DNA of 37,759 nucleotides, from the IMG/VR virus record IMGVR_UViG_3300028883_000087, positions 1-37,759 of that record. The stretch is one strand, 5' to 3'. Within the stretch, counting starts at the first letter, position 1. Each line of letters starts with the position of its first letter. Position numbers and translations under genes: made by a program. The notes under the pieces are model-generated. The model made no database searches, was not told where the DNA came from, and worked only from the letters and a program-made list of their open reading frames with translations. The DNA is from a virus. Positions 1-37,759 of the stretch are shown here, piece after piece.

Positions 1-138
1 TCAGAAAAAGCATGAGAGGGCAGGATTAACAGTAGGATTAAAAGTAGTCTTATCATGGGGTCTCCTCAACAAAATCGCTGTCGGAAGAATAAAACATCCA
101 GGTGAGAGAACCATTGATATTCACGCAATATCCGACAA
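1..138. repeat. Terminal direct repeat, left copy
   Basis: These bases match 37622-37759 except at position 12 (A here, C at 37633). Bases 13-138 match perfectly. The copy holds the 3' end of the lipoprotein gene (stop at 53-55) and, on the minus strand, the first 18 codons of the gene that is complete at 36997-37677. A headful-packaging P22-like phage would assemble as a circle, so this is most simply the overlap of a linearised circular assembly and not a physical terminal repeat. Confidence 0.95.
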
Positions 139-1591
139 TTCTTTGACCGAGTGTATCGGCTGTGTTTTGGATATGCTCATCAGCAGCCATAGCCGTTCCA
201 TTGAGATAGAAGTTTTCTCCACTGTCAGGCTCAATGTCGATCTGGAACTCATCACCGATAGCAAATATGACGTTTGCCGCTGCGTGTGCTGCGGGCAGAG
301 TGAATACATGGTCAGCGCCACTGGCTTTGTAGTTCGAGATAACCTTGTTTGTGGTTTCAGCGGCGGTCAGGACAGATGGAGTTGTTGAGTCGGTAAGATC
401 GGCAACGGCTAAAGACTGGAATTTCGCACCCGCTGATAAATGTTCTAGGTCGATTGAACTAGCAGCATAGTTGTCTGAGTCAATAATGTCAGCCCCGTTG
501 AAATCTGTGAAAGCTGTCGTTCCGTCGAGGATATTTGAAAACTGAGTTTGTATGTCTGAAGTCACACCGTCGACATAACCGAACTCTGTTGCGTCCACCC
601 CTTCAATGTTAAAGGTTGATATATCGAGGTTTCCACCAAGGACAGGAGTGGTATCGTCTGATAGTTCCGTAGTTCCTCCAAGGCTTAGATCATCAATAAT
701 GTCAAACAATTCCTGTACTGTATCGTGATCGGTGTCGTTGGCAAAGTTTGTTCCAAAGTTGGTCGTGGTGACACCAATCGCAAAAGGTAGGGTCTCTCCT
801 GCGGCGTAGGTATCAATATTACCGCTTCCGTCAAATCCAAGTACCGAGGAATTTACTGGAGTCAGGTCTGCAAGCTGTTCAACGGTTGCATCCGTACCTA
901 TGACTTGATCTGTTAAGGTTACTGCACTGACATCAGTGTCAAGGGTTACAGCATCATGCCCACCAGCAAGGCCACCTATAGCCGTATCAATCGCGGCCAG
1001 CAGTTCATTTATACTATTGTCTGTGACAACACCGTAGTTTGTATAATTATCTCCTGTTGTAAGTCCGATAGCTGTTGAATCAGCGATAGCTCCATCATCG
1101 AGGATGGTTGCGTCAGCTATGGCAGAATTGAGTTCGGCCAAAGTATCAACATCACCAAGATCATCCCCACCAGCAGAGGCTAGTGCTGTATCAATCGCGG
1201 CCATTAACTCATTTATACTATCGTCGGTCACAACCCCGAAGTTTGTGTAATTATCACCAGTTGTCAGGCCGATAGCGGTCGAGTCTGCGATTGCACCATC
1301 GTCTAACAGGGTAGCGTCACCGATAATCGCGTTGACTTTAGCGAGTGTGTCAATGTCACCCGATTCAACATTTGTTGCACTGTAGGCTTGAACATCTGAC
1401 CCGATAGCAAGTCCAAGGTTTGTTCTCGCCCCTGCTGCCGTGGTTGAGTTTGAACAACCCTTACTAATATCACATGCGCCGTTTGCATCTGCGTCTAACT
1501 CGACCGCCGCTGTAGAAGCTAAATTGTCCAACTGTCCGTATTGAGCGCACCCAGAGAGAACAAGAACCACGATAAATAGAATAAGTCTCAT
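53..1591 (-). CDS. Exported repeat lipoprotein, fibre-like
   Basis: A 512-residue protein starting with a lipoprotein signal: MRL, a hydrophobic run, then lipobox LSGC with Cys15 as the predicted lipidated residue. Residues 78-145 and 146-213 are two tandem 68-residue repeats (DNA 1157-1360 and 953-1156) sharing DDGAIADSTAIGLTTGDNYT. The rest is Asp/Thr/Ser-rich, low in Lys and Cys, like phage fibre proteins with LDG/ELN-type repeats, and ends in a compact domain with GSLTWMFYSSD. No hydrolase domain is recognised. The stop codon overlaps (ATGA) the start of the next gene, which is read across the contig join at 37677. A lipoprotein signal on a fibre-like protein is unusual; it may be a surface protein made in the infected or lysogenic cell instead of a virion part. 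Function is inferred only from composition and position. Confidence 0.8.
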   Translation of the reverse strand: MRLILFIVVLVLSGCAQYGQLDNLASTAAVELDADANGACDISKGCSNSTTAAGARTNLGLAIGSDVQAYSATNVESGDIDTLAKVNAIIGDATLLDDGAIADSTAIGLTTGDNYTNFGVVTDDSINELMAAIDTALASAGGDDLGDVDTLAELNSAIADATILDDGAIADSTAIGLTTGDNYTNYGVVTDNSINELLAAIDTAIGGLAGGHDAVTLDTDVSAVTLTDQVIGTDATVEQLADLTPVNSSVLGFDGSGNIDTYAAGETLPFAIGVTTTNFGTNFANDTDHDTVQELFDIIDDLSLGGTTELSDDTTPVLGGNLDISTFNIEGVDATEFGYVDGVTSDIQTQFSNILDGTTAFTDFNGADIIDSDNYAASSIDLEHLSAGAKFQSLAVADLTDSTTPSVLTAAETTNKVISNYKASGADHVFTLPAAHAAANVIFAIGDEFQIDIEPDSGENFYLNGTAMAADEHIQNTADTLGQRIVGYCVNINGSLTWMFYSSDSDFVEETP

Positions 1592-1592
1592 T

Positions 1593-2051
1593 TTAAAACC
1601 TCACTTTTAAAATCTTGTCGTTTTTTGACGCTTTCCATATGCGCCTCGTTTGAAAGTCATATAAATAAAGTCCGTCTGCGTAAAAAATGTTAACCGTGTG
1701 GTTCCTCTTCCTGCCATCAAATTGCGTCCCTGCGGCCACTCCGATAGCGTAGTTGTAAAGGTTTTCTCTTTCACCGACAAAGACCCGCTCACCTCGCTCA
1801 TCGAATGGATTTTCACTGTTTCGCTCGAAGCTGAATAGTTCGTTAATGTGCTGCATTTTAAACTGGAGGACAAACAGGTCAGCGAGTTCTTCGCATTCAA
1901 AGAGTCGATCAATCACATAGGGGTACTGACAGCCAGCCTGAGTTTGTTCAAACCAGTCTATGTCAACGGGAAGATAACTATTTTCAGTCGGCCAAAAGTC
2001 GCAATTCCAGAGACTTTTCACCTCATCGTGGAGCTTCTTATAGGAGATCAT
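1593..2051 (-). CDS. Possible papain-like protein (agglutinin C-terminal type)
   Basis: A 152-residue soluble protein. It has an aromatic N-terminal part (DIDWFEQ), then ECEELADLFVLQF around Cys51, then NHTVNIFYADGLYLYDFQT near residue 120. This order, with a Cys at a helix start followed by a His before a beta hairpin ending in D-x-Q-T, resembles the papain-like domain of Marasmius agglutinin-type lectins also seen in phage tail regions. The resemblance is from memory of the pattern, not an alignment. The start overlaps the 47-residue ORF upstream (ATGA), so the two are translationally coupled, and the lipoprotein gene follows after 1 base. It could help wall or receptor processing; treat it as unknown if the Cys/His pair is not conserved. 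Confidence 0.75.
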   Translation of the reverse strand: MISYKKLHDEVKSLWNCDFWPTENSYLPVDIDWFEQTQAGCQYPYVIDRLFECEELADLFVLQFKMQHINELFSFERNSENPFDERGERVFVGERENLYNYAIGVAAGTQFDGRKRNHTVNIFYADGLYLYDFQTRRIWKASKNDKILKVRF

Positions 2052-2191
2052 TCGTAACCCATCGTTACATCTGAATCACCATCAAAGGTTACATTTGCGT
2101 CACCGCCGAAAGTAACTGATGCTGGCGTCCCGGTTTGCTTCTTCACTTTTATGCTTCTTTTTTTAAGGGATAGTTTTAATCTTGGCCCCAT
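2048..2191 (-). CDS. Small basic protein, 47 residues
   Basis: Starts MGPRLKLSLKKRSIKVKK and continues with a short Thr/Gly/Asp-rich beta-like stretch (SVTFGGDANVTFDGDSDV). A strong Shine-Dalgarno GGAGGAC lies just upstream, right after the U-tract of the terminator at 2203-2230, and the stop overlaps the next start as ATGA. The position and the coupling support a real gene. No family recognised. Confidence 0.7.
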   Translation of the reverse strand: MGPRLKLSLKKRSIKVKKQTGTPASVTFGGDANVTFDGDSDVTMGYE

Positions 2192-2202
2192 TTTTGTCCT
2201 CC

Positions 2203-2230
2203 AAATAAAAAAGCCACTTGAAAAAGTGGC
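2203..2230 (-). terminator. Intrinsic terminator after the ejection-protein genes
   Basis: On the minus strand a perfect 7-bp stem (GCCACTT/AAGTGGC, 2213-2219 with 2224-2230) with a 4-base loop runs into six T (2207-2212). It follows the ejection-protein gene ending at 2377 and precedes the Shine-Dalgarno of the 47-residue ORF by only a few bases. I found no promoter between them, so downstream expression needs readthrough or antitermination. Confidence 0.8.
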
Positions 2231-2252
2231 CGTTTGTGGTAGGGTTTTGTTT

Positions 2253-2453
2253 ATGTTGATCGCTAGACAGTGCGTTTTTTTTGCTTCATTTCTAATCGCC
2301 AGTTATGGAGCATTTCAGATTGACCCTAGCCGATATATTTTCAATATCGTGTGTGGCTTTATTATGGCTGTCTTCTTTACTCTATTCCTGTTTGCTCCTG
2401 TAGATTTTTACCTTTGGGCGAAACAGTATTTTGACCGCGATAATTTTCTTTAG
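2253..2453 (+). CDS. Candidate two-TM membrane protein, opposite strand
   Basis: A 66-residue ORF starting MLIARQCVFFASF with a GGTAGGG Shine-Dalgarno about 8 bases upstream. It has two hydrophobic segments (about residues 6-24 and 29-51) and a charged tail ending YFDRDNFL. It sits on the plus strand between the terminator and the 3' end of the gene at 2377-4140, overlapping that poorly conserved 3' end by 77 bases. The topology resembles small holins or superinfection-exclusion proteins, but holin candidates exist elsewhere (35268-35960). It could be a lysogen-expressed accessory gene. I saw no clear promoter, so the gene is uncertain. Confidence 0.4.
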   Translation: MLIARQCVFFASFLIASYGAFQIDPSRYIFNIVCGFIMAVFFTLFLFAPVDFYLWAKQYFDRDNFL

Positions 2454-4140
2454 CCCTTTGTGTTGCCGCTCCAATATTCCGAGCATTAGTGACTTTAGAT
2501 GATTGAAGCTTAAGGGCAGAAACAAGAGCATGCGCTTTCTTTGCTGGAACACCAGCAAACCTTAAAAACTCTCCTGCCACCCTTGGAGACATAAGCGGTA
2601 GCATTGCTAAATACCCCAGGTTCCCAGAGATAGCCCCTGCGCCGACTGACATTTGTTGTAAAACCCCCATCAAGCCCCTCGGTGTCCACTCGCTCATTGC
2701 ATGTCCAGCAATCTCGCCAGCAAGGTCTAGTCCTGTTTCTTTTTCAAGTTGGCTAAGAAGGCTTTTTCTGAACTCAAAGTTTTGCCTGTTGGTTGACAGA
2801 AGCTTCTTTATCCCCGTGTCCATCATGGCCTTATCACCAAGAGACAGGGCTTTTTCAATCTCGTTCGCAACTCTTGTTGAGGCTGCATAATCATCCATAG
2901 CTTTTGCATACTCAGGGACATGCTTTACAAGCTCATTTTTCACTGACTTTCGCATGGCGCTAACAATAGCCTTAGTACCTTTGCTGTCAGAATAAAAATC
3001 ATCTAGGCGCATCTTTAAAATATGAAGTCCAGAGGGTGAAGTGTCTCCAGCCTGAGAACCCCACGAAGAAACATCTTGAATAATCTCTGAAACATCTGCT
3101 CTTGCTGATTTAGAAAGACCAGAACGGCTAAAATCAAGGTCGCCATCTACAACCTTAATGTTGTATTTTTTCATCATATCTTGAAGTTTTGATTTTATTG
3201 GCCTTATGTCAATATTTATTTTCCTGTTTTGGCCTATCTTCCCAAGTGCTGACTGGATTTTACGTCCTTTTTCTATGTTAATTTGTGCTAGGCCTTCTTT
3301 TGCCCTTCCTAGTGTCTCAGCAAAGTCGATTTCACCGCGCATGGCTTTTGTAAAGCGTGTTCCGCGATTTATAAACGCCTCTTTTACGGCCTCTTTTCCA
3401 GCGCCGTATATAAGACCAAACCCCTGAGCAGAAGCATTTCCAAATCCCTTTGTGAGTTTCGTTGCCGCCTTCGCAGCCACGTTTATTGGGTCAAGCTTTG
3501 TTGATGTGTTAATAATATCAGAACCAAGGTCTGCAACCTTCTTAACCTTTGATGCTTTCCCTACTACAGACAATGGGCCACCAACAGCAAGACCAGCGGC
3601 GGGGATAAACGAAGCAGCCTTCATTGGGTGCTCTGCTAGGTATTGATTAAGTTTTTCTTTGCTTCCTACTGCGTCCGAGATTCCACCAACAGCGGCGTCA
3701 AAGAAACCTTCTTGACTTTGTTCTCCTGGAATAATTTTTTGGACACCACCAAGGGCTAAACTACCGATAGCATTTAGTGTGTTCTCTTGTGGGTTGGGGT
3801 TGAGAGTGTTGATAATTCCTTGGCCTGTTTCGTTAAGTAATTCAACAAAATCACCAGGGGCATTTTTAACCATCTCAACAGCAAGACCCCCTGTGTCTCT
3901 TATTGTTTGTCCAACCCCTTTTGCAGCACCATAGACGCCATAAAGATTCGGGTTGCCTTTTCCCCATTCAGGAACATCTTTAGGTTTATTGTTGATGCCT
4001 TTTAATTTATTTACAACTCTCATCTGCTCTGCATTTGGTAGGTCTGCGAAATTTGAGTCTATCTTCTGTAAAACTTTACGCTTCTCTGCCGGAGAGAGGT
4101 TTATAAAGTTTTTGTCGCTTATAACGTCTTGAACGTTCAT
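2377..4140 (-). CDS. Putative DNA-ejection (internal virion) protein, gp16-like
   Basis: 587 residues, the largest of three consecutive genes after the gp10-like gene, the place of P22 ejection proteins 7, 20 and 16. The N-terminus is helical and charged (KRKVLQKIDSNFADLPNAEQ). Residues about 160-200 are Gly/Ala-rich with a weak hydrophobic stretch (AASFIPAAGLAVGGPLSVVG), and a second such stretch lies near 490-520 (SVGAGAISGNLGYLAMLPLM), consistent with membrane insertion on ejection. The start overlaps the upstream gene (ATGA). It is probably released from the head into the cell envelope. The role is inferred from position, size and amphipathic composition, not from a specific motif. Confidence 0.7.
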   Translation of the reverse strand: MNVQDVISDKNFINLSPAEKRKVLQKIDSNFADLPNAEQMRVVNKLKGINNKPKDVPEWGKGNPNLYGVYGAAKGVGQTIRDTGGLAVEMVKNAPGDFVELLNETGQGIINTLNPNPQENTLNAIGSLALGGVQKIIPGEQSQEGFFDAAVGGISDAVGSKEKLNQYLAEHPMKAASFIPAAGLAVGGPLSVVGKASKVKKVADLGSDIINTSTKLDPINVAAKAATKLTKGFGNASAQGFGLIYGAGKEAVKEAFINRGTRFTKAMRGEIDFAETLGRAKEGLAQINIEKGRKIQSALGKIGQNRKINIDIRPIKSKLQDMMKKYNIKVVDGDLDFSRSGLSKSARADVSEIIQDVSSWGSQAGDTSPSGLHILKMRLDDFYSDSKGTKAIVSAMRKSVKNELVKHVPEYAKAMDDYAASTRVANEIEKALSLGDKAMMDTGIKKLLSTNRQNFEFRKSLLSQLEKETGLDLAGEIAGHAMSEWTPRGLMGVLQQMSVGAGAISGNLGYLAMLPLMSPRVAGEFLRFAGVPAKKAHALVSALKLQSSKVTNARNIGAATQRAKENYRGQNTVSPKGKNLQEQTGIE

Positions 4141-5252
4141 GGCATACCTATTGATTTTAGATATTCGTCTGCTGTTTTGATGTTACTATTTTTAGGCACT
4201 GGGCCTATTGCGTCTTTAAAGTCATCAAGCTTCGGCAATTCACCACCCCACCCCTGCAATGTTCCGTTTTTGTTGTAATAATCAGCAGCGCTATCTTTTG
4301 CTGCCGCTGCTTTTTTTATCTGGTTTATCAGCCTTCTCACGCGTTTTGCGTTTTCTTTTTCATCTAACTTATCATTATATGCACGCTCTATCAGGCGAAC
4401 ACCTTCTTTTTCTGTAAACTGCGCTCCAAGAATAACCCTGAGGTTTCTTTGAACAACTTCCTCAACTTTCTCTCGCGTCGATACAGCAAGGCTATTAGCC
4501 ATTGGCTGCATTTGTTTTGGAAGGTAGTTTACCGCCCCTCCCGTTACATTTTTACCACTCTTTAGTGTCGATAATGCCTCTTCTAGCTGTGATATCCCTT
4601 TTATGGCGTCATATCTACCCCCCTGAGTCCACTTTAAGAACTCTGGGGCATACTTCTTATCCGTCTCCTGCTGTCCTACTGTTAATTCACCCTGCGGATA
4701 AACTGAATTTATTATCTGTGATCTACCTGCAGCACTGTTTTCAAGCTTCGCCTGTGTTGCTGCATAAAGGGCTTGTTTTGCTCTTGGATCTTGTGTTGCC
4801 GCGAACTGTGCCTTCATTTCTGGAGTCCAAAACTCGAACGGGTCAACCCTTGGATTGACAACACTCAGCGCCCCTGAAATATTCTTAGCCCTCTCCGGTT
4901 GAATGTATGCGAGTTCTTCTAACGACCGCTCTCTTGTCGGTTGCCCGTACCCCTGTCCTATATTTCGATATGGGCCACTCTGTGACATGCGCGGATCACT
5001 CATATTAATCAATGAGTCACCTTGTGACTGTCGTTGTTTCAGAGCGTTTGCCTCGTCTAGCTTGCGTTGATACTCTGCCATTTTTGCTTGATACAGGGCG
5101 TTTGCTTGAGCGTCCATCTGGGCCTGACGCTGCCTTTCGTATTGTTGCTGCTCAAGGCGCATTTTCAGATTAGCTATCGCGTTGTTCTGTTGCTGGCCTC
5201 TGGCGAGTGCATTATGTAACGGTGCGAAGGTATCAATCATGGCGTCATCCAT
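4137..5252 (-). CDS. Putative DNA-ejection protein, helical
   Basis: 371 residues. The N-terminal 70 residues are Gln/Arg/Ala-rich and predicted coiled coil (LEQQQYERQRQAQMDAQANA), followed by a largely helical body with KYAPEFLKWTQGG and RVILGAQFTEKEGVRLIERA. The second motif recurs in phage proteins annotated as DNA transfer or ejection proteins. It is the middle of three overlapping genes (16 bases with the upstream gene, 4 with the downstream one) in the P22 ejection-protein position. No signal peptide or membrane segment. Confidence 0.65.
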   Translation of the reverse strand: MDDAMIDTFAPLHNALARGQQQNNAIANLKMRLEQQQYERQRQAQMDAQANALYQAKMAEYQRKLDEANALKQRQSQGDSLINMSDPRMSQSGPYRNIGQGYGQPTRERSLEELAYIQPERAKNISGALSVVNPRVDPFEFWTPEMKAQFAATQDPRAKQALYAATQAKLENSAAGRSQIINSVYPQGELTVGQQETDKKYAPEFLKWTQGGRYDAIKGISQLEEALSTLKSGKNVTGGAVNYLPKQMQPMANSLAVSTREKVEEVVQRNLRVILGAQFTEKEGVRLIERAYNDKLDEKENAKRVRRLINQIKKAAAAKDSAADYYNKNGTLQGWGGELPKLDDFKDAIGPVPKNSNIKTADEYLKSIGMP

Positions 5253-6505
5253 CCGTATCCTGGGCTGTATTGGCCTGAATATCCACCAGAACCAAGGTTG
5301 TTCAATGCGTTGTTATATTGATAGTTGTTATACATGGTCATTGGAAGAGCGCCTAAGTTGGCCCAAGTGTTCGCATCCTGCTGTCCTTGATTCTGATAAA
5401 TACCACCAAGAGCGTTAGCATTGGCCTGAGAAATACCAGTCAATGCGTTAGCATAGTTTTGATTTGTTGCGGCCTGTTGTCCTGCGGATGCTTGACCTAT
5501 ACCAACCAAGTCAGTCAGTCTTCCATACTGCTGATTTCCGAGTTGATTTACGGTATTCAGGTAATTCTGACCTTGATTGTAGGCTCTAGCGTAGTTCTGC
5601 TGGTCAACGTCATAGTTCATCAGTGACCTTGAGTTTTGCCTGTTGTAAGCGTCCGTGTCGAAGCCGTATTGAGCCATTGAGTTTTGATAGCCCCGATTGT
5701 AGTTGTCTGAATCAAATCCATATTGGTAAAGTTTGTTTTGTAAATCACGGTTGTATTGTTCTGTATCAGCACCATATTGAGACATGGCTGAGTTGTATTT
5801 CCTGTTGTAATCTCCTACGGCCCTGTTATAGAGGTTGTCTATCTCGTTGGCCGCTGTATTGAGAGATACATCAGACAGCGCGTTGACCCCATACCTTGAG
5901 TTTTGCAATCCGCTTCCAGCAAGAGACCTCTTTGCCGCTTCTTGTGCCGCCTGAAGTTTATGTTGATAGATCGGGTCGCGCTCAAGGGCATCAAAATCAA
6001 CATTAATTCCCGTATCGGGAAGGTTGAGATCAACAAGGGTCTGAGGTAGTGAGGTGTTGATGTTTGCCCCTGGAAGTGAGGTGTTGATGTTTGTACTTGG
6101 AAGGTTCTGGGGTGAAAACTGGTTGTTCATACCATAGAGAGAGTTGGCTATTCCCCTTGATTCTGTAATCCCCTGTGGATTTAATGCGCTGTTCTGAAGA
6201 TATGGAATAGCAGCAAGGCCCATGTCTCTGTACGGAGCAAAATCACCGCGTGTCAGGTCGTACATCTCTTTTTGCATGTCTGTCTGGTATGCCGTTGCAT
6301 CTCTCTGAGCATTAGCAGCAGATTTGCTTGCACTTGACGCTTTACTTGCGCCGATAAGACTCCCTGCTAGTCCCAAACCACCACCAATTACTGCGGTAAC
6401 AGGATCACCAGCATAAACAGACCCACCATGTTCAGCATAAACGATGCCTGTCGGTGCAACGGCAAGGATTACGTTCCCGTTTTGTTTAATATTGTACTCT
6501 TTCAT
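5237..6505 (-). CDS. Putative DNA-ejection protein with Gly-rich membrane segment and Asn/Tyr repeats
   Basis: 422 residues. A short N-terminal lead is followed by a Gly/Ala-rich hydrophobic segment (about 38-55, VIGGGLGLAGSLIGASKA), then a helical domain with FAPYRDMGLAAIPYLQ, common in phage tail or injection proteins. The C-terminal half is very rich in Asn, Gln, Tyr and Gly and carries degenerate repeats of about 16 residues, such as QYGFDSDNYNRGYQNSMA. First of the three ejection-type genes, overlapping the GNAT gene by 4 bases. The role is inferred from position and layout. Confidence 0.7.
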   Translation of the reverse strand: MKEYNIKQNGNVILAVAPTGIVYAEHGGSVYAGDPVTAVIGGGLGLAGSLIGASKASSASKSAANAQRDATAYQTDMQKEMYDLTRGDFAPYRDMGLAAIPYLQNSALNPQGITESRGIANSLYGMNNQFSPQNLPSTNINTSLPGANINTSLPQTLVDLNLPDTGINVDFDALERDPIYQHKLQAAQEAAKRSLAGSGLQNSRYGVNALSDVSLNTAANEIDNLYNRAVGDYNRKYNSAMSQYGADTEQYNRDLQNKLYQYGFDSDNYNRGYQNSMAQYGFDTDAYNRQNSRSLMNYDVDQQNYARAYNQGQNYLNTVNQLGNQQYGRLTDLVGIGQASAGQQAATNQNYANALTGISQANANALGGIYQNQGQQDANTWANLGALPMTMYNNYQYNNALNNLGSGGYSGQYSPGYGWMTP

Positions 6506-6900
6506 AATTGCTTCTCCATGATGGTTTTTGTTTGTGCGTATCCTCTTCGCTTGTAAAGGCGTATTCTCTCATTCCCAACAATAGATATAGACTTTTCACA
6601 CTTGTTAAACTTTGCAAGGGATTCAGCATGTTTGAGTAATTTGTATGCAGACCTTCCACCTCTTAAATGTTTGGGTACATAAAAAAACTCACCGATAGCT
6701 GCATGGCTGGCTTTTATCCAGCCAATTAACCCAACAAGCGCACCGTCTTTAAACGCGAGTGATATATTGGTAAGACCCCTGTTTATGTTGGCAAGAACCG
6801 TTAATTCGTCAGCGTTGTTTTCATGACAAAAATCAATAACGTGCTGCTCAATCAGTTGATAATCTTCGCTGGTATATTCTCTGATTTGTATCAACTCCAA
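6502..6900 (-). CDS. GNAT-family N-acetyltransferase
   Basis: 132 residues with the GNAT layout: an N-terminal strand IQIREYTSEDYQLIEQHV, a central beta hairpin (LAFKDGALVGLIGWIK), then strand 4 IGEFFYVPKHLRGGRSAYKLLKHAE. The RGGRS-type loop at about residues 80-84 is the acetyl-CoA pyrophosphate-binding motif (Q/RxxGxG/A variant). It ends with YKRRGY, typical of GNAT C-termini. It lies between tail-accessory and ejection genes with 4- and 10-base overlaps. Similar stand-alone acetyltransferases occur in this part of many podovirus genomes; the substrate is unknown. Confidence 0.8.
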   Translation of the reverse strand: MELIQIREYTSEDYQLIEQHVIDFCHENNADELTVLANINRGLTNISLAFKDGALVGLIGWIKASHAAIGEFFYVPKHLRGGRSAYKLLKHAESLAKFNKCEKSISIVGNERIRLYKRRGYAQTKTIMEKQL

Positions 6901-7082
6901 CTACTCCCATCCCATGTGACCAAGGATCCTGCCGTGGTATCCCATGCAATCGCCCTGTCTGTGCTTTTTAATGTAGGAAGGTCTGTTGTTGCATATTTAG
7001 GTAAAAAAACAGGCCCGTTGAACCTATCGGCAACGAGCCTTGGAAAAATCTTTTCTTCCGCTTCATTCTTTGGGGGTTTCAT
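6891..7082 (-). CDS. Small tail-region protein, 63 residues
   Basis: A 63-residue ORF overlapping both neighbours (ATGA with the gp10-like gene, 10 bases with the GNAT gene). The C-terminal half, FLPKYATTDLPTLKSTDRAI followed by DTTAGSLVTWDGSSW, matches a short beta motif found at the ends of many tail-fibre proteins. It may be a detached fibre or neck component. Real gene likely, function unknown. Confidence 0.65.
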   Translation of the reverse strand: MKPPKNEAEEKIFPRLVADRFNGPVFLPKYATTDLPTLKSTDRAIAWDTTAGSLVTWDGSSWS

Positions 7083-8686
7083 ATCTGTTCAACCTTTGTC
7101 AGCGTGTATGGATGGAGGTTCGTCAGGTCGAACTCGTATTGTCTGTGATTCGCGTATGACCCAAGGCGGTACGTCTTTTTGACATAGTTGGTTTTTTCGT
7201 TGTCCGATAGTGTCACTGTTCTTGCTGTCGACCAGTCGTTACCATCATCACGCCACCTGACAGTCATGGTTGCGCTTCCTGCGCTCTGTGCTTCTGTCTC
7301 CTTGAGGAAATAAAGAACAAGATGTCCAACCCTAGCCCTGCCCTGCGTGACGACTCTCGGTGTTCTGATGATTGCGTTGATGTCGTTTCCGTCATCTGTC
7401 TTGTATCTGTAGTCTATTGACTTTATCGTTCCATCTGTTCGATCACCGATGAGGACTGTATCCCACCTCGGAACAGAAGCAACACAATTTCCATCCCATT
7501 TATAGTCGTTTGTGTCCGTTGAGAACCATTCAGACCATGTGTTGTTTGACAGGTTCACAGAAATAGTTTTTTCATCTGATGGAAACTGTAAGATTAAAAA
7601 CGGAACGCCATTCAGGGCAATAAAGTCTCCGATTGCGTCAGACACCCTGGCAAGAGAACTAATAAACGTATCGAGTGTCGGGTTAAGTGGTGAAGGTATT
7701 CTCCCCTGAAGGCTGACAAGGCGCTTATCGTTGTCGATCCAGACGAAAAATCCAACATCTTTACAGTAGGTGAATGAATATGGAGCTAACACACCGTGAG
7801 TTATTGAGCCGTATGAACTACTGACCCAAGGTGTTGATCCGTCATTCTGGAAGATTTCTACTGACCTTGACCCTCCAACATAAACATCTGAGTTTTCAAC
7901 CTTGAGGCATGTTGCATCATCCGGTAGTCCCTCGGCAGACACGTAATCCGAATCCCAATTCCACGGCTCATCAACGACTGAAAACGCCATAAACCCGTAT
8001 GACTCGTCTATTGCTAAAAGATAAGAGTCTGCCACGTCGATGAACTTAACCGTTGTCGGGCAGTCTGCGTCCTCAACAACATCAGCTTTTCCAGACCCAT
8101 ATCTCACCCCACCAGCCCATGCGCTATGAGAACTTCCCGCACCGTCATCCTGCCAATAGGTCGCCCATCCAGATGTAACCCCTGGTTCTATGTCGATATT
8201 ATTATAGATACAGGTATAATCGTTTCCACCGTGGGTGACTTGGCTTGTTGATGGGTGGAGTTCCATAATGTTCCCGCCATTCGCCATGAACAGGTAGTCA
8301 CCGAAGTTCGCCCATGTGACCCTTGTTCCTGAAACCATAGACGTTGCGCCTGAAACATCTGTAATCGCAGCAGAAGATTCAAGAAACAGCCTTGAAGAGT
8401 CTTCAAGGAGTAAGTAATCACCAGACTCAAGTAATAAGACAGACCCAGAAAGATAGGCAGAGTCGGTCATTTTGAACACATCACCGGCACTGATAGCGAT
8501 AACGATTGACTGCTCTTTCCAATCATATATCCCGTCGACAGCAGACGATGAGGAACTATCAATCAGTTCAGATGATCCAATTCTCAACTTTGCCCCGAAC
8601 TGCGTTATGACAACATTTTCAAGGGACTGCCCGTATGGGTCGACTGATTCCTGTTCTGGTAGATTTAAACCAAATGGGATTTCCAT
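7079..8686 (-). CDS. Packaged-DNA stabilisation / tail hub protein, P22 gp10-like
   Basis: 535 residues with an almost all-beta composition. It begins MEIPFGLNLPEQESVDPYGQ, a lead like that of P22 gp10-type proteins, and has repeated hydrophobic strands with many Trp/Asp/Gly turns (WANFGDYLFMANGG, SYLLAIDESYGFMAF, GVPFLILQF), as expected for a beta propeller. It lies downstream of the gp4-like gene in a P22-type order. In P22, gp10 binds the gp4 ring below the portal and helps keep DNA in the head. The assignment rests on order, length (P22 gp10 is 472 residues) and general pattern. Confidence 0.65.
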   Translation of the reverse strand: MEIPFGLNLPEQESVDPYGQSLENVVITQFGAKLRIGSSELIDSSSSSAVDGIYDWKEQSIVIAISAGDVFKMTDSAYLSGSVLLLESGDYLLLEDSSRLFLESSAAITDVSGATSMVSGTRVTWANFGDYLFMANGGNIMELHPSTSQVTHGGNDYTCIYNNIDIEPGVTSGWATYWQDDGAGSSHSAWAGGVRYGSGKADVVEDADCPTTVKFIDVADSYLLAIDESYGFMAFSVVDEPWNWDSDYVSAEGLPDDATCLKVENSDVYVGGSRSVEIFQNDGSTPWVSSSYGSITHGVLAPYSFTYCKDVGFFVWIDNDKRLVSLQGRIPSPLNPTLDTFISSLARVSDAIGDFIALNGVPFLILQFPSDEKTISVNLSNNTWSEWFSTDTNDYKWDGNCVASVPRWDTVLIGDRTDGTIKSIDYRYKTDDGNDINAIIRTPRVVTQGRARVGHLVLYFLKETEAQSAGSATMTVRWRDDGNDWSTARTVTLSDNEKTNYVKKTYRLGSYANHRQYEFDLTNLHPYTLTKVEQI

Positions 8687-8696
8687 TTACAATATC

Positions 8697-9812
8697 CTAC
8701 GACACATTAGACTTTGTGAAAGTTGGGACAATACCAAGGCCAGCACTGGATGACTTTAATAGCCAGCTATTGAGAGTCACTGTCGTTGAACTTCCAGAAC
8801 AATATAGAGCAATACGATCTCCCGCGCTGACTGTAATTGACGAGTCTTCTTTGTCGCCAAGATTACCAACAGTATGGCTTGTTCCTGTAGCTACGTCATT
8901 TACATAAACACGCATAGTTGCTGTGCCGCCACTGGATGCAGCATTAAACACTGAATAAAGCGTACCAGAAGATAGGCATATGCCTTCGAAAACAGGTTCA
9001 TTACCCCCAGACGTAAATTCTATTCCTGTGTGAGAAAAACCCATCACATCGCCGCCTGAGTTTGCGGTGAAACTAGCAATTCGATCTGTCAAAGCGTCAA
9101 ACTGATCTTGGATGTTTGAGGTTACTCCATCCGTATGGTTTAGCTCAGTTACCGTAGCTGTGATTCCATCAAGGTGATTTAACTCTGCTGCTGTTGCGGT
9201 CAGACCATCTAAGCCCCTGTTAAACTCTGTATCTGTGACTCCAGTAGCTCTTAGGGATGCTGCGTAGTTCAAATCAAGGTAGGTTCCAGTGAAACCATCG
9301 ACCTTGTTCAATTCTGCCGTTGTCGCAGTAACACCATCCATGATATTGAGTTCTGATGTTGTTGCTGTCAGGCCGTCCAACTTATCGAACTCAGCCTCAG
9401 AAACACCTGTGCCTTGTAGCGTAGCAGCGTAGTTTAAGTCCGTTGCATCTCCAGTAAATCCATCAAGTTTATTCAATTCCGCTGTGGTTGATGTGATTCC
9501 GTCGAGGACGTTGAGTTCCGCTGTTGATGCTGTTAAACCGTCGAGGGTATCAAATTCTGACTCAGTTACCCCAGTACCCTGTAGTGTGGCAGCGTAATTC
9601 AGGTCATCAACGTCACCCGTAAAGCCATCAAGGGTATTGATTTCAGCGGCTGTGGCTGTAATATCTGAAACCTGACTCGCTGTGATTGACATTGCGTCTT
9701 CAAGATTTGCTTTCGTTATGCGCTTTGAAGTCCCTGAGTCGTTGACATAAAATTCATCCGCATCACCTACCGTTGTTGCTTCTGTCAATGCGCTTAGTTT
9801 TGTATCAGCCAT
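8697..9812 (-). CDS. Repeat tail-fibre-like protein
   Basis: 371 residues. After a short N-terminal motif (ADTKLSALTEATTVGDADEF, a common start of phage fibre and head-fibre proteins), residues 57-222 are three tandem repeats of about 55 residues (DNA about 9147-9644), each containing ELNxLDGFTG, DLNYAATLQGTGV, EFDxLDGLTA and ELNxxDGIT. Such LDG/ELN repeats form elongated trimeric shafts. Residues about 250-371 form a compact beta-rich domain (ATMRVYVNDVATGTSHTVGN), probably the receptor-contacting or trimerising tip. It lies between the gp4-like and gp10-like genes. Confidence 0.8.
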   Translation of the reverse strand: MADTKLSALTEATTVGDADEFYVNDSGTSKRITKANLEDAMSITASQVSDITATAAEINTLDGFTGDVDDLNYAATLQGTGVTESEFDTLDGLTASTAELNVLDGITSTTAELNKLDGFTGDATDLNYAATLQGTGVSEAEFDKLDGLTATTSELNIMDGVTATTAELNKVDGFTGTYLDLNYAASLRATGVTDTEFNRGLDGLTATAAELNHLDGITATVTELNHTDGVTSNIQDQFDALTDRIASFTANSGGDVMGFSHTGIEFTSGGNEPVFEGICLSSGTLYSVFNAASSGGTATMRVYVNDVATGTSHTVGNLGDKEDSSITVSAGDRIALYCSGSSTTVTLNSWLLKSSSAGLGIVPTFTKSNVS

Positions 9813-10087
9813 TATAAACCCTCTATGATTGCTTGAATTTGTTGAGCCGCTGCGTCATAGGCATCAAGTTCCTGCTGTTTGGTTTCAGCAATTCCACTGA
9901 GAAAATTTCCCAAAGCTGTTTTAGCAGATGATGGAAGGTCATTGACATTTGCTCGTCCTGTTGCTGACTTAACCGTCATGTCAATATCTCCTGACATTTC
10001 AGCAATAACAATGTTTAATGCCTTGACTTCAGATGCGAGTCTTTGTCTTTCGTCGATTGTTGTTTGTATGAGATTAATCAGCGCCAT
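9812..10087 (-). CDS. Small helical virion-region protein
   Basis: 91 residues, nearly all helical, with heptad-like spacing at both ends (RQRLASEVKALNIVIAEMSG and KQQELDAYDAAAQQIQAIIE) around a short polar linker. It starts one base before the end of the gp4-like gene region and touches the fibre gene. It could be a small neck or fibre-assembly factor. No family recognised. Confidence 0.65.
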   Translation of the reverse strand: MALINLIQTTIDERQRLASEVKALNIVIAEMSGDIDMTVKSATGRANVNDLPSSAKTALGNFLSGIAETKQQELDAYDAAAQQIQAIIEGL

Positions 10088-10090
10088 AGA

Positions 10091-10780
10091 TTATCCGTGA
10101 TAGGTGTCAGTTGTTATGTCATAGCCACCTTTTGAGCGGCCTGTTCTAATCTGCGGAATAACAGGGACATTCAGCTTTTTAATCTGTTTCAGCGTTTCGA
10201 CCGACCTTAAAGCGACATTCTCAGGTATTTTCATTGAGAACTCTGAGGCATAATCTCTTGCAAGGTTATAAACAAGTGCTGAACGGTAGATATTAGGTAG
10301 ACTGATAACATCTGTTGCAGATGAATATTCTGTTAAATCCGTCCAGCACTTGAGATGAATTGTGTCATTTGAATCGGGAGATGGATAAACACTTAACACC
10401 CCTTGAGGATAGGAGGGTTCGTAATAGTAAGAGTTTGGAATCCCTGAAGAGTCCTTATCTCCGATCTGGTCGTATGCCTGGCGTGAGAGTTTCTTCAGTG
10501 GGTAGTCATACCCGTCTTTTCTCAGATAAGCAGAGAGAATCTTAACCGGACGCGTGGCGTGATCACCACCTGTTCCAAGGGTGTATTCTTCCGTTCCCGA
10601 AGTCAGGGACAATTCAATCGTTGTGACTTCATGGATGCACCAGCGCTGTGAAGACCACTGAGAGAGAATATCGTTCAAGACTTCAATCCCGTCACTGGTC
10701 ATCTGAGCGTCAGCGGCTTCCCCAGAAGCTAAAACACCGAGTTTTCGTAATGCTCTGTCAATCAAACTCTGGACTGTCAT
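10091..10780 (-). CDS. Head-completion / tail accessory factor, P22 gp4-like
   Basis: 229 residues with the usual start of this family: TVQSLIDRALRKLGVLASGE followed by MTSDGIEVLNDILSQWSSQR. Both are hallmarks of the P22 gp4 / T7 gp11-type helical adaptor that docks under the portal. The middle is beta-rich (SYYYEPSYPQGVLSVYPSP), and the C-terminal helix SALVYNLARDYASEFSMKIP is also typical. P22 gp4 is 166 residues and has a side muramidase activity; I see no clear muramidase motif here. It overlaps the upstream ORF by 23 bases. Confidence 0.8.
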   Translation of the reverse strand: MTVQSLIDRALRKLGVLASGEAADAQMTSDGIEVLNDILSQWSSQRWCIHEVTTIELSLTSGTEEYTLGTGGDHATRPVKILSAYLRKDGYDYPLKKLSRQAYDQIGDKDSSGIPNSYYYEPSYPQGVLSVYPSPDSNDTIHLKCWTDLTEYSSATDVISLPNIYRSALVYNLARDYASEFSMKIPENVALRSVETLKQIKKLNVPVIPQIRTGRSKGGYDITTDTYHG

Positions 10781-11027
10781 TTAATTCATCCTCGAAGTCT
10801 TTCAGCATGTTGGCTTTTGACTTTCTGCGGTCAAGATCAATGCCGAAGGCTTTTGCATAGGATTCAAGCTCTTTTTTCGTCATTTCATCTATCTTCTTCG
10901 GCTCTTCTTCTTCCTGGTCGAACTTTGCCGGGGTATCAACCCATCCATCAGGAAGGATCTCACCCTCTAAAAACAACCTTGGTTCCTTGTCTTTGTGGTA
11001 AAACCACTGATTATGATCGAGTTTCAT
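10758..11027 (-). CDS. Small protein with SAP/LEM-like helical motif
   Basis: I start the gene at the ATG at 11027 (89 residues, MKLDHNQWFYHKDKEP) because GGAAAG lies upstream; the longer reading from 11078 runs further into the glycosyltransferase gene. The N-terminal half reads DGWVDTPAKFD. The C-terminal half, EMTKKELESYAKAFGIDLDR followed by RRKSKANML, is a two-helix motif like SAP/HeH domains found in small phage head proteins. It sits between the coat and gp4-like genes, so a head-joining or DNA-contact role is plausible. Confidence 0.7.
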   Translation of the reverse strand: MKLDHNQWFYHKDKEPRLFLEGEILPDGWVDTPAKFDQEEEEPKKIDEMTKKELESYAKAFGIDLDRRKSKANMLKDFEDELNDSPEFD

Positions 11028-11616
11028 GTTTATACTTTCCAGTGTAGGTTTTAGACCCGATATGGCCGATTTCCTCACTATGAATGGTTATTTTCCCGCC
11101 TATGTCTCTCCATCTTTGGCAGAAAACATAGTCCTCTCCCCAATATCTTCCGCTATCAAGGATAAAATCGAACAGGGCGTAGTATTCTTTTCCTTTATCC
11201 GTGTATTTCAGGTCTTTATAGGCTTCCAGCATCTTTTCAATACATGATCTCTTCAGCGCAATACACCCTGTTCCGACAAACTCAACATCATCATTGACAA
11301 TGCAGGTGTATTTTTCCTCTTCATTCTTGTATCTGTACGGGATTGCTGAGAATTCTTCCGAGTCGCGTAGCATATTGATAACGGAAACCGGATCGAATAC
11401 CATATCTGCGTCGAGAAACAGTAAAACGTCGAACCCAGACTCATAGAATCTCTGAGTGATCTCGTTACGGGCTTTTGTCAGGATTGAACAGCCGTTATGG
11501 AGATCGACCTCTGTTTCCCATCCGAGGTGACAGAGAACCACCCTGAGTTTAAGGAGGGAGCTGATAAATTGTGCGTCAGCTCCCCCATAAATCGGAATAC
11601 CGATATAAACTCTCAT
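11011..11616 (-). CDS. Glycosyltransferase-like protein (GT-A fold)
   Basis: 201 residues. It starts MRVYIGIPIYGGADAQFISS, a nucleotide-sugar-binding-type beta-alpha unit; LTKARNEITQRFYESGFDVL leads to the DxD-like FLDADMVF (about residues 70-77). Further motifs are FVGTGCIALKRSCIEKM and SGRYWGEDYVFCQRWRDIGG, where the (G)ED motif before the last helix is typical of GT-A acceptor/catalytic regions, and a final HIGSKTYTGKY. It lies inside the head gene cluster between the coat-linked ORF and the gp4-like gene. It may modify a virion protein, host surface sugar or phage DNA; the substrate cannot be inferred. Confidence 0.75.
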   Translation of the reverse strand: MRVYIGIPIYGGADAQFISSLLKLRVVLCHLGWETEVDLHNGCSILTKARNEITQRFYESGFDVLLFLDADMVFDPVSVINMLRDSEEFSAIPYRYKNEEEKYTCIVNDDVEFVGTGCIALKRSCIEKMLEAYKDLKYTDKGKEYYALFDFILDSGRYWGEDYVFCQRWRDIGGKITIHSEEIGHIGSKTYTGKYKHETRS

Positions 11617-11814
11617 CTAAGCGTCGATCAATCCAAGAGAGACAAGAGCGGCCCGAATTTCGGCCAGTTCAAGAATCACCGTGGCAATATCTGTCCCTAC
11701 AGTCACGGTCATTGCTGGTTGCGTCACCGGAGTTTCACCGAAGAGAGCAACCTTGTCATCAGAGCGCCCAAGGCATACACCGTCAGGGCTTCCACTTCCT
11801 AAATATTCAGCCAT
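11617..11814 (-). CDS. Small coat-adjacent protein, 65 residues
   Basis: Starts MAEYLGSGSPDGVCLGRSDD, has a middle AMTVTVGTDIATVILELAEI, and ends with a helix LVSLGLIDA. Similar short proteins with the PDGVxLG start commonly follow coat genes in podovirus and siphovirus genomes. It directly follows the coat gene (12-base gap) and may be a minor head or decoration component. Unknown function. Confidence 0.65.
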   Translation of the reverse strand: MAEYLGSGSPDGVCLGRSDDKVALFGETPVTQPAMTVTVGTDIATVILELAEIRAALVSLGLIDA

Positions 11815-11826
11815 TGTCTATTCTCC

Positions 11827-13035
11827 TTAACCTGTGATCCTGCAAGCCATCGACGGACGTTGAGCCAAAGACCCAAAGAACACATCGAGACGCAGAGGAT
11901 AGTTCGCGTTGTTAATGTCGTACTGACGCAGAATACGAATATTGATTCCGTCCATTGCCTGTTGAGACTTGAAAGACACGTCAGAAGGCATCTCTAGGTT
12001 AGCCGAAGCAAAAGTAAAAGCTTCTTTATGGAAGGCCATATTCTGAGCGTATCCGGTCGAAGCCGTACCAACAACAGTCACAGCGGCTCCATCTTGCGGG
12101 AAGGCATCAATCGTCTGAAGACCACCGCTTGCAGAGGTATACATGGCCGGTGAGACGGTCAAATCAACTTCATTCGAAGCTGCTGTGGCGTCTGCGGTGA
12201 CAACGAACTGCTGAAGGGAACCAGTGGATTCCTTGGTTTCAGGATTCACAGCGTAAACGCCGGCAACGGTAAATACATCACCCTCTTTCCAGGTATCTGT
12301 GGCGTTGGTCAGACCATCGACATGGATTGTGGATGAGCCTTCTGTCGACACTGTTCCGTCGATCAGGATAGTCCCGACACGGCTTCCGCAGGTATGGACA
12401 GGAACGTTCTGACTCATCATGAAGTCGAATCCGAGCGCCTTACCCATTGCACCTTCTGTGTATTGTTTCGAGATGGCTCCTGAAGGATTAAACAATCCGG
12501 TCAGTGCATTAACGGTTGCGGCTTGTGCTGCTGGGTTGATAACAACTTTGCGATCCGTAATCGGGGTGGCAAATTCGCTCAGTTTCTGCCCTGCTGAAAG
12601 ATAAGTCAGAGCAGCGTTCGGCGCTGTCCCTGCTGTGCCGACAAGGTTGTAAACAGACTTGTAACAGTTCTGGTAGGTCAACAGATCGACTTCTGCGGCC
12701 AGCCGTGAAACAGCAGGAGTGATAAAACGTCTGCTGAACTCGTCAATATCGAGTGCAAGGTCAGCGTCAGTGAAGTTCATATCAACACCCTTGACGGTTC
12801 CGATTGTCAAGGTGTCGTACTGTTCGTTCTGATCTTCAGCGTCGATTGTCCAGCCGGTACGAATTTTATACTGATTGGGTTTTCGGATGCGGATTGAAGC
12901 GCCACGCTTCTGGCCGCCGAAGGTTGTTTCCTTGTCGTGCTGCTTGTCGATGCTCCCAACGAAAGCGAGGTTGTTGTGAAGAATCCTCAACGCCTCTTTC
13001 GTAATGGCATCTGGTTTTAAATATGAGTTAGCCAT
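11827..13035 (-). CDS. Major capsid (coat) protein, P22 gp5-like
   Basis: 402 residues, starting MANSYLKPDAITKEALRILH as in the P22 coat protein family. Typical features are TFGGQKRGASIRIRKPNQYK in the extended-loop region, MNFTDADLALDIDEFSRRFI (spine-helix region), and a C-terminal FHKEAFTFASANLEM then ILRQYDINNANYPLRLDVFF. Residues about 220-340 (DGLTNATDTWKEGDVFTVAG and following) form a beta insertion comparable to the telokin-like I-domain of P22 gp5 (430 residues). AAAGGA lies 9 bases upstream. It follows the scaffold gene after an 83-base gap containing hairpins. Confidence 0.9.
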   Translation of the reverse strand: MANSYLKPDAITKEALRILHNNLAFVGSIDKQHDKETTFGGQKRGASIRIRKPNQYKIRTGWTIDAEDQNEQYDTLTIGTVKGVDMNFTDADLALDIDEFSRRFITPAVSRLAAEVDLLTYQNCYKSVYNLVGTAGTAPNAALTYLSAGQKLSEFATPITDRKVVINPAAQAATVNALTGLFNPSGAISKQYTEGAMGKALGFDFMMSQNVPVHTCGSRVGTILIDGTVSTEGSSTIHVDGLTNATDTWKEGDVFTVAGVYAVNPETKESTGSLQQFVVTADATAASNEVDLTVSPAMYTSASGGLQTIDAFPQDGAAVTVVGTASTGYAQNMAFHKEAFTFASANLEMPSDVSFKSQQAMDGINIRILRQYDINNANYPLRLDVFFGSLAQRPSMACRITG

Positions 13036-13118
13036 TGTCTGTAGTCCTTTCCGCCTCCCGGCGGTAAATTATGAGGCCCAATGAAGGGCCAAAGCCTCGG
13101 TCAGTCTCCCGACTGTCC
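13036..13118 (-). promoter_or_regulatory. RNA hairpins between scaffold and coat genes
   Basis: On the mRNA strand this gap folds into compact hairpins. CAGTC-GGGA-GACTG (13102-13115) starts 3 bases after the scaffold stop. GGCCC-TTCATT-GGGCC lies at 13075-13090. CCGCC-GGGA-GGCGG (13051-13064) sits just before the coat Shine-Dalgarno. Two loops are GGGA, a GNRA tetraloop. No U-tract follows, so these are not intrinsic terminators; mRNA stabilisation, processing or translational control of the highly expressed coat gene is more likely. Confidence 0.6.
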
Positions 13119-13961
13119 TTATCCGTAAATTTGTTTGTTTCTCCGTCGTGCAAACTCTTCAGGGGAAATGTTCGGGTCGTTCAGCCAATCGTTCGATGCT
13201 GATTCTTTTCCCCCAACAGGTTTGACCGGAGGTGGAGCTTCTGTCGTTTTTTTCTGTTGCGGTGCGCTGAATTGTGCATCCATTTTGGCAATCTCAAAGA
13301 CGATTTGTTGCGGAGGAAGACTGAGAATCCTTGCTCGTTCAGCCCGATCTGTTCCCAACTTGTAGGCAATATCAACGGGGTTTGCAGCCTGTGCAAAGAC
13401 ACCTTCCATGCCTCTGGGGATGAAGCCGACACGATCAAAGTCATCGTATTTGGCCTTTCCTTCTGTGACTGTCTCGTTGATAAAATCTTCAACGGTCTGT
13501 TGTTGTCTGTGCTTTGTTACGTTGTTGAGAAGTTCCTCTTGTGCGCGTCTGTTTTGCCCTTGGACGAATAGCGCTAAACCTTGCTGGTACTGTTGCATGG
13601 CCTGGGAATATTGCTCGTCATCGTCATACTGATAGCGGTCAGGCGGTACAGGCGGTGTTTCTGGATACTTGACCTGTTCAGGTTCTTGTGGCTTGTTCTT
13701 GTTGACAAGTTCCTGAACCATCTGTTCCAGCCTGTCGGCCCGTTGTCGTTCTTCTTCGCGTTGACGTTTTTCTTCTTCCCGTTGCCACGTTAATTCGTTG
13801 ATGCGGTCTTGAGCGGTCTTCTTTCGCGGCTTTTCTTCCTGTTGTTCGACCTCTTCGCCTTCCTGTTCCTGCTCGTCAGTGGCATCCTCACTGATTTCTT
13901 GAGGGGATGAATCCTCGATCTCATCCTGTGCAGGCTCAATGCCCGTGGTTTCCTCTTCCAT
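13119..13961 (-). CDS. Scaffolding protein
   Basis: 280 residues directly upstream of the coat gene, where P22-like phages place scaffolding protein (gp8, 303 residues). The first 60 residues are extremely acidic (runs of Glu, Asp, Gln), followed by a long Arg/Glu/Gln coiled coil (about 60-105, REEEKRQREEERQRADRLEQ). A proline-rich linker and helices come next, and it ends in a short Arg/Lys-rich helix (PEEFARRRNKQIYG) like the coat-binding C-terminus of P22 scaffold. A GAAAGGAAACATC leader provides the Shine-Dalgarno. No protease motif seen. Confidence 0.8.
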   Translation of the reverse strand: MEEETTGIEPAQDEIEDSSPQEISEDATDEQEQEGEEVEQQEEKPRKKTAQDRINELTWQREEEKRQREEERQRADRLEQMVQELVNKNKPQEPEQVKYPETPPVPPDRYQYDDDEQYSQAMQQYQQGLALFVQGQNRRAQEELLNNVTKHRQQQTVEDFINETVTEGKAKYDDFDRVGFIPRGMEGVFAQAANPVDIAYKLGTDRAERARILSLPPQQIVFEIAKMDAQFSAPQQKKTTEAPPPVKPVGGKESASNDWLNDPNISPEEFARRRNKQIYG

Positions 13962-14032
13962 GATGTTTCCTTTCTTGCTGTCTCCCGACAGTCGGTGCGT
14001 CCTAAGACGGTGTGGGCTGTAAGCCCTATGGA
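13962..14032 (-). promoter_or_regulatory. Tandem RNA hairpins upstream of the scaffold gene
   Basis: On the mRNA strand three small hairpins follow each other: GGGCT-TAC-AGCCC (14014-14026), CGTC-TTAG-GACG (13998-14009) and CTGTC-GGGA-GACAG (13978-13991). The last has the same GGGA tetraloop as two hairpins downstream of the scaffold gene and lies just upstream of the scaffold Shine-Dalgarno. No U-tract. The scaffold gene is thus bracketed by matching GGGA hairpins. Confidence 0.6.
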
Positions 14033-14350
14033 CTATTCGCCCCGTTCGATAATGTCAAGCGTTCCTGTTGTTGAGTCTTGGATAGCGTGGATACTGACCG
14101 GGCTTGCATCAGTTGACCACGGAACAGCAATATCAATCGACTCATCAGCTCTTAAAGGAAAGCTTGATCCAAAAGTCTTTTCTGCTCCAGGAGCGGCGGC
14201 TGCGGCGTTGATGTTTATCCAACAGTCTTCACTTGTCCTGAGTGTCACCCCGATTGTTCCCGGATGAAGGTCTGTTGAATCCGAAGCTGCGCCAAACGTA
14301 ATGTATTGAGCGCCTTTCACCATTAGTAAGTTGTTATTTCCGTAGCTCAT
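14033..14350 (-). CDS. Small beta-rich head-region protein
   Basis: 105 residues, starting MSYGNNNLLMVKGAQYITFG, with beta-strand alternation throughout (GTIGVTLRTSEDCWININAA, ADESIDIAVPWSTDASPVSI). It lies 3 bases after the portal gene and before the scaffold gene. Similar small beta proteins in phage head clusters serve as decoration or head-fibre bases, but I recognise no family. Confidence 0.65.
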   Translation of the reverse strand: MSYGNNNLLMVKGAQYITFGAASDSTDLHPGTIGVTLRTSEDCWININAAAAAPGAEKTFGSSFPLRADESIDIAVPWSTDASPVSIHAIQDSTTGTLDIIERGE

Positions 14351-14353
14351 TTT

Positions 14354-16249
14354 CTACCTCATCAGCCCGATTTGTCTTAAGACATCGGACACGGCTTGTG
14401 TTGCTATCTTATATGTCATCTCGGCATTTTGTTGTTGAACGTCAATTCCTTCTTTCTGGACTTCCATTTGCTTCTTTGCGTTGTCTAACTGTTTTCCTTG
14501 AAGATCAAGCTGGCCTTTTTGAATATCCATCTGGTCTTTCGGTGAAGGTTGTTGCGGTTGATTCATTTGCTGCATTTCCTGTGCAATCTCATCAGACTCA
14601 GGCCAATCAAGGTTCTTGGCAATGCGCGGCATGATAATCGGCGCATAGTTCGGCGCTGAAGTCAGGAGTTGAACCATTCCGTCGGCGGCTTCCATGCGCT
14701 TTGTTTCGTATCCTGGAGACACATCGGCCACCACGTCATATTTACCAACGGATAAATCAAGTTGCTTCTCTCCGCTCATTTGATCGACCATATTAATCTT
14801 GGCCCAGCCTTCCTTACCGTCCTCTCCCATGAGCCTGACGACACGCTCTGTGTCATAAATCCTCGGTATCAGGTCAACGAGAATCTTACCTGTGTATTTC
14901 AAGGCTCTTTGTTGGTTGTCGGTAAAGACGAATGTTGCCGTGTCTCCCTGGGCCTGCCTGCGTGCAATGGCAATGCCTGAAGTCTCGTTCCCTTTTGCAC
15001 CTAAAGAAGCATCGTAGATACCTGTTGTTGCCTTGAGGTCGTCCGAGGCTTGTATGGCTTCATTGAGTGCGCCAGTGTCGGTTATTGAGGCTTGCTGTCT
15101 CTGTGGGACACGTCCTTGTGAATCGGGGTGGTACATAAGATATGGCATAGGCTTTCTATGAGCCTGATTCCATTGATCTTCGTAGCCCTCGATCATTTCC
15201 TCTGTGATTATCCACGGCTGCTTTGGAGCCATAGCGATTGTCTCAGCGGCGGTACTGCGTGACCAGTTATAAAGTCTCTGCGGGTCTTTGGCCCAACGGA
15301 TAGCAGACCTTAGATGTCTCTTGCCTTCAATCCAGACTTCCTCACCTAAACAGGGAACAATCGGAATATACTTGCCAGCCCACTCTTGCGGCCCCTCTAA
15401 AAGAGCGTTTCCAGCGATCTTGCACCACATGACCTTGTGAGTTTCAACTTTTCGCTCATTTTTAACTTGCGGTGTTATGTCCTGTTGTATCTCTTCTCCT
15501 GTAATCGGGTCTTGAATCATCTGGTATTGTGGTTCTGGCTTCTCTTCGACGGTCATGCCGTTGTCTAGAAGATAGAGCGTTTTAGTGATTGGCTCTTTGT
15601 ACCAATACTCTGCAATCCTCACGGAATCCGAGGTAAACCATCCTGCTTCGTCTTCACCTTCAGCGACTTCAACACTAGCGTTTTCTTTGTTCGGGTATCT
15701 GCGTTCAAACTCTTGCCGTGTCAGCGTTTCGGTGACAAAACAATACTGAGCGTCCTCATAATCAGGCTCTTGTGCAGACTGATCAAGGTAAACAGAAAAC
15801 TGGTTGTTGACCCGTGAAATCTTAATATCCTGCTCAAAGGTGTCGTCATCGGAATACTCGGTTATGATTCTCCAGAATCCATAGCCACCACGAACAGAAC
15901 AATCATGGCCGTAATCATAAGCTGTCTCAGCGTCAGAGATGTTCTCAATGTTCCTGATCATTCCCGTAAAGACTTCTGCGGTATTCGGGTCTGCCTGATT
16001 ATCGACGGGGCGAACTTTAATCCTTGGGCGGTTCTTTCTGGCTTCTCCCAACACCTGCTTGACGGTTGCTGCGGTTTTGTTAATGACCAGACATGGGCGG
16101 CCAACACGCTCGGCTTCTTCCTCTTTTGTCCACTGTTCACCATTCTCGAAGCGGATGTCTTCTATTGCCGCCTCTCTTATGTGGCGTTCAGCTTCCATCG
16201 ACTCTTGAAAGCGTTCTCTAGCTGTACTGAGTAGCTTAACTTTATCCAT
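14354..16249 (-). CDS. Portal protein, P22 gp1-like
   Basis: 631 residues (P22 portal is 725). The N-terminus has the family pattern of a helical stretch with RFQESMEAERHIREAAIEDI, then FENGEQW at residues 34-40. Further motifs are GRPCLVINKTAATVKQVLGE, GYGFWRIITEYSDDDTFEQD, RLYNWSRSTAAETIAMAPKQ, and GAKGNETSGIAIARRQAQGD in the core near the clip/wing junction. Residues about 560-615 form a Gln/Lys-rich helix analogous to the helical barrel. The portal is the dodecameric DNA gate on which gp4- and gp10-like proteins stack. Its start overlaps the stop of the terminase gene. Confidence 0.9.
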   Translation of the reverse strand: MDKVKLLSTARERFQESMEAERHIREAAIEDIRFENGEQWTKEEEAERVGRPCLVINKTAATVKQVLGEARKNRPRIKVRPVDNQADPNTAEVFTGMIRNIENISDAETAYDYGHDCSVRGGYGFWRIITEYSDDDTFEQDIKISRVNNQFSVYLDQSAQEPDYEDAQYCFVTETLTRQEFERRYPNKENASVEVAEGEDEAGWFTSDSVRIAEYWYKEPITKTLYLLDNGMTVEEKPEPQYQMIQDPITGEEIQQDITPQVKNERKVETHKVMWCKIAGNALLEGPQEWAGKYIPIVPCLGEEVWIEGKRHLRSAIRWAKDPQRLYNWSRSTAAETIAMAPKQPWIITEEMIEGYEDQWNQAHRKPMPYLMYHPDSQGRVPQRQQASITDTGALNEAIQASDDLKATTGIYDASLGAKGNETSGIAIARRQAQGDTATFVFTDNQQRALKYTGKILVDLIPRIYDTERVVRLMGEDGKEGWAKINMVDQMSGEKQLDLSVGKYDVVADVSPGYETKRMEAADGMVQLLTSAPNYAPIIMPRIAKNLDWPESDEIAQEMQQMNQPQQPSPKDQMDIQKGQLDLQGKQLDNAKKQMEVQKEGIDVQQQNAEMTYKIATQAVSDVLRQIGLMR

Positions 16250-17574
16250 TACATCCCCATCCAGCCTTGAGGCTGTGGAACTGGTTTTGATTTCTTGCGT
16301 GGCCCTGAGATAATTCCTGCAAATAGTTCGGTAAACGCCCAGACATAAGCATCAGCCCTGTTTGGTGAGTCTTCACCTAAATAACCAGCCGTTGTGAAAG
16401 CGCAGAGTTCATCTTCAAGGTCTGGGAAGAATCCAGCGTGTCTTATCTTTCCTTTATCAGCTAATGCAGCAACAGGTTCGGCCCTAACAACCTTGCCTCT
16501 GGTCGCTGTGACTTTCTTATATGGTGTTCTTCTTCTGGCTGTCTGTATGACATGCTCGACCATTGCGCCGCCGTAGTTCTGTTCTCCAACAATACAATCG
16601 GCTAGGTGTCGTTCGTATGCCGTTGTGACCACATTTCCCCAAGTCGACGGGCCAGCTTTAACGGTAAGGTCTTCAATGAGATAGCCATTACCATCAACGC
16701 CAAGCCCAGCAACGACAATACCGATTGCATCATTTTGAAGGTTATCAACATCACCAGAACCAGACGGGTCAACCGCAACAACAACCCTCTGCATATCCGG
16801 TAAATCACCAAGCGTCCTGTATGTCTCGATGCTTTCGATAGTCCACAATGCACCATCGGTTATGTCTGTAAATTTCCCATCCAAAAAGCGAACCCTCAAG
16901 CGCGGTGGAAGCGACTCAAGGGTTTTAATGTAACTCTCTGGAAGGTTTTCTTTATTGTCGATAGGATTAATGACCATTGAAGCGTAGTCATCTTTGTCTA
17001 TCGGTTGCTTGCTTTCTGGATCTCTCCCTTTAACGAATAACTGATATGTCCAATGTGCCTGACTTGGTGGGTTGCAATCATACAGCATCTTCAGCCGTAA
17101 ATTATGGACTTTACCAGCCTTCGTATATGTTGCCTGTTGTGCAAGCCTGGTTAATGCTAAATTTCGAGAACTGTAGGGAATCTGACTCGCTTCGTTTAAG
17201 TATATCGTTGCGTATTCTTGTCCGAGTATTTTCTCTGTTCTCTCTTTATCGTCCAACCCACCAAACCAGATTTGAGAACCGTCGCCAAGTTGAGCAAACC
17301 AGTCTGTCTTATCAACGTGATATTTCATTCCAGGCCAGCATAAAGTCATGACCTTCGGAAACGTGTCTAAAACAATCGAAGCCTTGATATGATTAAAGCG
17401 AAACCTCAAGATCGCATGTCTCGACCCCGGTGAGGCTAACGCTCTTATACAGATAGCTCGGACATACAAAAACGTCTTGCCTGACCGTGAACCACCAAAT
17501 AAAAGATTGTGAGTTGCTTTTCCTCCCAGCATGTCTATAGCTTGGTGTTGCTTGTCTGTCAGGACTAGAGACAT
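16249..17574 (-). CDS. Terminase large subunit
   Basis: 441 residues. The ATPase has Walker A GGSRSGKT at residues 27-34, Walker B with catalytic Glu in YATIYLNEAS (about 121-130) and a coupling region DCNPPSQAHWTYQLF. The nuclease half has VVVAVDPSGSGD (first catalytic Asp), CIVGEQNYGGAMVEHVIQTA and a final SPNRADAYVWAFTELF (last acidic residue). These are the marks of headful-type packaging ATPase/nucleases. It overlaps the small subunit by 10 bases and the portal gene by 1. A headful mechanism would explain a circular assembly. Confidence 0.93.
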   Translation of the reverse strand: MSLVLTDKQHQAIDMLGGKATHNLLFGGSRSGKTFLYVRAICIRALASPGSRHAILRFRFNHIKASIVLDTFPKVMTLCWPGMKYHVDKTDWFAQLGDGSQIWFGGLDDKERTEKILGQEYATIYLNEASQIPYSSRNLALTRLAQQATYTKAGKVHNLRLKMLYDCNPPSQAHWTYQLFVKGRDPESKQPIDKDDYASMVINPIDNKENLPESYIKTLESLPPRLRVRFLDGKFTDITDGALWTIESIETYRTLGDLPDMQRVVVAVDPSGSGDVDNLQNDAIGIVVAGLGVDGNGYLIEDLTVKAGPSTWGNVVTTAYERHLADCIVGEQNYGGAMVEHVIQTARRRTPYKKVTATRGKVVRAEPVAALADKGKIRHAGFFPDLEDELCAFTTAGYLGEDSPNRADAYVWAFTELFAGIISGPRKKSKPVPQPQGWMGM

Positions 17575-17945
17575 TTTGAGTCATTGCTTTCTATCGTCAC
17601 TGAGAAGTTGCCGTTTAAATCAACCTTATCTGTGAACAGCTTCAGGTGTTTGCCTAAAAGCTCACAACCTTTAAATATTGCCTGTGCGTTGCGTTCTGTG
17701 TCTCCTCTACGTAAGGCATCAGTTGTTTCTTTTATTGTCTTGAGGACGTAATCAGCGTCAATCTCTGTTCGTTCTGAGCGTTCTGCCTGTGCTTTATTGA
17801 TAGCGGATTGTATTTCAACATCTTTCAACAGCCTTTGTCCGTGAGAATATGCTGTCTTCTCTGAGTAACCCGCACGTATCGCAGCTTGAGTGGCATTCAG
17901 GTCAATCAGATATTCTTTTATGAATGCTTGCTGCTTTGGTGTCAT
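17565..17945 (-). CDS. Terminase small subunit
   Basis: 126 residues of the small-terminase type with an N-terminal HTH: TPKQQAFIKEYLIDLNATQA followed by AIRAGYSEKTAYSHGQRLLK. A helical oligomerisation region follows, and it ends in a short beta tail. It binds the pac region and loads the large subunit. The start lies 4 bases after the stop of the zinc-ribbon ORF; GGAG lies upstream. Confidence 0.88.
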   Translation of the reverse strand: MTPKQQAFIKEYLIDLNATQAAIRAGYSEKTAYSHGQRLLKDVEIQSAINKAQAERSERTEIDADYVLKTIKETTDALRRGDTERNAQAIFKGCELLGKHLKLFTDKVDLNGNFSVTIESNDSKCL

Positions 17946-17949
17946 TGGT

Positions 17950-18111
17950 TTACTGCTCCGTTCTAATTGTATGATCTCTACGGTATCCAGGTAGACTGAC
18001 TTGCTTTGTCATTGTCTCGCCGCACTTAGTACAGATTATCTTTGCCTTTGCGGTTGTTAGCTTCTCTTTTGTGTGTCCGCATGTGTGGCATTTGAATACG
18101 TAGATTGGCAT
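17950..18111 (-). CDS. FmdB-like zinc-ribbon microprotein
   Basis: A 53-residue ORF, MPIYVFKCHTCGHTKEKL then IICTKCGETMTKQ. Two CxxC pairs (Cys8/Cys11 and Cys27/Cys30) form a zinc ribbon of the FmdB type, whose members usually begin MPxYxYxC. It lies between the metallopeptidase-like and small terminase genes, in line with the late operon, with a weak Shine-Dalgarno. Probable nucleic-acid or protein-binding ribbon; role unknown. Confidence 0.75.
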   Translation of the reverse strand: MPIYVFKCHTCGHTKEKLTTAKAKIICTKCGETMTKQVSLPGYRRDHTIRTEQ

Positions 18112-18127
18112 TGGTTTACTTTCTGCT

Positions 18128-19150
18128 TTACTCCATCCTCACAATGAAATCCTCCAGGCTAATAGGATTAGGATCATAGGTTGGGCCGAATGTGCCGTTT
18201 TGTACTGCGTATCCTGATAGTGGTTGAGTCCTCATTCTTTCTTCAGGAGTGAGGTTCATTCTGTGAGCGGTGTCACGGGCTTCTATTTCTCCGGCTAGGT
18301 GTTTATATGCCTTAACTCTTTCAACCCCATCATTCATAAGCCTGTCGAACTGCTCTATTACCTTGACTAGAGGAGTCCGTTGGTTAGATAGTTTTGAAAA
18401 CTCGTCATACTTTGTTAATGGTATGCCGCCACCTCGTTGCAACTGCTCTAACTCATAATCTATTTGCTCTAGTTTCCTGATCGCCTTATCATAGGAACTT
18501 AAATCTAAAACACTCTCCGGACTCCCACCCCTTGCGAATCCTTCTCTCTCTTGTACTGCGTGTTGGAGTTCGTGGAGGAGGTCTTCGTTGCTATCGCGTC
18601 CTAGCCTTATGTTTTCTGGGTCTATGCTAGTCACCCGGTGGTAACTACCGCCTGACATATCCTCTAAATTGATGGGTATGCTAAGTAATTCGTCAGGCAG
18701 GTTGCTGTCTCTGATAAATCCACCAGCATTTAACTCTAGTAGCGGGTCGCGTTTCTGTGCCATCCTCGCAGAGTGCCAGTTCCCTGGCTTGGCATATCTT
18801 GCCGCACTATCATCAATCTCAAGCCTCGGCATCTGATCCCATAAACCTGAGAACTGTCCTGCCAAGTCTTTTCCTGCGTCTATGCCTAAATTCTTCATCC
18901 CCCGCTTACCGACATACATAGCCTTGAGAACTTCTGGGTTTTCGTTTGCTACACCCTCAAGAACGAGTGACATAGGTATGTCAATCAGGAAGTCTGACAG
19001 CGCCGCTATAGCTCCTTTTGGTAGCGTTGCTAGACCACCAGATAAAGAGTCAACAGGGTTCAACCAAGGCTCTTCTAGCGCCTCACCTTGTGCGAGCCTT
19101 TCTTTCTCGATCTGATTTAACTCATAAAATCTTGATAGGAGATTGTCCAT
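18128..19150 (-). CDS. Metallopeptidase-like late protein (polyvalent-protein type domain)
   Basis: 340 residues, first gene of the late operon. Residues about 190-215 contain LLHELQHAVQEREGFARGGS, an HExxH-like zinc motif (HELQH) with a conserved GFARGGS continuation. Later residues read LAGEIEARDTAHRMNLTPEE (near 285), the other conserved piece of this domain, which occurs in large polyvalent proteins delivered by phages. The N-terminal part has a hydrophobic stretch (FLIDIPMSLVLEGVA). It may be a protease acting on host proteins at infection or in the virion. AGGTG lies upstream. Protease activity is inferred from the motif only. Confidence 0.75.
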   Translation of the reverse strand: MDNLLSRFYELNQIEKERLAQGEALEEPWLNPVDSLSGGLATLPKGAIAALSDFLIDIPMSLVLEGVANENPEVLKAMYVGKRGMKNLGIDAGKDLAGQFSGLWDQMPRLEIDDSAARYAKPGNWHSARMAQKRDPLLELNAGGFIRDSNLPDELLSIPINLEDMSGGSYHRVTSIDPENIRLGRDSNEDLLHELQHAVQEREGFARGGSPESVLDLSSYDKAIRKLEQIDYELEQLQRGGGIPLTKYDEFSKLSNQRTPLVKVIEQFDRLMNDGVERVKAYKHLAGEIEARDTAHRMNLTPEERMRTQPLSGYAVQNGTFGPTYDPNPISLEDFIVRME

Positions 19151-19159
19151 TTCGCACCT

Positions 19160-19196
19160 AAAAAAATACCCCGACTCAGGAGGTTGAAGTCGGGGT
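19160..19196 (-). terminator. Intrinsic terminator before the late operon
   Basis: On the minus strand a 9-bp GC-rich stem (CCCCGACT/AGTCGGGG plus one A-T pair; 19169-19176 with 19188-19195) with an 11-base loop runs directly into seven T (19160-19166). It lies about 60-90 bases downstream of the late promoter and only 10 bases before the metallopeptidase-like start, so transcripts must read through it to express the head genes. Confidence 0.9.
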
Positions 19197-19259
19197 TAAC
19201 TCACAAGGGGGAGAGTGAGAGATACTTATAATTTAAAGACAACTGTGGTGTCATTAGTA

Positions 19260-19288
19260 AATTTACTATAACAGCTATGGTTTGTCAA
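19260..19288 (-). promoter_or_regulatory. Late promoter candidate with palindromic operator
   Basis: On the minus strand TTGACA (19283-19288), a 17-base spacer and TAAATT (19260-19265) form a good sigma70 promoter. A perfect 14-base palindrome TAGTAAATTTACTA (19255-19268) covers the -10 box, suggesting a repressor or activator site. The 190-base gap around it (19151-19341) has no ORF. The promoter drives towards the terminator at 19160-19196 and then the terminase genes, an arrangement like lambda pR'/tR'. Confidence 0.7.
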
Positions 19289-19341
19289 CATGTTGTTGCA
19301 ATTTTTTTTATTTTTATTTTCAACCACAAGATTTAGTAGTT

Positions 19342-19632
19342 TTATATGACATTCGCTATCTTCTCTCCCTCTTCCCATACCGCATCTGGTATCGAGTCAA
19401 CAAATTTTTTTACTCTCCAGGTTTCATCACCTACACCCCTAGCATAATCAATGATCTGGATTCGTGCCTTGCGGTCATCTGGGAGCCTTTTAGTGATATT
19501 GATCGCCCACTCTAGCCATGTCCTTTTATTTGACCTTTGGCGCTGGTAGCGTTCTGTTATTCCCTTGCATTGAGCGCCACACTCCAAATCCATCACCATT
19601 AGTGCTGTGTAGATGATTGTCTGTTTGAGCAT
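19342..19632 (-). CDS. Unknown 96-residue protein at the end of the replication operon
   Basis: Starts MLKQTIIYTALMVMDLECGA with AAGGAGGG upstream. Its first 20 residues are moderately hydrophobic; the rest is charged and helical (RTWLEWAINITKRLPDDRKA, then GDETWRVKKFVDSIPDAVWE). It is the last early gene, directly before the late promoter, which is where lambda and P22 carry their Q/gp23 antiterminator. That position, not any motif, makes it a candidate late regulator. Confidence 0.65.
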   Translation of the reverse strand: MLKQTIIYTALMVMDLECGAQCKGITERYQRQRSNKRTWLEWAINITKRLPDDRKARIQIIDYARGVGDETWRVKKFVDSIPDAVWEEGEKIANVI

Positions 19633-19636
19633 ATAC

Positions 19637-19655
19637 CCTCCTTGGCAGGGTTGTT
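19637..19655 (-). repeat. Duplicated leader (copy 1)
   Basis: The 19-base sequence AACAACCCTGCCAAGGAGG (minus strand) carries the Shine-Dalgarno for the gene starting at 19632. It recurs exactly at 19873-19891 before the gene starting at 19867. It is probably a duplicated translation-initiation leader from a local duplication. Confidence 0.85.
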
Positions 19656-19867
19656 TATTTTGCGATCACAACGGGTTGTCCGTCTGTCTCTTCATTATAC
19701 CCCCACGCAACAAATGCCTTTGTGTAGTCCATTTCTGTAATTGGCTCTTTGTCGTGGGTTTTTGATGCTTCAAAAAACTGCTGTTCTCCACCACCATCTG
19801 ACAGCCAAGACAAAAACGAATTTCTGCTTTCTTCCGCTGGAAATATAATTGTGAGTAATGTTTTCAT
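19655..19867 (-). CDS. Unknown 70-residue protein
   Basis: MKTLLTIIFPAEESRNSFLS, then WLSDGGGEQQFFEASKTHDK, and it ends DGQPVVIAK. It looks like a small alpha/beta protein without membrane segments or Cys. It has a strong AAGGAGG leader (copy 2 of the duplicated leader). No family recognised. Confidence 0.65.
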   Translation of the reverse strand: MKTLLTIIFPAEESRNSFLSWLSDGGGEQQFFEASKTHDKEPITEMDYTKAFVAWGYNEETDGQPVVIAK

Positions 19868-19872
19868 TTATT

Positions 19873-19891
19873 CCTCCTTGGCAGGGTTGTT
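19873..19891 (-). repeat. Duplicated leader (copy 2)
   Basis: Exact second copy of the 19-base leader seen at 19637-19655. Here it is also inside a 15-codon ORF (19868-19915, MKPRKYPLNNPAKEE) that ends just before the ATG at 19867 and has AAAGG upstream. The short ORF may be a coupling peptide or chance. Confidence 0.85.
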
Positions 19892-19922
19892 AAGAGGGTA
19901 TTTACGAGGTTTCATAAGGCCT

Positions 19923-20063
19923 TTAGTCCCAGCACATAGGATCGGTGTCTATTTGAAAATCAAGTCGTGGTTTACCTGTTTTGTTGTACTTAAATTTTAA
20001 CTTTTTAATACATTCCTCATGCCATCTAATCTTCCTTAGTAGTTCTTCCTGTTTTTTATTCAT
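19923..20063 (-). CDS. Small charged protein, 46 residues
   Basis: MNKKQEELLRKIRWHEECIK followed by KLKFKYNKTGKPRLD and a C-terminal DTDPMCWD. The N-terminal half is a basic helix, the end acidic. GAGGA lies upstream, and the start overlaps the stop of the 139-residue gene, supporting a real coupled gene. No family recognised. Confidence 0.6.
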   Translation of the reverse strand: MNKKQEELLRKIRWHEECIKKLKFKYNKTGKPRLDFQIDTDPMCWD

Positions 20064-20475
20064 TTAATTCCTCCTCAGTATCTAGCCCGAACTCATTGCG
20101 GATAGCATTGGCTATAATACCACCAATAGGTCTTCCCATATGCCGTCCATCAAAATGATTCTCTGCTATCTCAGCGCACCGCTCGACTGTTACTTTTTCA
20201 ATCGCAGCAGCTACCTTACCTATCTCTGGTGTGGAGTTGATGATTTGCTCTGCATACTCCATCCTCATAACATCTTCTTTGGTTGTTGTTTTTGAGATAT
20301 GAAATGCTTCTGGGCTTGCCAGTCTTTTTAAGCCATTAAGAAGCCTCACGTTCTCTTCTTGGAGTTGTTCAATCTGCCTGTCTCTCCAATTTGATTGGTG
20401 TTTTATCGAATTAAGCATTTGCTTATAAAGCTCAGGAGCATTCTCTTTTAGATATACTCTCCATTCTTCTTCCAT
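20056..20475 (-). CDS. Unknown coiled-coil protein
   Basis: 139 residues from the ATG at 20475; a GTG one codon earlier is the alternative. The N-terminal part is charged and helical, with a coiled-coil stretch (NWRDRQIEQLQEENVRLLNG, about 30-50). The C-terminal part, VERCAEIAENHFDGRHMGRP followed by IGGIIANAIRNEFGLD, is a motif often found in small phage proteins of the replication region. Function unknown. Its leader shares the block GTGAAAGGGGATAG with the upstream gene. Confidence 0.65.
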   Translation of the reverse strand: MEEEWRVYLKENAPELYKQMLNSIKHQSNWRDRQIEQLQEENVRLLNGLKRLASPEAFHISKTTTKEDVMRMEYAEQIINSTPEIGKVAAAIEKVTVERCAEIAENHFDGRHMGRPIGGIIANAIRNEFGLDTEEELNE

Positions 20476-20477
20476 CA

Positions 20478-20491
20478 CTATCCCCTTTCAC
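20478..20491 (-). repeat. Shared leader block (copy 1)
   Basis: GTGAAAGGGGATAG on the minus strand, directly before the start at 20475, recurs at 20839-20852 directly before the start at 20838. Flanking bases are also alike. A second pair of duplicated initiation leaders in this operon. Confidence 0.8.
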
Positions 20492-20838
20492 GGCTTTCGT
20501 TCGTGATTCTCCTCTATAGCCGAATGTCCATACCTCTTAATTTGTTCAACACCGGAAACAATAGGGCTTATTATCCCGTTTTCATAATCAACTCTCCGCG
20601 CTATTGCTAGCCATGTGTCATCATATTCTTGCCAATCTTTTTCCACGCAGACGCATTCCATAACACCACGCCCATCTTTTTCGCGGCCACGTTCAATCTT
20701 CCCTCCGAGATCACACATTTTACGCTGCTCATCTTCCGTCAGATATTTGAGCATGTCTTTATATTTAACAACAAAATACCGATGTTCTCTTACCATTGTT
20801 TTCGTCTTTTCTTCCTTTGTATAGTTCGATCCCATCAT
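20488..20838 (-). CDS. Unknown 116-residue protein
   Basis: Starts MMGSNYTKEEKTKTMVREHR, then YFVVKYKDMLKYLTEDEQRK, GVMECVCVEKDWQEYDDTWL and a C-terminal HSAIEENHERKP. An alpha/beta pattern without membrane segments; Cys residues in MECVCVEKDW. Similar short proteins occur in phage early regions without a known role. The AAAGGGGATAG leader supports this start. Confidence 0.65.
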   Translation of the reverse strand: MMGSNYTKEEKTKTMVREHRYFVVKYKDMLKYLTEDEQRKMCDLGGKIERGREKDGRGVMECVCVEKDWQEYDDTWLAIARRVDYENGIISPIVSGVEQIKRYGHSAIEENHERKP

Positions 20839-20852
20839 CTATCCCCTTTCAC
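20839..20852 (-). repeat. Shared leader block (copy 2)
   Basis: Second copy of GTGAAAGGGGATAG (see 20478-20491), carrying the Shine-Dalgarno AAAGGGG for the gene starting at 20838. Confidence 0.8.
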
Positions 20853-20854
20853 AG

Positions 20855-21109
20855 CTATGCACAGTCAAGATGAAACTGTGGGTTTTTGTTTCCAAGTGGC
20901 GGTTGATATATCTTCTCAAGTTCTTTGATTTCTGCTTTGGTTAAATGCCTGACTTCCATGTTGTTGTGATTGATTTGCTTGATGTCTTCTGTTTTGCGTC
21001 CAGTGTAGTATTTCTTGCGGTTTTCTTCTTCGTGTTTTTTGCAGTAAAAGCTCTTCCTTCTCTTTCCGCTTTTTGTCAGATACTTCTCATCTATCAGTTT
21101 GGTTATCAT
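20855..21109 (-). CDS. C-terminal part of an interrupted zinc-finger protein
   Basis: The longest open stretch encodes 84 residues from an internal ATG (MITKLIDEKYL), with KRRKSFYCKKHEEENRKKYY and a C-terminal MEVRHLTKAEIKELEKIYQP. The better start is the ATG at 21157, in the same frame, which overlaps the upstream stop (ATGA) and has GGGGAG before it. A single TAA at 21122-21124 interrupts that reading after 11 codons. With the stop ignored, the N-terminus supplies CSR-x-GC, which with FYCKKH completes a C-x4-C...C-x2-H zinc site. The 84-residue product could still be made by reinitiation (AAGG 12 bases upstream of its ATG). Confidence 0.6.
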   Translation of the reverse strand: MITKLIDEKYLTKSGKRRKSFYCKKHEEENRKKYYTGRKTEDIKQINHNNMEVRHLTKAEIKELEKIYQPPLGNKNPQFHLDCA

Positions 21110-21121
21110 TTCAGTACAACC

Positions 21122-21157
21122 TTATCTGCTACACTTAAATGTTAGTTCTTTTTTCAT
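21122..21157 (-). pseudogene. N-terminal segment of the interrupted zinc-finger gene
   Basis: Reads MKKELTFKCSR then TAA, in frame with the ORF at 20855-21109. It holds the proper initiation signals (GGGGAG, ATGA overlap with the gene ending at 21154) and the first Cys of the zinc site. A one-base change would restore a 100-residue protein, so this is a nonsense mutation, a sequencing error or a readthrough stop. Confidence 0.6.
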
Positions 21158-21411
21158 TGCGCTCTCCCCGTCTTTTCGAAGAAACGATCTCGCCATAACT
21201 TCCTTGCCTTCTCACAGTGGGCGAGTTGTTTTTTCAGTTCTTTGATTTCATTCCTAAGTTTTTTATTTTGAGTAGACAGACCGCCGCTTTTTGAAAAGTA
21301 GTGGTTAATATCGCTCTGCATTCTATTTCTGCATGAATAGCAAATAAGCTTTGTTGTTTCGCAAAGATAGCTTTCTGATCCACAGTCTGAACATTTTATT
21401 CTTCCTGTCAT
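21154..21411 (-). CDS. Zinc-ribbon coiled-coil protein
   Basis: 85 residues from the ATG at 21411, chosen because it overlaps the stop of the 48-residue ORF (ATGA) and follows GGGAGGAAGG; the longer GTG start at 21477 would run through that ORF. Two CxxC pairs (CSDC at 7-10, CYSC at 24-27) form a zinc ribbon. Residues 45-75 are a Lys/Glu-rich coiled coil (KKLRNEIKELKKQLAHCEKA). Probably a nucleic-acid-binding accessory of the replication operon. Confidence 0.7.
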   Translation of the reverse strand: MTGRIKCSDCGSESYLCETTKLICYSCRNRMQSDINHYFSKSGGLSTQNKKLRNEIKELKKQLAHCEKARKLWRDRFFEKTGRAQ

Positions 21412-21554
21412 GCCGCCTTCCTCCCATGTATTGCCAAGCTCCGCCACTTTTCCTTTAGCTTCTTTTCTTTTCGACACATGCGTTCTGTTTCTGCGAGTGC
21501 AGATTCAAGGTCTTCTATTTGTTTTAGCAAAAGGTTTATTTCGTATTGTTTCAT
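21408..21554 (-). CDS. Small coiled-coil protein, 48 residues
   Basis: MKQYEINLLLKQIEDLESAL followed by AETERMCRKEKKLKEKWRSL is almost one continuous amphipathic helix. An ideal GGAGGATAAA leader lies upstream, 1 base after the helicase stop, and its own stop overlaps the zinc-ribbon start. The tight coupling supports a real gene. Role unknown. Confidence 0.7.
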   Translation of the reverse strand: MKQYEINLLLKQIEDLESALAETERMCRKEKKLKEKWRSLAIHGRKAA

Positions 21555-21555
21555 T

Positions 21556-22785
21556 TTATCCTCCTGCTGCGTAGTCGTATTCTGTTTTTGGTTCTTCTAT
21601 CCTGTTTATCGGGCCATTCCATGTCTGAGGTATAATTCCTGTTTTACCGTGGCGGTTTTTCTCAATAATCAACTCACAATCCTCGACGGGTTCTTTCTTC
21701 TCCCTGTGTAGTAGGATAATCACATCAGCGTCCTGTTCAAGCTGTCCAGAGGATCTGAGTTCATTCATTGTCGGTCTTCCTCCGAGGTTTGATCTATTTA
21801 GTTGGTGAAGGCAAACAACAGGAATGTTGACTTGCTTTGCGATCATTTTGACCTGCTGTGAGGCGTTGGTTATTTTTTCGTATTCCGTTCCCTTGCCCGA
21901 CACAAGACCAAGATAGTCAATGATCAATAAGCCAATGTTGTGCTTGAGTTTTGCTGCTTTTGCTTTTGCTGCTATGGCTTCAATGGTCACGCCTGAACAA
22001 TCGTCAATATAAAGTTTCGCTTCGTTGATAGCTCCTGCGCTTAACGTGAGTTTGTGCCATTCGTTCTCGACAAACAGGCCATTTCTTGCTTTTGATACGT
22101 TGACTTTACTTCGGCTGAGAAGCATTCGTGATATGAGTTGATCGCTTGACATTTCCAGGCTGATAAAGAGAGAGGGAACGTTTTTATCGAGGCATGCGTA
22201 TTCAGCTATCTGCACAGCAAGGGCCGTTTTACCGATTGATGGTCTAGCTGCAACTAGGATCATGTCGGTTTTATGCAGTCCTGAGAGTTCTTCGTCTACC
22301 CTATGGATACCTGTTGGCACTCCGGTAATCTGTCCACGGTTATTAAAAGCAACTTCCATGCTGTCAAGCGCACGCTTAAGTGGTTTTGAAGCGTGTTCAG
22401 CGGTTGTGGTCTGTTTTTCCTGAAGGCTTGATTCTATCGCTGCTCTCATTTCGTCAACGCTATCAAGGCCGTTCAGTGTTCTTGTGAGTTTTAAATATCT
22501 GTTACGCTCGACGTACTCTTTAAACTTCGTCAGCATGTATGGCAGGTTTGCAACGGTAAAACATTCATCTAGAAGCTCTGACATATAATCACTCGGAAGT
22601 GTCCGGTCTTCTGAGAGGATAGTGACAACATCAGGAGTGACATTTTTCTGATAAAGAGTTTCGATAATGGAAAAGATTCGCTTATTCGTTTCAACCTGGA
22701 AGTCATCAACAGAAACAACGGTTAGAATATCTGAAACGACTTCTGGATAAAGACATGCACCTAAAATATATTTTTCAAGGTTCAT
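21556..22785 (-). CDS. dnaB: Replicative DNA helicase, DnaB-like
   Basis: 409 residues. The N-terminal DnaB domain has EKYILGACLYPEVVSDILTV, the linker helix is near 130-150, and the RecA-like domain has TGVPTGIHRVDEELSGLHKT, Walker A ARPSIGKT (about 182-189), SLFISLEMSSDQLISRML, Walker B GLLIIDYLGLV, VCLHQLNRSN (motif H3-like) and LRSSGQLEQDADVIILLHRE (arginine-finger region). All main DnaB motifs are present. It unwinds phage DNA at the fork. No primase or polymerase gene is visible, so host enzymes must supply these. The ATGA overlap with the loader-like gene fits a shared role. Confidence 0.92.
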   Translation of the reverse strand: MNLEKYILGACLYPEVVSDILTVVSVDDFQVETNKRIFSIIETLYQKNVTPDVVTILSEDRTLPSDYMSELLDECFTVANLPYMLTKFKEYVERNRYLKLTRTLNGLDSVDEMRAAIESSLQEKQTTTAEHASKPLKRALDSMEVAFNNRGQITGVPTGIHRVDEELSGLHKTDMILVAARPSIGKTALAVQIAEYACLDKNVPSLFISLEMSSDQLISRMLLSRSKVNVSKARNGLFVENEWHKLTLSAGAINEAKLYIDDCSGVTIEAIAAKAKAAKLKHNIGLLIIDYLGLVSGKGTEYEKITNASQQVKMIAKQVNIPVVCLHQLNRSNLGGRPTMNELRSSGQLEQDADVIILLHREKKEPVEDCELIIEKNRHGKTGIIPQTWNGPINRIEEPKTEYDYAAGG

Positions 22786-23006
22786 AATAGAGTCCTGTGG
22801 TCGCTACCAACCTCCATGAAATCTGCTATTGTTGGAAATCTCTTGCAGTTAAGGATTAAAGTCTCTACAGCATATTCAAACCTCTTATTGTCAAATTCTT
22901 TATTGAGGTATTTCCAATAAATAGAAAGTCTATTTTCTGGCATTTCATAACCAAAAGCTGCTTCAAGCTGCGTTATTTTCTTCTTGAAGAAATTTGAATC
23001 TATCAT
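22782..23006 (-). CDS. Small helicase-loader-like protein
   Basis: 74 residues, helical: IDSNFFKKKITQLEAAFGYE, RLSIYWKYLNKEFDNKRFEY, then LILNCKRFPTIADFMEVG. The W-x(n)-F...CKRFPTIADF pattern resembles small phage proteins that bind and load replicative helicase (G39P/loader-inhibitor type), which also have a conserved FPT-like segment. It lies between the initiator and the helicase with overlaps on both sides and GAGGAG upstream. Confidence 0.7.
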   Translation of the reverse strand: MIDSNFFKKKITQLEAAFGYEMPENRLSIYWKYLNKEFDNKRFEYAVETLILNCKRFPTIADFMEVGSDHRTLL

Positions 23007-23709
23007 CTTGATTCTCCTCTTCTATCTCATCTTCCCATCGTTTATTATTAAGCCACTTTGTAGCATGTGGAATATATTTACCGTTCTCTTTTGTCCAATC
23101 ATGTGTTTTTTTCTGGATAGAAAGCGATTCCATTATTTCCGTAAAGTGTTTGTGGTTTTTCTTGAAACTTTTAAATGCCTCTTGTTTTGCAACCTTCTTT
23201 GGATACTCAGACCAAAACTCAATGAACAATTCATTTACATTTACTTCTTCCTTTACTTCTTCCTTTGTGGCATTACCTCCAGATGAAACTTCGTTTATGT
23301 CTGAATAAATTGTGTTTTCGTATGAATCTATTGAAATTAAGAGATATTTCTTAACAACGTAAACAACTTTTTTCTTTTTTGCTGCTTCAAAATATCTTTT
23401 TTGAACAGCCCTTGATGTGAGTATTTTGTGTTTTTTTGCAATTCCTAAATCGAATATATCACGCTCTAAACACACCTTTATGCAATCTGAAATGTCATTT
23501 AATCCAACATCAATTCTTTTCTTTATTAACAAGTGTGTATCTTTGTTGTCTCTAACAAAATACCCCTCATTCTGATAAATCATTTGCCAAATAGTGATTA
23601 AAACAGACAAGCCAAGTGCGCCAGTTTCGATGATATACATTTCTATTTTTTCATCGAATTGACAGTCTATGGGGAAGTAATCAATCCCTTGTTTGGTTGG
23701 TCTAGCCAT
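22963..23709 (-). CDS. Replication initiation protein, Lin1244/DnaD-like
   Basis: 248 residues from the ATG at 23709; GGAG lies 8 bases upstream, and the longer reading from 23757 would start inside the leader hairpin. Residues 1-95 match the Lin1244/Lin1753-type domain (RPTKQGIDYFPIDCQFDEKI, ALGLSVLITIWQMIYQNEGY), a winged-helix fold at the start of phage initiators. The C-terminal third, LFIEFWSEYPKKVAKQEAFK and YIPHATKWLNNKRWEDE, is the DnaD/DnaT-like tail that contacts helicase loaders. It is the first gene after the attenuator-like leader. The oriV may lie in or near this gene. Confidence 0.8.
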   Translation of the reverse strand: MARPTKQGIDYFPIDCQFDEKIEMYIIETGALGLSVLITIWQMIYQNEGYFVRDNKDTHLLIKKRIDVGLNDISDCIKVCLERDIFDLGIAKKHKILTSRAVQKRYFEAAKKKKVVYVVKKYLLISIDSYENTIYSDINEVSSGGNATKEEVKEEVNVNELFIEFWSEYPKKVAKQEAFKSFKKNHKHFTEIMESLSIQKKTHDWTKENGKYIPHATKWLNNKRWEDEIEEENQDDRFKFLQEENNAA

Positions 23710-23833
23710 GATTGGGACTCCAGACACAAAAAAGGCCCACAGAGCGCAATGAACCAAGGGAAGGTGTCTGGTCTTCCATAGGAGTATTAACGCTCTGTGA
23801 GCCGGGGGGAATTATAGCAAATTTGTTGTTCAT
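23702..23833 (-). CDS. Leader ORF of the replication operon
   Basis: A 43-codon ORF starting MNNKFAIIPPGSQSVNTP with GGAG 6 bases upstream. It runs through both middle arms of the leader inverted repeats and the terminator U-tract, and stops (TAG) 8 bases inside the initiator gene, overlapping its ATG. Translating ribosomes would unfold the terminator and couple to the initiator. It may be a regulatory leader peptide instead of a functional protein; codon content gives no further support. Confidence 0.45.
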   Translation of the reverse strand: MNNKFAIIPPGSQSVNTPMEDQTPSLGSLRSVGLFCVWSPNHG

Positions 23834-23868
23834 TTCATACTCCATTTATTTCTTGAAGACCAGACCTT
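23728..23868 (-). promoter_or_regulatory. Attenuator-like leader with interleaved inverted repeats
   Basis: On the minus-strand transcript four arms occur in the order A, B, A', B'. A (23868-23855) pairs with A' (23776-23761) over GTCTGGTCTTC/GAAGACCAGAC plus 4 bp beyond a 2-base bulge. B (23803-23791) pairs with B' (23746-23734) over 12 of 13 bases. B' is followed directly by six U (23733-23728), so B:B' is an intrinsic terminator with a 44-base loop. A begins at the predicted transcript start. The arms interleave, so both stems together would make a pseudoknot; otherwise they compete. Confidence 0.7.
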
Positions 23869-23871
23869 ATC

Positions 23872-23900
23872 TTTATACCAAAACACCATTCAAATGTCAA
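23872..23900 (-). promoter_or_regulatory. Promoter of the replication operon
   Basis: TTGACA (23895-23900), a 17-base spacer and TATAAA (23872-23877) on the minus strand: a near-perfect sigma70 promoter. The start point falls at about 23866-23868, the first base of arm A of the leader structure. An inverted pair AACAACAT/ATGTTGTT (23899-23906 and 23956-23963) lies around the -35 side and could be an operator. Confidence 0.8.
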
Positions 23901-23961
23901 CAACATAGCACAAGATATTGTGGTTATAATTGGCTTTTTGCTTTTTTGGTACTAGATGTTG

Positions 23962-24798
23962 TTATGCTGCTTCGTTGATCTTTCTTCGCATTAATGCTGG
24001 CCTTGTCCATTGTCTCTGCCACCTCATCCAATCTCTCGACATTATCCCGTCTGCGTCACGATAAAGCATTGCCATCGGCATGAAACCAGCCTGAATCGTT
24101 TGGTACATTCTCTTTTCTGCCTGTTCAAATGTGTCTTTTGGATAGCCACACAAAACGTAAGCCCTTAGTTGATGGTGTATTCTGAACCCTGCTGTTGATA
24201 ACATATCACCAGAGTTAATTAGTGGTTCAAGATCGTCGGGAGTGTCATAGGCAAAAAACAACTGTTTTGGTTTAAGTTTATATATTTCTTCACAGTGCCA
24301 CGGCTTTAAAAGTGCCGCCTCTAGCCCACCAGTAAATTCAACTGGCTTTTTATATTTTTTTTTCCCAACTTCAAGCATATTAAAAACTCTTTTTATGTGA
24401 TCATCAGAGCAAGCTAAAATATTGTCATCAAGTAGGTTATACCCTTCAGTTATTGGTAGTTCTCTAATTGCGTTTCCTTCTCTTCTCCAGACAGAGCAAA
24501 ACCAGCATTTATTTGGACACCCTCTTGACGTAATGACGTATCCTTTTTTTGTATACATTCCAGGAATAAAGTCTTCGCCCATACTATTCATTGCGGGTCC
24601 GCCAACCTTAACTTTAGCTACTCTATCCCACTGATACGCTAATTCTTCAGCCCTTTGTATATCCCACGTAAAAGCAACTGATATATGTATTTCTTCAGCG
24701 TCATCAAAAAAGCCAGGAGGTTCATTTATCCTCACCAGATCATCGGATGGAGTAGCCTTTGTTCTGCGCGGGAAAACCCTAATTATTCTTCTGACCAT
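23962..24798 (-). CDS. Radical SAM protein of phage type
   Basis: 278 residues. TSRGCPNKCWFCSVW gives a Cx3Cx2C iron-sulfur site (Cys94, Cys98, Cys101), the radical SAM signature. Later FTGGLEAALLKPWHC (near 155) resembles the SAM-binding GGE motif, and LFFAYDTPDDLEPL, LRAYVLCGYPKDTFEQAEKR and a C-terminal RWQRQWTRPALMRRK recur in a stand-alone radical SAM family carried by many temperate phages. The first 60 residues (RIIRVFPRRTKATPSDDLVR, EIHISVAFTWDIQRAEELAY) resemble a B12-binding-like Rossmann half without its His motif. The reaction is unknown. It overlaps a deoxyribosyltransferase-like gene by 16 bases, suggesting linked nucleotide chemistry. Confidence 0.88.
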   Translation of the reverse strand: MVRRIIRVFPRRTKATPSDDLVRINEPPGFFDDAEEIHISVAFTWDIQRAEELAYQWDRVAKVKVGGPAMNSMGEDFIPGMYTKKGYVITSRGCPNKCWFCSVWRREGNAIRELPITEGYNLLDDNILACSDDHIKRVFNMLEVGKKKYKKPVEFTGGLEAALLKPWHCEEIYKLKPKQLFFAYDTPDDLEPLINSGDMLSTAGFRIHHQLRAYVLCGYPKDTFEQAEKRMYQTIQAGFMPMAMLYRDADGIMSRDWMRWQRQWTRPALMRRKINEAA

Positions 24799-25118
24799 GC
24801 CATGACCATATTTTGAAACGACTTATGTTCTGTCGCTTCAGGTAATTTAATTGGTATAATTTTTTTGCTTTCAGCAAACGCCATTCCCAAATCGAATAAA
24901 CACCCTTGGCTTTTTCCATCCCAAACAATATGAACAACATCCGCGTTACAAATAGCTGTACGGTTATCACCGCAAATTCTCAAACCAACATCGTCTGTCT
25001 GATCTGTGTCTCTATGTGGCCAATGGACGGTATAACCATCAGATTCAAGTTTAGAAACGATTGATTCAGTTTCTTTTTTATCAACGCCCCGAACAGGACA
25101 AATCAAAAAAGTTTTCAT
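24783..25118 (-). CDS. Nucleoside 2-deoxyribosyltransferase-like protein
   Basis: 111 residues with the Rossmann-like pattern of this family: TFLICPVRGVDKKETESIVS, then GYTVHWPHRDTDQTD, ICNADVVHIVWDG and SQGCLFDLGMAFAESKKIIP (near 70-90). The S/T-x-G-x-x-x-E/D-x-G motif is the nucleotide/deoxyribose-binding core, here with Asp76 where the family often has Glu. It could exchange or hydrolyse nucleobases on nucleosides or bind nucleotide signals. ATGA overlap with the 90-residue gene upstream, 16-base overlap with radical SAM. Confidence 0.75.
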   Translation of the reverse strand: MKTFLICPVRGVDKKETESIVSKLESDGYTVHWPHRDTDQTDDVGLRICGDNRTAICNADVVHIVWDGKSQGCLFDLGMAFAESKKIIPIKLPEATEHKSFQNMVMAWSEE

Positions 25119-25387
25119 GCTGCTATCCCTCCTTCAAAGTCTCCGAGAGCACTTAAAACTTCAGCGTTGAACTTCTCAAGGCGGTCAAGTATTTCCTCAG
25201 CAGACTCGCAGCCAAGCAATGATTTCTCTGAGATTATTTTCAGCGCATGAGAAAGGCTGCTGTAGTAGCTGTCTTTGTGCTGTCTCTTGTGATTTCCGTT
25301 TTTATCTTTACCGTCATACCATTCTTGAACGACCCAATTATAAGAGTCTCCGGTGATTGAAAATTGATTGTTTATTTTGATGTTCAT
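25115..25387 (-). CDS. Unknown small protein (DUF5405-like)
   Basis: 90 residues: INNQFSITGDSYNWVVQEWY then DGKDKNGNHKRQHKDSYYSS, LSHALKIISEKSLLGCESAE, and a helical end. The beta-sheet start with a V-x-Q strand and the helical C-terminus resemble phage DUF5405-type proteins. ATGA overlap with the next gene; TCGGAGGTTAT upstream is a strong Shine-Dalgarno. Function unknown. Confidence 0.65.
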   Translation of the reverse strand: MNIKINNQFSITGDSYNWVVQEWYDGKDKNGNHKRQHKDSYYSSLSHALKIISEKSLLGCESAEEILDRLEKFNAEVLSALGDFEGGIAA

Positions 25388-25425
25388 ATAACCTCCGAGG
25401 TAGACATTACTATAGACATTCGCCT

Positions 25426-25441
25426 GTTATTGGTAACTTAC
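25426..25441. repeat. 16-bp repeat (copy 1)
   Basis: GTTATTGGTAACTTAC (plus strand) recurs exactly at 25944-25959. Each copy lies at a gene boundary: this one shortly after the methyltransferase stop, the other over the nuclease stop. Possible trace of insertion of the intervening methyltransferase gene by short-homology recombination, or a regulatory site. Confidence 0.85.
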
Positions 25442-25449
25442 GCTCTGTT

Positions 25450-25923
25450 TTAATTAAGAATAAACATTGCTATGTGTCGACCAGTTCCATTCCCCTCGCT
25501 ACCGTCCTCTGTTGCACACCACTTAACATCACCTAAATTTTCAACAACAGCACCAGCACCCAAAAGCATCAACACCCATTTATCTATCGGATAAACCATG
25601 ACAACGCGTTTACCTAGCCCATTTTCATAAATGGCCTTTCTTGCCCACGCTGTTGGCCCCTTCTTTTTCCCTTCATGAATAATGGATCCAAATGGTGGGT
25701 TAACATATGTACTCATCCCCCAAGGGTCTGTTAATCCATCAAAGTTGTCAGGCTTTGGGTACGGGCAAGCATCAAGATCAAAATAAAACCTTTGATTTAG
25801 CTTTTCCATTAGGTCTGGAGGTGTAAGCCAATAATGTTTACCATCTGGTGCGCCATCAGCAAATTTAGTTCCGTCTATTTCTGCCGCCGTATATTGCTTA
25901 TCTTTAAAGAGTAGTGTTTGCAT
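25450..25923 (-). CDS. Phage DNA N6-adenine methyltransferase (Dam-type)
   Basis: 157 residues. KHYWLTPPDLMEKLNQRFYF gives the W-x-T-P start of phage Dam-type enzymes, then DLDACPYPKPDN (SAM-site acidic region) and the catalytic NPPFG at 75-79. YPIDKWVLMLLGAGAVVENL and RHIAMFIL complete the fold. It probably methylates adenine in phage DNA to evade host restriction or time replication. It is flanked by the two 16-bp repeats, with overlap of the upstream repeat only by position. Confidence 0.88.
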   Translation of the reverse strand: MQTLLFKDKQYTAAEIDGTKFADGAPDGKHYWLTPPDLMEKLNQRFYFDLDACPYPKPDNFDGLTDPWGMSTYVNPPFGSIIHEGKKKGPTAWARKAIYENGLGKRVVMVYPIDKWVLMLLGAGAVVENLGDVKWCATEDGSEGNGTGRHIAMFILN

Positions 25924-25943
25924 TTTTATGAACCATCTCCTAA

Positions 25944-25959
25944 GTTATTGGTAACTTAC
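25944..25959. repeat. 16-bp repeat (copy 2)
   Basis: Second exact copy of GTTATTGGTAACTTAC, covering the TAA stop of the nuclease gene (25956-25958). Together the copies bracket the adenine methyltransferase gene with spacing of 518 bases. Confidence 0.85.
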
Positions 25960-26234
25960 AAATTCATTAAGTCATCTGAGTGAACGACAATCCAGAAGCC
26001 TGGCCTGTTCTTTTCTGACAAACAAACGACAGGTGTTTTATCTTCCTTTGTGGCCCTTCTTTTTGTGTCATCCCACAAGGTCACAACGCTGTGCTTCTTT
26101 CGCTGCTTGCACTCAATAAAAAGGGTGTCGTGGGTTACATCTGCGTTTGTATCTGTGCCAAGTACAGGACAGCGAACGCCACCGAAGAAGCTTGCAACCC
26201 TACGCTCAAATGCCTTCCATGCCTTGTCTGCCAT
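25956..26234 (-). CDS. PD-(D/E)XK nuclease-like protein
   Basis: 92 residues from the ATG at 26234 (AGGGAG 8 bases upstream; a GTG three codons earlier is less likely). FERRVASFFGGVRCPVLGTD, then DVTHDTLFIECKQRKKHSVV gives the D...ExK core (DTLFIECKQR), as in small resolvase or restriction-like phage nucleases. It is near 1 bp overlap with the zinc protein upstream. Possible Holliday junction or repair nuclease of the recombination set. Confidence 0.75.
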   Translation of the reverse strand: MADKAWKAFERRVASFFGGVRCPVLGTDTNADVTHDTLFIECKQRKKHSVVTLWDDTKRRATKEDKTPVVCLSEKNRPGFWIVVHSDDLMNL

Positions 26235-26437
26235 TATCCGCACTCCCTACACTGAACTTTCCCTGGTCTCACAACCTCTATTGTTTTTTTGTGGCATTTT
26301 TGGCAAAAATTAGCCCACTCGTTACCAAAACCATCCTTGATAATATCTGGTGGATAATGTTCACACCCTGAGATATAATAGCCTTGGTTATTTTCACAAC
26401 ATGAAGCCCCGCACACTTCGCAGAAAAAATTGCTCAT
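26234..26437 (-). CDS. Cys-rich zinc-binding protein
   Basis: 67 residues with eight or more Cys: FFCEVCGASCCENN, GCEHYPPDIIKDG, NFCQKCHKK and VQCRECG. At least three CxxC pairs and a Cx2H-like site imply two zinc sites. It overlaps its neighbours by 1 and 4 bases. Unknown function. Confidence 0.7.
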   Translation of the reverse strand: MSNFFCEVCGASCCENNQGYYISGCEHYPPDIIKDGFGNEWANFCQKCHKKTIEVVRPGKVQCRECG

Positions 26438-26739
26438 TTGACAACCTTTCTCTCAAGTCGGTTTCTGATTGTCTCAAGTCGTGCCGCTTCAAAGTGCATT
26501 CTCAGTTCTTCACGGCTATATTTAGATTTAACCCGTCCATCATAAATGTCATGGCAGTTGCTACACATATCAGCGCCGTTAAAATCATCGGCTTTCATTG
26601 CCATTCCAGCGCCGTTTGCGTGTGCAAATATGGTTGTCTCTGGATTGTTATTGCATCCCACCAGACACATAGTGCAGGGCTGGCCCTTTGCCGCGTCCGT
26701 CCATTTTTTGCTTTTCCATCTTTTCGGTTTTGGAAACAT
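26434..26739 (-). CDS. YbcO-like (DUF1364) nuclease
   Basis: 101 residues: DAAKGQPCTMCLVGCNNNPE, TIFAHANGAGMAMKADDFNG, ADMCSNCHDIYDGRVKSKYS. This is the YbcO/DUF1364 pattern: two Cys pairs holding zinc, a His in AHxxGAGM and SxCHDxxDGR, an HNH-like metal-dependent nuclease of lambdoid recombination regions. CCGGAGGG gives a strong Shine-Dalgarno. Likely a structure-selective nuclease in phage recombination. Confidence 0.88.
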   Translation of the reverse strand: MFPKPKRWKSKKWTDAAKGQPCTMCLVGCNNNPETTIFAHANGAGMAMKADDFNGADMCSNCHDIYDGRVKSKYSREELRMHFEAARLETIRNRLERKVVK

Positions 26740-26857
26740 ATTTGATTCCCTCCGGATTTTTACAGTAACCGGCCATGCAGCGGATCGGCCTCTTTTTTAA
26801 GGTTGCGAAGCGGGAACAGGTACAGTTTTTGATGCACCATTCGAGTGGTGGCATCAT
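26648..26857 (-). CDS. Overlapping Cys-rich small protein
   Basis: 69 residues, MMPPLEWCIKNCTCSRFATL then KKRPIRCMAGYCKNPEGIKY, with five Cys in its first half. It starts in an ATGA overlap with the methyltransferase-like gene, fills the 114-base gap, and then runs 92 bases into the YbcO-like gene in another frame. The N-terminal half may be the functional part. The large overlap makes it less certain. Confidence 0.5.
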   Translation of the reverse strand: MMPPLEWCIKNCTCSRFATLKKRPIRCMAGYCKNPEGIKYVSKTEKMEKQKMDGRGKGPALHYVSGGMQ

Positions 26858-27420
26858 GCTGCGTTCTCATTTAACGAACTCCACTGAGTAGCCATTGCTT
26901 CGGCTATTCCATGATATGTTCTGCTGCGCTGTTTCCACCTTTCTGGACCTGGGGGCATTCTGTGGACTTTTGCCTCTCTTCCATCAACAATATTTGTCGG
27001 TTCGAGCTTTGGCAGTCCCTGCAGCCATAGGCATGTTGCCTTTGTTTCACCATGACCAAACATCCACGGCTGAATAATCTGGTCTGGCTTCCTTATTTTG
27101 CTGCTGATAATGCTGATTGGATTTTCCAGTGCTATCATTTGAATTGGTGCATTTAATAGCTGCCGAACAAACTCAAGTGCTTCTTTTTGTTCTTCGACTT
27201 TATCCTTGAACCACCTGGCGCCGCTGACCGCTAAATGTGTGCATGGAGGATGTGCTATCATCAAATCAAATCCATCATTGATAATATCCATAACGTCACC
27301 CCGGTAATGTGGCCCTTGGTTCTCAGTCGGTAGTAGGTCGCAACTGATAGCGTCATGACCTTGTGCTATAAAAGCATCTCTGACTATTCCGCTAAATTCA
27401 CACGCAACTAAAACTTTCAT
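26854..27420 (-). CDS. DNA cytosine methyltransferase-like protein
   Basis: 188 residues. Motif I region MKVLVACEFSGIVRDAFIAQ, then GHDAISCDLLPTENQGPHYR, catalytic-type MIAHPPCTHLAVSGARWF (PPC at 58-60) and ALENPISIIS (ENP at 99-101), as in C5-methyltransferases, but the target-recognition domain is much reduced and it is half the usual length. This short phage family is often annotated as cytosine methyltransferase. Activity and target are unproven. Confidence 0.8.
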   Translation of the reverse strand: MKVLVACEFSGIVRDAFIAQGHDAISCDLLPTENQGPHYRGDVMDIINDGFDLMIAHPPCTHLAVSGARWFKDKVEEQKEALEFVRQLLNAPIQMIALENPISIISSKIRKPDQIIQPWMFGHGETKATCLWLQGLPKLEPTNIVDGREAKVHRMPPGPERWKQRSRTYHGIAEAMATQWSSLNENAA

Positions 27421-27446
27421 AACGCTAAATCCTCTGGATGTGGCAA

Positions 27447-27773
27447 CTAGGTTAACCCCATTTCTGCCCTGCGATTAGACTGTTCAGTTCGCTTCAATTC
27501 AGCCCACGTTTTAGCTGTCAGGTATCGCGCTTTTTTGATGTTCGCAACCCTTCTAGCTTCGACCATGCCGACAATATGGGTTTTGTATTCTTCGCTGGCC
27601 AGGGCTTCTGTTTCTTTTGCTGCCTCTGACTTCTCGCCTGACTGTGTTTTGAGTTGAGCGAGCACAACCTTTTTAAGTTCTTCTAGTTGGCTCGCTGTCG
27701 CTTCAGCCTCGGCCCACTCTTTCCCTGCTTCAGAGAGTTCATGGGCTATTTTGTCTGGGTCAAATTTCCTCAT
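27447..27773 (-). CDS. Helical phage protein of the recombination region
   Basis: 108 residues, all helical: KIAHELSEAGKEWAEAEATA, SQLEELKKVVLAQLKTQSGE, EEYKTHIVGMVEARRVANIK, ending KRTEQSNRRAEMGL. This pattern (two long helices, EEYxxHxxG, final RAEM) is shared by small proteins near Erf/exonuclease pairs in temperate phages. Function unknown; 1-base overlap with the SpoVG-like gene. Confidence 0.7.
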   Translation of the reverse strand: MRKFDPDKIAHELSEAGKEWAEAEATASQLEELKKVVLAQLKTQSGEKSEAAKETEALASEEYKTHIVGMVEARRVANIKKARYLTAKTWAELKRTEQSNRRAEMGLT

Positions 27774-28090
27774 CAGAATGGCACGTCTCCAAAGTCATCG
27801 TTCATGGTATTGTTTACTGTCTGAACGTCCTGCTTGTGCAATTCTTCGCAAGCCTTCTCACAGATTTGGTCTTTGAGTTCTGTTGCAAGAAAATAGAAGC
27901 GGGGATAAATTTTCTTCCCGTCTTTCTCGTATGGCTTATCGGTTGGTTCAGCAACGTAAAGCTCACCGCTCCTGTTTTGCATCAGGCGGAATTTGTTGAG
28001 TTCCAATGCTTTGAATTTGACCGTGAATTCCCCCTTCAGTGAGAGGAAGGATTCAATATTTTTCACGCGAAAGTTTTTGATTTCAAACAT
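27773..28090 (-). CDS. SpoVG-like protein with SSB-like acidic tail
   Basis: 105 residues. The N-terminal 85 residues follow a SpoVG-like beta pattern (IKNFRVKNIESFLSLKGEFT, LNKFRLMQNRSGELYVAEPT, KKIYPRFYFLATELKDQICE). The C-terminus, NTMNDDFGDVPF, imitates the acidic DDxPF tip with which SSB recruits partner enzymes. I infer a single-strand-binding or recombination mediator role beside the ERF and YqaJ proteins. The SpoVG assignment is by pattern only. Confidence 0.7.
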   Translation of the reverse strand: MFEIKNFRVKNIESFLSLKGEFTVKFKALELNKFRLMQNRSGELYVAEPTDKPYEKDGKKIYPRFYFLATELKDQICEKACEELHKQDVQTVNNTMNDDFGDVPF

Positions 28091-28429
28091 CTATTCCTCC
28101 ACTTCGATTTCTGACCAGTCGGCGCGTTTTATGACTCTATGGTTAGTCCTTTTTTGCGCCTCTTCCTCATTTTCATATAAACATGCAGAAATAAACTCAG
28201 GCCCATAATTGTCTTTACAAATCCACAACCATTTTTTGACTTTTTGTTTTGGTGGTTGGTGGATTGAGTATATTTTTGTATTCGAAAAGTCATTTAAATC
28301 AACAGGTTCACAAAGTTCATCCATAAATTTATTTTCGTGTTCGTTATAAAAAATATATTCATCAATCCACCCCTTTCCTTTAACCTTCTCACCGTTGAGC
28401 ATTGCCTGTATTGCTTCTTTTTTGTTCAT
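28091..28429 (-). CDS. Unknown small phage protein
   Basis: 112 residues: MNKKEAIQAMLNGEKVKGKG, WIDEYIFYNEHENKFMDELC, IHQPPKQKVKKWLWICKDNY, and an acidic end IKRADWSEIEVEE. The start is the common phage xKKEAIxxMLxGxKV...W pattern, distantly like DUF2829/Tad2-type anti-defence domains, which begin similarly, but the rest does not clearly match. Function unknown. Confidence 0.6.
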   Translation of the reverse strand: MNKKEAIQAMLNGEKVKGKGWIDEYIFYNEHENKFMDELCEPVDLNDFSNTKIYSIHQPPKQKVKKWLWICKDNYGPEFISACLYENEEEAQKRTNHRVIKRADWSEIEVEE

Positions 28430-28449
28430 CTATGCTGCCTTTCTGAGTT

Positions 28450-29061
28450 TTAAACCGAGATATTCTCGTATTTAAGATAAAGTTCATTTAGTTCGTTATT
28501 GAATTGGTCTACGGCCTCTGAAAGTTTCTTGATATACTCATCATCGCGGTAGACCCGTTTGATATAAGGTTTAAGCCCAGGCCAGTAGGAAACGAAGTCA
28601 CACCATTCCCGCTCACAAACCCATATCTGCCCCTGAACCTGTGCTGTGTGTTCAGTCGGGAACTTGTCGTTTAGGAGCAGGTCAAGCTGGATTTCTGGGA
28701 GTTTTGTTTTGATCTCCAAAAGTCCATCATCACCTATCAGAGAGTCAGGGCTTGCACCCTTGTCTCCGTTCCTGACAAATCCTACCTGCTGAACTTCATT
28801 TCCTGTTTTGAATATATAGGCCATGCGTGCTGATTCTTCCATCTCCTGACCGCGCAGCATATGATGATTTGAATAACCCTCTTGTCGTTGTCCGGTTATC
28901 TTTTCACCAAGCAACTGAAGCATGTATTTCTTTCTTGTTTTACTTTCCCCACCACCTTTACCGCCAGCCTTGACCGTTGCAAACATACTTGCTGTTGGGG
29001 TTCCTATCCTTGCTTCAAACCATTCTTTTTCACCCTGTACGCAGTCAATAATTTCGATCAT
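28450..29061 (-). CDS. YqaJ-like 5'-3' exonuclease (lambda Exo family)
   Basis: 203 residues from the ATG at 29061 (TGATG overlap with the ERF stop; GGGGGAAG upstream). VQGEKEWFEARIGTPTASMF is the family start with R18-type and S/T residues. Then SNHHMLRGQEMEESARMAYI, GASPDSLIGDDGLLEIKTKL (Asp and ExK metal site) and HTAQVQGQIWVCEREWCDFV follow, all typical of YqaJ/lambda exonucleases. With the ERF protein it forms a two-gene recombinase like Red, resecting ends for annealing. Confidence 0.9.
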   Translation of the reverse strand: MIEIIDCVQGEKEWFEARIGTPTASMFATVKAGGKGGGESKTRKKYMLQLLGEKITGQRQEGYSNHHMLRGQEMEESARMAYIFKTGNEVQQVGFVRNGDKGASPDSLIGDDGLLEIKTKLPEIQLDLLLNDKFPTEHTAQVQGQIWVCEREWCDFVSYWPGLKPYIKRVYRDDEYIKKLSEAVDQFNNELNELYLKYENISV

Positions 29062-29762
29062 CACTTCCCCCTTTTGTTTTCCAATTCCTCAACCGCGTAG
29101 TTATATTTATTTGCCGGAATGTCGGCCAAAGACTTGACCCCGATATATGCACAGAACTTGCTTTCATTGGCCTTGACTTCAGCGACAAGCGCCTCAATGT
29201 TTGAAAGCTGGTCTTCGTTGATGAATTTTGAAGAATCGCGTTCTGCATCAATACCGTCATTGTCCATTTCACGGCTTGCCAGACCAAGAATTGCAAACAG
29301 CGTGTATCTCTCAAGGTAGGCAACAGTTGACCCAATCGCTTGAATTGAATTTTTACTTCCTGATTTGTCAGGATCGGCAGAGAGTTCTGTTGTTTCTGAG
29401 TGTCCGAGTATGTGGGTTACTGTGCAAGATACAGATATTTGTCCGTCTTGCTTGGTTTTCCATGAGTGGGATAGACCATGTTTCGCCAAGAATGGTTTGA
29501 TCTGCTCGATTGTCTCAGCAAGTCCAGCATATTTTGAATTGTGGGCTTGTCTGGTTTTTGCTATTGTCGGACAATCTTCTCGGAAGTCAGACATAGCTTT
29601 GTTATATGCTTTCCTCGCTTCGTTGGCTTCCCACCTGAGTTGTAATTCCATGAGTTGTTGAAGTTGTTCAACGCTTGCATTTGATTCCTGTGCGGCTTGC
29701 AGAAGACTCATTGGTGTGACCGTCTGCATGGCCGCTTCTTTTTTAGCAATCTGTTGTGTCAT
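29061..29762 (-). CDS. ERF-family single-strand annealing protein
   Basis: 233 residues from the ATG at 29762; a TTG 15 bases upstream would add five residues. The ERF core is visible: YNKAMSDFREDCPTIAKTRQ, NSKYAGLAETIEQIKPFLAK, HGLSHSWKTKQDGQISVSCT, VTHILGHSETTELS and SIQAIGSTVAYLERYTLFAI with GL after. The N-terminal part is a Gln/Ala-rich helix. ERF proteins anneal ssDNA for recombination and circularisation, P22 Erf being the archetype. It is coupled to the exonuclease gene. Confidence 0.92.
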   Translation of the reverse strand: MTQQIAKKEAAMQTVTPMSLLQAAQESNASVEQLQQLMELQLRWEANEARKAYNKAMSDFREDCPTIAKTRQAHNSKYAGLAETIEQIKPFLAKHGLSHSWKTKQDGQISVSCTVTHILGHSETTELSADPDKSGSKNSIQAIGSTVAYLERYTLFAILGLASREMDNDGIDAERDSSKFINEDQLSNIEALVAEVKANESKFCAYIGVKSLADIPANKYNYAVEELENKRGK

Positions 29763-29895
29763 AATCTTCCTCTCCAATCTCCCCCATAATCTCGTTGTCG
29801 TACCACCCCATATAACTTAAGCGGAGGTATCTATCAGGTTGCTCAACGTTATCCAGGTATGTCAGTATTTGGCTGGTTGTCATGTCATCAGTCAT
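29743..29895 (-). CDS. Small acidic protein, 50 residues
   Basis: MTDDMTTSQILTYLDNVEQP followed by DRYLRLSYMGWYDNEIMGEI and a Glu/Asp-rich end. It starts in an ATGA overlap with the upstream gene and its end overlaps the ERF gene by 20 bases. The coupling supports it. Role unknown; small acidic early proteins can inhibit host nucleases, but nothing here proves this. Confidence 0.6.
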   Translation of the reverse strand: MTDDMTTSQILTYLDNVEQPDRYLRLSYMGWYDNEIMGEIGEEDYDTTDC

Positions 29896-30074
29896 GCCGC
29901 GTCACCTCCCCACGAATCTGCAAATTCAGCCTCTTCTTCTTTGTCGATTAAATCCTCGACCATTGCTTTCTGCTGGCTCCAGTAGGATTTAGCTTCCTCC
30001 GACTGCGCGAGTTTGATTTGTAGTTCGATGTGCTTGCTGCGCTGGTAGAGTCTTTCGAGGTATGATGGTTTCAT
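29892..30074 (-). CDS. Small helical protein, 60 residues
   Basis: I use the ATG at 30074 because it overlaps the upstream stop (ATGA); a longer reading from 30104 lacks an ATG. MKPSYLERLYQRSKHIELQI then KLAQSEEAKSYWSQQKAMVE and an acidic end form two helices. Unknown early protein. Confidence 0.65.
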   Translation of the reverse strand: MKPSYLERLYQRSKHIELQIKLAQSEEAKSYWSQQKAMVEDLIDKEEEAEFADSWGGDAA

Positions 30075-30325
30075 ATCGCCTCTCTTTCTTGATCGGCTTG
30101 CCATTCGTCTTGCGTCATGCGCTGTTCTGCTAGTTTTTCTGATACGAGCGGTGCAAGTTTTGTCATGAAGAAGTCGTAAGAGTCCTCAAGGTATTCAACG
30201 ATATTTGCGTCCGTTTTGAGGTAGATAATCTCAAATGAACCGTCTTGCTCAACTTCGACTTCTGCTAAAAATTTGTCGTGGTGGTGGGTAAATTCGATTT
30301 CAAACCAATCTTGATATCTGCTCAT
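30071..30325 (-). CDS. Unknown 84-residue early protein
   Basis: MSRYQDWFEIEFTHHHDKFL then AEVEVEQDGSFEIIYLKTDA is a beta hairpin-like start, followed by helices (SYDFFMTKLAPLVSEKLAEQ) and a charged end. Found between other small early genes with GGGGG upstream and ATGA coupling downstream. Function unknown. Confidence 0.65.
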   Translation of the reverse strand: MSRYQDWFEIEFTHHHDKFLAEVEVEQDGSFEIIYLKTDANIVEYLEDSYDFFMTKLAPLVSEKLAEQRMTQDEWQADQEREAI

Positions 30326-30335
30326 AACTACCCCC

Positions 30336-30569
30336 TTAATACTTCTCGTAATCCTGCTGTGGTGTCAGATAACGGTGTGTGACTTCGCTACCAGATGTCT
30401 GGCTCTGCGTAATGCCAAGTGCATGATCTATTGCCGCTGGTGTTGAACTGATCACCAACCACACAAGTGCAATTAAAACGATTATCTCCACAACGAGAAC
30501 AAGTGCTTTGCTCACGCCAGAAGGCTTGGATTGCTTGTCTAAATTTTTGAGATCCCCGATGTAGTTCAT
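30336..30569 (-). CDS. Small single-TM membrane protein
   Basis: 77 residues: a charged N-terminus MNYIGDLKNLDKQSKPSGVS, one transmembrane helix at about 21-43 (ALVLVVEIIVLIALVWLVIS), and a polar tail. By the positive-inside rule the N-terminus is cytoplasmic. GGAGG lies 9 bases upstream; an earlier ATG in another frame gives a Cys-rich shadow. It may act at the host membrane early in infection. Confidence 0.65.
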   Translation of the reverse strand: MNYIGDLKNLDKQSKPSGVSKALVLVVEIIVLIALVWLVISSTPAAIDHALGITQSQTSGSEVTHRYLTPQQDYEKY

Positions 30570-30573
30570 TCAT

Positions 30574-30684
30574 TTAATCCTCCCAATGTACCCTCAACCC
30601 TGCCGACTCAATCGTTCGCTGTACTTTAAGTCTTTCGGCGTGGGTAGGGTAGTCGCTGGCTCTTAGTATGATTGTCTTGTTCAT
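30574..30684 (-). CDS. Small protein, 36 residues
   Basis: MNKTIILRASDYPTHAERLK then VQRTIESAGLRVHWED. It overlaps the HTH stop (ATGA) and ends 4 bases before the next start region. The alpha/beta pattern is compact for its length. Coupling supports translation. Unknown. Confidence 0.55.
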   Translation of the reverse strand: MNKTIILRASDYPTHAERLKVQRTIESAGLRVHWED

Positions 30685-30860
30685 GCTGCCTCTCCGCCAT
30701 TCATCACCTCGTGGACTGTTTTTTCCTTCCATAACCTCTTCCCACCTTGAACCCTCGGTAGCGGTTGCGGTATCTGTCCAGCGTCAACCATTCGACCTAA
30801 TTGCCGCTCTGAGATTTCAAGAAGTTTTGCAAATTCTTTTGCCGTTACGAATCCGATCAC
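30681..30860 (-). CDS. HTH protein, first early gene (Cro/excisionase-like)
   Basis: 59 residues from a GTG at 30860 with AGGAGG 9 bases upstream. VTAKEFAKLLEISERQLGRM then VDAGQIPQPLPRVQGGKRLW is a winged-helix/MerR-AlpA-type HTH as in excisionases and small phage regulators. Its place as first gene of the early operon, divergent from the repressor, fits a Cro-like or excisionase role. The family pattern (xKEFAKLLxIS...G..P) is typical of excisionase-type DNA binders. Confidence 0.75.
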   Translation of the reverse strand: MIGFVTAKEFAKLLEISERQLGRMVDAGQIPQPLPRVQGGKRLWKEKTVHEVMNGGEAA

Positions 30861-30914
30861 TTGTCATCACCTCCTTTTGTGTTAAACTTTAATTTCTACT
30901 CGGCAGGGCTTAGT

Positions 30915-31030
30915 GGTATTTGCCTACCGTTTGATACAACTTTAATACCTTAATTACCTCATGTCAAACTTTTTTTACTATTTTATTAATTATTTTTTTT
31001 TGGTAGGTTTGCGAAATCAGAAAGGTGGTA
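30915..31030. promoter_or_regulatory. Divergent early promoter and operator region
   Basis: On the minus strand TTGACA (30962-30967), 17 bases, TAAAGT (30939-30944) is the early promoter. GGTA/TACC half-sites cluster here: an inverted pair GGTATTTGCCTACC (30915-30928), direct half-sites at 30946-30949 and 30955-30958, and single ones at 31002-31005 and 31027-31030. GTGGTATTT occurs at both ends. These are candidate repressor and Cro operators. The stretch 30861-31034 holds no gene and is A/T-rich on the repressor side. Confidence 0.65.
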
Positions 31031-31034
31031 TTTA

Positions 31035-31373
31035 ATGTATTTACGACAAGCAAGGGAGGAAGTTGGCAAAAGCCAAAAAGAGTGTGCCGAATTTGTGAGC
31101 GTCACACAGAAAACAATGTCACAGTGGGAAATGGGAAAATCTCCCCCACCATGTGACGCTGTTATTAAGCTTGCTGATTTTCTTGGAACAACGGTGACAA
31201 AGATATGTTTCGGGGATGATCCGTGTCTTTTCCTGTCGCAGCTAAAGCATATAACTTTTGGTGACGCGAAAAAGATACTAGAAGCCCTTGACCTCTTAGC
31301 AGAAGAAAACATGGAGGAATATCAGGACTACCTGAACACATGTAAAGACTTGTGGTGGCAGTTTAAGTCTTAA
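31035..31373 (+). CDS. XRE-family phage repressor (short)
   Basis: 112 residues. The N-terminal HTH is YLRQAREEVGKSQKECAEFV followed by SVTQKTMSQWEMGKSPPPCD, the classic XRE/CI motif ending in W-E-x-G-K-S. The remainder is a short helical tail (ITFGDAKKILEALDLLAEEN). There is no S24/LexA-like peptidase domain, so RecA-driven self-cleavage is not expected; induction must differ from lambda. AAAGGTGG lies upstream. Opposite in direction to the early operon, as expected of a lysogeny repressor. Confidence 0.85.
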   Translation: MYLRQAREEVGKSQKECAEFVSVTQKTMSQWEMGKSPPPCDAVIKLADFLGTTVTKICFGDDPCLFLSQLKHITFGDAKKILEALDLLAEENMEEYQDYLNTCKDLWWQFKS

Positions 31374-31385
31374 CGGAGGGTGATT

Positions 31386-31538
31386 ATGACTAGGTTTATT
31401 GGGCTGCTTACGCAGCTAACGAAAGACGAACAGGAGGCCGAATATCGGAAGTTAAAGAGAATTGTATCAATCAGGGTGGCAAGGCGTAAAGCTACCTCAA
31501 AAGCTACCTCACATCATAACGAATCACATAAAATATAA
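31386..31538 (+). CDS. Small basic protein between repressor and integrase
   Basis: 50 residues: MTRFIGLLTQLTKDEQEAEY, RKLKRIVSIRVARRKATSKA, then a His-rich end. GGAGGGTGATT precedes the ATG, 12 bases after the repressor. Its last codons overlap the first pair of AAAGCTACCTCA repeats (read as KATSKATS). Unknown; its C-terminus may be shaped by the repeats. Confidence 0.6.
   Translation: MTRFIGLLTQLTKDEQEAEYRKLKRIVSIRVARRKATSKATSHHNESHKI
31488..31511 (+). repeat. Tandem 12-bp repeat pair (left)
   Basis: Two exact copies of AAAGCTACCTCA (31488-31499, 31500-31511). A second pair lies at 31706-31717 and 31719-31730. Four copies in two pairs around a 194-base region beside the integrase gene suggest integrase arm-type binding sites. 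Confidence 0.85.
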
Positions 31539-31705
31539 ATATAACGGGTGGTTGGCAATTCTGTAAAAAGCGTGTGAGGCTTTTTTCGATATTCACAATT
31601 TCAATAGTTTACAACTTAAAGGTTTAATATTGTTGAATAATTAACATATTATTGAACGCTTTGGTACTTTCTGTTATCATTGTGTTACGTTTATACGTCA
31701 CTCAA
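31539..31705. other. Presumed attachment (attP) region with integrase promoter
   Basis: No gene in this A/T-rich stretch. It contains a hairpin AAAAAGC-GTGTGAG-GCTTTTTT (31565-31586), a possible terminator; a 10-bp imperfect inverted repeat GTTGAATAAT/ATTATTGAAC with a 6-base centre (31632-31657); and a plus-strand promoter TTGAAC-17-TATCAT (31652-31657, 31675-31680). It lies between the two repeat pairs directly upstream of the integrase. The inverted repeat is a candidate recombination core. Confidence 0.5.
31652..31680 (+). promoter_or_regulatory. Integrase promoter candidate
   Basis: TTGAAC (31652-31657), 17-base spacer, TATCAT (31675-31680). The -35 box overlaps the right arm of the inverted repeat at 31648-31657 and the start point (about 31687) lies just before the right repeat pair, so integrase binding could repress its own gene. 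Confidence 0.6.
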
Positions 31706-31730
31706 AAAGCTACCTCAGAAAGCTACCTCA
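31706..31730 (+). repeat. Tandem 12-bp repeat pair (right)
   Basis: AAAGCTACCTCA at 31706-31717 and 31719-31730, one base apart. The last base is the A of the integrase ATG, so the pair occupies the place where a Shine-Dalgarno would be. Confidence 0.85.
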
Positions 31731-32788
31731 TGATAACAGATCGAAAGTTAATAGGACTCAAGCCAAAAGCATCAGCGTATGATGTCAGAGATCGTGAGTG
31801 CTTCGTTGTCCGTGTCTACCCATCTGGAAATAAAGTATTCCAATACGTTCCCAGAATCAACGGAAAAGAAAAGCGGATAAAGATAGGTAACTATCCGTCA
31901 ACCTCTCTCTCAGAAGCAAGAGACAAGCACAGAGAACTGATTGGAAAAAGAGAGCGGGGAGAACTCGATAAACCCCTCCTGACATATAAAGAAGTTTATC
32001 AAGGTTATAAAAAATATTATGCTTCAACCTATGCCGATAACGGGGTTGAATTTCAGCGCATTCATGACAGGGATATTCTGTCGATTATCGGCAACGTGAA
32101 AATCTCTGAGTTGAAAAAATCAGACATAATGCGTGTCCAGGAGAGGAAGAAAACAACGCCACGTCAAGCGAATATCACTATAGAAAAAATATCAAAAGTT
32201 TGCCGTTATGCTGTCGGCATTGGTTTAATTGAAGTGAACCCCTGCGCCTATCTGCCAAAACTCCCCGAAAATCCACCCCGCCAAGTTGTCCTAACACATG
32301 ACCAAATTTATCAGTTATGTGAGTCAAAAAATGAGGTTGATAAATATCTCTTTACTATCCTATGCACTGGCATGAGAGGTGGAGAGATAAAAGCGCACTA
32401 CAGCGAACTGAGCGCCCACTGGATCGACGTTGACCAGAGGAAGGGTGGTAAGGTATCAACTAAGGCTGTGTATATCCCTGTGACCGTTAGGCGGCTGAAG
32501 CTGAAAAGGTTGTCTGATAAAACATCGCTGGCCATGTCAACACGAAGAAGGGGTGTCGGGTACACTCCACATGATTGCAGAAGAACGGCTGCGACACTAT
32601 TAGCAGAGTTGGGTTATGCTGATTATATTATTGATAGGTGGCTAGGGCATAGCGTGAGCAAACTTAAAGCAACATACATTGTCAGCAGAAGGGAAAAGCA
32701 GTTGCGGGAAATGACAGTTATGCTAAATCGCCATATCAGGCGGATATGTAGGAAAAAGGTTGTTAAGTCGACAGGGAAGGCGAGATAG
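31730..32788 (+). CDS. int: Tyrosine integrase, P4-type
   Basis: 352 residues from the ATG at 31730; longer readings use a TTG at 31652 and translate the promoter. The N-terminal ITDRKLIGLKPKASAYDVRD then FVVRVYPSGNKVFQYVPRIN is the P4-type DUF4102 arm-binding domain. The catalytic domain has the first Arg in CTGMRGGEIK, HxxR in TPHDCRRTAATLLAELGY, WLGHS, and the nucleophile Tyr in KATYIVSRR. The region between the first Arg and HxxR is shorter than in typical P4 integrases (about 400 residues), perhaps a deletion. There is no good Shine-Dalgarno. It integrates and, with an excisionase, excises the prophage. Confidence 0.88.
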   Translation: MITDRKLIGLKPKASAYDVRDRECFVVRVYPSGNKVFQYVPRINGKEKRIKIGNYPSTSLSEARDKHRELIGKRERGELDKPLLTYKEVYQGYKKYYASTYADNGVEFQRIHDRDILSIIGNVKISELKKSDIMRVQERKKTTPRQANITIEKISKVCRYAVGIGLIEVNPCAYLPKLPENPPRQVVLTHDQIYQLCESKNEVDKYLFTILCTGMRGGEIKAHYSELSAHWIDVDQRKGGKVSTKAVYIPVTVRRLKLKRLSDKTSLAMSTRRRGVGYTPHDCRRTAATLLAELGYADYIIDRWLGHSVSKLKATYIVSRREKQLREMTVMLNRHIRRICRKKVVKSTGKAR

Positions 32789-32856
32789 TTACCAAGAATG
32801 TTACTTATATTTTACAAAAACTGGTGAATTGTAAATTATGTGATACGTTAAGATAC
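32789..32856. other. Convergent intergenic region after integrase
   Basis: A 68-base gap between the integrase stop and the stop of the small membrane-protein gene. It holds a 7-bp inverted repeat TTTACAA/TTGTAAA (32811-32817, 32829-32835) that could act as a weak bidirectional terminator, but the stem is A/T-rich. Confidence 0.4.
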
Positions 32857-33060
32857 TCAGCGTCTATCTGAGCAGAGCGGGGTGATTTTCTTAATCCATG
32901 TTTTTGTTAAACACATACCAGGCTCATCATTCATTCCATATAGCGCTTGGCTTAAAAGTTCAAATATTCTGCCTAAAACGTAAAATGGAATAAATAACAA
33001 ATCAACCACGATAAAAATTAATGTAGAAGCAATAAGAATAAATTTTCTAGTAGGATTCAT
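32857..33060 (-). CDS. Small membrane protein with its own promoter
   Basis: 67 residues: MNPTRKFILIASTLIFIVVD, LLFIPFYVLGRIFELLSQAL, then a Cys-containing tail. One or two membrane segments at about 7-42. No Shine-Dalgarno, but a TTGACA promoter lies so close (33067-33094) that the predicted transcript starts at about the A of the ATG, a leaderless mRNA. Such genes beside the integrase are often lysogenic accessory (superinfection-exclusion) genes. Confidence 0.55.
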   Translation of the reverse strand: MNPTRKFILIASTLIFIVVDLLFIPFYVLGRIFELLSQALYGMNDEPGMCLTKTWIKKITPLCSDRR

Positions 33061-33066
33061 TCAATA

Positions 33067-33094
33067 ATACTACCATATTTCAGCTATTTGTCAA
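33067..33094 (-). promoter_or_regulatory. Promoter for the gene at 32857-33060
   Basis: TTGACA (33089-33094), 16-base spacer, TAGTAT (33067-33072) on the minus strand; TATTAT with a 19-base spacer is the alternative. The expected start point, 33060, coincides with the ATG. Confidence 0.55.
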
Positions 33095-33156
33095 CGCAGA
33101 GTATTAAGATAAGTCAACAGCAAGACGATCAGGATTGCACAGACCAGACTAGCCAT
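33091..33156 (-). CDS. Possible 21-residue hydrophobic peptide
   Basis: MASLVCAILIVLLLTYLNTL ending in R is one membrane helix. The start overlaps the endolysin stop region, so it could be translated by coupling. No Shine-Dalgarno of its own. Possibly a small lysis-related peptide; may be chance. Confidence 0.3.
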   Translation of the reverse strand: MASLVCAILIVLLLTYLNTLR

Positions 33157-33505
33157 GTTGAAAATGACCAGGATCAAACGGAACTTTCCAGTTTCCACCC
33201 CAGACATTACCAACTCGTAGCGACTCCCAATAATCACCGATGGGCTGAAGGACTTGTTTTAACAGCTTTTCGTCAGAGAATTTCCACATTGACACACCGT
33301 CAACCCAGATGTTCAGGTCAATGGCAAGTCTCTTAAGGTGCTTGCTGTGCTTTGTCGATGAGTAGCCTTTGCGTATATATTCGGCTTGCTGGTAGGCTGT
33401 TCGGAAGAGTTCGCCACCTGTGACCTTATAGCCACGCGATTTACACCAGAAGATAAGCTGTGCCACGTCTATTAAGAAGTTTGCCTGTTTGTCACTTAGC
33501 GTCAT
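33149..33505 (-). CDS. Endolysin, M15-type peptidase
   Basis: 118 residues. SKHLKRLAIDLNIW (His56, Asp63) and FDPGHFQH (His114) are the zinc-binding set of M15/VanY-like D-Ala/L-Ala-D-Glu peptidases; ARG in FRTAYQQAEYIRKGYSSTKH is typical too. Length fits single-domain endolysins. No signal peptide, so it needs a holin for release; the holin candidates lie at 35268-35960. It overlaps the DUF6378-like gene by 14 bases. Confidence 0.88.
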   Translation of the reverse strand: MTLSDKQANFLIDVAQLIFWCKSRGYKVTGGELFRTAYQQAEYIRKGYSSTKHSKHLKRLAIDLNIWVDGVSMWKFSDEKLLKQVLQPIGDYWESLRVGNVWGGNWKVPFDPGHFQHG

Positions 33506-33803
33506 AAGCCAATGCCTCTGCTTTCAAAGCTGAATAAGCGATACAGTCCTCTGCGCTGTCTTGGTGATAGGTAGGGCATTGCCACTGTCTCACGTCCTTT
33601 AAAACCTGCAAGAGCAACCAGCCTTCTGCTTCTGTCAGTCCTATTCCTGTGATCGCGTTGAACGCCTCGATAGCCTTTCCCATTGACCTCTCACCAGACT
33701 TTGAATCGTACTCCTTACCTCTGTCTGTTAGAAGCTCTGAGGCTCGCATTAGGAGTTCTGGCGCTGAGTTTTCACGCTCGAAGTCTATCAGTCTGTCGCT
33801 CAT
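33492..33803 (-). CDS. DUF6378-like protein
   Basis: 103 residues from the ATG at 33803, which follows the upstream stop; an ATG at 33821 would add six residues. LLMRASELLTDRGKEYDSKS, GERSMGKAIEAFNAITGIGL, TEAEGWLLLQVLKDVRQWQC, and a helical end with SAEDCIAYSALKAEALA. This is the DUF6378 pattern of phage and bacterial proteins, helical and perhaps related to MazG-type NTP hydrolases. Role unknown. Confidence 0.75.
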   Translation of the reverse strand: MSDRLIDFERENSAPELLMRASELLTDRGKEYDSKSGERSMGKAIEAFNAITGIGLTEAEGWLLLQVLKDVRQWQCPTYHQDSAEDCIAYSALKAEALAYDAK

Positions 33804-33804
33804 A

Positions 33805-34002
33805 TCAACACCATACGTCATGAAAATAATATGGTGGATATGTTGGTCTCCACGGATATGGGTTTGGGTTAAATGGTGGTGGCTGGTAGTCTGGAAAGAC
33901 CGGACAATCTTTCGTGTCTAGGTCTTCACGAAGTTTTTTTATCTTTTCAAGAAGCTCAACTTCTTCCTTTAGTTTTTTTATTCTTTCGTCTATGTCGCTC
34001 AT
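33805..34002 (-). CDS. Small coiled-coil, proline-rich protein
   Basis: 65 residues: a charged coiled coil (MSDIDERIKKLKEEVELLEK), then DCPVFPDYQPPPFNPNPYPW and a final aromatic tail. ATGA overlap with the phosphoesterase gene. The Pro/Tyr/Trp tail is typical of flexible adhesive ends. Role unknown. Confidence 0.6.
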   Translation of the reverse strand: MSDIDERIKKLKEEVELLEKIKKLREDLDTKDCPVFPDYQPPPFNPNPYPWRPTYPPYYFHDVWC

Positions 34003-35138
34003 GTTATCGCTATCCTTTGCCTTGATATTTCGCCTCTCGTTCTGTGGTAGGTGATCTGTTGCAAGTCTCTACCACTCCGATAACCTGATTTATGTGTCCA
34101 TGCGTCTTTTGCGGAAGGGGATCTCAGAGATTCGACAATGCATCCGTTAAATTCGTGCATCGTTTTATGGTGGATATGTCCGACAAACCAGTGGTGATTT
34201 TCTGTCTCTCCCCATTCCTTCGCCCGGTCTGTTGCCATAATCAAAGGGAGCCTGTCAGGTTTTAATTCCCCATGATTGAATCCAAGAAGATTGCTGCCGA
34301 AAATATGATACTCGAAAGGATTGTAAGGAAGGTGGACTTCAACCCGCTTTTCTGTTTCGAAAAAAGCTTGCATCAGCATCGCCTTGGTAAAGGCCGAATG
34401 TTCGTCGTGGTTCCCTGGTACGGCTTTGACAATCACCTTCTTGTGCTTTGCAAGAGCAATAGTGACCAGCCGTCTATATCCGATTGCCGCAAGTTCATAA
34501 ACTCTCTTCCAGCGGGTATCGACATCGAGAATATTCCCAGAAGCAAGGGTTTGATTCTTGTTTGTATCCGTGTGAAAATAGTCGCCTATATCAACTATCA
34601 ACGCTGTTTCTGAGGATGGGGCTTGATCGACCATTTGCGCCATTGATGAAGTCAGGACTTTTATCATCATGTCAGTATCGTGATTCTGTCCAGACTCTTC
34701 AGCCCAAGCGTAAAGCCCTATGTGAGCATCAGCCACTGGATAAACAGCAAGCAAGTCCGTATCGCAAACTTTTGGTGGAGAAACAACCCTATACTTACCC
34801 TTAACGTCTTCGATTAAATCCCTTACAGCGGATTCTACGGCCTCTATTGTACGCTCTGACCTGTCGGTTGTTGACTTGACCCACTGTGCAACCTGTTCAC
34901 CGTCTTTATAGTAAGTTGATACGCCTTTGACGTGGAATCCGTCAGGGACGGTGTGAGTCATCCCATGTTCTGGGGAATAGCCTTTTTTTGCAGCGTTGCG
35001 CTTTAATGTCTGAAGGGTTTTTTCAACTGTTCTTTGAGTTACACCGAAGTCTTTTGCTACCTGTGATTGTGATTTTTCCTGTGTTGCTATGTAATACTCA
35101 CGCTGTTTCGGAGTCGCGTACTGTAGTATTTCGTCCAT
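33999..35138 (-). CDS. HTH-metallophosphoesterase
   Basis: 379 residues. The N-terminus has a DNA-binding HTH (TPKQREYYIATQEKSQSQVA then KDFGVTQRTVEKTLQTLKRN). The catalytic domain carries the calcineurin-like set: VADAHIG, VDIGDYFHTD, AVPGNHDEHS, GFNHGEL and FVGHIHHKTM. Motif order and spacing match metal-dependent phosphoesterases of the phage winged-helix/phosphatase type. It probably hydrolyses a phosphodiester, DNA or nucleotide, near the lysis genes. The first 41 bases overlap the NrdD-like microprotein. Confidence 0.9.
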   Translation of the reverse strand: MDEILQYATPKQREYYIATQEKSQSQVAKDFGVTQRTVEKTLQTLKRNAAKKGYSPEHGMTHTVPDGFHVKGVSTYYKDGEQVAQWVKSTTDRSERTIEAVESAVRDLIEDVKGKYRVVSPPKVCDTDLLAVYPVADAHIGLYAWAEESGQNHDTDMMIKVLTSSMAQMVDQAPSSETALIVDIGDYFHTDTNKNQTLASGNILDVDTRWKRVYELAAIGYRRLVTIALAKHKKVIVKAVPGNHDEHSAFTKAMLMQAFFETEKRVEVHLPYNPFEYHIFGSNLLGFNHGELKPDRLPLIMATDRAKEWGETENHHWFVGHIHHKTMHEFNGCIVESLRSPSAKDAWTHKSGYRSGRDLQQITYHRTRGEISRQRIAIT

Positions 35139-35271
35139 TATTTCGTTCCACCTTGTGTTTGAAATTTAGACGTTCCTTATATTCTTCCTGCTTACCTTTG
35201 TTGAATTGCTGTACGGGTCGAAAGAATCCGCAAACGCGGGAATACACCTCTGTTTTTCCGTCACACTTCAC
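35098..35271 (-). CDS. NrdD-tail-like microprotein
   Basis: A 57-residue ORF from a GTG at 35271 that overlaps the holin stop (GTGA), with AAGGA 8 bases upstream. Residues 3-36 read CDGKTEVYSRVCGFFRPVQQ then FNKGKQEEYKERLN, very like the C-terminal glycyl-radical region of anaerobic ribonucleotide reductase (TEVYSRVVGYFRPVQNWN, then GKxxEFxxR). Gly15 is the position of the radical glycine. No NrdD catalytic body or NrdG is present here. It may be a short decoy or repair module, or a different zinc-binding protein. Confidence 0.65.
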   Translation of the reverse strand: MKCDGKTEVYSRVCGFFRPVQQFNKGKQEEYKERLNFKHKVERNNGRNTTVRDSETA

Positions 35272-35498
35272 TGTCCATATCCTTCTGCAAATAAATTAAC
35301 CATAGCGACAATGGCCGCAACGATAGCAGCCCACATTGCCTTTTTTGGGATACTTTCGAGAACGTCAACGCGATTCTCAATACGGACGCATTCTCCCGTA
35401 AGGTGATCAATATCTTTTTGCTGCACAGCAACTTGAGTGACAACCTCTGTGAGTTTGTCGACTTTTCCCTCTATTCTGGCAAGGCGGTCTTCTGACAT
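35268..35498 (-). CDS. XhlA-like holin/membrane protein
   Basis: 76 residues: a coiled-coil N-terminal part (EDRLARIEGKVDKLTEVVTQ, then DHLTGECVRIENRVDVLESI) followed by one C-terminal transmembrane helix (about 54-71, MWAAIVAAIVAMVNLFAEGY). This is the hemolysin XhlA layout of accessory holins. It follows the 3TM-holin gene. Confidence 0.8.
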   Translation of the reverse strand: MSEDRLARIEGKVDKLTEVVTQVAVQQKDIDHLTGECVRIENRVDVLESIPKKAMWAAIVAAIVAMVNLFAEGYGQ

Positions 35499-35507
35499 AG
35501 CAAATCC

Positions 35508-35960
35508 CTATTTTTTTATTCCCGTGATTAATGAGGTTAGCTGCCCGACATTGCCTTTCTTTTCCATTGATCGGCCAAAAACCCAAGCACTCACAACACC
35601 ACCCCATGCCCACCAAAATTCAGTTGGCAGGTTGACAGGTTCAAAGACAGTATCAATCCCTTCAGGCATTCCGTTTGAGATTGCTGCTATCTTTGCTAAA
35701 ATTGGGAAGATAACGTAATTCAGAGCAATCATGAGAAGACCACCGTAAACTACTGTTGGCCTTGCTCTTTTAGTATAGTTGTCTCCCTGTGCCATCTCTG
35801 CTGCGATTATCTGAGCCTTTGCCTTGTCTCTGGTTTCAATCTCCTGAGACATGGCTAAGACAGCTTGCGCTCGCTGCTCCTGACTCATCTCTTTCGGGAA
35901 AAACCTGTCTAGCAGATTTTCAGCAAAAGAAGTTACTGCGCCTATGCCTGTAATATCCAT
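35508..35960 (-). CDS. 3TM-type holin
   Basis: 150 residues. An N-terminal amphipathic segment (DITGIGAVTSFAENLLDRFF), a helical linker, then TVVYGGLLMIALNYVIFPIL (about 69-90) and TEFWWAWGGVVSAWVFGRSM (about 113-132) as membrane segments, with RARPTVVY before the first. This is the GTA_holin_3TM pattern (RxRP then two or three TM helices). Probably forms the lesion that frees the M15 endolysin. Confidence 0.85.
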   Translation of the reverse strand: MDITGIGAVTSFAENLLDRFFPKEMSQEQRAQAVLAMSQEIETRDKAKAQIIAAEMAQGDNYTKRARPTVVYGGLLMIALNYVIFPILAKIAAISNGMPEGIDTVFEPVNLPTEFWWAWGGVVSAWVFGRSMEKKGNVGQLTSLITGIKK

Positions 35961-35963
35961 ATT

Positions 35964-36053
35964 TCACCTCTTTCCGTGTCTTCTACATGATTTATCAGGG
36001 CAACCGTTCGGGCCTAAAGTGTGGCCACATGCTCTGCAACGACCCCAAGACAT
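35964..36053 (-). CDS. Zinc microprotein, 29 residues
   Basis: MSWGRCRACGHTLGPNGCPD then KSCRRHGKR: four Cys (6, 9, 18, 23) and a His can bind one zinc. AGGAGG lies 4 bases upstream, overlapping the upstream stop. Too short for an ORF cut-off but with strong initiation signals. Role unknown. Confidence 0.7.
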   Translation of the reverse strand: MSWGRCRACGHTLGPNGCPDKSCRRHGKR

Positions 36054-36061
36054 AGAACCTC

Positions 36062-37003
36062 CTATTTAAGAGTTGTTGAACCACTGGTGATCGTTGTTGA
36101 CCCTGATCGCATTGATGTTCCTAGCGATCCCGCCCCCAACAATCCAATATAAGGGTGTCCGTTTGAGTCAGTGTTTGGTGGCGTGGTTGTGTATACAACT
36201 ATATCGTCATAATCCATTGGGGTGCATCCACCATTGTTTGCTTCTTTTTGATTGCTCCCAATAAGGAAATGACGAAATCCTTCCGCTGCTGTCGCATCTT
36301 CGTCACTCCATATCCAGTCTGTCTTTGAAGCAATCGGAACACCGTCAACCCAAGTATGAACTTCACCATCTTCATTACTAACCCCACCCGTCAAAGTGTC
36401 CATCTTTAGGTGAAATTCATAGGCGTGCCACTCACCGTCAGAGGTACTTCCACCCATAATGTCGTTCCATGTTATTGGGTTTTGTGCTGGTGGTTCTGGA
36501 GATCCAAATGGGTCTAGCCCGTCCTTTGCAATCATAGAATCGTTATACCCAAACCCAAAGACTGCATACGGAACTTCGTTTGATCCCTTCTCAGTCCATA
36601 CATACACAACTTTATCGTAGGTAATAGATACCCATTGGAAACCAGCTTCATATCTAGCATAAAAACGAAACCAAAACTCTTGTTGTGCTGAAGGGAACAG
36701 CATTCCAATTCCTCCCCCATGGTCATTATCTGTCCCATCATCAACCCAATGTCGAAACCCTCTACCACCATCACCAGAAGTATAGTTTGCATCTGATGTT
36801 ATTTGATCCCACTTTTCCTCTACCCCATCGTCGCAAGAATAATAGATTCCATTACCAAGTCCATCACACGAAAAAGACCCCTGCGATTGCTCCGTACAGT
36901 CAAACGTCGATTCCCAAACACCATCTGTAAATGTGATTGCTGAGAAAACAGGTTGGGATGTAAGCAGGATAATGACCAGCGCTAAAAAGAGTCTCATTAC
37001 CAC
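36062..37003 (-). CDS. Exported concanavalin-like (lectin/lyase-fold) protein
   Basis: 313 residues. A Sec signal peptide MVMRLFLALVIILLTSQPVF with cleavage after FSA (about residue 22). The body is a beta sandwich: EFWFRFYARYEAGFQWVSIT, DGEWHAYEFHLKMDTLTGGV, GEVHTWVDGVPIASKTDW and DYDDIVVYTT, patterns of concanavalin A-like lectin/polysaccharide-lyase-fold domains. The Ser/Thr/Gly-rich end (TTITSGSTTLK) may be an attachment tail. It could bind or cut surface glycans. Catalytic residues are not identifiable. Confidence 0.75.
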   Translation of the reverse strand: MVMRLFLALVIILLTSQPVFSAITFTDGVWESTFDCTEQSQGSFSCDGLGNGIYYSCDDGVEEKWDQITSDANYTSGDGGRGFRHWVDDGTDNDHGGGIGMLFPSAQQEFWFRFYARYEAGFQWVSITYDKVVYVWTEKGSNEVPYAVFGFGYNDSMIAKDGLDPFGSPEPPAQNPITWNDIMGGSTSDGEWHAYEFHLKMDTLTGGVSNEDGEVHTWVDGVPIASKTDWIWSDEDATAAEGFRHFLIGSNQKEANNGGCTPMDYDDIVVYTTTPPNTDSNGHPYIGLLGAGSLGTSMRSGSTTITSGSTTLK

Positions 37004-37677
37004 GTCCCTTCAAAAACTTGAAAATCATCAATTTGTAGCGTTCCGGTGGTTTCCCACTCGAAATAGGCATCTTGAATATCCGATGTTCCGGTCGCATTTG
37101 TCTGTGTTTTAACACTCGTCCAGCTCCCACCATCCGGGCGAATCTCGACAGTGAAAGTGCCATCATCTGAACCGCTACTAGGCTCATAGTACGCCCTGAC
37201 CTGATAGACAGAACCCGTACTGACATAACTGCTCGCTGTCGCTGATGGCCCTTCTCCTGGCGCGTAAGCAGCAAATGAACCGTCACTATCTAAACGGAGA
37301 TATGCTTGCCCTGTTGCGCCATTCCTGAGCGTTACAAAAGCATCTGCACTGGCTGGTAGGGCGGAGGCTTTGAATTTAAACTGATATGTATGCCCTGTGC
37401 TTAAATCTGGATCAAAAGACAACGTAGCGCGAACAGTTGTCCCGCTGTAAGTCTCAAGCATGTCCTGTGCGCCATTGATCGGAGAAGTCGTATTATCGTA
37501 TGTAATCGTACCTGTCAAAGTAGCAAAGCCAGTTGGTGTTTCAGTTGCGTCAAAATCTTCATCAACGAGATATGTGGGGCCACTCTCAACACTGTCGCTC
37601 ACCTCGCCAATAAAGCCAGCGTCAGAAAAAGCCTGAGAGGGCAGGATTAACAGTAGGATTAAAAGTAGTCTTATCAT
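36997..37677 (-). CDS. Exported beta-sandwich protein
   Basis: 226 residues. Signal peptide MIRLLLILLLILPSQAFSDA with a cleavage site near residues 16-18. The body is beta-rich (YLVDEDFDATETPTGFATLT, TYQFKFKASALPASADAFVT, LRLDSDGSFAAY, LQIDDFQVFEGTW), like LamG/carbohydrate-binding jelly rolls. It starts in an ATGA overlap with the repeat lipoprotein across the contig join and overlaps the next gene by 7 bases. Residue 15 is Gln here but His in the left terminal copy. Confidence 0.75.
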   Translation of the reverse strand: MIRLLLILLLILPSQAFSDAGFIGEVSDSVESGPTYLVDEDFDATETPTGFATLTGTITYDNTTSPINGAQDMLETYSGTTVRATLSFDPDLSTGHTYQFKFKASALPASADAFVTLRNGATGQAYLRLDSDGSFAAYAPGEGPSATASSYVSTGSVYQVRAYYEPSSGSDDGTFTVEIRPDGGSWTSVKTQTNATGTSDIQDAYFEWETTGTLQIDDFQVFEGTW

Positions 37678-37759
37678 GGGGTCTCCTCAACAAAATCGCT
37701 GTCGGAAGAATAAAACATCCAGGTGAGAGAACCATTGATATTCACGCAATATCCGACAA
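37622..37759. repeat. Terminal direct repeat, right copy
   Basis: Same as 1-138, with C instead of A at 37633. On the minus strand it contains the start of the gene at 36997-37677 and, beyond it, the last 28 codons of the lipoprotein gene, showing that the ends are contiguous on a circle. Confidence 0.95.

Follow-up and report, generated by a model that had tools for sequence, protein, structure and literature searches.

We analyzed a 37,759-nucleotide window (virus record IMGVR_UViG_3300028883_000087, positions 1 to 37,759), by which we mean the whole stretch of DNA under study, and focused on a leader on its minus strand that is flanked by a radical SAM gene (24798-23962) and a replication operon. 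The operon begins with the gene of a Lin1244_N-type replication initiator, followed by a small gene and the gene of a DnaB-type helicase. As the window also encodes an integrase and an XRE-type regulator (31035-31373), the phage is probably temperate. The following features were annotated in the leader and the operon:

23872-23900, minus strand: promoter P1, TTGACA-17-TATAAA with a TGn extended -10; sigma70 score 11/12 plus the extended -10
23855-23865, minus strand: arm A (GUCUGGUCUUC), with which the RNA is predicted to start; complementary to A' over 11 bp with no mismatch
23837-23843, minus strand: arm C (GGAGUAU), at the Shine-Dalgarno site of the leader ORF; 7 bp with C'
23811-23838, minus strand: internal promoter P2, ATGAAA-16-TATAAT with a TGC extension; extended -10 match
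23702-23833, minus strand: leader ORF of 43 codons with the Shine-Dalgarno sequence GGAG, spanning B, A', B' and the U-tract, with an 8-nt overlap at the initiator ATG (23709)
23790-23803, minus strand: arm B, 5' side of the terminator; 14 bp with B', 2 of them G-U
23781-23787, minus strand: arm C', complementary to the leader Shine-Dalgarno region; 7 bp with C
23766-23776, minus strand: arm A'; pairs with A over 11 bp with no mismatch
23764-23772, minus strand: apical loop ACCAGACAC of the terminator hairpin, made partly of A'; unpaired with a probability of ~1.0 in the P2 transcript
23734-23747, minus strand: arm B', 3' side of the terminator; 14 bp with B
23728-23733, minus strand: U6 tract of the predicted intrinsic terminator, directly after B'
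23719-23727, minus strand: GUGUCUGG (23727-23720), an 8-nt complement of the A' loop and possibly its second target; overlaps the initiator Shine-Dalgarno sequence GGAG (23722-23719)
22963-23709, minus strand: replication initiator of 248 aa with a Lin1244_N (PF14297) domain; Pfam E=4.6e-17
21556-22785, minus strand: replicative DnaB-type helicase in the operon of the initiator; Pfam DnaB_C E=3.4e-72

The radical SAM gene upstream of the leader belongs to phrog_9298 and has 46 relatives with 45-67% identity in IMG/VR. Within 19-32 kb of the window, we found no iteron array suggesting an origin, and the tandem repeats there were short and consisted of 2-3 copies.

Promoters and pairing arms of the leader

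The preliminary description had placed a near-perfect sigma70 promoter ahead of the leader, and P1, with its score of 11/12, was indeed the best sigma70 match on either strand across all 37.8 kb of the window and was equalled in 0 of 300 shuffles. Its predicted +1 (23866/23865) is the first base of arm A, in agreement with the proposal that the 5' end of the RNA serves as one of the arms. P2 was one of three sites in the window scoring at least 10/12 with a TG in the sigma70 scan, and its predicted +1 (23803) is the first base of arm B; the underlying TGNTATAAT was found in 0.3% of shuffled leaders. Directly upstream of the P1 -35 lies a near-palindrome, CACAAGATATTGTG (23909-23922), which is the sole match of its spacing class in the window and a possible operator. 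The signal for an XRE operator common to P1 and the control region was not significant (p=0.21).

On the minus strand, the arms were present in the interleaved order A-B-A'-B' that had been described. The 14 bp of B:B' are followed by six U (23733-23728), which bears out the intrinsic terminator proposed for this position, and the predicted terminator loop is long, ~42 nt. The 7 bp of C:C' lengthen the A:A' helix and cover the Shine-Dalgarno sequence of the leader ORF. An interleaved terminator of such size was found in 0 of 5000 dinucleotide-shuffled leaders and 0.03 times per whole-window shuffle. The leader RNA also folded better than its shuffles (z -2.85; z -1.4 with the folded stretch shifted to the initiator ATG). 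Separately, part of the terminator B' region (23754-23742, minus strand) is a ~13-nt perfect complement to 21153-21165, the 3' end of the gene at 21154-21477, and the complement sits there in a 29-nt inverted repeat of 76%.

Folding the leader to the end of the U-tract under constraints, which covers nested structures only, gave near-equal energies of -36.1 kcal/mol for A:A' with C:C' and -38.9 kcal/mol for B:B'. Among truncated transcripts, A:A' with C:C' was present in every fold from 23766 on, and was replaced by B:B' once B' was complete. It had been suggested that A:A' could either compete with the terminator or lock into a pseudoknot with it. Competition fits these energies, as well as the loop lengths in two leaders from other phages (L120 and L159, below), while a locked pseudoknot of A:A' and B:B' is a possible structure in the window leader.

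Leaders of the same plan in other phages

The leader had no Rfam match in any of six records (the window and L158-L162), and a search of 23600-24000 at the gathering threshold and with E-values up to 10 returned chance matches only: a group I intron (E=0.13) and snoR14 (E=3.3). An Rfam tRNA in L160 (341-419) is located upstream of the replication region and outside the leader, and we rejected it as an unrelated sequence. When the leader sequence was searched for among phages, plasmids and IMG/VR patterns, and in 369 genomes from the class to which G001 belongs, short chance matches were all that appeared.

The same plan of promoter, A, B, A', B' and U-tract was nevertheless found ahead of the replication operons of L158-L162 and L120/L121, in each case, as in the window, before the first ATG of the operon. 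Among the leaders of L158-L162 and L120, sequence similarity did not exceed 12 nt. L158-L162 came from a profile search for initiator proteins that was blind to leaders. Their initiators are diverged Lin1244-type proteins with the N-terminus MARPKKxGLDYFPVDV, and the regions upstream of them are conspicuous for promoters and for U-tracts near the ATG. The N-terminal parts of these initiators are 61-72% identical, and the leaders have at most 12 nt in common. L120 and L121, two records with an identical leader, were found by a scan of all fetched sequence; the L120 leader precedes an HNH gene and an initiator with 57% identity. L015 and L063, selected with a promoter term added to the scan, are probable further members, and the probable leader of L063 (4870-4977) precedes an MT-A70 methyltransferase, not an initiator. 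L063 also contains a second candidate leader (7187-7340) with TTGACA, a strong hairpin and T6, followed by a 71-aa ORF.

Of the 65 real regions directly before initiators, 4 passed the architecture scan with one threshold set, compared with 1 of 13,000 shuffled regions, and all 4 were among the five MARPKK-type initiators. The first scan design, considering Watson–Crick pairs only, missed L160 and L162, and the second design missed L159, which passes with a variant threshold set (null 0.0003 per region). When 2.0 million strand-bases were scanned blind, the highest-scoring four distinct matches (65, 61, 51 and 49) were all located ahead of Lin1244-initiator operons. Six shuffles of the scanned sequence gave maxima of 42-50 and a mean of 0.5 matches at 49 or above. 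As the arms of the members were picked for complementarity, their pair counts are descriptive, and the weight is carried by the shuffles. The scores of L160 and L162 (40) and L159 (43) fall within the background of the blind scan, and the assignment of these leaders rests on their position.

In most members, A' is found in the apical hairpin of the terminator fold, with L162 and L120 having it only partly in the loop. Transcription is predicted to start 0-10 nt before A in the window, L120 and L159-L162 and 34 nt before it in L158; the P1 matches of L120, L159, L160, L161 and L063 were no better than those of shuffles. Across the window and the members, the energy of B:B' was 2.8 to 13.4 kcal/mol below that of A:A'. 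The gap from A' to B' is 3 nt in L120 and 6 nt in L159 and, as this is too short to bridge a 12-bp A:A' helix with ease, the loop lengths suggest that A:A' and B:B' are probably mutually exclusive in these two leaders. C:C' extends over the leader start site in both the window and L120, and the promoter scan found P2 in none of the other members.

The close relatives of the initiator (L001, L002, L004, L008, L010, L036 and others) were mostly without an interleaved leader, which indicates that the attenuator leader is optional, and mostly carried another gene just upstream of the initiator. In L006 (1364-1540), TTGACA-17-TATAAA precedes the initiator as in P1, but there are no interleaved arms and we rejected the region as a member; a small CxxC...CxxC ORF follows the promoter and overlaps the initiator ATG. 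We further compared Lin1244-type initiators from known phages, gut contigs and one plasmid, and found no match to the architecture upstream of those of Bacillus Pavlov, Paenibacillus PG1, Bacteroides BS-TP4, Dorea DO134P1, Listeria B054, MT838208, MT836335 and pL11995-2. In 299 genomes from the phylum that includes G001, a search for the Lin1244_N family gave one match, which was already known, and a DnaB-based search for relatives gave none.

The claim that an attenuator-like leader stands before the replication operon is strongly supported, since other phages have leaders of the same plan whose sequences are unrelated. Intrinsic terminators are common between phage operons, and one located between the radical SAM gene and the initiator could be a plain insulator of the replication operon from the upstream recombination genes, with A:A' being incidental. 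However, P1 lies upstream of the terminator, and an insulator at this site would block its own promoter; the recurrence of A:A' in independent leaders of unrelated sequence likewise argues against it, and we consider such a role highly improbable.

Possible roles of leader translation and of RNAs acting in trans

As had been reported, the window leader contains a 43-codon ORF that has a Shine-Dalgarno sequence, runs through B, A' and B' and overlaps the initiator ATG. The ORF of L120 has the same topology, with 44 codons, an 8-nt overlap and no strong Shine-Dalgarno sequence, and that of the probable member L063 is similar, with 36 codons and an ATGA overlap. In L162, the initiator has a 40-codon ORF joined to it in frame, and L160, L161 and L162 have ORFs of 9-11 codons that start from A and stop 2, 2 and 6 nt before B, respectively. 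L159 has no leader ORF and the ORFs of L015 start no earlier than B, such that a leader ORF is found in most but not all members. The window ORF lacks a regulatory codon run, and its codon usage is not gene-like, for which reason the leader peptide itself may be unimportant.

The arrangement of these frames is consistent with ribosome-controlled attenuation, in which leader translation would be the switch: a ribosome covering B (or A) would prevent the terminator or the antiterminator from forming, and re-initiation at the 8-nt overlap would tie the translation of the initiator to that of the leader. This explanation draws on the window ORF, which carries a Shine-Dalgarno sequence and crosses B-A'-B' into the next start codon, and on its kin in L120, L063 and L162, on the short ORFs ending before B in L160, L161 and L162, and on C:C' over the leader start in the window and L120. 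We nevertheless regard it as unlikely: there is no shared leader-ORF design, with L159 and L015 departing from it as above, 40-codon open frames are not uncommon, and the window ORF has neither a regulatory codon run nor gene-like codon usage. As to the idea that translation decides the output of the replication genes, the ORF topology of the window is repeated in L120 and probably L063 but is missing from some members, and translation may therefore be a modulator rather than a general switch.

From P2, we predicted a 76-nt RNA (23803-23728) that ends at the terminator and folds at -35.6 kcal/mol with the apical A' loop ACCAGACAC fully open. The complements of this loop adjoin both Shine-Dalgarno sites of the window, A upstream and GUGUCUGG downstream, which was jointly the case in 0.1% of shuffles. 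A separate sense-strand sRNA of this kind could be the main product of the locus, in the manner of the P4 CI RNA or the P1 C4 RNA; B:B' would then be a constitutive terminator, the A' loop would repress the translation of the leader and the initiator in trans, and A:A' pairing in cis would be secondary. The perfect extended -10 of P2 with its +1 at the first base of B, the stable fold with an open loop and the complements beside both Shine-Dalgarno sites agree with such a role, but P2 is found in no other member and the energy of the full duplex between the P2 RNA and the initiator RBS was no better than that of shuffles. We find an sRNA as the main product quite unlikely.

An antisense RNA from the opposite strand had been named among the possible deciders. 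In nine leaders, no opposite-strand promoter rose above the shuffles in a search with the sigma70 consensus (p 0.75-0.99), and a trans factor is more likely to be an RNA of the sense strand that carries A'. Counter-transcripts control the choice between a pre-emptor and a terminator before the rep genes of pT181 and pIP501 (PMC5703833), and the window and the members are alike in having a terminator immediately upstream of the initiator together with a competing upstream pairing. The pre-emptor of these plasmids overlaps a terminator arm, whereas here A pairs with the terminator loop, and they are regulated by an antisense RNA made from the opposite strand, for which the best promoter in each member was no better than in shuffles. 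Despite the similar logic before a rep gene (PMC5703833), the binding of an opposite-strand antisense RNA to the leader is an extremely improbable explanation.

A proposed attenuator and its precedents

On balance, we favor a cis-acting bistable RNA attenuator of the replication operon, one of several with the same plan and including a feedback in trans, as a reasonably probable explanation for these sequence patterns. The P1 RNA would begin with arm A, and the pairing of A (and C) with A' (and C') would enclose B and leave B' without a free partner, allowing the polymerase to read through; A:A' would thus be the antiterminator. With A unavailable, B:B' would form and transcription would end at the U-tract just before the initiator gene. 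The terminator fold would expose A' in its apical hairpin loop, and we infer that the terminated leader RNA, or the 76-nt P2 RNA of the window, could use the loop to capture A of nascent transcripts. The capture would remove the antiterminator, and in the window phage also cover the leader Shine-Dalgarno sequence, and force termination. More genomes and more leader RNA would then result in less initiator, a copy-number-like brake, possibly with superinfection immunity as an extra layer, while translation of the leader ORF would tune the choice of fold and couple to the translation of the initiator.

The trans step is the weakest part of this model, because P2 is not conserved and A competes in cis for its own A' in the full-length leader. 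Given that P2 is specific to the window phage, the step would in other members rest on the terminated leader, an RNA that might be too unstable for action in trans.

The preliminary description did not recognize this type of switch, although the P4 CI RNA and the attenuation of pT181 and pIP501 are precedents for it. We know of no RNA-level control of replication initiators in phages with Lin1244-type initiators, and the literature collection that we searched contained no paper with both DUF4373 and phage. In a control with P4, the regions that we take to be seqA and seqB shared a 9-bp complement and were ~200 nt apart, compared with ~80 nt here. In the P4 CI RNA system, premature termination via seqA and seqC keeps the replication genes off (PMC4825925). 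The likeness would consist of a sense-strand regulatory RNA of the same leader, an upstream target (seqA in P4) and premature termination (PMC4825925), and the sequence here allows a same-strand, leader-encoded RNA either as the P2 transcript or as the terminated leader. Processing gives rise to the P4 CI RNA, which is flanked by two targets, whereas the leader here is not known to be processed and has A' within a predicted intrinsic terminator.

The isrK-orf45-anrP mRNA of prophage Gifsy-1 provides a second comparison, with one promoter giving rise to a short terminator-ended RNA, IsrK, and a readthrough mRNA with a coupled small ORF (PMC4825925). As with IsrK (PMC4825925), the leader here would give short and readthrough RNAs from one promoter, with alternative structures and a small ORF coupled to the regulated gene. 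In contrast, IsrK stimulates translation in trans and regulates an antirepressor. Its small ORF follows the terminator, whereas the leader ORF here passes through it. The C4 antisense RNA of P1 and P7, likewise from a phage leader, acts by blocking a small ORF to which the regulated gene is coupled. It controls an antirepressor, and the C4 covariance model of Rfam had no match in 23600-24000, either at the gathering score or with E-values up to 10. In IncFII tap-repA and IncI-alpha repY-repZ, a leader peptide overlaps or adjoins the start of the initiator, with translational coupling and an antisense RNA acting on leader translation. Those systems act on translation with an opposite-strand antisense RNA, whereas here the terminator is central; references to them are given in PMC10724649. 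By this comparison, the leader would in parts work like the P4 CI RNA, Gifsy-1 IsrK and pT181 attenuation, and it appears to fit the full definition of none of them.

How RNA controls replication initiators has been well studied in plasmids and the satellite phage P4. Judged from its sequence, the leader described here is probably a real, undescribed RNA switch that limits phage DNA replication, and it offers a compact and directly testable case. That a recurring attenuator is visible only by its folding plan, and not by Rfam or sequence searches, suggests that such brakes have been overlooked in phage genomes. More tentatively, the leaders could represent a family of sense-strand RNA attenuators on Lin1244-type (DUF4373) initiators, in which the terminated leader would be a diffusible inhibitor whose terminator loop reads the 5' end of the next transcript, forming a self-counting copy-number brake with neither a counter-transcript nor a protein. 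If the trans step is true, phages would have the copy-number logic of plasmids in a simpler, sense-only device, and this could account for superinfection exclusion at the level of replication.
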